Made by a program: the position numbers and the translations under genes. The notes under the pieces were generated by a model. It had not been told where the DNA came from, did not search any database, and saw only the letters and a list, made by a program, of their open reading frames with translations. Below, piece by piece: positions 1-61,873 of a DNA stretch of 61,873 nt. This DNA is from Patescibacteria group bacterium (GTDB lineage: Archaea; Nanobdellota; Nanobdellia; Pacearchaeales; GW2011-AR1). Location of the stretch: contig JAHYJW010000004.1 in the NCBI GenBank assembly GCA_019428815.1, positions 1-61,873 of the forward strand, written 5' to 3'. How positions within the stretch are numbered: the stretch's first letter is position 1; each line of letters opens with the position of its first letter.

Positions 1-493
1 TTGAAGATAAATTAAATTGAATTATCCCTCTTTTAGAATATGAAGGAGACCAGGGATAGATTTCTATTTTAACGTCATTACCATAGTTAGTATTTGGTTG
101 TCCTTGGCTCATAAAAGAATCTGCTAAAGGATAAAATGAATCAGAAAAGTTTTCAGAAGAATTTCTAAAATCATAAGTTACTAAACCTGTAGGATTAAAA
201 AGATTAATTAAAAAAGATCCAGAAAAAAGGAAAATTGAATCTAAAGTTTTATCTAAAAAAACCAGATTTCTCTGGTGAGTCTCTTTTAAGTTTAGGGTAT
301 TCTGAAAAAAGAATACCAAAAATAAAGATAAAATAACCAAAGTTAGAAGTAGGGGCAAAAATTTCTTAGGTTTTTTTTCATTTTGGTATTTACCACGATA
401 TTCACTAATTACACTACCCCCTACTTTTTTAGAATGGTAGATATAGGGGCCATAAATTTTCTCTCCTCTTTTGATATATCTTTTATAAGTCAT
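1..493 (-). CDS. Membrane-anchored exported protein, C-terminally truncated by window edge; DNRLRE-like ectodomain
   Basis: Hand translation from ATG (complement of 491-493): MTYKRYIKRGEKIYGPYIYHSKKVGGSVISEYRGKYQNEKKPKKFLPLLLTLVILSLFLVFFFQ...PLADSFMSQGQPNTNYGNDVKIEIYPWSPSYSKRGIIQFNLSS; one TM helix, then an 'AD.y.s.g.PntNYG....e' motif typical of DNRLRE domains. Open to position 1. Confidence 0.7.
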   Translation of the reverse strand, partial: MTYKRYIKRGEKIYGPYIYHSKKVGGSVISEYRGKYQNEKKPKKFLPLLLTLVILSLFLVFFFQNTLNLKETHQRNLVFLDKTLDSIFLFSGSFLINLFNPTGLVTYDFRNSSENFSDSFYPLADSFMSQGQPNTNYGNDVKIEIYPWSPSYSKRGIIQFNLSS

Positions 494-601
494 ATAAGGT
501 CATCCGAATCATTTTTTAAAAAATTTCAACGAGAATAAAGGGTAGTGTAACTATTTAAAATTAATCTTTCCTTATTAAAAATCCGGCTTTTGTAAACCTT
601 T

Positions 602-621
602 AATAAAAAAGCTTTTTTATT
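602..621. repeat. Perfect 20-bp palindrome AATAAAAAAGCTTTTTTATT in the divergent intergenic region
   Basis: Read directly; equals its own reverse complement. Confidence 0.9.
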
Positions 622-671
622 TTAAGGCCTAAAACCACAAGTTTAATAATCCCTTTTTTCTTTTTTTATTT

Positions 672-2063
672 ATGTTTGAAAAGATTGGAGAATCATTAAG
701 AAAGGCCACAGATAAGATAGCTAACGCCATATTTCTTGATAAAAATCTTTTAGACTCTATAATAAAAGATCTTCAGAGAGCACTTATAGAAGCAGATGTA
801 AATATCTTCCTTGTTAAACAGATATCAGATAAGATTAGAAAGGGCGCATTGGATGAAAGAATTAAAGAGATAGACAAAAAAGAACATGTAATCAAACTCT
901 TACATGAAGAGTTAATGAGCCTCTTAGGAGAACATAAACAATTAAAATTAAAAAAAGAATCTGGAAAACAAGACAGAATTTTACTTTTAGGTCTTTATGG
1001 AACTGGAAAAACAACAACAATTGGGAAAATTGGGAACTATTTCTCAAAAAGAGGAAAAAAAGTCTTACTAGTGGGATTAGATACTCATAGGCCTGCTGCC
1101 CCAGAGCAACTAAAACAAATTGCAGAGAAAAATAAAATTCCATTCCTTATTGATGCTAAAGAAAAAGATCCTTTAAAAATCTGGAAAAAAAATTCTAAGA
1201 GAATAAAAGAACATGAATTAGTAGTTATAGACACTGCAGGACGCCACACCTTAGATAAACCATTAATAAAGGAGATACAAGAACTTACGAAAGAGATTAA
1301 TCCTACAGAAGTAATATTAATTATACCTGCAGATATTGGCCAAGCAGCAAAAAAACAAGCTCAAGAATTTCAAGATGCGGTAAAAATATCAGGAGTAATA
1401 ATTACCAGAATGGATTCTACTGCAAAGGGTGGGGGAGCTTTAACTGCTTGTGCAGAAACAAAAGCTCCAGTTTATTTTATAACAACAGGTGAAAAAATAA
1501 ATGACTTAGAAGAATTTAATCCTAAATCTTTTTTGTCTAGACTTCTAGGAATGGGAGATTTAGAAACATTGATGGAAAAAATAAGAACTATTAGTGATGA
1601 AAAATCACAGAAAAAGGTTCAAGAAAGTCTAAAAGAAGGGAGGTTATCCCTTGAAGATGTTGCAGAACAAGCAAAATCGATGAGTTCTTTAGGAGGATTA
1701 GACAAAATAAAATCCTTAATCCCTGGCTTTTCAAAAATAAGTAAAAAAATCCCTGAAGATTTATTAGAAAATCAAGAAGCAAGGATATCTAAGTGGCCCC
1801 ATATAATTAAATCTATGAATCGTGAAGAAATAGAAAATCCAGAAATACTTGAAAAACAAACGTCGAGAATATCTAGAATTGCAAAGGGGGCAGGAGTGCA
1901 TAACAGTGATATAAGGGCTCTTTTAAAACAGTATAAACTTCTAAACGAAATGATAAAATCTGGAGGTGGAGGAGGTTCAGATATGGGAGATATGTCTCAA
2001 GGTTTAAGTCAAAAACAAATACAAAAATTTGCAAAAAAATTTGGTAAAAAGTTAAGATTTTGA
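672..2063 (+). CDS. srp54: Signal recognition particle 54 kDa protein
   Basis: NG domain (GLYGTGKTTTIGKI, DTHRPAAPEQL, DTAGRH) plus M domain and Gly-rich C-terminus. Confidence 0.93.
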   Translation: MFEKIGESLRKATDKIANAIFLDKNLLDSIIKDLQRALIEADVNIFLVKQISDKIRKGALDERIKEIDKKEHVIKLLHEELMSLLGEHKQLKLKKESGKQDRILLLGLYGTGKTTTIGKIGNYFSKRGKKVLLVGLDTHRPAAPEQLKQIAEKNKIPFLIDAKEKDPLKIWKKNSKRIKEHELVVIDTAGRHTLDKPLIKEIQELTKEINPTEVILIIPADIGQAAKKQAQEFQDAVKISGVIITRMDSTAKGGGALTACAETKAPVYFITTGEKINDLEEFNPKSFLSRLLGMGDLETLMEKIRTISDEKSQKKVQESLKEGRLSLEDVAEQAKSMSSLGGLDKIKSLIPGFSKISKKIPEDLLENQEARISKWPHIIKSMNREEIENPEILEKQTSRISRIAKGAGVHNSDIRALLKQYKLLNEMIKSGGGGGSDMGDMSQGLSQKQIQKFAKKFGKKLRF

Positions 2064-2124
2064 AAGATTCACAAAACGATCATTCAAAAAATTCTTTATT
2101 GAATAAAAAGTTTAAAGGATTGAA

Positions 2125-2751
2125 ATGATACAAGAAAGATTAATTCAAAGAGGTTCTGAAGCAGAGATAATCCTAAGGGGGAAGGATGTTATAAAAAGAA
2201 GGATAAAAAAGTCGTATAGAATCCTAGAGTTAGATGAAAAAATAAGAAAATTAAGAACTCGTTCTGAAGCAAAACTCTTAAAAAAAGCTTCTGAGATTAT
2301 AGACACCCCAAAGTTAATTGGGGTAAATGAAAAAGAAAGAGAAATTGTTATGGACTTTATTCCAGGTAAAAGGCTTTCCCGAATATTAAATGAAATGAAT
2401 TTAAAAGAACAAAAAAAGATATGTAGGATTATTGGGGGAAATATTGCAAAAATTCATAGGTTAAATATAATTCATGGAGATATAACCACCTCTAACATGG
2501 TTTTATATGAAAAAGAAAAAACAAAGATTTTCTTTTTGGATTTTGGATTAGGATTCATAAGTCAAAAAAATGAAGATAAAGCGGTAGATATTCATTTATT
2601 GAAACAAGCAATAGAAGCAAAACATTTTCAAAACTGGAAGGAGCTATTCGAAGAGATATGTGAGGGTTATAAAACATATGAAAAAAGTAACGAAGTTTTA
2701 AATCAATTAAGAAAAGTTGAATCGAGAGGTAGATATAAAGAGAAGTATTAA
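2125..2751 (+). CDS. bud32: KEOPS complex kinase Bud32
   Basis: GSEAEI, KRRIKKSYR, IIHGDITTSNM, FFLDFGLG motifs; ~208 aa atypical kinase. Confidence 0.9.
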   Translation: MIQERLIQRGSEAEIILRGKDVIKRRIKKSYRILELDEKIRKLRTRSEAKLLKKASEIIDTPKLIGVNEKEREIVMDFIPGKRLSRILNEMNLKEQKKICRIIGGNIAKIHRLNIIHGDITTSNMVLYEKEKTKIFFLDFGLGFISQKNEDKAVDIHLLKQAIEAKHFQNWKELFEEICEGYKTYEKSNEVLNQLRKVESRGRYKEKY

Positions 2752-2803
2752 AAATTAAAATTAGAAATCCTTATAAATTGATTTTATATCTTGTTCTTGT
2801 AAT

Positions 2804-2912
2804 AGCCCTGTCGTCTAGCGGTCAAATCTTCAAGTGCTATAAAAGGTACAGAAGAGACTATAGATACAAGCCTTTGGAGCTTGTGACCCAGGTTCGAATC
2901 CTGGCAGGGCTA
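2804..2912 (+). tRNA. tRNA-Gln (anticodon UUG) with a predicted 36-nt intron in the D-loop (2826-2861)
   Basis: Acceptor AGCCCTG/CAGGGCT, anticodon arm CAAGC-CTTTGGA-GCTTG, T-arm CCAGG-TTCGAAT-CCTGG. Removing 2826-2861 gives D-arm GTCT-AGCGGTCAA-AGAT and a 73-nt cloverleaf. A bulge-helix-bulge forms from GGTC/GACT with AAA and ATA bulges. Confidence 0.9.
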
Positions 2913-2914
2913 TT
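2901..2914 (+). repeat. Direct-repeat copy 1 (tRNA-Gln 3' end), CTGGCAGGGCTATT
   Basis: Exact 14-bp match to 4784-4797. Confidence 0.85.
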
Positions 2915-2978
2915 TCATCACTTTACCGCCAAAAGTTTGTAAATTAAAATTTATTTTTAATACCCCCTCTTGTTTAAA

Positions 2979-3300
2979 TTAATAATATTTTCTCTTAAGC
3001 AATTTTTCAAACATTAATTCAATTCTATTTAATCTTGGATCTTCTCTTATTTTTCTCCTGCAGATTTCAAAGAGACTAATCCTCCTTAAATACTTCAAGT
3101 TTAATTTTATTTTTATTCTCAATTTCAATGGTAATGTAGATTCTATAATTTTTAATTCCCATTTTTATATCCATTTAATTTAATTTCTAACTCCATAATG
3201 TTTTTGCCCGTTTCTATAAGTTTTTCTTATATATCTTTCATATGCTCTCTCAAGATATTTCAACTTCTTAATGAATTCTCCCCCCCCCAAATCCGAATTA
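2979..3300 (-). pseudogene. Possible decayed ORF on minus strand inside the tRNA-bounded island
   Basis: Coding-like fragments in different frames, e.g. ...RRISLFEICRRKIREDPRLNRIELMFEKLLKRKYY* and EFIKKLKYLERAYERYIRKTYRNGQKHYGVRN*; no intact ORF. Confidence 0.3.
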
Positions 3301-3449
3301 ATTCAAAATTCATAAAATTCTTTTGATGAAATATTTTTTAAGAATTGTTTAACTCAGAGCTACCAATCGTAAGGGGATAGTCCCGTTCAATAGTTTCATT
3401 TCAGGAGAAATTTTCAAAATTTCAGATACCAAAAAATTTAAATATCTTA

Positions 3450-3465
3450 TTACTTATATAAGTAA
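3450..3465. promoter_or_regulatory. Perfect 16-bp palindrome TTACTTATATAAGTAA, candidate autoregulatory operator
   Basis: Ends 1 nt before the ATG (3467) of the HTH-nucleotidyltransferase gene; TATA-like TTTAAATA just upstream. Confidence 0.65.
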
Positions 3466-3466
3466 G

Positions 3467-4024
3467 ATGTTACTTAATAACAATGTATTCAAGATTTTAT
3501 CAGAATTTTCCGGGGATTATTCTAAAAAAATTTATGGTGGAAAAATAGCAAGAAAACTAAAAATGAATCAAAAAACGGTTTCAAATATTCTTAATTCTCT
3601 TGAAAAGCAAAATATTCTTAAGTATTCTACAGAAGGAAAAAACAAATACTATTTTTTAAATAAACTGAACATTCAAGTTCCTGATTTGTTAAAAATTATA
3701 GAAATTGCGAGGAAAAACGAATTTATTAAAAAATATTCAAATATCAAGGAGCTATTTGTTGAACTTGAGAAAAGATCTTCGGGGATACTTGTCATTTTTG
3801 GGAGTTATGCTAATCTTACAAATAATGAGAAATCAGACTTAGATATTTTCTTAATAGGTAAGATTAAAGAGTTTAACGAATTAGAAGAAAAATATCATAT
3901 AAAAATAAATTTAATTAAATTAAACAAAGATAAGTTTAATAAAGAAGACATTTTCATAAAAGAGGTAATTAAGAATCACATAATTTTAGAAGGAGTTGAG
4001 AAATTTATTGAATTAATATGGTAA
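3467..4024 (+). CDS. Winged-HTH fused to MNT-type minimal nucleotidyltransferase
   Basis: N-terminal HTH (GGKIARKLKMNQKTVSNILNSLEKQNIL) and C-terminal nucleotidyltransferase motif GSYANLTNNEKSDLDIFLIG. Confidence 0.85.
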   Translation: MLLNNNVFKILSEFSGDYSKKIYGGKIARKLKMNQKTVSNILNSLEKQNILKYSTEGKNKYYFLNKLNIQVPDLLKIIEIARKNEFIKKYSNIKELFVELEKRSSGILVIFGSYANLTNNEKSDLDIFLIGKIKEFNELEEKYHIKINLIKLNKDKFNKEDIFIKEVIKNHIILEGVEKFIELIW

Positions 4025-4464
4025 GTTTAAAATGGTGCTGTAACAAAAAAGAGGGTATTAAACTTATTGAGCCAAACGAAAATCTTTCTGAAGGATACAT
4101 CCAGATGGCTGAAAATGCAATGGGGACAATGAATCGCGAGAAAAGATTAAATATCCAATTTGCAATTTCTGCAGGTTATTATTCTATGTATTATTCTCTT
4201 TATTCTGTTTTAATGAAAATTGGAGTAAAATCTGAAATTCATACGTGCAGCTTAGAGTTTATGAAAAAACTTTTATCCAATTTTTATTCTAAGGAAGATT
4301 GTAAAATAATAGAGATAGCTTTTGAGGTCAGAAATCTTTCGCAGTATTATGTAAATAAGATTATTGCAAAAGAAGACATTGAGTTTATTTTCTTAAAAGC
4401 ACAATATTTCTTAAGTAAATCAAAAGATATTTTATCCAGACTCAATGAAAAAGATATTTTATAA
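4018..4464 (+). CDS. HEPN-domain protein, partner of the MNT gene
   Basis: Overlaps the MNT stop codon; all-alpha protein with AISAGYYSMYYSLYSVLMK and EVRNLSQYYVN HEPN-like segments. Confidence 0.75.
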   Translation: MVSLKWCCNKKEGIKLIEPNENLSEGYIQMAENAMGTMNREKRLNIQFAISAGYYSMYYSLYSVLMKIGVKSEIHTCSLEFMKKLLSNFYSKEDCKIIEIAFEVRNLSQYYVNKIIAKEDIEFIFLKAQYFLSKSKDILSRLNEKDIL

Positions 4465-4783
4465 ATTAGAAAGCAAATAAAAATGCGGATAAATTAGCAT
4501 TTTGCAGGAATTTCAAAGAGCTAATAGATTGTATAAAAAAACTTAAAGATAACTCCCTTATGTTGATATTGAAGTGGCGGTACTCTAAAAAACTGGGTAT
4601 GAATTCTATTCAACACACTAATTGTAGTAATCTTAAACAAGACTTAAGTTCTTTTGACATTTCTCTTGATTAATCGACTAACCACCCTATACAATCTTCC
4701 CAGATAATATTTATAAATCGTCCCAATCACAAACGCAATAAACCAAAATAACACCCCAAGAAATCGTCGTGGTGATCAGGGGT

Positions 4784-4797
4784 CTGGCAGGGCTATT
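4784..4797 (+). repeat. Direct-repeat copy 2 of tRNA-Gln 3' end, CTGGCAGGGCTATT
   Basis: Exact 14-bp copy of 2901-2914 in the same orientation; overlaps the stop codon of the MinD/ParA-like gene. Confidence 0.85.
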
Positions 4798-5590
4798 CAC
4801 CAAAAAACCGTTTATAAAATATTTCCCTGTTTATTTCCTGCCTACTGGGCGTAATACTTCTAAATAAATTCCTAATAGAATCTGAGTGATATTTTTCTTC
4901 AATTAATGCCGCGGCTAATTTCTTATATTCAATGCTCCCTCGAGATCCAGGCTTATGTCTAGTATAGGGTGTCATATTAGAAAGAGATTTTAACATGTTC
5001 TTATCATAAGGAATAACTGCCAATATCGGAACATCTAAGGTATCCTCTACTCCTGCAAAAGAAATTTCAAAATTTTTATGGTGTACCTTGTTTAAAATAA
5101 GTCCTGAAAGAGGAGTGCCTCTTTGTTTTGCAAGATTTATTGCTTTTATTGTTGCACTTAATGTAGGGTGATCCGGAGTAGTAACCACAATAAGTTCATC
5201 TGAAGCTAAAATAACCGCAAGAGTTTCTTCATCAAGAGATGGAGAAGAATCTAATAAGATAACATCATATTTTTTCTTTAAAGATGCAATTCTATTTTTT
5301 AATTGCAAGGGGTTAACATCTATTTTTTCAAAGATTGAAGCGGGCATTATATGAAAATTTTCATGATTATAAATTGCTTCACTAACATCTGCTTTTCTTG
5401 CTAAAACATGATGTAAAGTTTTTTCTGGTTCAATTATATTCAGATGAAGTCCAAGGTTAGGAGAAGAAAGATTTCCATCAATCAATAAAACTTTTTTTCC
5501 AAAATCTGAAATGGCAGAACCTAAAGAAACAACAGAACTAGTTTTCCCAACACCTCCTTTTAAGCTTATAATACCTACTACTTTACCCAT
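4793..5590 (-). CDS. MinD/ParA-family P-loop ATPase
   Basis: KGGVGKTSSVVSLG deviant Walker A, LLDSSPSLDEETL, ILNKVHH. Confidence 0.88.
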   Translation of the reverse strand: MGKVVGIISLKGGVGKTSSVVSLGSAISDFGKKVLLIDGNLSSPNLGLHLNIIEPEKTLHHVLARKADVSEAIYNHENFHIMPASIFEKIDVNPLQLKNRIASLKKKYDVILLDSSPSLDEETLAVILASDELIVVTTPDHPTLSATIKAINLAKQRGTPLSGLILNKVHHKNFEISFAGVEDTLDVPILAVIPYDKNMLKSLSNMTPYTRHKPGSRGSIEYKKLAAALIEEKYHSDSIRNLFRSITPSRQEINREIFYKRFFGE

Positions 5591-5696
5591 AATTTTTCAC
5601 CTATATAAGGAATAATTTAACCGTATTTAAATCTTTTATGTTTTACCTTATAAAGTAGATAACAAAGTTTAAAAACCGGGCATTTCATTTAATAAA

Positions 5697-6062
5697 ATGC
5701 CAAAAAAATCAAACGTAAAAAAAGAAGAAAAAGACAAAATTGAAAAAAAAATCAAGAAGTTATCAAATGAAGAATTTGAAAAAAAAGTCTTAGAACTTGC
5801 AAAGGGAGGGTTAACTTCTGAAAAAATTGGAGAAAAGTTAAGAAAAGAAGGTATTCACCCAAAAGACTATGAAAAAAAGATTTTAAAAATTCTTAAAGAA
5901 AGTGGAGTAGAAATTATCCCAGATGTAAAAAATGTCTCTGAAAAACTAGATAGAATAAAAAAACATTACGAAAAGAATAAACAAGATAAAAGAGCAATGA
6001 GAGATAGAGACAGGGTTTTTTCCCAATTGAGGAGACTTAAGAAGTATCACAAAGTTTCCTAA
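5697..6062 (+). CDS. rps15: 30S ribosomal protein S15 (uS15)
   Basis: GLTSEKIGEKLRKEGIHPKDYEKKILKILKE ... RIKKHYEKNKQDKRAMRDRDRVFSQLRRLKKYHK. Confidence 0.92.
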   Translation: MPKKSNVKKEEKDKIEKKIKKLSNEEFEKKVLELAKGGLTSEKIGEKLRKEGIHPKDYEKKILKILKESGVEIIPDVKNVSEKLDRIKKHYEKNKQDKRAMRDRDRVFSQLRRLKKYHKVS

Positions 6063-6152
6063 AACTCAATTTTATTTTAAAAATTATTAAATCTGTTTGA
6101 TTTAATCTAAGGCACGATATAAAAATCGTTAATTAAAAATTAATTTATTTTT

Positions 6153-6161
6153 AAAGGAGGT
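6153..6161 (+). promoter_or_regulatory. Shine-Dalgarno AAAGGAGGT
   Basis: Directly seen 4 nt upstream of ATG 6165. Confidence 0.8.
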
Positions 6162-6164
6162 AAA

Positions 6165-7496
6165 ATGAATAAAAGTCTTAAAGAAGACATAAAAGTTATA
6201 GCAAAAAAGTTTCTAGAAAAGACTAGTAATGAAGAAATACAGATTATAAGTCATTTTGATACAGATGGAATAACCTCTGCTTCGATAATGATTCAAACAT
6301 TAAAAAAATTAGACATAAGATTTTCTTTAAAAATATTAAAATCCCTAGAAGAAAAATTTATTCCAAGTTTACCTAAAGATAAAATCATCCTCTTTTTAGA
6401 TTTAGCTTCTGGAAGTTTAAATCACTTAAAAAATGCAGGATTAAAAGAGGTTTTTATAATTGATCACCATGAAGTTGTAGAAAAAGTTCCCGAAGGAATA
6501 AACATCATAAATCCCTGGTTTAATGAAAAAGAAAAATTAAGCGGTTCGGGATTAGTTTATTTATTCTGCAATGAACTTGATCAAAATAATACTCATTTAG
6601 GGAAACTAGCTTTATTGGGGATGATAGGTGATATAATGGAATCTCCCTTAGAAAATCTAGGGGATTCTTTAAAACTGAATAAAGATATAAAAAAGATTAA
6701 AGGATTATTAATTTACCCTTATACCCGCCCCTTAAATAAGGTTTTGGAATATAATTCTCAACCCTATATTCCTAGTGTAACTGGAAATCCTTCAGGGGTT
6801 GTTGAACTTCTAAGAGAATGTGGTATTGAACCCCTTAAAGGGAAATATAAAAGTCTTATTGAACTAACTGAAGACGAAATGAAAAGATTAACAACTTCAA
6901 TTATTCTGAGAAGCCCAAGATCGAAAAATAAAGAGATGATAGGAGACATCTTTCTATTAAAATTTTTCAATAAGTTAGAAGACGCTCGTGAGCTAAGTGC
7001 AATGATTAATGCCTGTTCAAGACTCGGTCGGAGTGATATTGCTCTAAAATTCTGTTTAGAAATTCCTGGTTCGAGAAAAGAAGCTGAAGAAATCCATGCG
7101 GAATATAAACAACATCTCATATCTGGATTAAATCTAGTATCCAAAATAGAAAAAGTAGAGGGGAAGGGATTTGTTATAATAAATGTGAGGGATCAAATAA
7201 AAGATACAATAATCGGTACAATTGCTAGTATTTTGCAAAATTCTTTTGGTTATGAAGAAGGGACTATTATCGCTACAATGGCTTATTATGAGGACAAAAT
7301 AAAAGTTTCTGCGAGAAATGTCGGTAGAAGCGGGCGTAATGTAAGAAAGATATTAAATCAGGTTATAAAAGACATCGGTGAAGGAGAAAGTGGAGGACAC
7401 GAGTTTGCAGCAGGGTGTATTGTAAAACAGAAAAAAGAAAAGGAATTAATAGAAAATTTAAAGAAAAATTTAGAAATTGAAATGGTAAAAATTTAG
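6165..7496 (+). CDS. DHH/DHHA1 family phosphoesterase, archaeal RecJ/GAN-like
   Basis: SHFDTDGITSA, FLDLASGS, IDHHE motifs; C-terminal GGHEFAAGC. Confidence 0.88.
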   Translation: MNKSLKEDIKVIAKKFLEKTSNEEIQIISHFDTDGITSASIMIQTLKKLDIRFSLKILKSLEEKFIPSLPKDKIILFLDLASGSLNHLKNAGLKEVFIIDHHEVVEKVPEGINIINPWFNEKEKLSGSGLVYLFCNELDQNNTHLGKLALLGMIGDIMESPLENLGDSLKLNKDIKKIKGLLIYPYTRPLNKVLEYNSQPYIPSVTGNPSGVVELLRECGIEPLKGKYKSLIELTEDEMKRLTTSIILRSPRSKNKEMIGDIFLLKFFNKLEDARELSAMINACSRLGRSDIALKFCLEIPGSRKEAEEIHAEYKQHLISGLNLVSKIEKVEGKGFVIINVRDQIKDTIIGTIASILQNSFGYEEGTIIATMAYYEDKIKVSARNVGRSGRNVRKILNQVIKDIGEGESGGHEFAAGCIVKQKKEKELIENLKKNLEIEMVKI

Positions 7497-7632
7497 CTTC
7501 TTCTTCATTCAAAATTAATCTGAATTTTAAAAAATTCCCCCTAATTAATTTTTTATCATTAAAGTTTTAAAGTAAAAGTTTTAGAATAATTCTAATCACA
7601 ACCCTTAAAAACAAGACGAATTAGATATTAAT

Positions 7633-8352
7633 ATGGATATTGGATTAGAAATAGGAGATGTCTTATTATGTACTGTAGATAGGATAGTGGGGACTAATGT
7701 TTTTGTTAAAATCCCCATAAGGGATAAGGAGATTGAGGGGTATCTGGTTACTAGCGAGATTGCCCCGGGAAGAATAAGAAACCTTAGAGATTATGTTTTT
7801 CCTAAGAAAAAAATTGTTTGTAAAGTATTAAGGATTTCTGGGGATAGGATTGAATTATCCTTAAGAAGGGTTAAAAAACAAGAGGAAAAAGAAGTTAAAG
7901 ATAAAGAAAAGCAAGAAAAAAGTTACGAAAGAATTCTAAAGAGTATTATTAGTAATGAAAGTTTGAATATTTTGGGGGATATAAAAAGAACAGGAAGTAT
8001 CTATGATTTTATGCAAAAAGCAAAGGAAAATTCTGAGGAAATTGAAAAGATGTTCGGAAAAGAGAATGCAAAAAAAATAATCGAAATATTAAATTCACAA
8101 AAACAGAAAAAATCTGTTTTGAAAAAAGAGATACAACTTACAACAACTAATATCAGGGGCATTAAAGATATAAAAGAGTTACTGAATCAGTTAAAAGATA
8201 TAGAAATTAAGTACATCTCTGCGGGAAAATATTCATTAAAAAAAGAGTCTGAGGACATTAAAAAAGCAGATCATGAATTATCAGAGATCTTGTCTGAGAT
8301 GGAAAAAAAAGCAAAAATAAAAGAGATGGATTTTAGTGTACAGAAAAAATAA
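7633..8352 (+). CDS. Translation initiation factor aIF2 alpha subunit
   Basis: N-terminal S1 domain (GDVLLCTVDRIVGTNVFVKI...RIRNLRDYV...ELSLRRV) plus helical and C-terminal domains. Confidence 0.88.
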   Translation: MDIGLEIGDVLLCTVDRIVGTNVFVKIPIRDKEIEGYLVTSEIAPGRIRNLRDYVFPKKKIVCKVLRISGDRIELSLRRVKKQEEKEVKDKEKQEKSYERILKSIISNESLNILGDIKRTGSIYDFMQKAKENSEEIEKMFGKENAKKIIEILNSQKQKKSVLKKEIQLTTTNIRGIKDIKELLNQLKDIEIKYISAGKYSLKKESEDIKKADHELSEILSEMEKKAKIKEMDFSVQKK

Positions 8353-8473
8353 ATCTAAGTTTAGCATTATTCAGAAGTAAAAATAAATCTAAAAAAAATT
8401 ATATTTTTTTATATCGTGAAAATAACAATCACAAAGCTTAAAAGTAGAGATTTTTATCAAATATTATAATAAA

Positions 8474-8890
8474 ATGACAAATAAAGAATTTGGAGAATTC
8501 AATGTCGTATTATTGGGAATTGTTTTTGATACTAAAAAGAGAAAAATCTTAATTGGAAAAAGAGATGAAGATCCCCACATCTCTAAATTAAAATGGTGTT
8601 TTCCGGGGGGGAGATTAGAAGAAGGGGGGAATGTTGAAGAAACGCTTAAAAAGAGGATAAAGGAAAAAACAGGTTTAGACGTTGAAAATTTGGGGTCTAT
8701 TTATTCAAGAGTTCCTCCTGAAAAAGACGATTTATTGTTGATATACTTTCTTTGTGAGGTCACAGGAGGTAAAGAAAAAGCAGGCGATGATTTAAAGGAA
8801 CTGAAATGGGTTAGCCCAGAAGAAGTAGAAAGTCACTTTACAACATCTTTTCACCCTCACGTAAAAGAGTATGTTTTAAATTTAAAGTAA
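8474..8890 (+). CDS. Nudix-fold protein with degenerate Nudix box
   Basis: PGGRLEEGGNVEETLKKRIKEKTGL at the Nudix box position; several canonical Glu/Arg residues absent. Confidence 0.8.
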   Translation: MTNKEFGEFNVVLLGIVFDTKKRKILIGKRDEDPHISKLKWCFPGGRLEEGGNVEETLKKRIKEKTGLDVENLGSIYSRVPPEKDDLLLIYFLCEVTGGKEKAGDDLKELKWVSPEEVESHFTTSFHPHVKEYVLNLK

Positions 8891-8943
8891 AAAAGGATTA
8901 AAATTAAATTAAAGATTTAATTAATTTAAAAAATCCAAAAAAA

Positions 8944-9528
8944 CTAATTTTCTATATCCGTTTGTTTTTCTTTAGAAAGCTTACCAGAGCTCATATCAAG
9001 ATTATATCTTAAAATATGAACCGGTTTACCATATTTTAAAGCATTAAAAATTGTGTTTTGGGTCCCCGGAGTCATATTAACCTGAAAAGCATATAACTCA
9101 TCACAATCTTTAGCAATTTGTTCATTTCTTGCATAATAACTATCCTTGTTAACCTCTTTACTCCCCCAATCATCTAGGATACAATCTAAGGAGATTTTTT
9201 GAATAAAGTTTAATTGAGATACCAAATCATGAACCCTTTCTTTTTTCACGACTTTTTGGTTAGCTCTCATATAAAGATACTCTGAATAAGTTTTCAGATT
9301 GGTGGGTAAATATAATCTTAATTGATTTTTAATTGCCTCTTCATCCAAATTATCTAAAACTGTTTGAGTGGCAAAATAATCAACCCCCAAAGCTCCTCCT
9401 GTAATAATTCCATTACCTTCTAAAATTATTTCCCTAACTTTATTCTCTACATCTTTTTCAATTTCCGGATGATTATATCTCCAAGAACCACTAATTCCTA
9501 CCCATAAAAAATTCTCTTTATTTTCCAT
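8944..9528 (-). CDS. SLOG/DprA-like Rossmann-fold protein
   Basis: GISGSWR ... GNGIITGGALGVDYFA nucleotide-binding motif. Confidence 0.6.
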   Translation of the reverse strand: MENKENFLWVGISGSWRYNHPEIEKDVENKVREIILEGNGIITGGALGVDYFATQTVLDNLDEEAIKNQLRLYLPTNLKTYSEYLYMRANQKVVKKERVHDLVSQLNFIQKISLDCILDDWGSKEVNKDSYYARNEQIAKDCDELYAFQVNMTPGTQNTIFNALKYGKPVHILRYNLDMSSGKLSKEKQTDIEN

Positions 9529-9605
9529 TAAAATCTATTAAGTATTTTGTATATAAAAAAGGAAAAATAAGAGTATTTAAAATTAGAGGTTACTAAGAAT
9601 ATATT

Positions 9606-9737
9606 ATGAAACTTCGAAAATGCCCAAGTTGCAAAACTTATAGCTTAAAGGAAACCTGTAATAAATGTAAAGGGAAAACTTCTATCGCACACTATAAGTT
9701 TATTAAAATAAAAGATTCATTAGAAAAATCAGAATAA
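9606..9737 (+). CDS. nop10: H/ACA RNP protein Nop10 (43 aa, absent from ORF track)
   Basis: MKLRKCPSCKTYSLKETCNKCKGKTSIAHYKFIKIKDSLEKSE*; CxxC...CxxC zinc ribbon with Nop10 spacing; downstream of aIF2-alpha as in many archaea. Confidence 0.85.
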   Translation: MKLRKCPSCKTYSLKETCNKCKGKTSIAHYKFIKIKDSLEKSE

Positions 9738-9740
9738 TTT

Positions 9741-10979
9741 CTAAAGTAAAGTTTCCTGTTTTTCACCCAGGAGAACCTTTCCGTATTCCCCATCATAACC
9801 TGGTTGGACTTTAATTTTCCCATCCCTATTTTTTAATATAACATCCACTATCTTTTCTTCGACATTTTTAAGAAGTTTTTCTTTGGGAATTTTAAGAAGA
9901 ATCTCAAATTCATTTGGAAATTCTTCTAAAAGTTTGTTGTAAACTTCCCAAGTTTTCTTACTATCAACAGGACTGTTTAAAACCAAAGAGATTACCTCAT
10001 GTAAAGGAAGAATTGTGTAAAATTTTTTCAGATTATCTGGTTTAAAGCCCCTTGGTTTTATTGCAATTTCTTCTACTCTATTTTCAACTCCAATGATCAA
10101 TTGTTTTTTGCATATTGGGCATATATTCCCTAATTCAGTGGTTTTTTTAGGATCACAAGAAAAATTACAAAGGCGATGGCCATCCCGATGATATTTCCCA
10201 TATTCTGGAGGAGTTTCAATAGTAGCCTTTAAGCCCACCCCTGTCCTAATTGCAGTTATAATATTTTTATAACTCAACTCTGGTAAATCAAAAATTGTTG
10301 CCTCTCTACCTAACCTCCAAGGCCAATAAGAATGAGCGTCGGAAAAACTAAGGATGTTTATCTTACCAGAAATAAATTCTTCAAATCTACCAAGCATCTC
10401 TGGATCTGCAGAAATTCCAGATTCAACAGAGTAGATTTTATCAACTTGGTCTTGAAAACATTCTTTTAATGAATCAAATCCCGCTTTACTCCCAAAAACT
10501 CCGAACCAAGGGGTCATGCAATGCGCAAGAGAGATTTCTATCTGATCATCAATTTCTTTTAAATCTTTAACAAAATCTCTAGCGCTCATTCCAAAAATTG
10601 GTCGGCCATCGTAATCCAATCTTCCCTTACTTGATAAAAAATTCGTAATCTTATCTACAACTTTAGAATTTGGGGCAAAAACAAGAAGATGGATAGCTCT
10701 TCTCTTGCCACCCTGGGAATACATTAAACTAATTTCTGTTTGCCATATAAACGGATATCCATTAGAAGTTCTTAGGATACCTTTTTCATCTTCCTTCAAT
10801 TTTTCATCAATTTCTTTTCTCCACAAAGGATGTTGGAAATCACCAGTGCCTAAAAGATTTAATCCTTTTATTTTAGCATATTTTTCTAAGTTTTCTATTG
10901 AAAGATTTTTACTAGTAGCTCTTGAATGTCTAGAATGTATATGTAAATCTGCAATAATCTCCATCTTTTGGGTAAACAA
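9741..10979 (-). CDS. Endonuclease Q-like PHP-domain protein
   Basis: IIADLHIHSRHSRATSKNLSIENLEKYAKIKGLNLLGTGDFQHP; C-terminal zinc motif (CNFSC...CPIC). Confidence 0.82.
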   Translation of the reverse strand: MFTQKMEIIADLHIHSRHSRATSKNLSIENLEKYAKIKGLNLLGTGDFQHPLWRKEIDEKLKEDEKGILRTSNGYPFIWQTEISLMYSQGGKRRAIHLLVFAPNSKVVDKITNFLSSKGRLDYDGRPIFGMSARDFVKDLKEIDDQIEISLAHCMTPWFGVFGSKAGFDSLKECFQDQVDKIYSVESGISADPEMLGRFEEFISGKINILSFSDAHSYWPWRLGREATIFDLPELSYKNIITAIRTGVGLKATIETPPEYGKYHRDGHRLCNFSCDPKKTTELGNICPICKKQLIIGVENRVEEIAIKPRGFKPDNLKKFYTILPLHEVISLVLNSPVDSKKTWEVYNKLLEEFPNEFEILLKIPKEKLLKNVEEKIVDVILKNRDGKIKVQPGYDGEYGKVLLGEKQETLL

Positions 10980-11044
10980 AAGAAGTTTTTAATAGTTTAT
11001 ATCCCCCGGTCTTATCAAAATAAGATTAATAAAAAATAAAAAAT

Positions 11045-11647
11045 TTATTCAGTAGCTAAAAACGCCCACCATGGCTTTTTTGCTTGTATAACTTCTTCAG
11101 TTTCTGCGTCAATTTGTGCCCTTACTTGCATCTTAGTTTTAAACATAGCCAAAACTCGTGCTTCTTTTTGGGCCTTAACTTCATAAGCTAATTTAGCTTG
11201 CTCTCCATTACCTACCTCTTTTAATTCTATTGAGCAATTATTTTCAGAATTACAAAAGTTTAGTTGTAGTCTCTCAATAGCTCTTTCTGAAGCGGTATTA
11301 GGCATTACTTTAATTTCTGCATTTCTCCCATTGGAAAGTTGAGTTTTAAGTTTTGTCCTGTTTTGAGCAGAGTCATATTCTGAGCCTATTTGCATTTTAG
11401 ACTTAGCTTCAACTCCTCCAACTTGTAACCTAGTTTCATTTCCAACCCCCTCACGAATTTGCATCTGTTCACCTGCCTGATTCATATAGGTCCCTGCTTG
11501 AACTCTTACCTGGTTTTGGTTCAAAGATCCTGTATAATTCTGAGTTCCATTAGCTACCCCTTGCCCATTTCCAGAATTTCCATTAGCTGCTAAAACTAAA
11601 GAACTTGTTATTAAAAAGATTAAGAAAATTAAAAATTCTTTTTTCAT
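11045..11647 (-). CDS. Secreted hypothetical protein
   Basis: Signal peptide MKKEFLIFLIFLITSSLVLAA; SD GAAAGGAGGT upstream on minus strand. Confidence 0.7.
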   Translation of the reverse strand: MKKEFLIFLIFLITSSLVLAANGNSGNGQGVANGTQNYTGSLNQNQVRVQAGTYMNQAGEQMQIREGVGNETRLQVGGVEAKSKMQIGSEYDSAQNRTKLKTQLSNGRNAEIKVMPNTASERAIERLQLNFCNSENNCSIELKEVGNGEQAKLAYEVKAQKEARVLAMFKTKMQVRAQIDAETEEVIQAKKPWWAFLATE

Positions 11648-11976
11648 TGTTTTTTACCTCCTTTCAATTGTTCATTTTTATTGAAAGGGATATTTCTTTT
11701 CTTAAAGAGATTGATTGCATAGTTTAATGTTAATTTTTTCATTATAAAATAAATAAAAGACTATTATTAAATTTAATGTTTTTAAAGAATAAAAAAGGTA
11801 TACCAAAATTTCCTATAATCTTTTAATAATTTCTCTTTATCTTTTTATTTCTCTTAAGAATACAATCCATTAAAATGCCTCTACGAGGAAGAAAACAACC
11901 TGTCCAGAAATCTGGGTGTAGTTATTTTATTTGTATAGTAAAAAGAATGTTAACAAGTTAATATATTTTACAGTTT

Positions 11977-12408
11977 TTACTTTCTTTCTATAGTTCCATC
12001 CCAAGCATAAGGCATTAAATCTCTAAGTTTAACTTTCTTTGATGAAGAGATAATAACCTCAGAATCCCAATTTTTTTTAGAAGTTTGATGAATCATCTCC
12101 CTACATTTTCCACATGGAGGTATAACTTCATATCTCTTTCTTTTTTCATCATACCAAACAGCAACAATTTTTTTAATTATCTTTTCGCCATTAGAAATCA
12201 TTGCCCCTATTGCCTGATACTCTCCACAAGAACCAATACCGCAATAATGTCCAATGCAAACTCCTTGAAATATATTGCCTTTTGAAGTGATCAATGCTGC
12301 ACCAACATCTCCAGTATCAATTAAATTAACTGGTTTTGATTTTACAATAATCTCTTTAGCCTTCTCAATAAGTTCTTTATCCTCTTTTGTTAGATTATAA
12401 GTTTTCAT
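11977..12408 (-). CDS. Cytidine/blasticidin-S deaminase-family protein
   Basis: SCGEYQAIGAM and PPCGKCREM zinc-binding motifs. Confidence 0.8.
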   Translation of the reverse strand: MKTYNLTKEDKELIEKAKEIIVKSKPVNLIDTGDVGAALITSKGNIFQGVCIGHYCGIGSCGEYQAIGAMISNGEKIIKKIVAVWYDEKRKRYEVIPPCGKCREMIHQTSKKNWDSEVIISSSKKVKLRDLMPYAWDGTIERK

Positions 12409-12619
12409 TTCATCCTCTTTTAAAACACAAAAAGAAAAACATATAAAAATCTATCTTAAATCCAAATCTGTGTTTTTATCTTCTGCTTCCAGTTCAGCCC
12501 TCTTCCCTTACATTTATATGGATCTTTTTTTCCGGCCTCATTATTTTATAAGACAAACTGATTTTATAACCAGTTTGTATATACACTTATAAGCCCTGAA
12601 AACAGGACAGGAGGTTGTA

Positions 12620-12692
12620 TGCCCCCACGAGGACTCGAACCCCGATATCTTCCTCCGCAAGGAAGTATTCTATCCAATTGAATTATAGAGGC
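12620..12692 (-). tRNA. tRNA-Arg (anticodon GCG)
   Basis: Minus strand: GCCTCTA-TA-ATTC..GAAT-A-CTTCC TTGCGGA GGAAG-ATAT-CGGGG TTCGAGT CCTCG-TGGGGGC-A. Confidence 0.9.
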
Positions 12693-12842
12693 ATTAAATT
12701 AACTTAATCTTATCTTCTATTTTATTAACGAGTTATTTTATACTTTTTTTATACTTTTGGGATTTATTTAGGAAAATTAATTGAGGGTTTGCCTAAGAAT
12801 TATTGACTTTTAAAATGAAAAAAAGTTAGTTTATATCCCCTT

Positions 12843-14120
12843 TTAGATTCCCATTAAGAGGTTGTTATATATACTAATGATATTCTCTACAAAGTCTGTA
12901 TCTGCACCAGTAGTACAGCCCCAGCCATTATATCCTCTAAGAGCAGCTAACCACCCAGAGTAAGTCCCATACTTAGGGTATCTTTGAACACAATTATGAA
13001 TCATGGTTTTAAAAGAATTTACGTTTCGATAAGGCCAACTCTCATAAATCCCTCCCCCAAACTCATTATATTTTTCTTTAAAAAGAGCTACCCCCGCTTC
13101 AATATTTTTCTCAGGGTTGTTGATTAGGACATTTTTACATTCTTCTCTATTCTTTGGGAGCCCCCATTTACCACAGGCATTAGCAACATTTATCTGGAAT
13201 AAACCATAACAAGCATGTGTAGATGCTGTATTAGACACGCAGCTACTTTCTTGAATCATTAATGCAACTAGAATAAGGGGATCATCTATCCCCCTTTTTG
13301 TTGACTCGCGAACGATCCATTTAGCATAATTTTTACAATTACTATTTGAACCACAGACACAATTTTTGGGGGTATTAAAAGAATTATAAACTTTATTATC
13401 TCTCGCATAAATCAAAGCATTATAAACTAAATCTTCTTTAGATCGAACTTCTTTTTTAGGAAAAATAGAATTAAAAAAGAAAGAAAAATTCCCAAAAAAT
13501 GAAGTTTCTTCTTCATTAATATCAGAACATCCATCTTCAGATTTTTTATAACTATAAGCAACACCTTCCCCATTAGTATTATGAGATGTTATTTCGATTG
13601 CATAGCCTTTTTTCTTATCCACACAATAAACTTCTGTTTCCCCGGGGTTTAATTTGATTACAAAAGGGGGGCTAAATGATGCTTCAAATTCAAAATTCTC
13701 ATCAACAGATGCAGAGCCAATTCTATCATCAAATGTTGTAATAATAGCCCTCTGTCCAGATCTTAGGGGATTATCAGGAGTTACATCTTTTCTAATTTCT
13801 CCTTGAGGGCAATAACATTCAGGTATATCAAAACCACCCATTTCTGTTTTCCCAAATTCAGAAAACCACTGACAAGTATCTTGATAAGATTTTCCCTCGA
13901 ATCTTAAGACTCTTTCTAAATCACAATAATCAGATTCGCTACCTGATAAACAAGCAAGTTCACAAGCAGTAGCCATAGAGTTAACGTTATCTTTACTAAT
14001 AAACGGGTTAATATTACCCCACCCTAAACTAAATCCCAAAATAAGTATAACCAAAATGACTAAACCTAAAATAATTAAGATTATTGCGTTTACACTAAGA
14101 CTTTGACCTCTTTTTAGCAT
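12843..14120 (-). CDS. Pilin-like N-terminus fused to SLT-type lytic transglycosylase domain
   Basis: N-terminus MLKRGQSLSVNAIILIILGLVILVILILGF (class III signal-like); C-terminus LILVALMIQESSCVSNTASTHACYGLFQINVANAC (lysozyme-like fold with catalytic Glu). Confidence 0.82.
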   Translation of the reverse strand: MLKRGQSLSVNAIILIILGLVILVILILGFSLGWGNINPFISKDNVNSMATACELACLSGSESDYCDLERVLRFEGKSYQDTCQWFSEFGKTEMGGFDIPECYCPQGEIRKDVTPDNPLRSGQRAIITTFDDRIGSASVDENFEFEASFSPPFVIKLNPGETEVYCVDKKKGYAIEITSHNTNGEGVAYSYKKSEDGCSDINEEETSFFGNFSFFFNSIFPKKEVRSKEDLVYNALIYARDNKVYNSFNTPKNCVCGSNSNCKNYAKWIVRESTKRGIDDPLILVALMIQESSCVSNTASTHACYGLFQINVANACGKWGLPKNREECKNVLINNPEKNIEAGVALFKEKYNEFGGGIYESWPYRNVNSFKTMIHNCVQRYPKYGTYSGWLAALRGYNGWGCTTGADTDFVENIISIYNNLLMGI

Positions 14121-14282
14121 TTTAAAGAAAAGGTTATCTGATTTATAATTTTTGTGGTAAAAAGATTTTAAAAAAGAGATTTTAAAGAAAGAGGTATCCT
14201 CCTAGGTTTTATGTAATAAATTAAATATCTAAAAAAATTAAGTGTATAAAATTTAAATTAAATTAAAAGAATTAAAAATTTC

Positions 14283-15311
14283 TCAATCAACAATCCCTCC
14301 AACAGTTACATTAAAGACAGTTTCATTATCTGGTAAATCGGGGGAGTCAATCATCTTAGCAACACGACTTCCTGCTTTACCTCTTCTCAAATAAATTCTG
14401 TATGTTGCAGCATGACCTACTATATGGCCCCCAATAGCAGTAGTAGGATCTCCAAAAAGTTGTGCGGGGTTTGCCATTACTTGATTTGTAACATAAACTG
14501 CCAAATTATGAGTTTCAGATAACCTCATAAGTTGATGCATATACCTATTAAGTCTTTGTTGCCTATCTGCTAGTTGGCCTCTTCCAGAAAATTCTGCCCT
14601 AAAATGTGCAGTTAAACTATCAATTATAAGAATTTTTATTGGTTCTCCGTTTTTGATCATTTCAGAAACTTTGTCTAAAAGAAGAATTTGATGATCAGAA
14701 TTAAATGCTCTAGCAACTAGAATATTTTTTAGGACTTTTTCTGGATTTGCTCCAAGATGTTCTGCAATTTGTTTAACCCTTGAGGGTCTAAAAGTACCTT
14801 CAGTGTCAATAAAAACACATTTTCCGCTAACTCCCCCTTTTTCAGGTGGAAGTTGAACATTTACAGCTAAAGTTAATCCTAATTGGGTTTTTCCACTACC
14901 AAAAGCCCCGAAAGCTTCAGTTATTGCCCTTGAAGTAATCCCTCTGCCTCCTAAAAGAGCATTTAAACTTTCACTTCCAGTTGTGATATAATGAATACTC
15001 TCTCTCTTTTTAGCATATTCTGTGCCATCCATAAATCCTAAATCAAGCATCCCTCTTGCAGCTTGAATTGCTTTTCTCGCTACAGCTTCTCCTACTCCTG
15101 CAACATCAGATAAATCAGAGGGGGTCATCACCGCAAGACTCATTAGGTCGTAAATTCCTGCAGCTTCTAGCTTTGCAGAAACAGTGGGCCCAATTCCGGG
15201 AAGGTCTGTAAGTTTAGGTTCTTTATCTTTTCCAGTTTCTTTTTTTAATTCGGGATTAATCTCCTCAGAAACCGCATCTTTAATTTTTGATACTTCTTTT
15301 TTTAAGGTCAT
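14283..15311 (-). CDS. radA: DNA repair and recombination protein RadA
   Basis: HhH N-domain (LPGIGPTVSAKLEAAGI), Walker A GAFGSGKTQ, LNRYMHQLMRLSE, GGHIVGHAATYRIYLRR. Confidence 0.96.
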   Translation of the reverse strand: MTLKKEVSKIKDAVSEEINPELKKETGKDKEPKLTDLPGIGPTVSAKLEAAGIYDLMSLAVMTPSDLSDVAGVGEAVARKAIQAARGMLDLGFMDGTEYAKKRESIHYITTGSESLNALLGGRGITSRAITEAFGAFGSGKTQLGLTLAVNVQLPPEKGGVSGKCVFIDTEGTFRPSRVKQIAEHLGANPEKVLKNILVARAFNSDHQILLLDKVSEMIKNGEPIKILIIDSLTAHFRAEFSGRGQLADRQQRLNRYMHQLMRLSETHNLAVYVTNQVMANPAQLFGDPTTAIGGHIVGHAATYRIYLRRGKAGSRVAKMIDSPDLPDNETVFNVTVGGIVD

Positions 15312-15400
15312 GATTTTCTAAGCTAAAGTTGATTTATAAAGATTATTTAACTTTGATATAATCTTTAGTTCTTCGTAAAAAGGATTAGTAGCCCCCCTTT

Positions 15401-15832
15401 TCAATCCTCTTCTTTTGTAATTTTTGGAGCTCTATACTCATACCAGCTAACTTTTTTATTGTCAATTGCTTCTTTAAGCTTCTTCTCAGAAGGAGAAAGG
15501 TTGGAATTGCCACTTTTAACCTCTACAAAGACAACTTCTTCAATATTTTTTCCATCCATCCCCTTAAAAACAATTAAATCTATGGGTTTACCCATAAATC
15601 TACATTCTGTAGGGGAAAAAGGAAAATTAGGTAAAAATGGAGCAAGTTGTTCTGAAAATTGGCCTCCAAGAATTGCTCTTGATTTTAATATGGCATCTTT
15701 TCTATGAACAGGAATTTCAGATTCCCAATATTTATCCCTTCTAAAGGCCCCAGCCTTATAACCAAAATAATATGCAAAGATTAGTCCAAATAAAAACAGA
15801 ATAAAAAAAGAGATAATTACTACATCTACCAT
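15401..15832 (-). CDS. Membrane-anchored Holliday-junction-resolvase-like PD-(D/E)XK protein
   Basis: N-terminal TM helix, then GKPIDLIVFKG...VVFVEVKSG nuclease motif. Confidence 0.75.
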   Translation of the reverse strand: MVDVVIISFFILFLFGLIFAYYFGYKAGAFRRDKYWESEIPVHRKDAILKSRAILGGQFSEQLAPFLPNFPFSPTECRFMGKPIDLIVFKGMDGKNIEEVVFVEVKSGNSNLSPSEKKLKEAIDNKKVSWYEYRAPKITKEED

Positions 15833-15865
15833 ATTATTAATATATGAAACCTCTTTTTATTAAAG

Positions 15866-16819
15866 TTATGAATTGGATTTTTCCAGTTTATTAATAGTTT
15901 CTTCCATATCCACTTCATTAACATCTTCAACGATTATTTCTAAATTATTAAAAAAATTGTTTAATTTTATATTACCCGAAAAAATCATTTCTTTACCTAA
16001 AAGGTCTCCTTTTTGTTTAGAAAGTTTTTCTAAGTCTTCAAAATCAGTAATTCCTAATTTATTAAGAGGTTCTTGAAACAAAACCGCACGAATAGACTCT
16101 GTTCCATCGTCAAGAACTAAGGTTAATATGGCCCTTTTTTCAGGAACAACCTTCCCGTGGGTGTTACAATGAAATATATCCCCTTCCTTTTCAACCTTTT
16201 TTTTGCATTCTGGACAAACATTAAAAAATTTAGGTTCGAATGCCTGAACAACAAAAGCTCTTACACTAACACTTTCTCCTTTTAAAAAATTTACAATCTC
16301 CTTTTCTTTGAATACTTTTTTAGTTACAATGTCCTCAATAGTCTCTTTACTTACATTTATTTCCGAAAAGTTTCCTAAATGAATCTCATTGTCTCTCATA
16401 GACCCATTTTTAATTTCAATAACTGTTCCATCTTTGATGTCCCCTTTTTCTATGAGTGCTACATGATTAGTATCCCAAAGAACTACTCGTACATTAGATG
16501 AATCATCTGCAATCCAAAGGTTAACAACTTTTGATTCGTCGCCCCTTTTAGTTTTAAAAGATCTGACAGGGGAAATATTTAATACCTTTCCCAAAACCTT
16601 TACATTTCTCATTCCGGGAAGTAATTCTCCTAGTTTTAGTATCTCATCTTCAAAAGAAACACCTAATTCAGATGCAATAACCTGGGCAGCCCCCTCTTTG
16701 CTGATAAGACCAGAAAGTTTAGATCTTTTTTCTTTTATCTTTTCTTCAATTTCTTCTTTTTTAATTCCTGAGATATTTGAAATTTTTTCAACAATTCTCT
16801 CATAATTTCCACTTGTCAT
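15866..16819 (-). CDS. Replication protein A (ssDNA-binding, OB folds plus zinc finger)
   Basis: RSFKTKRGDESKVVNLWIADDSSNVRVVLWD; CPECKKKVEKEGDIFHCNTHG. Confidence 0.88.
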   Translation of the reverse strand: MTSGNYERIVEKISNISGIKKEEIEEKIKEKRSKLSGLISKEGAAQVIASELGVSFEDEILKLGELLPGMRNVKVLGKVLNISPVRSFKTKRGDESKVVNLWIADDSSNVRVVLWDTNHVALIEKGDIKDGTVIEIKNGSMRDNEIHLGNFSEINVSKETIEDIVTKKVFKEKEIVNFLKGESVSVRAFVVQAFEPKFFNVCPECKKKVEKEGDIFHCNTHGKVVPEKRAILTLVLDDGTESIRAVLFQEPLNKLGITDFEDLEKLSKQKGDLLGKEMIFSGNIKLNNFFNNLEIIVEDVNEVDMEETINKLEKSNS

Positions 16820-16926
16820 TAAAGAACAAAAGTATTTCCTTTTTTAAGTATTTTGATAATAAAGGGGGGAAATCTTTTAGGGATAATAAAAAATAAGTTT
16901 ATAAATCCCTTTTCTTAACCTAGATA

Positions 16927-17199
16927 ATGGGGATAGTAATAGTAAAAATAAAGATTATGCCTACATCTTTAGAAGCAAATATTGAAGAAATTCAAAAAAA
17001 TGTAGAAGGACTCTTAGAAAAAGAGGGGACAAAAAATAAGCTTTTTGAGATACAACCAATAGCATTCGGATTAAATGCCTTAATCTTGACTTTTGAATGG
17101 CCAGAAGAAAAGGTTTTAGAAGACTTTGAAAATTCTCTTAGAGAAATAGAGAATGTGGGTTCTATAGAAATAATAGATATGAGAAGAGCTTTAGGTTAA
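16927..17199 (+). CDS. Elongation factor 1-beta (aEF1B)
   Basis: MGIVIVKIKIMPTSLEANIEEI ... PIAFGLNALILTFEWPE ... VGSIEIIDMRRALG. Confidence 0.92.
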   Translation: MGIVIVKIKIMPTSLEANIEEIQKNVEGLLEKEGTKNKLFEIQPIAFGLNALILTFEWPEEKVLEDFENSLREIENVGSIEIIDMRRALG

Positions 17200-17255
17200 A
17201 CTAAAAAACCTGATTTAAAAAGGAATTTCTTAGGTACAGACACCAAAAAATTAAG

Positions 17256-17906
17256 ATGTTAGATAGAAAAGAATCAGAAGCAATAAAAAAAGAATTAATC
17301 AGTCATATTGAAAAAAATTTTCCAGAAGATAAAAAAGATTTTGCAAAAAGTCAGATATTATCTATGGAAGATAAACGACTTGAGGAATTTTTAGAAGAAA
17401 ATGGTATCCGTTTGAATACTGAAAAAAAAGATGATAGGGAGGACTCTTCTTGCATTTTCTGTTTGATTGCTTCAAATAAAATAAGATCCTACCCTCTTAA
17501 AGAAGATGAGAATGCTATTGCAGTACTTGAAATAAATCCCCTATCAAAGGGGCATACAATCATAATTCCAAAAAAGCATATCCCTCTTTCAGAAAAAATT
17601 CCTTCTTCAGTTTCTTCTTTTATAAAAGAGCTTACTGAAAGAATAAAAGATAATCTAAATCCTGAAAGAATAGAGGTTATGTTATCAAACATTGAGGGTC
17701 ATGGAATAATCAATTTAATTCCTGTTTATGGAAAAGAAATAAATAAGGAAAGAAAAAAAGCAGATATAAAAGAATTAGAAGAAGTTAAAGAACTTCTTTC
17801 TAGCTCTCAGAAAGAAAAAGTTATAAAAAAAAGCAAAAAAAAGAAAGTGACTCTTATAAATACAAATAAAGAAAAAAGTATCTGGCTACCAAAGAGAATT
17901 CCTTAA
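17256..17906 (+). CDS. HIT-domain-like protein with degenerate histidine triad
   Basis: SSCIFCLIASNKIRSYPLKEDENAIAVLEINPLSKGHTIIIPKKH; C-terminal HGIINLIP in place of HxHxHxxP. Confidence 0.75.
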   Translation: MLDRKESEAIKKELISHIEKNFPEDKKDFAKSQILSMEDKRLEEFLEENGIRLNTEKKDDREDSSCIFCLIASNKIRSYPLKEDENAIAVLEINPLSKGHTIIIPKKHIPLSEKIPSSVSSFIKELTERIKDNLNPERIEVMLSNIEGHGIINLIPVYGKEINKERKKADIKELEEVKELLSSSQKEKVIKKSKKKKVTLINTNKEKSIWLPKRIP

Positions 17907-18746
17907 AAAACTCCAAAAATTTTCAAATAATCCTAAAAAGATTATAAAAATAAAAATTATAAAGGCTATTAGAAAAACTGGCGAGAAAGCTATTCCTTCT
18001 CTAATTTTTACCCTCTTTTTCTCTTTTTTTATTTTGATTATATCTTCTTTTCTAAGTCCCCCCCAATTTGCTTTGATAAGTCCTCTTTTTAGTTTAACAT
18101 CACGATAAAGCCAGTCTCCTTCTGTTAATTTATTTGTACTAACCGTTTTAACCAAACAAGATTCATCGACTGCCTTGATATAAATATAAAGTTGACATAA
18201 GAATAAGGGGATTAAAAAAAGGATAAAAAGACTTTTTTCAAAAAAACCTAAAAGAATTAAAAAAAAGCTGAACAAAAAAGAAAAATAGACTATTTTTTTA
18301 TTTTTCTTTAATAGATGAAGGAACTCTTTTTTAAAATTATTAAAATTCATAAAACTTAAGAGAATACTAGAAATTAGAGTGTACATTGCACCAATGATAA
18401 AAAAAGAAATTACAAAAAAACCAAAAAATCTCAGATTTTGAAGTAGATTATCTGATATCGGGAGGATTGCTCCTAAAGCAATCATAAGTTTGGCATCTCC
18501 ACCTGCAAAAAACTTACCATAATAAAAAAGATTTCCGATGACAAAGAAGATAGCTAAACCGATTAATCCCTGATAAAATAAAGAGAAGTTATCTGAAAAA
18601 AGACTAAAGAAAAATCTAAATCCTAAAGCAAAGATTATCAAACTAAAGTTTAGCCAATTTGCAATCTCTTTTGTTCTTAAATCTTGGATAGTTGCAAAAA
18701 AAATCCAGATTATTGCTAAAGAAAAAAGGAATATCAAATGTAACAT
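17886..18746 (-). CDS. A24 prepilin/preflagellin peptidase (class III signal peptidase)
   Basis: TIQDLRTKEIANWLN and YGKFFAGGDAKLMIALG catalytic motifs; multi-TM. Confidence 0.85.
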   Translation of the reverse strand: MLHLIFLFSLAIIWIFFATIQDLRTKEIANWLNFSLIIFALGFRFFFSLFSDNFSLFYQGLIGLAIFFVIGNLFYYGKFFAGGDAKLMIALGAILPISDNLLQNLRFFGFFVISFFIIGAMYTLISSILLSFMNFNNFKKEFLHLLKKNKKIVYFSFLFSFFLILLGFFEKSLFILFLIPLFLCQLYIYIKAVDESCLVKTVSTNKLTEGDWLYRDVKLKRGLIKANWGGLRKEDIIKIKKEKKRVKIREGIAFSPVFLIAFIIFIFIIFLGLFENFWSFLRNSLW

Positions 18747-18875
18747 ATATAATCTTATGAATTTAGATTTATAAAATGCTCGAACAAAAAAGAAAAATCT
18801 TCGTTTTTTTAAATTAAAGAATAAAAAACCAAAAAATTAATGTCCTTTTTTAATTTGACTATTATCACAAATAAA

Positions 18876-18995
18876 CTAATCTTCTTTACTATGACTTATT
18901 GTTCTTTGTCTTCCACCTTTTTTATAGGGATGTTTTTTTCTATCTTTTTTCTTATCTTTTCTTTTGTTCCTTTGTTGGGGGGTAACATAATCCAT
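18876..18995 (-). CDS. Small basic hypothetical protein (39 aa)
   Basis: MDYVTPQQRNKRKDKKKDRKKHPYKKGGRQRTISHSKED*; hand-found, below track cutoff. Confidence 0.4.
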   Translation of the reverse strand: MDYVTPQQRNKRKDKKKDRKKHPYKKGGRQRTISHSKED

Positions 18996-19091
18996 AAACT
19001 CAAGAAATAAATTTACCTTAATATATTTTTCTTTTTATAAAAAGTATAAAAAGAAAAAATTAGTTATCTGTTCAAAAAACCAACCTTAATC

Positions 19092-19439
19092 TTAAGGGCA
19101 AGTTATTCCGGGACAAGAAGCAATACCATAATGAGTATAATCCCCTTGAGAAAGTTCGTAACAAGTTTTTTCTACAAATTTTACTTCATCTCTATTCTCA
19201 TCTAATAAACCTTCAGCCCTTAATATGCGGTTTAAACCACAATAGTCATACTGATTTCCCATAGAACATGCTAATTGACAATTAGAAACAATCTGGTCTA
19301 CGTTATTTTTCTTAATAAAAGGATTTATTCTCTCCCACCCTAAACTAAATCCTAAAATAAGAATAACCAAAATTACTAAACCCATAATAATTAAAATTAT
19401 TGCGTCTGTACTAAGACCTTGACCTCTTTTATTCTCCAT
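19092..19439 (-). CDS. Pilin-like small protein, N-terminally paralogous to the lytic transglycosylase gene
   Basis: MENKRGQGLSTDAIILIIMGLVILVILILGFSLGWERINPF plus conserved Cys positions. Confidence 0.75.
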   Translation of the reverse strand: MENKRGQGLSTDAIILIIMGLVILVILILGFSLGWERINPFIKKNNVDQIVSNCQLACSMGNQYDYCGLNRILRAEGLLDENRDEVKFVEKTCYELSQGDYTHYGIASCPGITCP

Positions 19440-19501
19440 TAATTATTGAGCTCTTCCTTATTTAAAAATGTTTTTATTTAAAGAGATTAAAGATAAAAAG
19501 A

Positions 19502-19858
19502 TTAACCCCCATCTAATTCAAGGAAGAAGATTATATAAGAAGAATCCCTTATATCAGAATAAAAAACATAAGGACCATAAATATCACTTTCTATTAAACT
19601 AAAATACCCCCATTGACTATTTTCATAACCATCTATGATTATGTTCTTTATTTGGGTATTATTAAATCCTAAGTTTTGGTATAAAGAAATTTTCTCTTTT
19701 AAAAGGGTCATTTGTTCGATTCTCGAGACAATCTCAAAATTTCCCTTTGACTTATTAATTGAAATTAAAAAACTTATAAGAGTAAGCATACAAACTGTAA
19801 AAACACCAATAACAAGGATGGTTATAGGAACATTGCCTTTTTTTGATTTTATTATCAT
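19502..19858 (-). CDS. Minor pilin-like single-TM protein
   Basis: MIIKSKKGNVPITILVIGVFTVCMLTLISFL; K-G then hydrophobic helix. Confidence 0.6.
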   Translation of the reverse strand: MIIKSKKGNVPITILVIGVFTVCMLTLISFLISINKSKGNFEIVSRIEQMTLLKEKISLYQNLGFNNTQIKNIIIDGYENSQWGYFSLIESDIYGPYVFYSDIRDSSYIIFFLELDGG

Positions 19859-19874
19859 TTTTTGAGTGTGCTTA

Positions 19875-20390
19875 TTATGAACAAAAAACTCTCACAAAAT
19901 AAACCCCATTAGAGAGGTAAATAGAGTCTCTATCACATTTATTTGAATCGGAATTTGATAAAACACCGAAAAATGCATTTGCTTTAAGACTATTGGGATA
20001 AGCGTTTCTTGAAAAAATTCCTGCCCAAGTATAAGGATAATTCTCCCCTATAAGGGTTTCATTAAAAATTTCTTTAGCTAAAGAGCCGGTAAATTCATTG
20101 AAATTTTTAGAGTCGCTTAATTCCTTAAAAATTTTTTTTCCTTCAGGGTCTTTTGTTAAAGTATATGCATAAAAAGATTTAGAATTAGGGGTATCCATTA
20201 ATCTTACTTTTGACATTACAGAATAATCTAGCTCTTTCCCCATAAAATCTTGAATGTATCCTCCCGCATTAGAGATAAAGATGAATATTAAAAGAATAGA
20301 GATTATTATAACAGTTGCAATAAACCAAGTTAAGGTTTCTCCTGTTTGTCCGTCTCTTTTAATTTTAAAAAATCTTTTCAAATTAAGCAT
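19875..20390 (-). CDS. Minor pilin-like single-TM protein
   Basis: KIKRDGQTGETLTWFIATVIIISILLIFIFIS. Confidence 0.6.
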   Translation of the reverse strand: MLNLKRFFKIKRDGQTGETLTWFIATVIIISILLIFIFISNAGGYIQDFMGKELDYSVMSKVRLMDTPNSKSFYAYTLTKDPEGKKIFKELSDSKNFNEFTGSLAKEIFNETLIGENYPYTWAGIFSRNAYPNSLKANAFFGVLSNSDSNKCDRDSIYLSNGVYFVRVFCS

Positions 20391-20901
20391 TTTTTTCTGT
20401 TTTTTTGATGATAGATAATATCTCTATCTGGTATTTAGTATTATTTTTATCTAAAGCATAAAAACTTCTTTTAGAACAAACCGGAAGATACTCTCCCTCT
20501 AAATCGCAAAAAGTAGTTAATCCTCTATCCCCCTGTTCAAAAGAGTCTATTTTTTCTCCGATAATATCAAAATTAAAGAGGTCTATCTTTAAATAAAATT
20601 GATCATTTTCTTTCCAATTAGAAAAATCTTCTACACTAAAATTTAAAGAACAAATCTTCTCAAAATTCTCTTTGAATTCCTCGCTAAAATGCCCCCCAGA
20701 GTTTATAAGGGAATCATTCAAATATCCTCCATAAGAAAGGCAGTCAGAAATCTTCACTATCAAAAGTTCTACTTCCATATTTCGAACATCGTAGGGTTTA
20801 TTATAAAAAGAAAGGACCATATAGATTATTCCTGCCGCTACTATAAAAATTATAAAAAACCAATAAACAGAAATTAACTTACCCCCATGTTTATACATCA
20901 T
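20383..20901 (-). CDS. Single-TM protein of pilus-like operon
   Basis: MMYKHGGKLISVYWFFIIFIVAAGIIYMVLSFY; overlaps neighbours. Confidence 0.6.
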   Translation of the reverse strand: MMYKHGGKLISVYWFFIIFIVAAGIIYMVLSFYNKPYDVRNMEVELLIVKISDCLSYGGYLNDSLINSGGHFSEEFKENFEKICSLNFSVEDFSNWKENDQFYLKIDLFNFDIIGEKIDSFEQGDRGLTTFCDLEGEYLPVCSKRSFYALDKNNTKYQIEILSIIKKTEKNA

Positions 20902-21313
20902 TTTTTTTGTCTATTAAAAAAATATAGCCCTTGTTTAAATTTTCAGATTCTGGAGGAGGAGAAATTCTTCTTACGGATACATCATTAAAAAAAGAATAAC
21001 TATACCCCCCTTTTTCTCTAAGTTTTACAGTTACAATGTTATCCTTAATAGTCACTACTCCTTCATTAAGGTCTACCTTTTCTTTTTCAGCTATTTTTAT
21101 TGCATCTTCCATGTTTAAATAAATCTGCATCCCCGGTTCTGCTGCATCAATCATTAAAGCAATTTTCTTGGAGTAAATTTCTTCTAAATTTGCCCCAGAA
21201 CCAGTTTTAGAAAAAACAAAAACAATTAAAAGAGAAATAAAAACAATGTTTAAAATTATAAAGACGGTATCTTCAATTAAAAGTTCTGCCCCTTTCTTTT
21301 TATTTAAGTTCAT
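20891..21313 (-). CDS. Minor pilin-like single-TM protein
   Basis: MNLNKKKGAELLIEDTVFIILNIVFISLLIVFVF. Confidence 0.6.
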   Translation of the reverse strand: MNLNKKKGAELLIEDTVFIILNIVFISLLIVFVFSKTGSGANLEEIYSKKIALMIDAAEPGMQIYLNMEDAIKIAEKEKVDLNEGVVTIKDNIVTVKLREKGGYSYSFFNDVSVRRISPPPESENLNKGYIFLIDKKNDV

Positions 21314-21360
21314 TTTAAATTTTATAAATGAGGAAATTTAATCCTGAATTTTACCAAAAC

Positions 21361-22128
21361 TTATCCTGATTTTGAGAGAATGTTATCGCACCCTAAAGAC
21401 GAATAACTTTCAGGGGTAGACTCTAAAATAAGGGGTTTAAGGTACATTGAATCTTCCCAAAACCCAACTATAGGATTATTATGAATACCTGTAATTATAG
21501 AATAATCCTTACTAAAATTAAAGGGGATATGTTCCAACTTGGGAAAGAGTCCTAATTCTATGATAATACCTAAATCATTTTCAGAGTATAAATAATCTAA
21601 ATAAGTTTGTGTAGATGTTTTGGGGGTTTCATTTAAATAATCATAAAGATTTCGGTAGTTTATTACAATTCCGGAATTTTGGATTTTTTCGTCAAATTCA
21701 ATAATAGAACAAACAGCACAGCTAGTTTTACTCGTAAAAATCGTTTCCGAAACATACTTTACTTCTCCTTCTCCAAACATCCACCAACAATCAACCATCT
21801 CTTTTGCAATAGCCTCTAAAATTTCTTTTTTAGGATTCTCCCCCCTAAGATTAATCTTGATAGTTGAAGAAGGATTTGTTTTTTGACATTTTCCTCCACC
21901 AGAGATACAAACAGAGGTGGTAGTACAATCTAAAGGGCCAGAAAAACCTCCAGATTGAGAATTTAAAATAACAGAATTATGGCAAACTTCTTTGAATGTT
22001 TTTCCCCCCAAATTTAACCTTAAAATTAAAAATAAAATTATTATAAAACTGACAATAATAACTATTATAGTCACAAGTTGCTTTGTTGTTAATTCTCCTC
22101 TTTTTGATAAAATTTTTTTAATTCTCAT
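21361..22128 (-). CDS. Minor pilin-like Cys-containing exported protein
   Basis: MRIKKILSKRGELTTKQLVTIIVIIVSFIIILFLILRL. Confidence 0.6.
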   Translation of the reverse strand: MRIKKILSKRGELTTKQLVTIIVIIVSFIIILFLILRLNLGGKTFKEVCHNSVILNSQSGGFSGPLDCTTTSVCISGGGKCQKTNPSSTIKINLRGENPKKEILEAIAKEMVDCWWMFGEGEVKYVSETIFTSKTSCAVCSIIEFDEKIQNSGIVINYRNLYDYLNETPKTSTQTYLDYLYSENDLGIIIELGLFPKLEHIPFNFSKDYSIITGIHNNPIVGFWEDSMYLKPLILESTPESYSSLGCDNILSKSG

Positions 22129-22141
22129 TTGGTCTCTTAAT

Positions 22142-22249
22142 TCAAAAACCCTCCCACCCTAATTTTTTTAAAAGCAGATAAATTCCTGCAAGAGCTAATG
22201 AAAACAAGATAATCCATATTAAATATCTTATCAAAGATTCTATGTCCAT
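22142..22249 (-). CDS. Small single-TM protein (35 aa)
   Basis: MDIESLIRYLIWIILFSLALAGIYLLLKKLGWEGF*; hand-found between two pilin-like genes. Confidence 0.5.
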   Translation of the reverse strand: MDIESLIRYLIWIILFSLALAGIYLLLKKLGWEGF

Positions 22250-22260
22250 TTAAGTTTAAT

Positions 22261-22785
22261 TTACCCCCTTTTTTGAATAAGTTTACTTGTTTGATTTATT
22301 AATAATTCTATAGAAGGGGGGGTTATTTCTATTGAATTCTTTATCTTAAATCCATCAACCAGACTTAAACAAATACCATCTGATTCACAGCTGTCATGGG
22401 TTTCTTTTTTACAGATACACAAACATGATTCCCAGCCCATAGTCTCGCAAGTTAAGGGTATAACATTAGTTTGTTCTATAGATTCCCACTTTAACGTCAC
22501 CCAATTAAACAATTTTTTGGAGTAAGATTTAGGCCAAGAATGAATAAACCAATCTGTAGGATTATTAATTATGACTTTATCGTTTCCGTCTTGAATTGCC
22601 CCTAAAAGCTCAAGAAGAGAACCTTCTGCTTGTTGTATTTTAATAGAACTCCTCCTACTTGAATAAAGAGAGAATAATAAATATGCTAGAAATAATATAC
22701 AGATTACAGCTATGATTATTTTAAGAGTCTCTTCTGCGAGTAAAAAACCGTTCTTACTTCTAAGATTATCAATTTTCTTTTTCAT
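22261..22785 (-). CDS. Minor pilin-like protein
   Basis: LRSKNGFLLAEETLKIIIAVICILFLAYLLFSLY. Confidence 0.6.
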   Translation of the reverse strand: MKKKIDNLRSKNGFLLAEETLKIIIAVICILFLAYLLFSLYSSRRSSIKIQQAEGSLLELLGAIQDGNDKVIINNPTDWFIHSWPKSYSKKLFNWVTLKWESIEQTNVIPLTCETMGWESCLCICKKETHDSCESDGICLSLVDGFKIKNSIEITPPSIELLINQTSKLIQKRG

Positions 22786-22786
22786 T

Positions 22787-22948
22787 TTATTTCAAAATTG
22801 ACAGGATTATATCAATGTTATTATCGCTACTCCTAAAGATTTCCATAAAATGGTCTCTAAAAAAGAAGGAAATTGCTAATACAATAACAACAAATACCAA
22901 AACACCGATGATAATTTTTATAAGATTCTGAATAGTTAGTTCTACCAT
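22787..22948 (-). CDS. Small single-TM protein (53 aa)
   Basis: MVELTIQNLIKIIIGVLVFVVIVLAISFFFRDHFMEIFRSSDNNIDIILSILK*; hand-found. Confidence 0.5.
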   Translation of the reverse strand: MVELTIQNLIKIIIGVLVFVVIVLAISFFFRDHFMEIFRSSDNNIDIILSILK

Positions 22949-22955
22949 TTTTTAT

Positions 22956-23153
22956 TTAAGGCCTTAAAATATCCCACAATTTATCTACTAAAGATACACC
23001 TTTACCCCTTAGTAATGCAATAGCCAAAATCAGTATTACTAAAACTGCTACTGCAATTAAAACCCAAGGTAAATAATCAGATATAATTCCCCTTTTACTT
23101 TTTATTTTAAAAAGTTCCCCTTTTAATTCTTTCAACATAAAAAAAAGAAACAA
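22956..23153 (-). CDS. Small pilin-like membrane protein
   Basis: IKSKRGIISDYLPWVLIAVAVLVILILAIALL. Confidence 0.6.
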   Translation of the reverse strand: MFLFFMLKELKGELFKIKSKRGIISDYLPWVLIAVAVLVILILAIALLRGKGVSLVDKLWDILRP

Positions 23154-23221
23154 AGGAGTTTAATAAATTTATCTAATTCCTCTAAAATAAAATTAGGATT
23201 TTTATAAAAAAAATAAAAAAT

Positions 23222-25405
23222 TTAGAGTCCCCTTAGAACAATACTTACCAAAATAAAAAGAGTAAGGGTAGCAAAAAGTGCAGTAAAGAAATAAAGGCTT
23301 ATTGCAGAAATAAAAGTTTTTCCAAGACTATTCATTGTTTTTAATTGATCGTCTCCGGAATCTACAATTACTAAAGTTTTAGTTAAGATGTAGGTTATTT
23401 GAATTAAATATACTCCAACAATGATTTGAAGAAAATAAGGGGGAATCATTTGTGAAACTTCAAATATATCTAAAACGCCTCCCAAACCTCCCATGGCAGA
23501 TCCTGCTGCATCACCACTAAAATCTTCTAACTTTAATTTTGTAAGAATCTCTGTAATCATTGAAGCTAAACCAATAACAACCCCTGCAAGTAAAGGTGCA
23601 AGAAAACTCATGTAGGATTTCATGTCTGAGATTACTTCTGCAAGAAGGTCTCTAAGTCTTGCAGTAATCTTATGAATATTCCGAACATATTCCGAGATAC
23701 TCATTAAAGAGACAGTTGCAATATTCAAGCCCTTTTTCACAGATTCAACAAGAATTTTCATACTTATTGAAATTAAATCAGAAGGATAGTAAATTATTGC
23801 ACCCTTTTTAGTATCAAAAATAGCTTTTTCAACACTCATCCCCCCTTGTCTTATGTTGTAGTCTACCTTTCTAAAGAAATCTTCTGTTTTAAGTCCTTTA
23901 GAAGATTCTGCGGTTTTTCCAAAAACAATTTCTGGGGGAACCCCGTTTCCAATACGATTTCCTAATTGGAATAAAGAATTATTAAACTCTAGTTCTAATT
24001 GTTGGGTATTTTCTCTTTCAATAATTAACTCTTTTGTTTTTTCTTTAAACGCTGTGGAAAAGAAAACTACGATTCCTAATGGAAAAAACATTCCCAAAAT
24101 TAATGCCCCAACACCAAAGGGACCTTTGACACCTGCATTTGTTTCCATAATGCCAAAAAGGCTCCCTTCTCCAATAAATCCTAAACCTAATTCTAAAAAA
24201 GTATAATCTTTTTGAAGCCCCATCATTTCTGGGAAAGGAGTGTACTGAAAGATCAAAGGTAAAATACCTAAAATTATGAGGGGTAATGCTAAGAATAAAG
24301 ATTTAACATAAGGTTTTTTACTTTTATATTTATGATAAAGAGGGTTTTTTTCTAGTAAAGAACTATTACCATGTCCCCCAGGTCTTAAAAATGTCACTAA
24401 ATCAGTTCTGTATAAAACAAGGAGGGGAATTAAAATGTTAAATAAAAGAAAAACGTGTGTCCATCTTATCATTCCCCCGAGCATTGCACTTGCAAGAGGT
24501 AAAAGAACCAGTCCTAAAGTTGGGAGTATAATTCCCAACATGTAAATATTTGTTAAAGGACTTTTAACATCATGAGTAAATTTTAACATTTTTTCATAAA
24601 CCCCATCAAGGACTACTTTCAAAGCCTTTTCTAGAGTTTGAATTCTTCTTGTATCATCCGGTTCATATAAGCTACCCTCAATTAAGTGAAAAGACTCTAT
24701 AAATTCACTAGAATAATCTCTCCAATTTTCGAGATAACTATCTAAACTTTCTTTTATAGAAGAAAATTTACCGACTTGAACATCATAAAAAACTTTTTTT
24801 AAATCCAAAGCGAGAGGATATTGTAGGTGTTGTGACGCAAAGGCTATAGCTCTTTCTAAATTAGGGGTGTGTCTCATATAAACAACAACATAAAGAATTG
24901 CAGAGACCATTTGACTACTTGCTTTCAAGCGCCATTTGTTTGCAATTCTTGCTGGATATGCTTTCATAAAGAAAAAAAGAAAAAAAGAGATAATGACAGT
25001 CATAAAAAAGAACAACAAGGGAAAAGCATCTAAATCCCCCTGAATTAAAACAAAAGAAATAGAAATGAATAATCCTAAAAGAAACACTCCCAAAAAAGAC
25101 ATTACTGACAGAGTTAAAGGTTGCCAAGGTTCTAAATCTAGGTGAGAGATTTCTAAACTTTTTTTAATTTGAACAGTGTCTTTTTCAGAAAAATTCATTT
25201 TTATGATATTACCTAAACTCTTACACCATCTTTCATAACGAGATATAGATGGAATCATCTCTTTCCTAAACTTAGTATATTCCTGACTATAACTTTTAGG
25301 GGACATGGCAAAAGAGGTATTTGTTGTAGAAATCTTAGATTTTATTTTATCTCCATATTTCTTCAAAATATCATCAACATTTTTATCTGAGGTATTCATC
25401 ATCAC
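23222..25405 (-). CDS. Type IV pilus/archaellum platform protein (FlaJ/TadC-like, duplicated)
   Basis: Two multi-TM halves with T2SF-like cores (SFLGVFLLGLF..., GNRIGNGVPPEIVFGKTAES...). Confidence 0.8.
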   Translation of the reverse strand: MMMNTSDKNVDDILKKYGDKIKSKISTTNTSFAMSPKSYSQEYTKFRKEMIPSISRYERWCKSLGNIIKMNFSEKDTVQIKKSLEISHLDLEPWQPLTLSVMSFLGVFLLGLFISISFVLIQGDLDAFPLLFFFMTVIISFFLFFFMKAYPARIANKWRLKASSQMVSAILYVVVYMRHTPNLERAIAFASQHLQYPLALDLKKVFYDVQVGKFSSIKESLDSYLENWRDYSSEFIESFHLIEGSLYEPDDTRRIQTLEKALKVVLDGVYEKMLKFTHDVKSPLTNIYMLGIILPTLGLVLLPLASAMLGGMIRWTHVFLLFNILIPLLVLYRTDLVTFLRPGGHGNSSLLEKNPLYHKYKSKKPYVKSLFLALPLIILGILPLIFQYTPFPEMMGLQKDYTFLELGLGFIGEGSLFGIMETNAGVKGPFGVGALILGMFFPLGIVVFFSTAFKEKTKELIIERENTQQLELEFNNSLFQLGNRIGNGVPPEIVFGKTAESSKGLKTEDFFRKVDYNIRQGGMSVEKAIFDTKKGAIIYYPSDLISISMKILVESVKKGLNIATVSLMSISEYVRNIHKITARLRDLLAEVISDMKSYMSFLAPLLAGVVIGLASMITEILTKLKLEDFSGDAAGSAMGGLGGVLDIFEVSQMIPPYFLQIIVGVYLIQITYILTKTLVIVDSGDDQLKTMNSLGKTFISAISLYFFTALFATLTLFILVSIVLRGL

Positions 25406-25475
25406 TCTTTATTTTTTAGTTCAATAGAAGTAAAGAATTTTACTTAATAAATTTTGGGATAAGGACATTGTGATA

Positions 25476-27788
25476 TTACAATTTCCTTTTTTTAATCTCT
25501 TGATTAAGCCATTTTTGCCATTCTGAAAAAACTCTATCTCCTACCGGCAACCCAATCTCTTGCCTAATTTCATCTGAAATTCTATGGAAAACTTGATTAG
25601 ATAAAGTACTGAATTCTGCTTCTAAAATACGAGGGTTGTTTATTTGATCGGATTTTTTAACAAGTTCTTCCTTTATCCTAGATCTTAATTGAATATTATC
25701 CCAAACTGCATCCCAGTTTCCTGCCCACCCCTTAACGTCTGCAGCAATGTTTTTTATAATCTCCGAATCTCCGTTAATAAGATCCTCTGTTGGTTCAAGT
25801 TGATCTGTTTCAACATTGTATCTAAGAAGGTCTACAAACCCTTTTTCTTCGAGTGGATCCTCCTTCCAATGTTTTCTTACTTCAGATATACTAACTAATC
25901 TCTTAAAAGAATGTAATCCATCTGGGGTTTTGATGGGATTAGCAACAGCGATTATATCTGTAGCCTTAAAACTTGTAGCAGGAACTTCAAGGTCATTAAC
26001 AACTCTATCAAAAACCCCATAAGGACTAGCCCCATGAATAGTTCCCGCAACAACATTTGCTAAAGCTCCGACCCTCATAGCTTCATAAAGTGCTTGGGCT
26101 TCAACACTCCTTACCTCTCCAATTATCAAACAACTATCACCTAATCTTAAGGAGGTTCTAATTCCATCATCTGCAGAAACTTCAGTTGTAGTCTTCAATA
26201 AAGCAGATCTAACCTTCATTCTTAAAACATCATATTTCAGTTTTCTCAAAGATTCAACAGGTAACTCTAAAGAATCTTCTATGATAATAATCCTATATTT
26301 AGGGATTATTTCTAACATTAAACTTCCTAAAAGACTGGTTTTACCACTGGATCTTGTTCCAGCAACAAGCATTGTCCTTGAACCATCAATTAAAAAACTA
26401 AGAAGTCCAGAAGCGAGAGGATTCATCATCTTATTTTTTAAAAAAAGAGGAAAAGTCCAAGGCTCTTCTCTGTGTCTTCTAACAGAATAAGCTAATCCAT
26501 CAGGACTTAAGGGTTCTTGAATAATTGCAATTCTAGCCCTAATTTTACCTATCTCTAGTTGAGTATCCAAAATAGGATTTGATTCATCTAAAGGTCTCCC
26601 TGAGACCAACCGGAATTTTGATGCCCAGGATTCAACATCTTCCTGACTGGGCAAAACATTTGTAATACATTCATCAAATTCTTGATGACGAACAAAAACA
26701 GGAATCATCGAAATTGGAGCATTAAGAGAAATATCCTGTAAGTTTTTATCTTGTAGTAAAACTTCTAAAAGCCCAAAACCAATCGTATGCCTAACTAAAA
26801 TCATAGCCAGTTTATTTAAGTCTAGATAACTAACACGAATTCCTTTTGCCTTTGCAAGGTCTTGTAAAAGATCTTTAGCTATATTAAAAAAAACTTGTCT
26901 TGTTCTCTCGGGGTCTGTAAACTCCTCAGCTTTAGGTTGATGTTCCACCAAAACCCCTCGAGCTAAATTCAGAAGCATGTTATGATCCTCACTTAAAGAA
27001 TTTTCTGGAGGAACTAGGTGATAAAGAAATTTGGGGTCGTTTTTATTTTTTAAAATTGTAACCACAGAAACATCATATTCGTTATTTGAAATTTTATACT
27101 GATCAATCATTTCAGCCTCTTCAGGAAGGTCTGAAACAAGACGAGTAAAAGTAAAATTGGGAATTACATCTGGTTTAAAGAGTTTATAATAAATTTGCCG
27201 ATCTCCTTTTCGATAACCTTCTAGATAAGGTGCAGCATCTCTAAAAAATTTAGATTTTTCAATCATTCCCAGTATTCTCTCTAAGAGATGTAAATAAATA
27301 GAATAATCTAGTCTTGAAGAAACATCCACTTTTTCTATTAAGATTCTATTCTGAATTATTAGTCTTCTTAATTGTGAATAGGCTCCGAAGGGGTCTCTTC
27401 TTAAAAGAATCAAAAACGAGAACATCTCGTTATATCTTTTTGGAAAAAGTTCTTCTTTATTTCTTATTAACTTTTCTCTAGAGAGGATTTTTTCATGCTT
27501 AGAAAGGTAATTATAAATATACGCAATTTCTAGAAGATAGTTAGTTTCATTAGTATCATAATTATAGTTTTTTTGTTGCACAAAAACAACTCTTGAGACA
27601 TTTGGATTTTCTATCAACACCTGGATTGTCCTTTCCATGACTTCATGAGAGTCTGCTATATTTGGAACAAAAGGTGCACCAAGGTAGTTAATATACAAAA
27701 CATCTTCACCACCTTCTCTTTTAACTTCATAAGAATAAATTGGTTTTTCATCTGGATTCTGAACCAAATTTTTTTCTTTCTCAACCAT
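25476..27788 (-). CDS. Type IV pilus/archaellum secretion ATPase (FlaI/GspE family)
   Basis: MLVAGTRSSGKTSLLGSLMLEI, IIEDSLELP, LIIGEVRSVEAQALYEAMRVG, AGTIHG. Confidence 0.9.
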   Translation of the reverse strand: MVEKEKNLVQNPDEKPIYSYEVKREGGEDVLYINYLGAPFVPNIADSHEVMERTIQVLIENPNVSRVVFVQQKNYNYDTNETNYLLEIAYIYNYLSKHEKILSREKLIRNKEELFPKRYNEMFSFLILLRRDPFGAYSQLRRLIIQNRILIEKVDVSSRLDYSIYLHLLERILGMIEKSKFFRDAAPYLEGYRKGDRQIYYKLFKPDVIPNFTFTRLVSDLPEEAEMIDQYKISNNEYDVSVVTILKNKNDPKFLYHLVPPENSLSEDHNMLLNLARGVLVEHQPKAEEFTDPERTRQVFFNIAKDLLQDLAKAKGIRVSYLDLNKLAMILVRHTIGFGLLEVLLQDKNLQDISLNAPISMIPVFVRHQEFDECITNVLPSQEDVESWASKFRLVSGRPLDESNPILDTQLEIGKIRARIAIIQEPLSPDGLAYSVRRHREEPWTFPLFLKNKMMNPLASGLLSFLIDGSRTMLVAGTRSSGKTSLLGSLMLEIIPKYRIIIIEDSLELPVESLRKLKYDVLRMKVRSALLKTTTEVSADDGIRTSLRLGDSCLIIGEVRSVEAQALYEAMRVGALANVVAGTIHGASPYGVFDRVVNDLEVPATSFKATDIIAVANPIKTPDGLHSFKRLVSISEVRKHWKEDPLEEKGFVDLLRYNVETDQLEPTEDLINGDSEIIKNIAADVKGWAGNWDAVWDNIQLRSRIKEELVKKSDQINNPRILEAEFSTLSNQVFHRISDEIRQEIGLPVGDRVFSEWQKWLNQEIKKRKL

Positions 27789-27902
27789 TTCATAATAAAA
27801 AACGTCTTAGTTTAAAGAGTTTTTGTAAAAAAATTTGATAACTTAGAATATATATCAATAGTAAACACAAAGAAATTTAAACTCCCCTAACTTTAGCCAT
27901 TT

Positions 27903-28250
27903 ATGGCAGAAAAACAGGCGGTATATGAGAATCCTTTTATCGGAGAAACTAACACTAAAATAAGAGATTTAGAAGAAAAAAATATTCTCTTAAAAGATAG
28001 ATTATTGCTTGTTGGTCAAAATCTCATTGAAATAAAAGAAAAAACAAATTCAGAAATACTTGAAATAAAAAAGGACATTGAGATTATAAAAAGAAGTATG
28101 GAAAGACTCACATCTTTTTTAGAAACTGTTTCTTCAGAATTTTCAAAATTTGCGAGAAAAGAAGATTTAGAGATTTTATCTAAACAAGCTAAAATGTTTC
28201 AACCTCTAGAATTTGTAAGAAAAAAAGATTTAAAAAAAATAAAGGGATAA
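27903..28250 (+). CDS. Coiled-coil protein, divergent from pilus ATPase
   Basis: Heptad-like sequence, conserved-looking C-terminus MFQPLEFVRKKDLKKIKG. Confidence 0.6.
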   Translation: MAEKQAVYENPFIGETNTKIRDLEEKNILLKDRLLLVGQNLIEIKEKTNSEILEIKKDIEIIKRSMERLTSFLETVSSEFSKFARKEDLEILSKQAKMFQPLEFVRKKDLKKIKG

Positions 28251-28257
28251 TATTAAA

Positions 28258-29247
28258 ATGGGTGCATTAGAGCAAGTTATTAATTTAAAGAGAAATGGTT
28301 TTTCTGAAAATGAAATTGCTATGAGGTTAGGAGAACAAGGGTTTTATCCTCAACAAATTAATGACGCTTTAAATCAAGCAAGGATAAAAGAAGCAGTTTC
28401 TTCTGGTGCAGAAATGGAAATGGGAGTTGGTCAAGAAGGAATGGAACAATCGGTGGGAACAGGATTAGAGGAAAGTTATGCACCAACAAGTCATACAACA
28501 AACGCAGAAATTCCTGATGAAAGTTTAACACCCCCCCAACCAAGTTCAAGGTTTGGTCCAGGAGCTTTTAAAGGCCCGATGAGGAGAGACTATTCCGAAA
28601 GAGATATTCCTTGGCCAGAAAGAGAAGGGGGCGATGATTATGCTCAAGATTATGGATCTGAAGGAGATTACGATTATCCGGAAAATCAAGAACAGGGGTA
28701 TCCAGAATCCAATTATCCCTCTAACGAACAATCATCTGATTATGAAGAATATCCTGAAGATTATGAAAATTATTCTCAACAAGATTATCCTCCACAAGAT
28801 TATGAAGGGGGAGGTGAAGAAACCGGGGAATATTCTCCTCAGAGTTATGAATATCAAGAATATCCCCAAGGATCTTCTGTTGGGGACACAGACATTACTA
28901 TAGAAATTGCAGAACAAGTATTTTTAGATAAATCAAAAAAAATTCAAGAACAATTAGACAAGTTAAATGAATTTAAGACAACAACTCAAACAAAAGTGGA
29001 TAATATATCAGATAGATTAAAAAGAATAGAGGCTAATATCGACTCACTTCAATCTGAAATTCTTGAGAGAGTAGGAGCTTATGGGAGAGGTCTTGATGGA
29101 GTTAAACAAGAAATGAGTATGATGCAAGACTCTTTTGGAAAAGTTGTTAATACCCTTGCAGATAAATCTGAAAAAAAACTTGTGAGAAGAACTAGAAGAA
29201 CCAAAAAAAGAAAAGTGCCTAATAAAACAAAAAAGAATAAAAAATAA
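28258..29247 (+). CDS. UBA-like N-terminus, Tyr/Pro-rich linker, coiled-coil C-terminus
   Basis: VINLKRNGFSENEIAMRLGEQGFYPQQINDALNQA; DYPENQEQGYPESNYP...; C-terminal coiled coil and basic tail. Confidence 0.65.
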   Translation: MGALEQVINLKRNGFSENEIAMRLGEQGFYPQQINDALNQARIKEAVSSGAEMEMGVGQEGMEQSVGTGLEESYAPTSHTTNAEIPDESLTPPQPSSRFGPGAFKGPMRRDYSERDIPWPEREGGDDYAQDYGSEGDYDYPENQEQGYPESNYPSNEQSSDYEEYPEDYENYSQQDYPPQDYEGGGEETGEYSPQSYEYQEYPQGSSVGDTDITIEIAEQVFLDKSKKIQEQLDKLNEFKTTTQTKVDNISDRLKRIEANIDSLQSEILERVGAYGRGLDGVKQEMSMMQDSFGKVVNTLADKSEKKLVRRTRRTKKRKVPNKTKKNKK

Positions 29248-29296
29248 GAAGTATCAAAATCTTTTTAAAAAAATAAACCAGATTTCTTAATTTTTA

Positions 29297-29869
29297 TTAA
29301 CCCCCTTGGAAGATGATGGGGTTATGTCCTGGAAGCGTAAATCCCTTTCGCCTCTTATTAGAATCTCCTGAAATAACAATCACCCCTAAGATTACTAAGA
29401 AAATAATCACTCCAATAATTTGAGGCAAATTTTGATATAACATCCAACTATTAGAACTGTCAAACCACCCAAATGTTTGTACTAAAACAACTATAAAGAT
29501 AATCACTGCTACACCCAAAAGGGAATAGTTCTGGTATTTATTCTTTGGATCAAGGAAAAGTCCCACTAATATCATAAATACTAAAAGAACTGCAAGACCA
29601 ATACCCAGTTTGGGAAAGATTTCAGAAAAGAAAGTGGAAACAACATTAAATTGTAAGGCTAAAAGTCCAACTACTAAAGAGATAATTGCATTTACACTTT
29701 TATTATCAAAAACCTTAACTTTAGTCAAAATTCCAAAAACAAGCGCGAAGATTAATAAAAAGGGGAGAACATAAGAAAAAAGGCCCATTTGTTCCCAATC
29801 ATAAAGAAGTGAACCTATCCCTCCTCCAAAAAAACTTCCAACTTGTAAAGACAAAATCTTCTCAAACAT
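29297..29869 (-). CDS. Multi-TM protein (paralogue of 29983-30495)
   Basis: LPFLLIFALVFGILTKVKVFDNKSVNAIISLVVGLLAL. Confidence 0.65.
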   Translation of the reverse strand: MFEKILSLQVGSFFGGGIGSLLYDWEQMGLFSYVLPFLLIFALVFGILTKVKVFDNKSVNAIISLVVGLLALQFNVVSTFFSEIFPKLGIGLAVLLVFMILVGLFLDPKNKYQNYSLLGVAVIIFIVVLVQTFGWFDSSNSWMLYQNLPQIIGVIIFLVILGVIVISGDSNKRRKGFTLPGHNPIIFQGG

Positions 29870-29982
29870 AAAATAATTTAGGGAATATTGTTTAAATATG
29901 TTTCGGGATAATATCCATTAAAAAATTAATGAGGGTATATTGATCTTATAAAAAAGAATCATTTAAGGGGGATTAATCAAAC

Positions 29983-30495
29983 CTATTTTTTAGTGTTTCT
30001 TAATATCAAAACTAATGCGATTAAAACAACTGCTATAAACAAAAAGTTTGTCCAAAAACTACTACTCCAAGATTGAGCGAAAAGGAAGTTAAAGATACTA
30101 CCCACAGCTTTAGATTCTTGCCCCATTGACCAGAGTAATCCAAATACAACTGCGATTACAATGACAATTCCTATAATCCACTTCAATCCTTTTGGAGCAT
30201 TACTAAACTGGATTCCATCTTTACCTGCTCCAATAAATCCCCAAAGTAAAAGTGCAACAAACATCACGATTAAAGCAACAGTTAGAAAAAGAATCATATT
30301 TGAAACAACTAACTTAGGAGTAATTGCAGTTACAAATATCAAACCAATAACAAATGCCACTAAAGCATTTAGCTGTTTACCTTCACCCAAAACTTTAGTC
30401 TTTGAAAGAACTCCATAAACTATGAAAAAAACTAAAAGGAATGGGAATGCAAATTGAGTAAAAATCCAATGTTGTAAAATTGTTTCTTCAGCCAT
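29983..30495 (-). CDS. Multi-TM protein (paralogue of 29297-29869)
   Basis: FPFLLVFFIVYGVLSKTKVLGEGKQLNALVAFVIGLIFV. Confidence 0.65.
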   Translation of the reverse strand: MAEETILQHWIFTQFAFPFLLVFFIVYGVLSKTKVLGEGKQLNALVAFVIGLIFVTAITPKLVVSNMILFLTVALIVMFVALLLWGFIGAGKDGIQFSNAPKGLKWIIGIVIVIAVVFGLLWSMGQESKAVGSIFNFLFAQSWSSSFWTNFLFIAVVLIALVLILRNTKK

Positions 30496-30633
30496 TTTAA
30501 TTGGTGATTATATAAAGTAAATAATTTAAGAGTATTTAAATTTTCTGGGATTAAGACAGACATTTAATTAGATTATAAAGGGCATCAAAATACAAAGAAT
30601 AATACAGAGTTTATAAAAGAAGGTTCTTAAAAA

Positions 30634-30912
30634 TTAAATTAAGTCTTCAGGCACTTCGTCTATCTCTGGATCTGGACTTGGTAGAGCAGATTTACTAATT
30701 ATAAAAATATCGCTTATTGCCCTCACAAACTGATGGGGTATAATAACACCACGGGCACCTCCAACAAGAGACATAACACTACCCCCCACTTTTATTTTCC
30801 AACCATCTACCTTATTCTCTTGAAGATTCGCTTCTTCTATTTCTCCAAAGTAATCTCCTGAGTCAGTATAAACCTTACAGCCAATTACTTCAGTTATTTT
30901 TTTTATACGCAT
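30634..30912 (-). CDS. PRC-barrel domain protein
   Basis: KITEVIGCKVYTDSGDYFGEIEEANLQENKVDGWKI... GVIIPHQFVRAISDIFII. Confidence 0.75.
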   Translation of the reverse strand: MRIKKITEVIGCKVYTDSGDYFGEIEEANLQENKVDGWKIKVGGSVMSLVGGARGVIIPHQFVRAISDIFIISKSALPSPDPEIDEVPEDLI

Positions 30913-31053
30913 ATCTAATTTTAATCAAATTCATTTAAATACTTTTCCGTAATTTAACAGATGTTTTAGAATGTTTTAAGAGAGAAGTTTAAACTGAAAC
31001 ATAACAAAGTTTATAAAAAAATTGAGGTTAATTATATAAAATAAAAAAACAAA

Positions 31054-31680
31054 ATGTTCAAATCACAAGAAGTTTATTCGATATTAGCAGTAATAATTCT
31101 AGTTTCACTTACAATTGGGTTATTTAGGAGTATTAATGACCTATTTTATACTTTTATAGCAGTTTTTTTTGTTTTTTCTTTGAATATTCTAGCTAAAAAG
31201 ATCACTAGTTTTTATTTAGACTCTGAAATAGAAGTCAGAACATGGACCTTAAAAAGATATGGTTTTAGTCCTCAAAGTTATTTTAAAAAAGCTTTACCTT
31301 TAGGAATAATTCTTCCAATTGTTGTTGCAATTATATCCTATGGAAAATTGCTTTGGATGTCTTGTTTAACTTTTGATGTAAAACCCAAGACTTATAGGGC
31401 TGCTAAAAGACATGGATTGTACTCTTATTCTGAAATGGGGGAAGACCATATTGGTTTAATTGCTACATCAGGGGTTTTAGTAAACCTATTTTTTGCTGTA
31501 ATAGGATACCTAATTGGTTTCACAGAATTTTCAAAATTAAACATATACCTTGCTTTTTTCAGTATTTTACCATTATCTGATTTAGATGGAAATAAAATCC
31601 TGTTTGGCAATAAAGTTTTATGGATTTTTCTCGCAACACTAACCGGAATAGGATTAGCATACTCCTTCTTTATGATCTAA
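31054..31680 (+). CDS. Site-2 protease (M50)-like membrane protein lacking HExxH
   Basis: M50-like layout (GLIATSGVLVNLFFAVIGYL ... SILPLSDLDGNKILFGNKVLW) but NILAKK where HELAHK is expected. Confidence 0.65.
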   Translation: MFKSQEVYSILAVIILVSLTIGLFRSINDLFYTFIAVFFVFSLNILAKKITSFYLDSEIEVRTWTLKRYGFSPQSYFKKALPLGIILPIVVAIISYGKLLWMSCLTFDVKPKTYRAAKRHGLYSYSEMGEDHIGLIATSGVLVNLFFAVIGYLIGFTEFSKLNIYLAFFSILPLSDLDGNKILFGNKVLWIFLATLTGIGLAYSFFMI

Positions 31681-31766
31681 TTTAAATAGAAATTAAGGAA
31701 AAAAATAACAAAAGACATTTAAACTCTGACTGTCTTTATAAAATAATTAAATTAACCTTTAATAAA

Positions 31767-31964
31767 ATGGCCGAAATGAAAAATAAAAAATTTTTAGGAG
31801 TTCTTGCAGTTATTTTGTTAATCGTGGGATTCTTTTTGTTAAATAGTAGTATTACGGGGAATTTCATTTTAGAATCCTTACCTGCTTTAGAAACTGGGCC
31901 CCTTTTGGGTTTATTTTTTGTTTTATGTTCTGCAGTTATTGCTTTTTACATAATTCGAAAATAA
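31767..31964 (+). CDS. Small two-TM membrane protein
   Basis: 65-aa hydrophobic ORF with regular start context. Confidence 0.5.
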   Translation: MAEMKNKKFLGVLAVILLIVGFFLLNSSITGNFILESLPALETGPLLGLFFVLCSAVIAFYIIRK

Positions 31965-32043
31965 ATCAAGATTTATTTTTTAATATTAATTATTTCTTAA
32001 GAGAAACAAGAATCTTTTTATAAGCGGTTATTTTTTCTTATTT

Positions 32044-33609
32044 ATGAAATTTCTAGAAAAGATAACTCCCAGAGATTATCAGGAGAGTATTTTAAAAGCC
32101 TGTATTGAAAAAAATTGTTTAGTTGTTTTACCAACAGGATTAGGAAAAACCCTCATTGCTCTTATGCTTTCTATTAAAAGAATGGAAAGTTTTCCTAGTG
32201 AGAAAGTTGTCTTTTTAGCTCCAACAAGGCCGCTTGTAGAACAGCATTTAAATTTCTTTAAAAAACATTTACCTGAACTTTTTGGAGAAATGCAGTTATT
32301 TACTGGACAGATTCCCCCTGAAAAGAGAAAAACAGTTTGGAGAACTGCTGACATAATTTTTTCAACACCTCAATGTGTAGCAAATGATCTAAAAAATAAT
32401 CTTTATAGTTTAGAAGAAGTTTGTTTATTAATTCAAGATGAAGCCCATAGGTGCATAAGAAACTATGATTACACATATATTGCAAAGAAGTATCTTGAAC
32501 AATCCACAAACCCTAGGATAGTGGGGTTAACTGCGTCTCCGGGAAGTGAAAGGGTAAAAATAAAGGAAATTTGTAATAATCTCCATATCGAAGCTGTTGA
32601 ATTAAGAACCCGAGAAAGTTCAGATGTAAAAGATTATCTACAAGAATTAAAATTTGAAAAGATAATCTTAGAGGTTTCTCCTGAAATGGAACAAATAAGG
32701 GGCGCTTTGAATCGTCTTTTTCAGGAATATGTAAGTGAATTGAGAAATAGAAAAATTTTTTTTGGAAGGCCAACAAAAACAGAATTAATAAAGTTACAAA
32801 AAAAAATTATGCTAAACATTTCTAAAGGGAAAAAAGATTATAACACTCTTCTTGCTTCAAGTGCATGTGCACAGTCTATAAAAATACAACACGCATTAGA
32901 ATTATTAGAAACCCAAACAATTTGGAGTTTTAACAATTATCTAACCGTTTTACTAAAAAAAGCTTTAAAAAAAGAAAATAAAGGCGTTATCAGATTGGCT
33001 TCTAAACCCGAATTTAATTACTCTCTTGCTAAGTCTAAAGACCTTTTAAGAAATGGAATAGAACATCCAAAGGTTCTAAAAATTCAGGATTTAGTAAAAA
33101 AAGAGAAAGAATTAAATGACAAGGGAAAAATAATAATCTTTGCTCAGTTTAGAGATACTGCAAAGATGATTTCTGAAAAACTTAAAGAAATACCGGGTAT
33201 ATCCCCCGAGGTGTTTATAGGTCAGGGTAAAAAAATAGATTCTGATGGAGGAACGATAAAAGGGTTAAATCAAAAAGAACAAAAAGAAATCATAGAGAAT
33301 TTTTCTTCTGGAAAAACAAATGTTCTTTGTGCTACTTCTATTGGAGAAGAGGGGTTAGATATCCCAGAAGTAAATACTGTAATTTTTTATGAACCCGTAC
33401 CCTCTGCTATAAGGGCAATTCAAAGAGCGGGTAGAACAGCGAGATTGATGAAAGGGAAGCTAATTATTCTAATTACAAAAAATACCAGAGATGAAGCTTA
33501 TTTTTATGTTTCAAAGTTTAAAGAAAAGAAGATGCATAACGCAATAAGTTCAATAAAAGAGGGTTTAGCAAAAAAAACAAAAACAGAAAAACAAAGAACG
33601 CTTGAATAA
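32044..33609 (+). CDS. Hef-like superfamily 2 helicase (helicase part only)
   Basis: VLPTGLGKTLIAL, QDEAHRC, SIGEEGLDIPEV, QRAGRTARL. Confidence 0.9.
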   Translation: MKFLEKITPRDYQESILKACIEKNCLVVLPTGLGKTLIALMLSIKRMESFPSEKVVFLAPTRPLVEQHLNFFKKHLPELFGEMQLFTGQIPPEKRKTVWRTADIIFSTPQCVANDLKNNLYSLEEVCLLIQDEAHRCIRNYDYTYIAKKYLEQSTNPRIVGLTASPGSERVKIKEICNNLHIEAVELRTRESSDVKDYLQELKFEKIILEVSPEMEQIRGALNRLFQEYVSELRNRKIFFGRPTKTELIKLQKKIMLNISKGKKDYNTLLASSACAQSIKIQHALELLETQTIWSFNNYLTVLLKKALKKENKGVIRLASKPEFNYSLAKSKDLLRNGIEHPKVLKIQDLVKKEKELNDKGKIIIFAQFRDTAKMISEKLKEIPGISPEVFIGQGKKIDSDGGTIKGLNQKEQKEIIENFSSGKTNVLCATSIGEEGLDIPEVNTVIFYEPVPSAIRAIQRAGRTARLMKGKLIILITKNTRDEAYFYVSKFKEKKMHNAISSIKEGLAKKTKTEKQRTLE

Positions 33610-33642
33610 AAATTAGATATTAAAAACATACCACCTATAAAA

Positions 33643-34305
33643 ATGGAAAAGATAATAGTCGACACAAGAGAAAAGAATTTCCATCTAGTTGAAGAATTAG
33701 AATCTTTGGGAATAGAGGTAGAAATAAAACCGTTAAAAGTAGGGGATTATATCGTAAAAGATGTTGTAATAGAAAGAAAAACTATCTCCGATTTTATTAA
33801 TTCAATGTTAAGTAGGCGTCTTTTAATTCAAATAGAAGAACTAATTCAATATCCAAACAGACTTTTGATTATAGAGGGATTTGAAGAACAGGAATTATAC
33901 CCTGATGAAAGTTTGATTATAAATGGGAAAGGAATACACCCAAACTCAATTAGGGGATTTCTTCTTTCAATACTGTTGAAGTATAAAGTTCCTATAATCT
34001 TTACAAAAGATTACAAAGATACTGCTAAATTTTTTTCCGTAATCTTAAAAAGAAAAACTCAAGAAATGTCCCTCAATGCAAATAAAAAAACTCTGAATTC
34101 TAAGGAAAGAAAGGAGTTCATCTTAGAGGGATTTCCAGGAATTGGGCCAAAGACCTCCAAAAAACTCCTTGAAAACTTCGGTACTCTAAAAGAGTTTATC
34201 AATGCGCCAGAAGAAGATTTAAAGAAGATCTTAGGTAAAAAAACAGAAGGAATAAAAAAAATAATTGAGGGGGAGTATAAAGAGGGTTTATATAAAAAGG
34301 ATTAA
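33643..34305 (+). CDS. XPF/ERCC4-type nuclease with helix-hairpin-helix
   Basis: VDTREKNF, VIERKTISDF, FPGIGPKTSKKLLENFG. Confidence 0.9.
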   Translation: MEKIIVDTREKNFHLVEELESLGIEVEIKPLKVGDYIVKDVVIERKTISDFINSMLSRRLLIQIEELIQYPNRLLIIEGFEEQELYPDESLIINGKGIHPNSIRGFLLSILLKYKVPIIFTKDYKDTAKFFSVILKRKTQEMSLNANKKTLNSKERKEFILEGFPGIGPKTSKKLLENFGTLKEFINAPEEDLKKILGKKTEGIKKIIEGEYKEGLYKKD

Positions 34306-34829
34306 TTTAGGTTATATTCCTCAAGCGTTTTGTATACAGGCCCCTCTTCTTGCATAATTGATTCCTTTAATCTAAAATTTGTGACAGGAAAAATGATTTT
34401 AGGAATTTTTATTCGATTTAAGTTTTCTAAAAAAGACGCTTTATCTTTTATGGTTTTAACTCTAGCAATTGTTAGATGTCCCATAAATCTTTTTTCAATT
34501 GGATAAAAAGAACTTAATCTTTGATCAATTTCCGCTTGTATTTGTTCACAATTTTTTACACTCAACCAAATAATCCTAATAAAATTCTCAGAAAAAACAC
34601 CCACCTTTTCAATTTCTATTTCAAAGGGTTTTATATTAACTTCCTTAAGTTTCTTGGTGATTTCTTCGACTTGTTTTTCTTCGATTTCTCCTATAAACTT
34701 CAAAGTAAGATGCAAATTCCAGGGTTCAATTTTTTTACCTAAAAAATCTGGAAGCTTATCTTGAACAATTTTTATTTTTCTTTGTATTTCTAGGGGTAAG
34801 TCTAAAGAAATGAATACTCTTTTTTTCAT
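34302..34829 (-). CDS. thpR: RNA 2',3'-cyclic phosphodiesterase
   Basis: Two HxTx motifs: HLTLKFIGE and HLTIARVK. Confidence 0.9.
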   Translation of the reverse strand: MKKRVFISLDLPLEIQRKIKIVQDKLPDFLGKKIEPWNLHLTLKFIGEIEEKQVEEITKKLKEVNIKPFEIEIEKVGVFSENFIRIIWLSVKNCEQIQAEIDQRLSSFYPIEKRFMGHLTIARVKTIKDKASFLENLNRIKIPKIIFPVTNFRLKESIMQEEGPVYKTLEEYNLN

Positions 34830-34889
34830 TTTTAGTAATAAGCCTCACTGTTAAAGATTTAACTTTATTTTAAAATTTAAAAAGATAAT

Positions 34890-35693
34890 TTAAATTAATT
34901 CTGATAAAATTTTTGCTCCAAGCTTAACTGTCAGGTCCCCCATATCTTTTTCAGGGTTGATTTCTACAATATCTACTCCTCGTAAATTTTTAAGGAGGTT
35001 AATTCTTTGGATAACATACAAAAATTCGCGACTTGTCAATCCCCCTGGTTCTTTAAAAGAGACCCCTGGAGCAAATGCGGGATCAATAATACTCAAATCT
35101 ATTGAAACATAACTCTCTTTATCTCTTAAGAATTCCATTATTGTGTCACAAGAATCTTCTAAATTTTCGTGAAAAGGATTCATAAGCATGAACTTTAGGT
35201 TTCTTTTTTTTAAAAAGGAAATTTCAGAAGAAGAGAAATTTCTAATTCCCACTAAGAAGATATTTTCTGGAGGAAACCCGGTTTTGATTAATTGATTAAC
35301 CCACTCTTTATTTTTAGGAAACTTAGAACCGGATTCAAAGCAGTTAGGAGAAGAATCAAAGACCACTAAACCCGGTTCTTTTTGAATTTTTTTACAATAA
35401 TCCAAAAAAGCTAGGGTTATAGAATAACTAATAGAATGATCCCCTCCAAGAAATATTGTTTTTGGTTTTTCTTCAAATATCTCCAGAGAGTTTTCATAGA
35501 TAAGTTTGTTTGTCAGTTCTAAATTGGAGTTATCTAAGTGTATCTCTTCTAAATCTAAAAGTTTAGTATCTATGAGATTTCCTTTTTCATTATTTGATAT
35601 TTCTTTTAAATTAGAAAGAATCAAATTACCCGATTTTTCACAACCATTTGTTTTTCCAGAACTATTAATCCCAGGAACTTTAACGATAAACAT
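34890..35693 (-). CDS. Ureohydrolase (arginase/agmatinase)-fold protein with altered metal ligands
   Basis: LGGDHSISYS, VSIDLSIIDPAFAPGVSFKEPGGLTSRE; DSSPN replaces DAHxD. Confidence 0.8.
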   Translation of the reverse strand: MFIVKVPGINSSGKTNGCEKSGNLILSNLKEISNNEKGNLIDTKLLDLEEIHLDNSNLELTNKLIYENSLEIFEEKPKTIFLGGDHSISYSITLAFLDYCKKIQKEPGLVVFDSSPNCFESGSKFPKNKEWVNQLIKTGFPPENIFLVGIRNFSSSEISFLKKRNLKFMLMNPFHENLEDSCDTIMEFLRDKESYVSIDLSIIDPAFAPGVSFKEPGGLTSREFLYVIQRINLLKNLRGVDIVEINPEKDMGDLTVKLGAKILSELI

Positions 35694-35749
35694 AATTCTG
35701 AACAGAAAAAAAGGTTTATAATTCTATCCTAAAATTTGCGCAAACAACC

Positions 35750-36955
35750 TCAATCTGGAACAAGAGCAAAGAAACTATTTTTTTCTAGGGGTATTTTTGC
35801 TATCTCTTTTACATCTTCAATTTTTACATCTCTTATATTCTTTTCAAATTCATAAAACTCTTCTATATTCCCGTTTATTTCATAATGGAGTAAATTAGCT
35901 AATTGATTATGAGAATCTTCACAAGAAATATAGTGGTTTCCAATGATTTGTTCTTTTACTTGGGAGAATTCTTCTTCTGTTAGTTCTTTAGAAATCTTCT
36001 CAAATTCATCCAGTATCACCCTTCTACACTCTTCTACTTTCTCTTTTTTTGTTCCAACATAAATTAAACTATAAGCAAAGTCTTTGTTTACTTCTAACTG
36101 AGCCCTAACCGCATAAGCAAGATTACGTTTATCCCTTATTTCTTGGAATAGTCTAGAGGACATTCCCCCTCCCATCAATACCCCCAAGACAATTGCTGCG
36201 TAATTCTTTTTATCCTTAGAAGAAGGGATGTGGTATGCTAAAGCAAAATTTGCCTGGTCTATTCCTTTTCTTTTTTCAATTTTAGAATTGTTCATAATTT
36301 CAATGTTATAAACAGGAACTTGGCCTTCATTTTTTACAAAATTTTTCTCAGCAAAGTCAACAATCTGATTAAAATCTGCATTACCAACTACACAAAGAAT
36401 CATATTATTTGGTTGATAAACCTCTTTAAATCTCTTAATTATATCCCCTCTTGTAATTGAATTTAATGTGTCTGTTGTACCAATTAAGGGGATCCCAAAT
36501 GGAGGCTTATAAAGAAATTTTTGGATTTCCTGAAGAACATATCTAGGCGGACTATCTTGGTACATTTTAATCTCTTCAAAAATAACTTGTCTTTCTTTTT
36601 TTATCTCTTCTGGTTCAAACAAAGGATTTTTGATCATATCACTCAAAACTTCTAAAGCGGTTTCGAGATGTTTACTGGGCATTTTACAATGATAAGCAGT
36701 GATGGATTCATCTGTAAACCCATTTAACTCTCCACCCTTTTTTTCTATTTCTTCTGCAATTTTTTTTGAGTTTCTTTTAGGGGTTCCTTTATATAAAAGA
36801 TGCTCAATAAAATGAGATATTCCTTTATTGGATTCAGATTCATTTATCCCCCCACACCTCACTGCAAAAGCAACACTAACGACAGGGTTTTCTCTTTTTT
36901 CAAAGAGGACAGTCATGCCGTTTTGAAGGACTTTTCTATAAAATAAAGGTTCCAT
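35750..36955 (-). CDS. M16 family zinc peptidase
   Basis: GISHFIEHLLYKGTPKR (HxxEH). Confidence 0.92.
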   Translation of the reverse strand: MEPLFYRKVLQNGMTVLFEKRENPVVSVAFAVRCGGINESESNKGISHFIEHLLYKGTPKRNSKKIAEEIEKKGGELNGFTDESITAYHCKMPSKHLETALEVLSDMIKNPLFEPEEIKKERQVIFEEIKMYQDSPPRYVLQEIQKFLYKPPFGIPLIGTTDTLNSITRGDIIKRFKEVYQPNNMILCVVGNADFNQIVDFAEKNFVKNEGQVPVYNIEIMNNSKIEKRKGIDQANFALAYHIPSSKDKKNYAAIVLGVLMGGGMSSRLFQEIRDKRNLAYAVRAQLEVNKDFAYSLIYVGTKKEKVEECRRVILDEFEKISKELTEEEFSQVKEQIIGNHYISCEDSHNQLANLLHYEINGNIEEFYEFEKNIRDVKIEDVKEIAKIPLEKNSFFALVPD

Positions 36956-36987
36956 TATATCAGAATAAAAACAGGGTTTTTAAATCT

Positions 36988-37461
36988 TTAATTAAAAAAA
37001 AGCAAATAAGCTCCAATTCCTAAGAATATTAAGAATCCTAAGATTACAATTAACCACATTCCCAACTTTGATTTTTTGGGTTGGGCAACAGAAGAAGTTC
37101 CTTGAGGAACCCCAGGTTGAGTTGTTACAGTTTGGAGGTTAGGTGTTGATTGTTGAGGGGGGTTAGGCAATTGTGGTTGAGAATTTTGAGGTGGAATTTG
37201 TGGGGTTGGTACAGTTTGCGGAGTAGTTGTTGGCTGTTGAGGGGGGTTAGGTAACTGTGATTGAGAATTTTGAGGTGGAATTTGTGGGGTTGGTACGGTT
37301 TGCGGAGTAGTTGTTGGCTGTTGAGGGGGGTTAGGTAACTGTGGTTGAGAATTTTGAGGTGGAATTTGTGGGGTTGATATAGGTTGGCGACCTGTACGAG
37401 GGGATTGAACTCTTCTTGATCTCTGAGTTAAAGGTCTTCGAATATTTGATGGAGGAACCAT
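36988..37461 (-). CDS. Pro/Gln/Thr-rich repeat protein with C-terminal TM anchor
   Basis: Three repeats of ~28 aa (PTPQIPPQNSQ.QLPNPPQQPTTTPQTV) and C-terminal TM. Confidence 0.75.
   Translation of the reverse strand: MVPPSNIRRPLTQRSRRVQSPRTGRQPISTPQIPPQNSQPQLPNPPQQPTTTPQTVPTPQIPPQNSQSQLPNPPQQPTTTPQTVPTPQIPPQNSQPQLPNPPQQSTPNLQTVTTQPGVPQGTSSVAQPKKSKLGMWLIVILGFLIFLGIGAYLLFFN
37151..37377. repeat. 84-bp tandem repeat, ~2.7 copies
   Basis: TGTTGAGGGGGGTTAGG recurs at 37151, 37235 and 37319 (84-bp spacing). Confidence 0.92.
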
Positions 37462-37509
37462 AAATAAAAAAAGAAAGATTATGTTATAAAGTTATCCCTT
37501 CTGGAGTTT

Positions 37510-38313
37510 TCATAGGCTCTTATTTATCTTTTTAAAAATTAAAAATTGTTCACTGCCCATTTTAAATTCATCTAAAACCCAAAAATTTTCTTTTATAAAA
37601 TTTAATATCCAGTATCTCTTTGCTTTAAATTTTGTTCTCTTCACCATACTCTCAACTGGTAAACTAAGGATGAATAAATCAACTAAAGGGGTTAATTCTA
37701 AAAGAAGTTTTTTTGAATAATCTCTACTTAACAATTCTAAAGAGTCTATTACCTTAAATAAAAAAACAATTTTAAAGGATTTTTCTTTTTTTATCAACCT
37801 TTTAAGGAGGTTTAGTTCAAAAAGGCTTAAGTGTATTGAATCACCTAAAAGGTTACTCTTACGAAAATAGATTTTAGCTAAATCAACAAACTGGCCAATG
37901 GATTCAATGACAAAATAACTTAGATTAGATCTCTTTTTATCTATATATGGATAACTGAAAAAATTTACTCCAGATCCAAGGTCAATAATACTAAGTTTTT
38001 CTGATTTTTTAGGAATATGTTTAAAAATCTTTGAATAAATTTCAGGATAGAAATCTATCCTCTCTCTAGTAGAAAGATGTTTTCTTAAAAACCATTCTGG
38101 AGGTTTATCTTCCAAAGATCTCCCTGAAAGAAGTTTTTGACTGCCAAAAGCACCAAAAGTTTTATGTAAAAGTTCTCTTGTGAGCTTAATTTTTTCTTCA
38201 TCTGAAGTTTGCCTATTTTCAAAATGGGAAAAGGCTAAATAAATGTCTTTTTCTCTAAGTTTAGAAAACTCTTTTTTTGAAGATATCTTTTTAATTATCT
38301 CTTCTTTTTCCAT
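37510..38313 (-). CDS. Arm/Rmt/FmrO-like 16S rRNA methyltransferase homologue
   Basis: LRKHLSTRERIDFYPEIYSKIF, LSIIDLGSGVNFFSYPYI, KIVFLFKVIDSLE, LFILSLPVESM; order and spacing match the ArmA family as recalled. Confidence 0.7.
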   Translation of the reverse strand: MEKEEIIKKISSKKEFSKLREKDIYLAFSHFENRQTSDEEKIKLTRELLHKTFGAFGSQKLLSGRSLEDKPPEWFLRKHLSTRERIDFYPEIYSKIFKHIPKKSEKLSIIDLGSGVNFFSYPYIDKKRSNLSYFVIESIGQFVDLAKIYFRKSNLLGDSIHLSLFELNLLKRLIKKEKSFKIVFLFKVIDSLELLSRDYSKKLLLELTPLVDLFILSLPVESMVKRTKFKAKRYWILNFIKENFWVLDEFKMGSEQFLIFKKINKSL

Positions 38314-38437
38314 TCTATTCGATTTAATTAATGTTTAATAAATTTTTTAAGGAAAAGTTGTTTAAAAGATGTATGTAAACTTAACTTAACGCGTTATCAA
38401 AATAAAATCAAAATTTTAAAAAAGTCTTAATATTAAA

Positions 38438-39337
38438 ATGGCCTCAACAAACCAATCTCCCCAATATCAAAAAGCAGAGGGAATGTATTTACAAGCAAGA
38501 AATGATGAAGAAAGACTGAGATATCTTGAAGAAATGATCAGGGAATGTCCCAAACATAAATCTTCTGAAAAAATGCTTGCACAATTAAAAACGAGAAAGA
38601 AGAAACTTTTAGAAAAAATAAACAAAATAAAAAAAAGGGGGAAGGGGAAGAAGGAAGGAATAAAAAAGGAGGATTTACAAGCGGTTATAGTAGGTTTCAC
38701 AAATACCGGAAAATCTTCATTAATTTCTATTTTAACGAATGCTTCTCCAGAGATTACCCCCTACCATTTTACAACAAAAAAACCAGTAATTGGGATGTTA
38801 AACTATGAAGGAACGCCTATTCAAATTATAGAGGTCCCCTCTTTTGAGTCTGAGTATTATGATAGGGGGGTAGTTAATACTGCAGATTTGATTATTATTT
38901 TAGTGACTTCTCTTGAACAAATAGAAAGAATAAAAGAAGACTTAAAAAATGCCCACGGAAAAAAACTGGTAGTATTTAATTTACAGGGTTTTGAAGATGA
39001 AAGGAAAATTAATGCTACATTACAAAGTAAAAGGTATAATTTTATGAGCATCTCAACAAAAAATGGTAAGGGTATTGAAGACTTAAAAGAAAAAATTTTT
39101 CAGAATTTTGAAAAGATTAGAATTTTTACGAAAGAACCGGGAAAGGGAAAATCTCAAAAGCCAATAATTTTAGATTCAGGCACAACAATAAAAGAAATTG
39201 CAGAAAGGATTCTTAAAAATGTAAAAGAAATAAAAGAAATAAAAATTTGGGGTCCTAGTTCCAAATTTCCAGGGCAAAGGGTTGGAATCAAACATATTCT
39301 AAAAGATTTAGATGTTGTAGAATTTAAAACGTATTAA
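38438..39337 (+). CDS. Obg/DRG-like GTPase with TGS domain, degenerate G3/G4 motifs
   Basis: GFTNTGKSSLISILTNASPEITPYHFTTKKP; C-terminal TGS. Confidence 0.8.
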   Translation: MASTNQSPQYQKAEGMYLQARNDEERLRYLEEMIRECPKHKSSEKMLAQLKTRKKKLLEKINKIKKRGKGKKEGIKKEDLQAVIVGFTNTGKSSLISILTNASPEITPYHFTTKKPVIGMLNYEGTPIQIIEVPSFESEYYDRGVVNTADLIIILVTSLEQIERIKEDLKNAHGKKLVVFNLQGFEDERKINATLQSKRYNFMSISTKNGKGIEDLKEKIFQNFEKIRIFTKEPGKGKSQKPIILDSGTTIKEIAERILKNVKEIKEIKIWGPSSKFPGQRVGIKHILKDLDVVEFKTY

Positions 39338-39359
39338 GAAAAAGAAAAGATTATCAATT

Positions 39360-40337
39360 TTATTGATTTTTCCTTATAAGAGAAATGATCTCCTCTAAAT
39401 ATCTGGATATTGCATTTTTTAAATCAGAAGGATGAATCTTTTCTGATTCAAACATTTTCTCTAATTTAGGATAATCTTCAATTAAAATATCCCCCCCATA
39501 TCTTTTCTCTCTTTTTATTTTCAATTCTCCAAATTGAGGGAAGATAATTGTTTTAGCTATAGACAACAGAGGATTGTTTGTGACGTCTCCTACTTTACAA
39601 TAAGCTCTCCCAATCTTTTTCTCAATATCCTCTTTTTTATCTTTAATAGAGATTAAACTCTCCGGAACAGAACTAGACATCTTTCCCCCAGGTCCCTTAA
39701 GACTCGGAATTATAGGGGTGTACAAATAAACTGCTTCAGGAAGATCAATTTCTTTTCCGATATCTAATCCCAGCATATAAATTTTTCTTTGGTCTGTGCC
39801 TGCAACCACAAAATTAGTTCCTAGTGCATGAACATCTGCTATTTGCATAAGTGGATAAATTATCTGACTTATTCGCGTATTTTCTGTATTTCTTACAACT
39901 TGTTGGATAGAACGAATACCCCTTTGAAGAGTTGTTTTTAATGCTAATTTAAGCACATTCTCCATATATTCTGGTTTTCTTTGAAAATCAGTTCCTTTGA
40001 TAAATTCTGCCTTTAAACCCATAGCTTTGAAAGCTTTTTCCCATTGTTTTACTTGACTATTTACAAAACCCCAATCCCCTTTTTGATTGAGCCAAGTATG
40101 CCAATCAGCAAGAAGAATCTTTATTTTTATCCCTGCTTTTTGAAGATCTAAAAGTTTCATTACAGTTACCAAATGACCAAGATGAATATCTCCTGAACAC
40201 TCATAGCCACAATAAGCAACTCCTTTTTTCATAAAATTTTCAATTTGTTGTACATTTATGATTTCTTCAGTATTCATCTTTATCAGTTCAATTTTCTCAT
40301 CAATTTTTCTTCTCATAGATAAGTTACATACCCCCAA
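39360..40337 (-). CDS. tyrS: Tyrosyl-tRNA synthetase
   Basis: GYECSGDIHLGHL (HIGH-like), GPGGKMSSS (KMSKS). Confidence 0.92.
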   Translation of the reverse strand: MGVCNLSMRRKIDEKIELIKMNTEEIINVQQIENFMKKGVAYCGYECSGDIHLGHLVTVMKLLDLQKAGIKIKILLADWHTWLNQKGDWGFVNSQVKQWEKAFKAMGLKAEFIKGTDFQRKPEYMENVLKLALKTTLQRGIRSIQQVVRNTENTRISQIIYPLMQIADVHALGTNFVVAGTDQRKIYMLGLDIGKEIDLPEAVYLYTPIIPSLKGPGGKMSSSVPESLISIKDKKEDIEKKIGRAYCKVGDVTNNPLLSIAKTIIFPQFGELKIKREKRYGGDILIEDYPKLEKMFESEKIHPSDLKNAISRYLEEIISLIRKNQ

Positions 40338-40400
40338 TTATTAAATGTTTTTGTTCCATTCATTAAAAAGAATAAATATTAAAAAAACCAGAATTACAAA

Positions 40401-40577
40401 TTAAAGAGAGATAGCTTTTTGGGGGCAGGAATTTGCAGCTTTCTTCTCACATACTAAATCTTTGGAGATTTTTTTAACTCTTGCCTTCCCATCAGAAACT
40501 TCAAAACTTTTAGGGCAAATTGAAGCACAAAGTCCACAACCAATACACTTCTCTTCATCAATTTTTACTTTTCCCAT
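40401..40577 (-). CDS. 4Fe-4S ferredoxin (58 aa), likely oxidoreductase delta subunit; absent from ORF track
   Basis: MGKVKIDEEKCIGCGLCASICPKSFEVSDGKARVKKISKDLVCEKKAANSCPQKAISL*; overlaps the 3' end of the beta subunit gene. Confidence 0.88.
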   Translation of the reverse strand: MGKVKIDEEKCIGCGLCASICPKSFEVSDGKARVKKISKDLVCEKKAANSCPQKAISL

Positions 40578-41400
40578 TATACCTCCTATCTAATTTTAAT
40601 TCTTGAAAGGTTTCTCTTTCTTTCTGATAAAAGATTCCTAAAGGTATCTTTGATTCTACAGAGACGTAATCAAATTCTTCGGATTTACAAAATGCTTGAG
40701 ATAAATCTTCTTTATTATGCCCAGATTCTTGTAGATTATAAAATCTATTTTCGTAAGTGTTATGATGGAAGATTAAACAAGGTTGAATAATCTCAATAAA
40801 TACAAACCCCTTATGATTTTTTGATTTTTCGAGGATATCCCTAACTTGCTCAGAATTTGCAAATACTCTTGCCACAAAACTTGCTCCAGAAGAAAGCATT
40901 AATTTGAGGGGGTTAAGGGGTAATAAAAAATTTCCAGAAGGATTTGATTTATCGATATACCCTTTTTCAGTCACAGGAGTTGGTTGGCCTAAAGTCAAGG
41001 CAAATACCTGATTATTATGGACTATATATGTAAAATCAGTATTAAATCTCGCGGCATGGATAGTATGTTCGATTCCCTCTGCATAAGCATCTCCATCACC
41101 TGAAAAACCAAAAACTTTCAATTTTGGTTTGGCTAATTTAATTCCAGTACAAGTAGGGGGAACTCTTCCATGAAGGGTATTTGCCCCTGGAAGGTTTAGA
41201 TAATCAAATATCTTAGAATTACAACCAATTCCAGAAACAATTGCAAAATCATCTAATTTTTTTCCTTTTTTTATCTCATTCTCTAAAAAATTTTGAACTC
41301 CAGAAAGTATCTGAAAGTTAAAACATCCCGGACACCAGGTAGGTAAGATAGTTGTTCTTAAAGATTTATTTTTATTTATTTTTGTTTTATCTGAACTCAT
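40558..41400 (-). CDS. 2-oxoacid:ferredoxin oxidoreductase beta subunit
   Basis: TWCPGCFNFQIL, GIGCNSKIFDYLNLPGANTLHGR, GFSGDGDAYAEGIEH (TPP motif). Confidence 0.9.
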   Translation of the reverse strand: MSSDKTKINKNKSLRTTILPTWCPGCFNFQILSGVQNFLENEIKKGKKLDDFAIVSGIGCNSKIFDYLNLPGANTLHGRVPPTCTGIKLAKPKLKVFGFSGDGDAYAEGIEHTIHAARFNTDFTYIVHNNQVFALTLGQPTPVTEKGYIDKSNPSGNFLLPLNPLKLMLSSGASFVARVFANSEQVRDILEKSKNHKGFVFIEIIQPCLIFHHNTYENRFYNLQESGHNKEDLSQAFCKSEEFDYVSVESKIPLGIFYQKERETFQELKLDRRYNGKSKN

Positions 41401-42896
41401 TTTATTCTTTTTTTTATCTCGTTTTTAATTACATCACTAAAAAATTGTCTCCCATCATATTTTAAAATTTTATTTTTTTCAGGGATTACATAACCAAAAT
41501 TTTTAGAGATTAATTTAGAAAATGGTGAGTCGGAGTTGTTTTCAACAACAATAACTTTTTTAGCAGATTTTATTTCTTTTTCTAATTTTTTTGGTAAAGG
41601 TTCAAGATAAGGCACATGGATCATCTTACAATTCAATTCTTTAGTAGCATCTAAAACTGGACCCTTAGTACTCCCCCAAGTTAAAACGAGATTTTTGCTT
41701 TGGGTATTGCCAAAAACTTCAAGGCTATTTAATTTTTCTAATTCTTGAAGGATTTTCTCTCGTTTAAGTTTTCTCCTTTCTGCAGCTTTAAAAAGATCTT
41801 CTGCTTTTTCGCTAATCTCTCCTTTTATATCTGTTTCGTAGCTCGAAAATCTTTTGGGCCAAGAGATGTTTTTTATAGATTTTTTTAATCTTGGTTTTTG
41901 AGTTTCTAAGTAGACACTTTCTGCAAGGTGTTTATCCGAGAGTATTATTCCTGGAACCTTATATTTCTGGGTTAAATAAAATAATTCTGAAACCCTTTCC
42001 ATTGCTTCAGTAGGGTCTCCTGGAGCAACAACTATTCTTGTAAATTCTCCATGTCCAGAACAACAAGCTACATCTAAATCCCCTTGTCCAGTTCCAGTTG
42101 GAAATCCAGTTCCAGGACCAAATCTTTGAGCGAGATAAAAAACAACAGGTATTCCTGAAGCACCAATAAAACTAAGAAATTCAGTCATTAAATCAAAACC
42201 CCCTCCGCTGGTTCCCACCATAACTTTAGCACCAGTAATAGCACTTCCCGTAGCAGCTGCAATATCTGCAATTTCATTTTCTAAACCAACAACATAATGA
42301 GAATTATCCTTTTGTCTTTTAGCTAATTCTACTAACAACCCTGTTGCAGGAGTCATAGGATATGCATAATAAAAATCTAATCCAGATTTGATTGCAGAAA
42401 GAGCAATTGCTTCGCTCCCATCCATTAAAAGAATATTCTTTCTTTTTTTAATTAATGGAAGTTCAATTTTTCTCTTCTCAGAATCATAACCTTTTTTAGC
42501 TTCCTTTAAAGCTTCTTCTGCATTTCTAACCCCTTTAAGATTATTTTCCAGTGAATCAAAACCTAAATTCAATAATTTAAAAATTGCGCCAATATAAAAT
42601 GAATTTTCTTCTCCCTCCTGATAAATAATTGTTTTTTTATGGGTATTTTTTTCATGAATTTTTCTAGAAAGTTTATCTAAAGGAATTAAAATATCAATAC
42701 CAGAGGTATTGCTCATTACCTTCTCTGTTGAGAAAGTAATAGTGTTATAATTATGGCCACCTCGGACCATAGACTGATATTCTCTTGAGCAAAATAAATA
42801 ATAACCTTTTTGCGCCAATCCCTGAGAAATTAAACCTGCAAGAAAATTGGGACCTTGCCCCGCAGGGCCGCCACAAACAATATTCCACCTCATCAT
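41397..42896 (-). CDS. 2-oxoacid:ferredoxin oxidoreductase gamma-alpha fusion subunit
   Basis: CGGPAGQGPNFLAGLI...; YAYPMTPATGLLVELA; GTSGGGFDLMTE. Confidence 0.9.
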   Translation of the reverse strand: MMRWNIVCGGPAGQGPNFLAGLISQGLAQKGYYLFCSREYQSMVRGGHNYNTITFSTEKVMSNTSGIDILIPLDKLSRKIHEKNTHKKTIIYQEGEENSFYIGAIFKLLNLGFDSLENNLKGVRNAEEALKEAKKGYDSEKRKIELPLIKKRKNILLMDGSEAIALSAIKSGLDFYYAYPMTPATGLLVELAKRQKDNSHYVVGLENEIADIAAATGSAITGAKVMVGTSGGGFDLMTEFLSFIGASGIPVVFYLAQRFGPGTGFPTGTGQGDLDVACCSGHGEFTRIVVAPGDPTEAMERVSELFYLTQKYKVPGIILSDKHLAESVYLETQKPRLKKSIKNISWPKRFSSYETDIKGEISEKAEDLFKAAERRKLKREKILQELEKLNSLEVFGNTQSKNLVLTWGSTKGPVLDATKELNCKMIHVPYLEPLPKKLEKEIKSAKKVIVVENNSDSPFSKLISKNFGYVIPEKNKILKYDGRQFFSDVIKNEIKKRIK

Positions 42897-42970
42897 AAAA
42901 AATAGAGTAAAGGCTATTTAAATCTTACTTGATAATTTTAAAAAAAAATAAAAATAAAAAACAACACAAA

Positions 42971-43564
42971 TCACTTTTTGAATTTGTTAGTAATAAAATA
43001 CTTTTTGCCCTTTATTCCTTTATCGTAAAGCCTCTTAGTATAACCCACATTATCAATTTGATCCTCTTGTATCCCTAGTTCATTTAAAACTTCCAAGATT
43101 TTATTTCGAGCCTTACTAACTTCACTTCTTTTTGCAAGGTATTCAATTTCAAGATAGGTGCCTACATTTTTAACATGATTAATCTCAATTACAACTCTTT
43201 TATCTTTTTTATAAAGATACGATTCTGTATGTTTTCTCTTCTTAACCCATGGTTCAAAACTAAGATCCTCCAAAAGAGCTAAAAAATTCCTCATTTGATC
43301 TCGATTTAGTATCTCAAATTCATATTCTTCTTTTACAACAACGCCCTCTTTCCAAAGTTTTTTAAGATGTTTTTTAAAATTAACAGTATACTTTTTACCG
43401 TCATATCTTATTCTGAATGCTTTTTTAGGATAACCTTTAGGATTAAATGCAAAGTAATCGTCACCCCGGCTTTCTGTTTTTTCATGGATTGCAATGCTTT
43501 TTATAATTTTTCTTAGAAGGGCAACATTATCAATTCGTGCTTTTGTTTCGACCTCTAGTAACAT
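42971..43564 (-). CDS. CYTH-domain protein (class IV adenylate cyclase/ThTPase-like)
   Basis: LLEVETKARID ... RIRYDGKKYTVNFKK ... VIEINHVKNVGTYLEIEYL. Confidence 0.85.
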   Translation of the reverse strand: MLLEVETKARIDNVALLRKIIKSIAIHEKTESRGDDYFAFNPKGYPKKAFRIRYDGKKYTVNFKKHLKKLWKEGVVVKEEYEFEILNRDQMRNFLALLEDLSFEPWVKKRKHTESYLYKKDKRVVIEINHVKNVGTYLEIEYLAKRSEVSKARNKILEVLNELGIQEDQIDNVGYTKRLYDKGIKGKKYFITNKFKK

Positions 43565-43602
43565 TTTTTACCTCTTTTTTGATTTATTCCACTTAAGAAT
43601 TT

Positions 43603-45552
43603 TTACCTTTTAAATCCTTCTTTTATTTTAATCTTTATTTCGTCAATGCACTCCTTATTAACAATAGTAGAGAGTTCACCTAATTCTTCATCTCTTAATA
43701 AAGACTTTAAAATTCTCCTCATTATTTTTCCGGAACGAGTTTTAGGAAGATCTTCTACAAAATAAATTTCTTTAGGCCTTGCAATGGGCCCAATCTGGGT
43801 ATTAACAAGAGAAGTAATTTCTTTACGAATCCTTTCTTCTTTTCTACTCTCTAATTTTTTCTTTGGCATAGCAAATACCACGATTTCTTCACCCTTAATT
43901 TTATCAGGTCTTGAAACAACTGCAACATCTCCGATACTCTTACTCTTATGAATTGCGTGTTCTAACTCCGCTGTTGAAAGCCGATGTCCTGCAACCTTAA
44001 TCACGTCATCACTTCTCCCAAGGATTTTTATAAATCCGTTAGGGTAAAGAACAGCTGCATCTCCTGTAATGTAATAATCCACTTTTTTTCCATTTAATTT
44101 AAAATAAGTTTCTTTGTATTTTTTTTCATTTTTCCAAACTCCCCTCAACATTGCTGGAGAAAAGGGGGGGAATTGAACCAAAAGGCCTTTTCCTTTTTTT
44201 AAAATTCGCCCGGTTTCACTAACAACCCCGTACTTTGTTCCAGGAAGACTTCTTCCCGCAATTCCAGGCATAAAAGGTCCAACACCTGGAAGAGAATTAA
44301 TTACATTTGTTCCAGTTTCAGTTTGCCACCAAGTATCAATAACCGGAAGATTTCCTTTCCCAATTTTTTTGAAGTACCATTTCCAAGTCACTTCATCAAT
44401 TGGTTCCCCTACAGAACCTAAAATTTTCAATGAATCCATTTTTTTAGGAACCCATTTATCTCCCCAAAGAATAAACATTCTTAATGCCGTAGGAGCAGTA
44501 TAAAATGCAGATACTTTATACTTGTTAATTATTTTCCAAAATCTCCCAGGGTTAGGATAATTTGGGATCCCCTCATACATCAAAGTTGTAAAACCATTCA
44601 GTAAAGGACCGTAACATAAATAAGTATGTCCGGTGACCCATCCAATATCTGCAGTACACCAAATTATTTCTCCTTCTTTAAGATTAAAATTCCATTTAGT
44701 GGTATACATTGCTTGAACAGAATACCCCCCGCTTTCGTGAATAACACCTTTAGGTTTCCCAGTTGTCCCAGAAGTATACAAAATAAAAAGGGGTTCATTA
44801 CTTTCCATTGTTTCAGGTTCACAGTATTCACCTGCTTTTAATAAAAGTTCATCGTACCATTCTTGACCTTTTTTTAAAGCTCTTTTTTTATCAAAACGGT
44901 TTATTACGATAGTTCTCTTTAATTTTGTCTCTTTTATTCCTTCTTCTGCCCTTTGGAGTAATTTTTCTTTTTCTCCTTTTCTATAATAACCGTCCGCAGT
45001 TATCAATAATTTTGCTTCTCCATCTAAAACTCTAACTTTAAGTGCATCTGAAGAAAAACCGGAAAAAACAATACTATGAATTGCTCCGATTCTTGCACAT
45101 GCTAACATAGAAATAATAACCTCCGGAATTAAAGGAAGATAAATACAAACCACATCTCCTTTCTTAATTCCTTTTTGTTTTAAAACGTTAGCGAATTTGT
45201 TAACCTCCTTCCAAAGTTCTTTATAAGTATAAATTCTTTCTTTTTCATCCTCTTTTTCTGGAACCCAAATAATCGCTTTGTTATCCCCCAAACGATATAA
45301 ATGTCTATCTAAAGCATTATAACATATATTCAGTTTACCTCCAAGAAACCATTTAAAAAACTCACCTTTTTGTTCGTATCCCTTTTTCCATTTTTCCTTC
45401 CAGGAAATTCCTTCTTCTGCAAGTTTCTCCCAGAATTTTATAGGATCTTTAGCAGCTTCGCCATAAATTTTTTCATCAGAAATCCAGGATTCATTTTTTG
45501 AATCTTTTGTTGGAACATAAAATCTTCCTTTTTTTAAAACCCTCTTTTTCAT
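43603..45552 (-). CDS. acs: Acetyl-CoA synthetase (AMP-forming)
   Basis: LYTSGTTGKPKGVIHESGGY, DTWWQTETG, DVIKVAGHRLSTAELE, PKTRSGKIMRR. Confidence 0.95.
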   Translation of the reverse strand: MKKRVLKKGRFYVPTKDSKNESWISDEKIYGEAAKDPIKFWEKLAEEGISWKEKWKKGYEQKGEFFKWFLGGKLNICYNALDRHLYRLGDNKAIIWVPEKEDEKERIYTYKELWKEVNKFANVLKQKGIKKGDVVCIYLPLIPEVIISMLACARIGAIHSIVFSGFSSDALKVRVLDGEAKLLITADGYYRKGEKEKLLQRAEEGIKETKLKRTIVINRFDKKRALKKGQEWYDELLLKAGEYCEPETMESNEPLFILYTSGTTGKPKGVIHESGGYSVQAMYTTKWNFNLKEGEIIWCTADIGWVTGHTYLCYGPLLNGFTTLMYEGIPNYPNPGRFWKIINKYKVSAFYTAPTALRMFILWGDKWVPKKMDSLKILGSVGEPIDEVTWKWYFKKIGKGNLPVIDTWWQTETGTNVINSLPGVGPFMPGIAGRSLPGTKYGVVSETGRILKKGKGLLVQFPPFSPAMLRGVWKNEKKYKETYFKLNGKKVDYYITGDAAVLYPNGFIKILGRSDDVIKVAGHRLSTAELEHAIHKSKSIGDVAVVSRPDKIKGEEIVVFAMPKKKLESRKEERIRKEITSLVNTQIGPIARPKEIYFVEDLPKTRSGKIMRRILKSLLRDEELGELSTIVNKECIDEIKIKIKEGFKR

Positions 45553-45700
45553 TTTTTGCTTTTATTTTTTAACTCCGAAGTTTATGATATAAAATTATTT
45601 TAGTTTTTAAAGTTTATTTTAAAGTTTGTAGTTCAATAAAGATTCAATTATTTATGTATCAAATAAATTTAATTTCCCTTTTTCTTTAAGAAAATATTTT

Positions 45701-46708
45701 TTAAGAAGCAGGGTCTCTAACAGCTCCAAATACTATATTCCCGGTACAACTTCCAGCTACGCCCATAGGAACATAAATTCTCCAGAAACTAGGTTTAATG
45801 GCGTTATTAATAACATCATCTGTTCGCTTATTTAAATTAAATTCATAAACATTAACTTCAGTTGTTTTTGTTAAATTTGTATATGTTCCTTCAAATTCTC
45901 CAAAAGAAAGAGCCCCGGGAGTTGATTCAGTTAAATTGAACTTTTCATAGAATATAGAAATAAACCCGATAGCTCCTAGGCTACAATTCATTGCATAATT
46001 ATCCCCAGGAGTCTGCGCATAACCACTTAAAGTCAAATTTAGTTCGACATTACCATAATTAGTTACATTTGCTAATTGTTCATCTGAAACAAAAGTTGCA
46101 TTAACCTGTCCATAATTTATTGAATCTGGAAGCCCAATAGCCAACAGCTCATTAACAGACTGAGTACTACTATTAAAAGTTGTCCAACCCTCTGAATCTG
46201 TAACTAAAACACTTGCATTCCATAATCCTTCGTTGGCATAGTATTCTAAATAAAGGGTACAATTTGATTCAATTTCATACTCGTCCCCATAAGAGGTGTT
46301 TATATCACAACTGATGTTTGTATAATGGATGCTGTTATTATCAGCTCCCCCATAAAGAGAATTAGAATTATCAAAAAATTCTAAAGAAACATTATCTATG
46401 TCTCCTTCCCCATTAAAATCTCTCGCAATAACAATTACTGAAAGAAGAGTCGTAGAATTAGGTGTTAAATCAATAGAATATCCATCATTAATAGTAATAG
46501 ATAATATCTCAGGATAAACATTTCCAATATCCAGTTGAGAATTAACTGTAACATTTTCCCCTATACCCGCAGAAACTCTCGGAAATGAAAATACAAAAAA
46601 AGTACTAATTGCTAAAAATTGTAAAATAGCTAAAGCGAATATCAAGATTCCTAAAAACAAAAATTTCTTACTAATTTTTATTTTTTTATTTTTAAGTTTT
46701 ATTCTCAT
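45701..46708 (-). CDS. Secreted N-glycosylation-sequon-rich surface protein
   Basis: N-terminal signal/TM, many NxS/T sequons, C-terminal SCTGNIVFGAVRDPAS. Confidence 0.7.
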   Translation of the reverse strand: MRIKLKNKKIKISKKFLFLGILIFALAILQFLAISTFFVFSFPRVSAGIGENVTVNSQLDIGNVYPEILSITINDGYSIDLTPNSTTLLSVIVIARDFNGEGDIDNVSLEFFDNSNSLYGGADNNSIHYTNISCDINTSYGDEYEIESNCTLYLEYYANEGLWNASVLVTDSEGWTTFNSSTQSVNELLAIGLPDSINYGQVNATFVSDEQLANVTNYGNVELNLTLSGYAQTPGDNYAMNCSLGAIGFISIFYEKFNLTESTPGALSFGEFEGTYTNLTKTTEVNVYEFNLNKRTDDVINNAIKPSFWRIYVPMGVAGSCTGNIVFGAVRDPAS

Positions 46709-46794
46709 CTCTTTTTATGAAGCTGCTTAAATTTAAGAAGCTAATTTAATAATGATCTTTTTATTTATAAACTTTACTTTATTTTTAATTTTAA

Positions 46795-47556
46795 TTAGAC
46801 TAATTCTATATAAAGGTAATATGCTGTGGCTCCCTCCCAATCAGAATTTCCTCTTTCAGGAACAATCATCTGAAAATCATATTTATTACCGTCATATCCC
46901 TCAATAGAGTCCTCTAAGATTGTAGTATAGATAAGATTCCCAGGGGAAAGGTAATCAACACCATCAAAAAGAACAACTTCTTGAAAAGATTCGTTTTGCG
47001 AGGTATCGTTTATATAAGTATAAAGAGAAGGGCAGGAATCTGAGAGGATGTGTGTAGTACCTACATAAAAATCATCATGAGTATTCCCCGAAAAAGTAGC
47101 GGTTAAATTATCATTTGGATTTGAATGGTTCAAAATAATATTCTCTGATTCTAAGATATCACTATTTGCACATTTAATCTGGTCCCATTGAACAAGCGTA
47201 TCATTACGTGTTGCATAAACATTTCCAGAGATTGTGGCAAGTTGCCAGTCATATATAGTAGAACCATTACTGTTATCAAGGGTAAATAATCCAAAAACCC
47301 ATCCAACAAATGCTTTCCAACGAGGATTTTGGATTGAAGCAGTGATATTCAAAGAGGAGATATAACCCCCAGATATATTCACCTCTACTCCTGGCAAAGC
47401 TAACTTTGTTTCGTTGCCGGTGATGTTTATTGAATCTGGGCCAGTTTGTTCTGCAACAACAAAAGAAGTAGTTAAAAGAATAACAATTAAAGAGGCTATT
47501 AAAACAATTAGGTTTAAAGGAAAATTTTTCAATTTAATTTTTTTATTTAAATCCAT
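46795..47556 (-). CDS. Secreted protein with surface domain shared with 47764-48561 and the giant protein C-terminus
   Basis: Signal peptide; WKAFVGWVFGLFTLDNSNGSTIYDWQLATISGNVYATRNDTLVQWDQIKCAN ... YDFQMIVPERG...YYLYIELV. Confidence 0.75.
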   Translation of the reverse strand: MDLNKKIKLKNFPLNLIVLIASLIVILLTTSFVVAEQTGPDSINITGNETKLALPGVEVNISGGYISSLNITASIQNPRWKAFVGWVFGLFTLDNSNGSTIYDWQLATISGNVYATRNDTLVQWDQIKCANSDILESENIILNHSNPNDNLTATFSGNTHDDFYVGTTHILSDSCPSLYTYINDTSQNESFQEVVLFDGVDYLSPGNLIYTTILEDSIEGYDGNKYDFQMIVPERGNSDWEGATAYYLYIELV

Positions 47557-47763
47557 ATCACCACTTTTTAATCATTTATAATAAGTATGTTAAATATATC
47601 TTAATGATTAAGATAATCAGTAAAAAATACTTTATAAATGTTTTTCTGTTTTTGGTATTCTCTTACCTTTATTAAAAATAATTTTAAAAAGAGAATTTAA
47701 AATTTATAAGAATAAAAACTGAAAAAGAAAAAGAAAAAGAAAAAGAATTTTACACAAAACTAA

Positions 47764-48561
47764 TTATTCTATATCTAAATAGAAATAATAAGTTGTGGTA
47801 TCAATATCGGTTCCCCTCCCATCTTCAAGAACAACCATCTGGAAGTCATGTGAACGGTTATCAAAACCCAATTTCTCAACTTCTAAAAGTGCTGTAAAGA
47901 CTACACTTCTGGAAGTAGGTTCATAAAGAAGTACATTTTGAAAAACCTCTCCTGCTTCATATGTAAGAAGTTTTGCCGTTGGACACAATGCATTAAATTC
48001 TAAGCTCGAGGTATAAAAAACACGATGGTCTTCAGAAATAAATGTATCATTTACACCATCCCCTGCATAACCTGGGATGTTAAACATGTTATGAAGCTGG
48101 GTATAATTAAGACCATTTTGGCTAACTAATCCACTTCCTCCAGGTGTGTTTGGTGTTTCTGCTCCAAATGTTCCGGCAGCAGTAAGATTAAAACACATTA
48201 TATCTAACCATTCTATACCTGTTCCGTTTGTACTTGCATAAACCTGTCCTCTTGGATGTGCTTGACTCCAATTATACATGATATTACTACTTGCATCTGC
48301 TAATCGGATTGTACCGCTAACATTCCCAAAGTAACCTTGCCAGGTCTTAGTAGTTGAAAAACTATGTAGGACTAGTTCTGTTAGATTACCTGCAAAGGCA
48401 TCATGTGATCCTGGAGCTTCGATAGGCGCTGTGGTTGATGAACCCTCTTCTACTCCTGCTCCCTGAATCTCAGCAAAAACAAAAGGAGTCATAGACAAGA
48501 TTAAAACTATACTCGAAACTATCAAAAGAATTCCGTACACACTTTTATTATCTTTTTTCAT
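47764..48561 (-). CDS. Secreted protein with the same domain
   Basis: WQGYFGNVSGTIRLADASSNIMYNWSQAHPRGQVYASTNGTGIEWLDIMCFN ... HDFQMVVLEDG...YYFYLDIE. Confidence 0.75.
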   Translation of the reverse strand: MKKDNKSVYGILLIVSSIVLILSMTPFVFAEIQGAGVEEGSSTTAPIEAPGSHDAFAGNLTELVLHSFSTTKTWQGYFGNVSGTIRLADASSNIMYNWSQAHPRGQVYASTNGTGIEWLDIMCFNLTAAGTFGAETPNTPGGSGLVSQNGLNYTQLHNMFNIPGYAGDGVNDTFISEDHRVFYTSSLEFNALCPTAKLLTYEAGEVFQNVLLYEPTSRSVVFTALLEVEKLGFDNRSHDFQMVVLEDGRGTDIDTTTYYFYLDIE

Positions 48562-48744
48562 ATCACCCCTCCTTTTTATTTAGTTTAATTAATAACAAAT
48601 TAGATTAATTAACAATAATCAGTTTATAAATTTTTTGAATTAAGAAGTTTTATTTAACAAACAAAGACAATAACCTGAATATTAAGGAAACTCTCCTTTA
48701 TTAAACAAAAACAAATTTAGAAAAATGGTTAACCCCTATTAATT

Positions 48745-51700
48745 TTAGATTATTTCTGTATAAAAAACAACACTTTTTTTCCCATTACCTCCATATTCTC
48801 TTAAACTCGCGGGGATTCGCATTTCATAATCATAGGTTCCGTAGGTCCCTTCTTGTTGAAGGTTGATTTCAGTTACAAAAACAACATCTTCTTTATCTAA
48901 CCCCCCAAAAGATCCATCGGTGTCTTTAGAATAATCCCATAAAATTCCAGTAAGAAAATTACTACTATTAATAGAAATAGTTATAGGAATATTAAGAATT
49001 TCATTATTGAATACTAACAATGTCGTGGTATTTTTAACCTCTCCCTCTTCTAAATAAAGCTCTGAAATCGAATCCTGAAAATTAGACATATTCAAAAATT
49101 CATCTAGTTTAGAAAAATCCAAAGAAGAAACTCCCCCAGAAACATTTCTTCCTAAAGCTTGAAGATTAAACCAATAAATTAGGGAATCAACATTTGTTGC
49201 ATAAATGTTGCCCCCCTCGTTATTAGTCGCAAACCACCTAATAATCTTTGAACCATTTTGATTTTCTAATTCAAAAGTACTCTCAGAGGTTAGTTCTCCA
49301 TAAAAAAAATGCCAACTACCAACAGTAATTGATTTATTTGCAATGTTGTTTTCTTTTGTCACCTCTTCTATTTCACCGTCCGGATCAATAACCACAAATA
49401 AATTTGAAGTTCCCATAATGGCATTCCACAAAATAGAAAGGGTATAGTTTTCTAAAGCCCCAAAGGGAGCTATGAATAAATCTTCACCAAGCTGAACTCC
49501 GTCTATTTGAGGATCTCCTAAAAAAAATCTGACAGTTACATTTGGTACAGTAACGTTAACTAAGTTATAAAGAACGGCACTTAAATTAACAGTTTCGTTT
49601 TCAACAGGGGAATTAGTATCAAAGGTTATTTCTTCTGAACTTACAAAAAGGTCTGGTAAAGTAACATTAAACATCCTTGTTTCTGACCATTCAAAATTTC
49701 CAGCCTGATCCAAACATGTAACATTCCAAAGATGTTCTCCTAAAGAATAATTTCCAAGAATAACCTCTATAGAAGTCCCATTTTCTAGATTTATCTCTGA
49801 GGCATTTAGAATATTATCTACATAGAGTCTACATCTCAAATTTGGAGAAAAGTTGTCTTGAGCACTAAAATTAAAAAATACTGTTCTCAGGGTATTAGTC
49901 TGATTTAAAGGGTAATTTAAAGAAACAATTGGGGGAGTTAAGTCGATAGTAAAATTAAAAGGTTCTGGTGAGAAGGTATTAAAATCTGGGAAAACATCAG
50001 TACATAAAACAGTCCAATTATGCATTCCCTCTAAAATTCCTTCCACAATAAAAGAGTTATTAATATTTGCAACCAACTCTGGAGAAGAAATTGTTTTATT
50101 AAATCCACCATCTAAATAAAGGGAACAACTCGAAAGACCAATTGCATCTTCTGGAAGATAAATAAATTCAATGGTAGAAGAATTTAAATGTCCGTAATTA
50201 ACAGGTTCAAAAAGAGTTACTTTCGGGGGGGCGTAGATAGTAAAATTTCTTTCCCCACTTAGATTTTGGTTCTTCGCCATATCTCTACATCTTACCTGCC
50301 AAGTGTAGTTTCCATCTGATCTTGAAACATTTAATTGATTCAGGCTTCCGTTGGTTATACTTAAATTTTCATAAATTGGGATTTCATTTAATAAAAAATC
50401 ACAACTTAATGGAAAATCCATGTTATCTATTACTCTAAATTGAAAATTAATTTCGTTCCAATCGAGAGTTTCATTTTTTTCGGGGGATATTAAACTAATT
50501 TCTGGGGGTGCAGTATCTATAGTAAATACCCAAGTTTCTGTATGCCCTTCTAAGTCGGTTTTATCTTTAACTGAAACAAACCAAGAGTAGGTTCCATCTT
50601 CTAAGGTGACTGTAAAATTATTCTCTGCGTCGTTTTCAACAAAGGTTTGATTTGTCATATAAGGTTCACCATTAATCAAAAGCGTTGCATTAGATATATC
50701 GTCATTGTCATCAATCACAAAATAAGTAAGGTTTAGTGTAGAAGAATTATGAAAGGAATTATTTGGAGGAGAAATCAGTTCTACAAGGGGTGCAAAAGAC
50801 AGTATAAAGAATCTTGTTTCTGAAACCTGATAGTTCCCTGCAGGATCTTGACATGTAACATTCCAGTTTTTATTTCCTCCTTCTTCAAAATAAACTTCTC
50901 GGGAAGTAAGTGTTGCATTTGTTGCATTAAAAGAATCAACGACAATGCCATTTACATTTATATCACAAAAAAGATTTTCTGCGAGGTTATCTGTGACTGT
51001 ATAATTAAATTCTACTGTTGAAGAGAAAATATTTTCTTGATCTTCTGGAGAATTAAGGGTTATATTAGGTGACAAAGTATCTACATAAAATTTTCTTTGA
51101 GAAGCAGTTCCCACTAAACCCTGACTATCTGTAACATTAACAGTCCAGTTGTAAATTCCATCACTTAAATTTAAAGTAAAATTATTTATCTCCCCGATGG
51201 TTACAGGAGTTTGGTTTGTCATATAAATTTCCCCATTAATAATTAAAGTAGAATTAACAACTAAATTACTTGAATTATTAACTTGATATTCCAAAAAAAA
51301 TGTTGAGGTATTAAACCAAGTATTATTGGGGGTTATAAGAGTTACATAAGGGGGCATTTCTTCTTCAGTTATTGTAACCTTTCTTGTTGTTTCTCCTATT
51401 TCCAAATCAAAAAGAGAATTTGCAACACATCTTAGATTATTAACAGAGGCTAAGTTACCTCTTAAAGTGAAATTAGTATTTATTAATTCTTGACCAATAT
51501 CCCCTAAATTATGAGGATTTGTTTCTCCTTGTGCTAAAATAAGATTTCCCGAAGAAGAAATATTCTGCCACCCTTGCTGTGAGGTGTTATACTGAAGATA
51601 AACATTAGTCTCAGAACAAAAACCAATAGTACATGAAACTGAACAAGTTGCATTAAACTCTTCACTAGTTGAGATATTAATATCTTCTACAGGATAAATT

Positions 51701-54700
51701 AAATCTGTTTCCAAAAATCCTTCGGTGGTGATATTCAAATCAACCCCAGAATCTGGATCAAAGGGATTATCCCAAATATGGATTAAAGTGGTCTCTCTAC
51801 TAGGATTTCCGTCGGCATTGTAAGCATTTACAAGAAGCATTAAACGATCTTCAGGATTTAAATAAAGGTCTTCGGTTATACAATCTGAAACAGTTTCAGA
51901 AGTATATGCAGAAACAATTTTTCCGCCTGTTCCGTCGTTACCATAAGAACAAATCAGGGTATCTTCGGAAGAGTTAGTTACATAAAGTTTCCAAGTTAAT
52001 CTATATCTATCTATATTAGCTGTGTTTTGGAAAAGAGAGTGAAATGTTACAGGGCTACTTGCATGTATAATCGCACCATTATGGCCCATGTAATAAGAAG
52101 TAGCTTTAACAAGATTAAGAAGTGTCCCGGAATAAGAACTAAAACTTGCAGAATTTGAAGTACCATCTTTAGCACCACTAAGAATTATTTCAGCAAGGGT
52201 ATTTCCCGTAAAATTTTGAGTAAATGTTTCATAAAAAGTTTGGGGAATCATTTCCCGCGAGATATTTATATTAACTATCCAACTCTCGCTCCAACCTATC
52301 AAACCTCCAGCATCAGTACAAGAAACACTCCAGTTATAGGTTCCATTTGAAGCGTAAAGATCAAAGAACAAGGGAGTATCTTTAAAGATTATATAATCTG
52401 TTTGTTTAAGTTCGTCATTTAAGTAAATAGAACAATTTTGAATTGGAGATTCATCTGAAACGTTATATTGAAAAGTTAAGTTGAAATCATTAGTAATTGT
52501 AGATCCATTAGACGGAGAGATTAAATTAACAACTGGCTCTGTAGTATCAAAAGAAAAAGTTCGGTTTGAAAAAGAAAATTCACATCCATTAAAATCGTCA
52601 CAACATTGTATATTCCACAAGTAATTTCCCTGTTGAGAATAAGTTTTATTAAAATAGTTATATTCCCCATTTAGGATTAAGGTTTGATTGGTTTTATTCA
52701 TATGCCAATTTCCTGTAGAATTATCCCAAAGACTACAATTTAGAAAGTTGTCTGAAGAAAGAGGAGTATAATTAAAGATAACATCATAAGAATTTAAAAT
52801 TGCTTGATGAAATGGGGAATTTAAGGTCACAGAAAGATTCCCTAATTCCGGTACTTCATAACTCACATTAAAGAATAAAACGTCAAAAGACCAGGTTCTT
52901 GTTTGCCTGTTATTTGCACTATAAGCTTGAGTTCTTGCCATCGCTCTGGCTCCTGTTGATCCAAAAAAATTAGAACACTGCCAATTAAAATCAGATGTTA
53001 CGTTAATACATTCAAATGAGGTGGGTTCAGAGACATAACAACTTGCAAGAGTATTGCTCGACCAGGTTGTTCCACTATCATTACTAACATCTACATAACA
53101 AGTACTCTCTCCGTCCGGAGCTCCCCAGAACTTATAACAAATTTCAACACTGGTAATGGTTTCACAATCTGTAATCCCGGAATTATAAGAGGCTATTTTT
53201 ATTCCCCCATATTCTCGCGTATTACCAAAACGATAAGATTGGGCGGTTTCGTAATTTGAATCATCACAGCTTACTCTATCCCCTGAAGAAGAACATGAAG
53301 AAGGATAAAATCCCTCACAGTTTAAATCAAAGGTATCCCTATTACCTTGTAAACTCTGTCGTGAACATTCTTGAGCTCTAAGTTCAACGCTTCCCCCAGG
53401 ATATGCGAGAGGGTCAACTATGTAATCAAATTCTAAGGTACCCCCTATAATCTTTAAATCAAAACCATCTTGACTAGAGTCTAAACCAAATAAATAAATT
53501 GAATTTGGGCTATGCTCAGAGATCTCGGTTATCTCTCCTACGATATCTTCCCCACCTAATTCATAAACCTTAATTTGAGGATCTCCAGAGATTATCCTTG
53601 GATAAAATTTAATGTAATTCAAAAAAGATAAATTTTGTTCAAAGATAACTCTCACATATTCTCCATCATTTATGGGGGGGCTCCAGATACCATCTAAGTT
53701 TTTAACTTCCTCATAGATATTTGAAATAAAATTTTTTTCTGAATCTAAATGTTCAGCACTAGCAACCTCAATTATAATCTCAAAGGTTTGGGTTGATAAT
53801 TGTGGGATAACCCATTCAAGATAATCGTAGAACCCGTCCCCATCTTTATCTTGCAAATTAAAACTATCAATAAAAGAATCTTCTTCAACCCAGAAGATTT
53901 TTATTCTAGAGGGATCCCTAATCTTAAAAGAATTTTCTAAAGAGGTAAAAACTAAAACATCTTCGTATAAAGTACTACTTGGACTAGTTGCAGTAATCAT
54001 CTTACCATTAGGAATTTTCTTTTCTTTAGAATAGGGGGCGGGAGTCTCATAAGTGATCCAATATTCTGCGCTAAGATTATCTACATCAAAGGTTACTTGG
54101 ATTTTTTTATTTTCAGAAAAATTTTTCTCTCCTAAAATGTTTAGCCAAGAAAAAAGGTTTTTTATAAAATTTTTTTCTCCTTCAGGGGAGATTACTTCTT
54201 CTTTCATATAAATCTCAAGTTCTTCAGTTTGATTATACAAAATCTTATTTACAAGAATCTTGTCAGATTCTAGGGGGATAAAAAAAGAGAAATTTCCTAA
54301 AAAACTAGGAAACACCTCCTCATTCCAGGATACCGGCTCATCTAGTTTAGTTTTATAATCTAAGGGAGAATTCTGTTCTAAGATAAGGTTACAGGAATTG
54401 TTACAACCTCCTGTTAAAAAAGAACTTTCTTCTTCAATTATTTTTTCCCTAACAGAAAGATACAAATCTTCTCTGCCTTTAGAAGTTTGTAAAGTGAGGG
54501 TATAATTACCTATTTCATTTAAAGGAAAAATAAGAATCTCACTTGAACCTTCTTTTAGATAAGTTGAAGAGGGGGTTTTAACTCTTAAGATAAAATCACC
54601 CTGATCTCTTAAATCTAAACGAAAAAAATCATCAAGATTATAATAAAGGACTGAACCTGCTGAAAAAATCGAAAGATTATTTAAAAGAATTATAAAACAG

Positions 54701-54759
54701 AATAAAAAAAAGACAGATAATGCTAATATCCCCCGTTTGATTAACCTCTTTTTATTCAT
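48745..54759 (-). CDS. Giant secreted protein (2004 aa) with about eight Ig-like modules, CARDB-like domain and shared C-terminal domain
   Basis: N-terminal signal; repeated P.V.L.SP.n......W.V.C.D..G modules; PDLFVSSEEITFDTNSPVENETVNLSA; GSWHFFYGELTSESTFEL...GNIYATNVDSLIYW. Confidence 0.85.
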   Translation of the reverse strand: MNKKRLIKRGILALSVFFLFCFIILLNNLSIFSAGSVLYYNLDDFFRLDLRDQGDFILRVKTPSSTYLKEGSSEILIFPLNEIGNYTLTLQTSKGREDLYLSVREKIIEEESSFLTGGCNNSCNLILEQNSPLDYKTKLDEPVSWNEEVFPSFLGNFSFFIPLESDKILVNKILYNQTEELEIYMKEEVISPEGEKNFIKNLFSWLNILGEKNFSENKKIQVTFDVDNLSAEYWITYETPAPYSKEKKIPNGKMITATSPSSTLYEDVLVFTSLENSFKIRDPSRIKIFWVEEDSFIDSFNLQDKDGDGFYDYLEWVIPQLSTQTFEIIIEVASAEHLDSEKNFISNIYEEVKNLDGIWSPPINDGEYVRVIFEQNLSFLNYIKFYPRIISGDPQIKVYELGGEDIVGEITEISEHSPNSIYLFGLDSSQDGFDLKIIGGTLEFDYIVDPLAYPGGSVELRAQECSRQSLQGNRDTFDLNCEGFYPSSCSSSGDRVSCDDSNYETAQSYRFGNTREYGGIKIASYNSGITDCETITSVEICYKFWGAPDGESTCYVDVSNDSGTTWSSNTLASCYVSEPTSFECINVTSDFNWQCSNFFGSTGARAMARTQAYSANNRQTRTWSFDVLFFNVSYEVPELGNLSVTLNSPFHQAILNSYDVIFNYTPLSSDNFLNCSLWDNSTGNWHMNKTNQTLILNGEYNYFNKTYSQQGNYLWNIQCCDDFNGCEFSFSNRTFSFDTTEPVVNLISPSNGSTITNDFNLTFQYNVSDESPIQNCSIYLNDELKQTDYIIFKDTPLFFDLYASNGTYNWSVSCTDAGGLIGWSESWIVNINISREMIPQTFYETFTQNFTGNTLAEIILSGAKDGTSNSASFSSYSGTLLNLVKATSYYMGHNGAIIHASSPVTFHSLFQNTANIDRYRLTWKLYVTNSSEDTLICSYGNDGTGGKIVSAYTSETVSDCITEDLYLNPEDRLMLLVNAYNADGNPSRETTLIHIWDNPFDPDSGVDLNITTEGFLETDLIYPVEDINISTSEEFNATCSVSCTIGFCSETNVYLQYNTSQQGWQNISSSGNLILAQGETNPHNLGDIGQELINTNFTLRGNLASVNNLRCVANSLFDLEIGETTRKVTITEEEMPPYVTLITPNNTWFNTSTFFLEYQVNNSSNLVVNSTLIINGEIYMTNQTPVTIGEINNFTLNLSDGIYNWTVNVTDSQGLVGTASQRKFYVDTLSPNITLNSPEDQENIFSSTVEFNYTVTDNLAENLFCDINVNGIVVDSFNATNATLTSREVYFEEGGNKNWNVTCQDPAGNYQVSETRFFILSFAPLVELISPPNNSFHNSSTLNLTYFVIDDNDDISNATLLINGEPYMTNQTFVENDAENNFTVTLEDGTYSWFVSVKDKTDLEGHTETWVFTIDTAPPEISLISPEKNETLDWNEINFQFRVIDNMDFPLSCDFLLNEIPIYENLSITNGSLNQLNVSRSDGNYTWQVRCRDMAKNQNLSGERNFTIYAPPKVTLFEPVNYGHLNSSTIEFIYLPEDAIGLSSCSLYLDGGFNKTISSPELVANINNSFIVEGILEGMHNWTVLCTDVFPDFNTFSPEPFNFTIDLTPPIVSLNYPLNQTNTLRTVFFNFSAQDNFSPNLRCRLYVDNILNASEINLENGTSIEVILGNYSLGEHLWNVTCLDQAGNFEWSETRMFNVTLPDLFVSSEEITFDTNSPVENETVNLSAVLYNLVNVTVPNVTVRFFLGDPQIDGVQLGEDLFIAPFGALENYTLSILWNAIMGTSNLFVVIDPDGEIEEVTKENNIANKSITVGSWHFFYGELTSESTFELENQNGSKIIRWFATNNEGGNIYATNVDSLIYWFNLQALGRNVSGGVSSLDFSKLDEFLNMSNFQDSISELYLEEGEVKNTTTLLVFNNEILNIPITISINSSNFLTGILWDYSKDTDGSFGGLDKEDVVFVTEINLQQEGTYGTYDYEMRIPASLREYGGNGKKSVVFYTEII

Positions 54760-54895
54760 TTTTGTATTTTTAATCTGATAATTCCATTTAATTAAATTTA
54801 TTCTTTAAATTGCCCTATTTTTTTGAAATTCAAAGGTTTATGAAACATCCCCTCTTAAAATATCCCCCAAATATTCAAGATTTTAACAACAGATT

Positions 54896-56992
54896 TTAAG
54901 AGTCTTTTAGGAACTTATGTAAATCCTCTAAAGTTCCATATACTTTCTTTTTTGATGAGTATGGAAGAGATTTATATTTCTCTGATATTTCAAGATAAGT
55001 TTTTTCTGATTCTTCCTTTTTTCCTTTAGAAGAAAAAGATCTTGCTTCATTTGATTTTTGAATAATCTCTTCAACTAACTTAAGAGACCGATTTCTCAAT
55101 TTAATAAATCCTAAATAGAAAACTGCGATTAAAATCAAAAGGACTACTAATGAAACCCCCATAGAAATTTCATCTAAATCTTCTAGTACTAAAAACCCGG
55201 TTATTCCGGTTCCAGATGTTTTAGTTTCAGGAGGAAGGTAAACAATCCCAAATAAAATTTCTTCTAAAGAATCTAATTCTACTTCTTTTTCTATAAAGTA
55301 ACTTATTTCCTTAGTATCTGCAGAAAAAGAAATAACCAATTCTTTAATAGTTTGATAATTTTTATTTTTAATAGACAATTCGGAGATACTTTCAACAACA
55401 CCCCTTGGGAGAACTTCTAAAAAGATAAAACTATCAGTTTTATTTAAGGTTCCTCCAATTTCTCTAATTAAGAGAAATACGTCTTTATCTACGCCCCCCA
55501 TTTGTTGAATATTTATATTAATAGCTCTTGTTTTTACAGAGATTCCTCTTTCTGTTATTATTGCACTAGACTTTCTAATCATCCTGCTATCAAAATTATC
55601 AAGAGCATAGGGAATTATCTCTAGGTATAATCTCTCAATAGTTTCTTCACTAAAAACTTCATCAATTACTCTTTCTTCTTGAATAAAGATATTTTCAGGG
55701 AAATTTTTTCTAAGATTAGCTAATTTAATCCTAGAAGAACTTAACTTATTTTCTAATTCATTCTCATTTAGATTTTGAGTTTTGAATAATTCTATTTCAT
55801 TTTTAATAGAGTTCATATTTGAAAAAGTCCTATCAATTTCTTGGAAGATACCTAATCTCTCAACAATCTCCTTTTTTTCATTTTCAGAATTTTTAAAAGA
55901 AGACTCTATACTTTTCATCTCTGAATAAATGTTTTCTAATTCAATGAGAAGACTTTCTACACGGGGAATTAAAGAAAGAGAAAGGCCTCCTTCGTTAGGA
56001 TTAATGTCTTCTCTTAAAACAGTTACCTCAATTGTTCTAGAAAGATCCCCTATATTTCCTGCATCGTCGACAGCGGAAATTTTATAATAATAAGTTTTAC
56101 CTTTTTCGACAAAGGCATCTAAAAAAGATTTTTTTTCAACAAATCTATAAAAATCGGATTTATCTAATGTAGGGGATTCAGACCTATAAATATTAAATCC
56201 TAAGACGTCTTCTTCTAAATACCACTCCAAAAAAGCTTCGCCTTTTCTTCCTTCGCTTCTAATACTCTGAATAGTGGAAGGCTTTAAAGTATCAATAAGA
56301 AAAACATTTCCAGAGGATATTTTAGTTCCAATTCTTCCCTCTAAGTCTGTTCCTTTAAAAGAAAAAGAACCAACAGCATTGCCCAAATTTCCTGGGATAA
56401 TTAGATAACTAAACCAATTTTGACCAGAGCCAGAAAAAGGAAGAGGGATATAATCGACCCCATTAAAAGAGTATTTGATTTCAGGAACTTCTGAAAGTGA
56501 ACGAGAGGTAGTTAACATTACTTTATAACTCCCCCCCTTCAAAGGCGGGGTTTCTAAAAAAGAGATTCTTGCAGAAACTAAAGGATTAACATAAAAATTT
56601 AATTCTAATTCTGGACTAAAACTGTTTTCATTATCATAAGCACAAATAACATAAAGAGAAAAAATGCCCTGATCTAATCCAAAAAAAGACTTTTCGTGTA
56701 AAAGTCCGTAATTTTCAAAGTTGCCCTCCATTGAGTTGTAATTTTTTCCAGAAGAAGAGTCATATTTGCAAAGGGATTCTTCATTTGTTAAGATTCTTAT
56801 CATCGCATTATTCCATTTCCATCCTCCAAGAGGAATTGAACTTCCAAAATCGTAGGCAAGCGGATCCTCTAGAGAAACATTAAAACTATACTCTAAAACA
56901 GGAGGAGATGATGCAAAAAGATTTTGTGATAAAAAAAGGATTATAAAAAACGAAAGAAATGCCTTAAGTAAAATACGAGATTTATTTTTCAT
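54896..56992 (-). CDS. Membrane-anchored exoprotein with FN3-like domain, coiled coil, TM and cytoplasmic helical tail
   Basis: Signal peptide; FN3-like segment (EAFLEWYLEEDVLGFNIYRSESPTLDK...YYYKISAVDDAGNIGD); near-C-terminal TM; helical tail. Confidence 0.75.
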   Translation of the reverse strand: MKNKSRILLKAFLSFFIILFLSQNLFASSPPVLEYSFNVSLEDPLAYDFGSSIPLGGWKWNNAMIRILTNEESLCKYDSSSGKNYNSMEGNFENYGLLHEKSFFGLDQGIFSLYVICAYDNENSFSPELELNFYVNPLVSARISFLETPPLKGGSYKVMLTTSRSLSEVPEIKYSFNGVDYIPLPFSGSGQNWFSYLIIPGNLGNAVGSFSFKGTDLEGRIGTKISSGNVFLIDTLKPSTIQSIRSEGRKGEAFLEWYLEEDVLGFNIYRSESPTLDKSDFYRFVEKKSFLDAFVEKGKTYYYKISAVDDAGNIGDLSRTIEVTVLREDINPNEGGLSLSLIPRVESLLIELENIYSEMKSIESSFKNSENEKKEIVERLGIFQEIDRTFSNMNSIKNEIELFKTQNLNENELENKLSSSRIKLANLRKNFPENIFIQEERVIDEVFSEETIERLYLEIIPYALDNFDSRMIRKSSAIITERGISVKTRAININIQQMGGVDKDVFLLIREIGGTLNKTDSFIFLEVLPRGVVESISELSIKNKNYQTIKELVISFSADTKEISYFIEKEVELDSLEEILFGIVYLPPETKTSGTGITGFLVLEDLDEISMGVSLVVLLILIAVFYLGFIKLRNRSLKLVEEIIQKSNEARSFSSKGKKEESEKTYLEISEKYKSLPYSSKKKVYGTLEDLHKFLKDS

Positions 56993-58196
56993 GTTTCTTT
57001 AATAAAAATTCAAATTTTTTTAGGTACCTCCTTTTTTCTTTTCGGATACTATAAATTAAAAAGATTAAGGTAAGTATTGCGATTCCATAAATAAAGAGGG
57101 TTAAAAATGCGGGATCAACTCCCCTTTTTTCAACATTCATGATCGCCGCAGATTCAAAGGTCTTTTTTTTATCATAAAAAACCCTCCCCGTAATTATGTG
57201 TCTGCCTGGATCTTCGGGAGTAAAGAAAAAAGTAAAGTTCTCAGTTCCACTTTCGGGGACGATGATTTCCTCGCTTTCTAGAAGCCTAATTATTCTTCCT
57301 CCGAGAGATATTTCACCCTTGAATCTAGCTACTACATTTTTTTCTCCGATATTTTCAAATTCTATTTCAATTGGGACTGTCTCTCTCACTTCTGTCCAAA
57401 GTGTAGTATAAATTCCTTTTATAATCCCCTTTGCTCTTAACTCTCCAGGCTCAAGAATATCAAATGTTAAGAAATCGGAGGCTAAACATTCAATTACTGA
57501 AAATTCTGCCCAATATTGCATCTTATCGAGATAACGACTGGGAAATTTAAAAGATAATTTTTTTTCTTGTGTAGGAGTGATCTCTTCCCCCCGAATAGAT
57601 GATGTATCAATCAAGTTTAACATTTCATTATCCCATATCTCGATTTCTACTAAAGGTTTAAGGCGAATATTTCCTTTATTCAAAACATCAACACTAAAAA
57701 CAATGTCGTCCCCTTGTTCAACAGATTCTACATAAAAATTTCTTGCTCGACAATCAACATATTCAATGTCTGTTACTTCTACAAGGATAGCAACATCAAG
57801 AACAGTTTTAACAAAGCCTGTTGCCATTCCGTCTTCAGTAGGGCTGTCAATAGCATCTACAAAAAGTCTAAGATATCCGGTATAATTTCCGTTAGGCATG
57901 TCTTCTGGAGGAGAAACAGAAACAGTGATCAATTGAGAATTCTCTTTGGAAATCTCAAATTCTGATTGAGAAAAATTAAGCCAACTTGAAATCTGGCCTC
58001 GGGGTTCTAAAGAAACCATTACTAATTCATCAGAACCAAAAGTAACCCGTATATTCCTTTCAGCATATCCCCCCCTTAAGACTCTTTCATAATTTAAATT
58101 TCCGGGACTAACCCCCAAGATAGCTGCACTTGTAGTTTCTACTAAAATAATCAGTATCAAAAAACTAAATAAAATTCTAATTTTCATTTTTTTCAT
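56982..58196 (-). CDS. Membrane-anchored beta-sandwich exoprotein
   Basis: Signal peptide; AILGVSPGNLNYERVLRGGYAERNIRVTF...; C-terminal TM with short basic tail. Confidence 0.75.
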   Translation of the reverse strand: MKKMKIRILFSFLILIILVETTSAAILGVSPGNLNYERVLRGGYAERNIRVTFGSDELVMVSLEPRGQISSWLNFSQSEFEISKENSQLITVSVSPPEDMPNGNYTGYLRLFVDAIDSPTEDGMATGFVKTVLDVAILVEVTDIEYVDCRARNFYVESVEQGDDIVFSVDVLNKGNIRLKPLVEIEIWDNEMLNLIDTSSIRGEEITPTQEKKLSFKFPSRYLDKMQYWAEFSVIECLASDFLTFDILEPGELRAKGIIKGIYTTLWTEVRETVPIEIEFENIGEKNVVARFKGEISLGGRIIRLLESEEIIVPESGTENFTFFFTPEDPGRHIITGRVFYDKKKTFESAAIMNVEKRGVDPAFLTLFIYGIAILTLIFLIYSIRKEKRRYLKKFEFLLKKHEK

Positions 58197-58359
58197 TATT
58201 TTTTTTGTCTAATATCCAGTAAATAACAATATTCCTGATTATCTCAGCCTTAGTATTTCCCAGAATTCCTTTATACTTCTCTATTTGTCCAATTTGATGA
58301 GAACTAAATGTTACGGGGATTTTTTCTTTCTTAGACACTTTTGGGGAACCTTTAGACAT
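58177..58359 (-). CDS. Small ribbon-helix-helix-like DNA-binding protein
   Basis: IPVTFSSHQIGQIEKYKGILGNTKAEIIRNIVIYWILDKK. Confidence 0.65.
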   Translation of the reverse strand: MSKGSPKVSKKEKIPVTFSSHQIGQIEKYKGILGNTKAEIIRNIVIYWILDKKNNEKNEN

Positions 58360-58687
58360 CTTTATGTTTACTTTTTAACCTCTTTTAATATTCTTTAAGT
58401 TTACTTTTCAGGAATCTTTTTTATTTAAACCTTTCTAATAAAAAAAGAATAGGCCTAAAATAGCAGATAGATTAAGTTTGCCTAACAATTAGCCTACTGA
58501 AGATTATTTATTCAAATTTTCTTTTATTATACTAAAGGTTATTAGACTTGACATTGTAATTTAAAGAAGTTTCTGAAGCAAAATGAAAGAGTTGTATTTT
58601 TCTAAATCAGAAATTTATTAATTTCGTTCAATAAAGGATGATTGTATATAAAAAAGATATAAATAGCTTAAATATTTATTAGAGAAT

Positions 58688-60787
58688 ATGGTTAAAAAAG
58701 GGGGATTATTCATCTTTTTATCAATAGTCCTAATTGGAATTTCATTTATCACTTTTACTTCCCCAGATGAAGTAGAAACATTATTAGAAGTTCCTGTCTC
58801 TTCACCTCTAGTTTTTGAAGTACCTATACCAAATCAAATTTGGGCCACAAACACAAATCATACAAATGCCTTGAATCTTAACAATCATTTTACCAACTAT
58901 ATGGGAACAAATACTACTTTCAATGTAACTGAAGTAGAAAATATAACCATCCTCATAGATGAAGAAGGTTTTGTTTCATTTTACCCGGATTTAAATTTTG
59001 AGGGAATTAGAGAAGTTGTATTCCACGCACAAGCTGCAGGTATTGTGGGATTATACAATGCAAGTAGTAACTTTGTTCAATTAGAAGTTCTTTTAGATGA
59101 AGAATCACCAAAATGGAGTAATCCTCAAAAGAGTAGAACAGACATATTTCAAAGTGACTTTATCAGATTTTATACAAACTGGACAGATAACCTAGCATTA
59201 GATAGTTTTCTTTTTTCGATAAACCAGGGTTCAGGATGGGTTAATGGATCAAGAGTTTATTTTTCAGGGGTTTCTAATTTTTCTAAACAAACAATCCAGA
59301 TAAGTGCTCCTGGAGGTACTGGGGTTAGTTGGGCATTTTATGCTTGGGACACCTCGGGAAATATAAACCGGACAAGTATTCAAACCTTTACTGTAGAAAT
59401 TACCGAAACTCCAACAGAACCAGGCCCTGGAGAAGAAGTTATTATAGATCCAGAAGAAATAATTTCAGAATTTTCAGTTACCCCCGGAATAATCGAATTA
59501 AAAATGAAACAGGGTGAAGAGATTACCCGATTTTTAAGAATTCAAAATGAGGGAAGAGAATCTTCTAACTTTAAAATTGTTCTAAACGGACTAGAGGAGT
59601 TTTTGGTTTTAGATAAAACAGAAGTAACAATCCCTGGGAGAACTTCTCAGACCATTACCTTAGATTTTAAGGTTGGCGAAAGAACATTTCCGGATTTATA
59701 TTTTGGGTATATTGACATTATCGGAGATAGTAAAACCAGAAGAGTGCCCATAATTCTAGAAATAAATCCCTTAGAAATAGACTTTGAGGTAGGTGTTCAG
59801 GTTAAAAATAAAGACAAACGAGTTTTACCGGGAAAAGAGGTAGAAATTGAAATAAGGATCACAAATCTAGGAGATTATGCAAGGGAAAATGGAACTTTTT
59901 ATTATGCAATAAAGGATGTTTACGGGAAGACACTTGACTTTTCTCAAGAAGAATTTGAATTGAAAGATGAAGAATTCTTTATAAGAACCTTAAAAATTCC
60001 TACTGATACCCTAAAAGGGTATTATATAGTTTATGTTAGAGGAAATTTAGAAAAAGAGACTTCCATTGCAACAGATAATTTTGAAGTAGGAGCAAGATTT
60101 GATGTTGCAGGTTTTATAAAATTAAACTTTATTTTGATTTTAATAATCTTGATCTCTTTAATAACTGCTCTTTTGATTATTCGGAGCCGCAGGAATAGAG
60201 AGAGACTAAAAATCTTAAACTTATATCTTAAAGTAAATGAGTTAAAAGAACTAATAAACCAAAAACAGTTAGATAAAGCAATAGAGTATTACATAAAAAT
60301 TAAATCCGAATATGGTGAACCGGTTTCAGAGAAGATTTTGGATAACAAAGAAAAGCTTAAAGAAGAAATGCAAAGATTAGCAGATAGTTTTGATAAAAAA
60401 AATTCTGGATTAAAAGAGATTTCTAAAGAGGTTGAAGATAATGACAAAGAAAAAAAAGAGGGTGAGGAGATTGAAGAAAAAAATCTAGAAAAGAAAGGTT
60501 CAATTAAAAGGGAGATAGTCAAAGAAAAAATGAACAAAGAAGAAAATATTAAAGATGAGCATTTAATGAATAAAAAAGAAAATGGCGAGGAATTAAAGGA
60601 AGAGAAAGAAAATAAGATAGAGGAAGAGGTAGTTAAGAAACGAGATGGATTAAATGAAAACAAAAAATCTCAGAATAAGATTAAAAATCAAAAATTAAAG
60701 AAAAGTTTGAACAAACCTAAAAAAAGAGGTAATGAAACGAAAAAAAATTCTTTAAAGACTGATAAACCAAAAACAAAGAAAAAATAA
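58688..60787 (+). CDS. Membrane protein: beta-sandwich ectodomains, TM, cytoplasmic helical hairpin and highly charged tail
   Basis: Signal peptide; FSVTPGIIELKMKQGEEITRFLRIQNEG...; TM FILILIILISLITALLII; Lys/Glu-rich C-terminus. Confidence 0.78.
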   Translation: MVKKGGLFIFLSIVLIGISFITFTSPDEVETLLEVPVSSPLVFEVPIPNQIWATNTNHTNALNLNNHFTNYMGTNTTFNVTEVENITILIDEEGFVSFYPDLNFEGIREVVFHAQAAGIVGLYNASSNFVQLEVLLDEESPKWSNPQKSRTDIFQSDFIRFYTNWTDNLALDSFLFSINQGSGWVNGSRVYFSGVSNFSKQTIQISAPGGTGVSWAFYAWDTSGNINRTSIQTFTVEITETPTEPGPGEEVIIDPEEIISEFSVTPGIIELKMKQGEEITRFLRIQNEGRESSNFKIVLNGLEEFLVLDKTEVTIPGRTSQTITLDFKVGERTFPDLYFGYIDIIGDSKTRRVPIILEINPLEIDFEVGVQVKNKDKRVLPGKEVEIEIRITNLGDYARENGTFYYAIKDVYGKTLDFSQEEFELKDEEFFIRTLKIPTDTLKGYYIVYVRGNLEKETSIATDNFEVGARFDVAGFIKLNFILILIILISLITALLIIRSRRNRERLKILNLYLKVNELKELINQKQLDKAIEYYIKIKSEYGEPVSEKILDNKEKLKEEMQRLADSFDKKNSGLKEISKEVEDNDKEKKEGEEIEEKNLEKKGSIKREIVKEKMNKEENIKDEHLMNKKENGEELKEEKENKIEEEVVKKRDGLNENKKSQNKIKNQKLKKSLNKPKKRGNETKKNSLKTDKPKTKKK

Positions 60788-60791
60788 CAAA

Positions 60792-61873
60792 ATGGATTTA
60801 CTAAAAAAAGGGTTGATCCTAATTTTTGTGGTGTCTATCCTTATTTCAAGTAGTTTTATAACTTCTGCAGAAATGGAAGACTCAGAATCTGCTTTTGGAA
60901 ATCCTATCGTCACAGAACAATATGAAATCTCAAGGAGCTGGGTTAAAAGAATAATTTCTGAAGGGCGAATTTTACAGGATAATATAATTATAAAAAACTT
61001 AGGAAGTTCATCAATGAGTGTTTCTTTTATGATAATGGGAGGGGTTGAAGAGATAATTAGCCTTTCTGCAGATGGATTAATCATTGAGCCCTATAATTAT
61101 GAAGAACTAACCTTCCAGATAGTAGGACTAAACGAAGGGGAATACACCGGACATATTTCTTTAACGGGGGGAGTATCTCAAGAAATTCCGGTTTTAATAA
61201 AAGTAAGGGATAAAATAGAAGGGACCCGCTTTTTAATTGAGATAAACTCCTTAAAAGAATCTTACCTCATGGGGGAAGAACTTTTATTTTTGTTGAATAT
61301 AAGAAAATTAATTCAAGATTCCAAAGAAGACATCATAGAAGCAGAGTATTATCTAAAAGGAGGAGGAGAATCTTTTTTTCTTGAGGAAGAGACCTTAAAC
61401 GTTTCGTATTCTACGCAAATAAAAAAAACATTTGAGATACCAAAAAATGTTACAGAAGGAGTTTATAACATTGAATTGATTATGAAGTTAGAAGACGAAA
61501 CAGTTGTTTCAAAATCTCAACTTAAAATAATTTTACCCTTTTGGCTTAAAAAATTTTTGGGAATTCCGTTATGGATAATTATCACCGCTCTAGGGATTGT
61601 TGCTTTAGGGATTGGGGGAACTTTAATCGCGAAAAAAATTCTTGAAAAAAAGAAGAAATATAAAATGAAATTAGAATTTAAAACAATTCCTAAAGCTGGA
61701 GAAAGGTCATTCTATTTAGGAAAGATCGCGGAAACAAATACAAATACTTATTACAATATGGACGATCTTACAACACACATGGTTGTTGCGGGAGCAACAG
61801 GAGGAGGTAAAAGTATCTCTGCCCAGGTTTTTGTTGAGGAGGCATTAAAAAAGAATATTGCTGTTGTAGTTTT
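60792..61873 (+). CDS. Membrane-anchored HerA/DUF87-like ATPase with ectodomain, truncated by window edge
   Basis: Hand translation MDLLKKGLILIFVVSILISSSFITSAEMEDSES...; TM LWIIITALGIVALGIGGTLIA; GKIAETNTNTYYNMDDLTTHMVVAGATGGGKSISAQVFVEEAL. Confidence 0.8.
   Translation, partial: MDLLKKGLILIFVVSILISSSFITSAEMEDSESAFGNPIVTEQYEISRSWVKRIISEGRILQDNIIIKNLGSSSMSVSFMIMGGVEEIISLSADGLIIEPYNYEELTFQIVGLNEGEYTGHISLTGGVSQEIPVLIKVRDKIEGTRFLIEINSLKESYLMGEELLFLLNIRKLIQDSKEDIIEAEYYLKGGGESFFLEEETLNVSYSTQIKKTFEIPKNVTEGVYNIELIMKLEDETVVSKSQLKIILPFWLKKFLGIPLWIIITALGIVALGIGGTLIAKKILEKKKKYKMKLEFKTIPKAGERSFYLGKIAETNTNTYYNMDDLTTHMVVAGATGGGKSISAQVFVEEALKKNIAVVV

Follow-up and report, generated by a model that had tools for sequence, protein, structure and literature searches.

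A probable modular pilin gene beside a type IV filament locus

The window, by which we mean the whole stretch of 61,873 nucleotides that was analysed, contains a type IV filament locus on its minus strand, in which a gene for a T2SSE-type assembly ATPase (25476–27788, Pfam E 4e-13) is followed by those for a membrane platform (23222–25405), a series of pilins and a FlaK-like prepilin peptidase (17886–18746, Peptidase_A24, Pfam E 1.4e-11). The pilins, which fall into families that we named A to G for this analysis, are all encoded on the same strand in the order G (22261–22785, with a typical G/FLLAE prepilin start), F (21361–22128), E (20891–21313), D (20383–20901), C (19875–20390), B (19502–19858) and A (19092–19439). 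The arrangement platform-G-F-E-D-C-B-A-peptidase is the commonest in related genomes, most of which are fragmented metagenome-assembled genomes, and is identical in 33 of the 74 loci that have a platform and at least five pilin families. A Pfam search gave no match for the platform, although 169 of the order's 180 genomes have one; 54/56 relatives have the ATPase, and its matches to the NCBIfam models for the archaellum ATPase FlaI and for TadA-like proteins both stay below the cut-off. The original prediction had placed a prepilin peptidase and pilus ATPase and platform genes near the gene described below, and these matches bear it out.

Just beyond the end of this locus, at 12843–14120 on the minus strand, lies an open reading frame that runs from ATG to stop with no internal stops and encodes a protein of 425 amino acids, here annotated as a modular pilin with a lytic transglycosylase (LT) domain. 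It begins MLKRG/QSLSVNAIILIILGLVILVILILGF, and its residues 1–104 comprise a class III signal (KRG/Q), a hydrophobic helix at residues 10–32 and a Cys-rich module resembling pilin A; six cysteines lie within residues 53–104. An AlphaFold2 model (mean pLDDT 71.9, pTM 0.52) is confident for the helix and the C-terminal domain only, with a β domain at about residues 135–193 predicted at low confidence. The C-terminal domain, an SLT (GH23-like) LT domain with a pLDDT mostly around 90, spans residues ∼250–425; its profile relatives align over residues 250–423, and the aligned stretch used here for the domain is 12846–13370 of the minus strand. Pfam recognises SLT (PF01464) at residues 274–360 with an E value of 7.8e-10 and 38.8 bits (cut-off 21.3). 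Residue 291 (MIQE291SSC) is the presumed catalytic Glu, and the E-S motif is present. By profile search the nearest solved structures are MltC (E 7.8e-7), MltE (E 2e-4) and EtgA (E 1.5e-3), in which the catalytic Glu is aligned, together with goose lysozyme; in Foldseek the two best PDB matches are both Pseudomonas Slt, at a weak E of 0.055. MltC, MltE and EtgA act on the wall of the bacterium that produces them, unlike the role that we propose below.

Judged by its sequence, the protein has the makings of a modular type IV pilin: a class III signal with an α1 helix, an extra domain behind the pilin module (425 residues against a median of 145.5 for the pilin A family) and the genes of the machine nearby. 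The class III-like prepilin N-terminus, the Cys-rich segment after it and the SLT domain with its Glu retained had all been predicted and all stand. In the further description of a pilin-like stem, ‘stem’ is perhaps too strong a word, as shaft, tip and membrane-anchored display are not distinguishable.

The first ∼100 residues copy those of pilin A, a 115-residue protein with the start MENKRG/QGLSTDAIILIIMGLVILVILILGF: the two are 66% identical over 76 residues (residues 3–78), and the genes share 77% of nucleotides over 199 bases. Pilin A thus seems to be the parent of the N-terminal module: its gene was apparently duplicated locally, and the copy then captured an SLT cassette. The fusion gene adjoins RadA, and between it and the pilin cluster lie RadA, an RPA-like OB-fold gene and a Holliday-junction (Hjc-like) nuclease, so that the contig is archaeal. 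LT domains are common in phages, and we considered whether the domain could be a lysozyme from a virus or mobile element, or could come from bacterial sequence contaminating the bin. However, the domain is fused to a duplicated resident pilin among archaeal housekeeping neighbours, it has no relative in 2.9 million viral contigs and its lineage is almost exclusively confined to archaeal records, and we rejected both origins as extremely improbable. The relatives are indeed found in archaea-titled records for 48 of 49 loci (84,980 species searched), mostly in DPANN phyla with titles such as Pacearchaeota, Woesearchaeota, Nanoarchaeota and Aenigmatarchaeota, which makes the source a DPANN archaeon, in all likelihood a Pacearchaeota-like one. 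A record titled Candidatus Omnitrophota bacterium (L267) is a short contig, in a bacterial bin, carrying a piece of a giant DPANN protein with an SLT domain, and is probably a binning error.

Several other genes of these genomes are worth recording. LT genes adjoin RadA in the same position at L086:8164–9552, where the protein has a LysM domain (E 1.3e-10), and at L092:6125–7069. Where the locus ends, RadA has an LT gene as its neighbour in four genomes (G005, G088, G089 and G096), the one checked example carrying LysM. In G041, RadA (816 aa, L025:1451–3901) is interrupted by an intein that contains a LAGLIDADG domain. The source genome has a second, unrelated SLT gene (G000:C9:40746–41033; L109:12636–13343, minus strand), whose 235-residue product looks secreted, matches Pfam at E 2.3e-11 and keeps an ESGG motif. 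The window also encodes, at 48745–54759 on the minus strand, a secreted-looking protein of 2004 residues with Ig-like and CARDB domains, possibly a surface adhesin.

Hydrolase domains on pilins of related archaea

The fusion is not isolated. In this DPANN order, 18 genomes have peptidoglycan-hydrolase domains joined to pilins of the locus described above, the carriers being pilins A, B, C, D, E and G, and the conservation next to pilus loci that had been suggested as a check is thus seen for three enzymes, SLT, amidase and glucosaminidase. SLT domains of two lineages are carried by five pilin families (A, B, D, E and G). Lineage A sits on a pilin A paralogue in the source genome and in a nanoarchaeote (L287), on pilin B in G177 and G178, inside pilin D in G019 and G110, behind pilin E in G160 and G126 and behind pilin G in G041; in G012 it occurs on a 253-residue open reading frame that immediately follows the platform and has an N-terminus like that of a pilin. 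Lineage B lies behind pilin G in G045, G047, G048, G050 and G039. Amidase_2 domains are inserted in pilin D in G160 (E 3e-25) and G157 (E 2.6e-23) and joined to pilin C in G165, glucosaminidase domains follow pilin G in G049 (E 6.3e-22) and G037 (E 3.4e-13), and for pilin F no hydrolase graft was seen. Grafts occur in only ∼10% of the genomes examined, and the pilus is therefore not dependent on the hydrolase.

The position of SLT genes within these genomes argues against a chance association. Of 81 non-giant SLT open reading frames from 200 genomes, merged by hand, at least 14 lie in the pilus locus against ∼1.4 expected for a 12 kb locus in a 700 kb genome (P ∼1e-10), 14 being a lower bound because some of the 81 were inspected only within 1.5 kb. 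The excess persists under the harsher assumption of 25 kb in 400 kb (P 5e-4).

The choice of carrier bears on whether the pilin N-terminus could simply be a membrane anchor or sorting signal, leaving the enzyme on the surface or shed, where it would scavenge amino acids and sugars from wall debris. Feeding on debris has been proposed for Pacearchaeota (PMC11537232), and some LT genes of the order encode plain secreted enzymes, among them the second SLT gene of the source genome and the LysM-carrying ones beside RadA. However, a random anchor is not expected to favour the pilins of one machine, and the grafts are spread over five or six pilin families, all from a single locus. Moreover, the insertions inside pilin D leave both ends of the pilin intact: in the G160 model, strands of the pilin D sheet flank the amidase insert on both sides (residues 116–143 and 334–354), so the pilin appears to have been kept whole, although this model is too weak for its Foldseek search to be informative. 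We therefore regard the anchor explanation as unlikely.

A second question is whether the grafted domains are still enzymes. An SLT domain turned into a non-catalytic glycan-binding module would make the protein an adhesin, like a lectin on a pilin, and the modules of bacterial modular pilins are mostly binding ones (PMC8179133). Losses of the catalytic Glu do occur, in four other SLT-like proteins and in a degenerate pilin A-SLT paralogue of 388 residues that adjoins an intact one in L287, and because some members of the lineage lack it binding-only roles exist. Against an adhesin at this position, the column holds Glu in all 14 pilin-borne and all 17 giant-borne SLT domains of the lineage, three zinc-ligand motifs can be read in the pilin-borne Amidase_2 sequences and the Glu in the glucosaminidases. 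A binding role for the 425-residue protein is thus improbable.

The degenerate paralogue belongs to three tandem pilin A-type proteins (L287:1473–6757, Nanoarchaeota RA.bin88), of which one has an intact SLT domain (355 aa), another the SLT domain without Glu and the remaining one, of 975 residues, a Peptidase_M64 domain (E 6.2e-9). In Archaeon GW2011_AR15 a gene in a pilus-like neighbourhood (L288:8573–11284) encodes 903 residues with an SLT-like region, recognised by our own profile and not by Pfam, and a GH25 lysozyme domain (E 1e-48). Other pilins of unusual size (in L166, L187, L193, L174, L168, L169 and others) gave no known domain; at L168:6516–10094 (G149) pilins E and B of one locus apparently have the same C-terminal domain, without a Pfam match, which is possibly a shared cassette.

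Cassettes shared with giant surface proteins

Giant surface proteins of DPANN archaea also carry, at their C-terminal ends, SLT cassettes of the same lineage as the pilin-borne ones. In a tree of lineage A the pilin-borne and giant-borne domains interleave, with at least nine changes of carrier; the giant of L248, for example, groups with the pilus open reading frame of L023 (support 96/83). Resolution is poor, 15 of the 50 branches being starred, so that we claim only the interleaving of carriers and not the exact donors. The giants swap the enzyme as well, with SLT in many and glucosaminidase in G043 and G034. They are encoded in a conserved two-gene operon (L026–L032, L243–L258) in which a gene for a ∼610-residue protein, with the class III-like start GQxTIFIIxAxLIV and no Pfam match, precedes that for the giant.

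We considered whether the 425-residue protein could itself be a giant murein transglycosylase like fam00969, which we define as an SLT domain on a body of ∼1,700–2,500 residues beside the ∼610-residue partner gene, and rejected this: it has no giant body, and only the SLT cassette is common to both. The giant of the source genome (G000:C7; L108:3779–9736, plus strand) is 1985 residues long and is without the C-terminal SLT domain of several sister species. Its last ∼150 residues are a different stretch with the pattern YCFHSILNIYTNAG...GSHAVIFV and no Pfam match, and an NlpC/P60-like identity for it was rejected for want of Pfam support. The giants of both the source genome and G012 are without SLT, but G019 has both a pilin graft and a giant SLT, and we do not claim that the graft replaces the SLT domain of the giant. 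There is no significant exclusion between the two, owing to G019 and to the low base rate of giant SLT domains, roughly counted at about one fifth of genomes.

Earlier papers describe giant LT proteins and put forward the idea of an encounter between such archaea and the walls of bacteria (Castelle 2021, PMC8204110; Vigneron 2022, PMC9723730; PMC10936187). The DPANN giants described in parts of these reports (PMC8204110, PMC9723730) come from the same archaeal group, have an SLT-type domain and are proposed to target bacterial walls. They reach 3,000 residues in one account of them (PMC8204110), in contrast to the 425-residue pilin that carries the domain studied here, and the giants of our genomes stand in a separate operon. 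Passages of the two papers (PMC8204110, PMC9723730) make no mention of pilin grafts, amidases or glucosaminidases.

A putative filament against bacterial walls

If the enzyme worked on the envelope of its own cell, the archaeon should make a substrate for it. In bacteria, secretion systems and pili are equipped with dedicated LTs that act on the wall of the producing cell (FlgJ, EtgA, VirB1), and the profile of the SLT domain also matches EtgA. An archaeal counterpart might act on the envelope of the archaeon itself, for instance for passage of the filament, or on a glycan of an archaeal host, and the hosts of cultivated DPANN are, as part of one account has it, archaea on which they live (PMC11291902). 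However, a penicillin-binding protein transpeptidase was found in 0/56 relatives and a Mur ligase in 1/56 and not in the source genome, with positive controls for both, and ∼90% of the genomes of the order are without a graft. The role of a dedicated own-wall LT, which presupposes a producer with peptidoglycan, was rejected on the first two of these counts, and the earlier claim that the natural target is not a bacterial-type wall of the cell's own agrees with them.

LTs, AmpD-like amidases and FlgJ-like glucosaminidases belong to separate enzyme families, and the known substrate that they have in common is peptidoglycan containing MurNAc; to our knowledge peptidoglycan is the only substrate that SLT, Amidase_2 and glucosaminidase domains share. 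This makes it very unlikely that the enzyme acts on the envelope of the archaeon itself or on a glycan of an archaeal host. It also supplies the main argument for bacterial walls as the target, namely that three unrelated hydrolase folds converge on one filament in cells without peptidoglycan. That unrelated hydrolases were captured repeatedly by pilins from a single locus strongly indicates, on comparative grounds, that the filament meets peptidoglycan, and the original prediction of a pilus-tethered wall hydrolase aimed at bacteria is supported comparatively by the grafts of three folds in 18 genomes.

We consider it probable, from these sequence comparisons, that the protein is a modular pilin of a DPANN type IV filament, composed of a duplicated pilin A and a DPANN-specific GH23-type LT cassette, and displayed against bacterial peptidoglycan. 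The archaeal hosts of cultivated DPANN and the small share of genomes with a graft weigh against it. In such a model one copy of pilin A would have arisen by duplication within the genome and gained an SLT cassette at its C-terminal side. Cleavage by the prepilin peptidase after KRG would remove the leader; the hydrophobic helix would then insert into the filament or remain in the membrane, with the SLT domain exposed on the surface of the cell or on the filament. On contact with a bacterium this domain would cut the peptidoglycan and open the wall locally for attachment, feeding or killing. The repeated attachment of the same and of unrelated wall-cutting enzymes suggests a pilus for breaching bacterial partners or prey.

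A stronger reading, which we hold tentatively and put somewhat short of an even chance, is that the filament is an exchangeable carrier of bacterial-wall-breaching enzymes (two SLT lineages, an AmpD-like amidase and a FlgJ-like glucosaminidase) whose cassettes move between the pilins and the giant, a PilY1-like tip, for attacking or settling on bacteria. That the giant could be a tip protein of the same filament is speculation; it is put forward because giant and pilins have cassettes in common, just as modules are common to pilins and the tip protein PilY1 in the bacterial work on modular pilins (PMC8179133).

Each half of the combination is known. Modular pilins have been described for PilB and PilC of Streptococcus sanguinis, with 264 architectures reported (Raynaud 2021, PMC8179133), and like the protein studied here they have a class III signal and an α1 helix followed by a functional module that is foreign to pilins. 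The bacterial modules are mostly adhesive, in contrast to a wall hydrolase whose cassette hops between the subunits of one locus, and the main text of that study mentions neither archaea nor peptidoglycan nor lysozyme. Archaeal peptidoglycan hydrolases that kill bacteria have likewise been reported (Strock 2025, PMC12352652); they too are bacterial-wall hydrolases encoded by archaea without peptidoglycan and are rich in Nanoarchaeota, but they are modular hydrolases, and pilins are not mentioned in the main text. A bacterial likeness in action is the Kil system of Myxococcus, a Tad-like apparatus and a machine of the type IV filament family, which has been linked to the killing of prey on contact, with local holes in the prey peptidoglycan (Seef 2021, PMC8460266). 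Kil belongs to a bacterial predator, and in the relevant part of that report pilins are not described as hydrolase carriers. The combination of the two in archaea appears to be the new part, as we found no report of archaeal pilin-hydrolase fusions in a literature search that covered mainly freely available journal papers.

That uncultured Pacearchaeota and Woesearchaeota may live on bacteria has so far been argued from giant LT proteins. A wall hydrolase that forms part of pilus subunits would point to a concrete machine, to a substrate and to testable proteins. Modular pilins would thereby be known from archaea too and include enzymatic weapons, and they would be a source of small wall enzymes that act on contact. 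On the stronger reading given above, the filament would be an archaeal counterpart of the effector-loaded spikes of type VI secretion systems or of the tail-tip lysozymes of phages.
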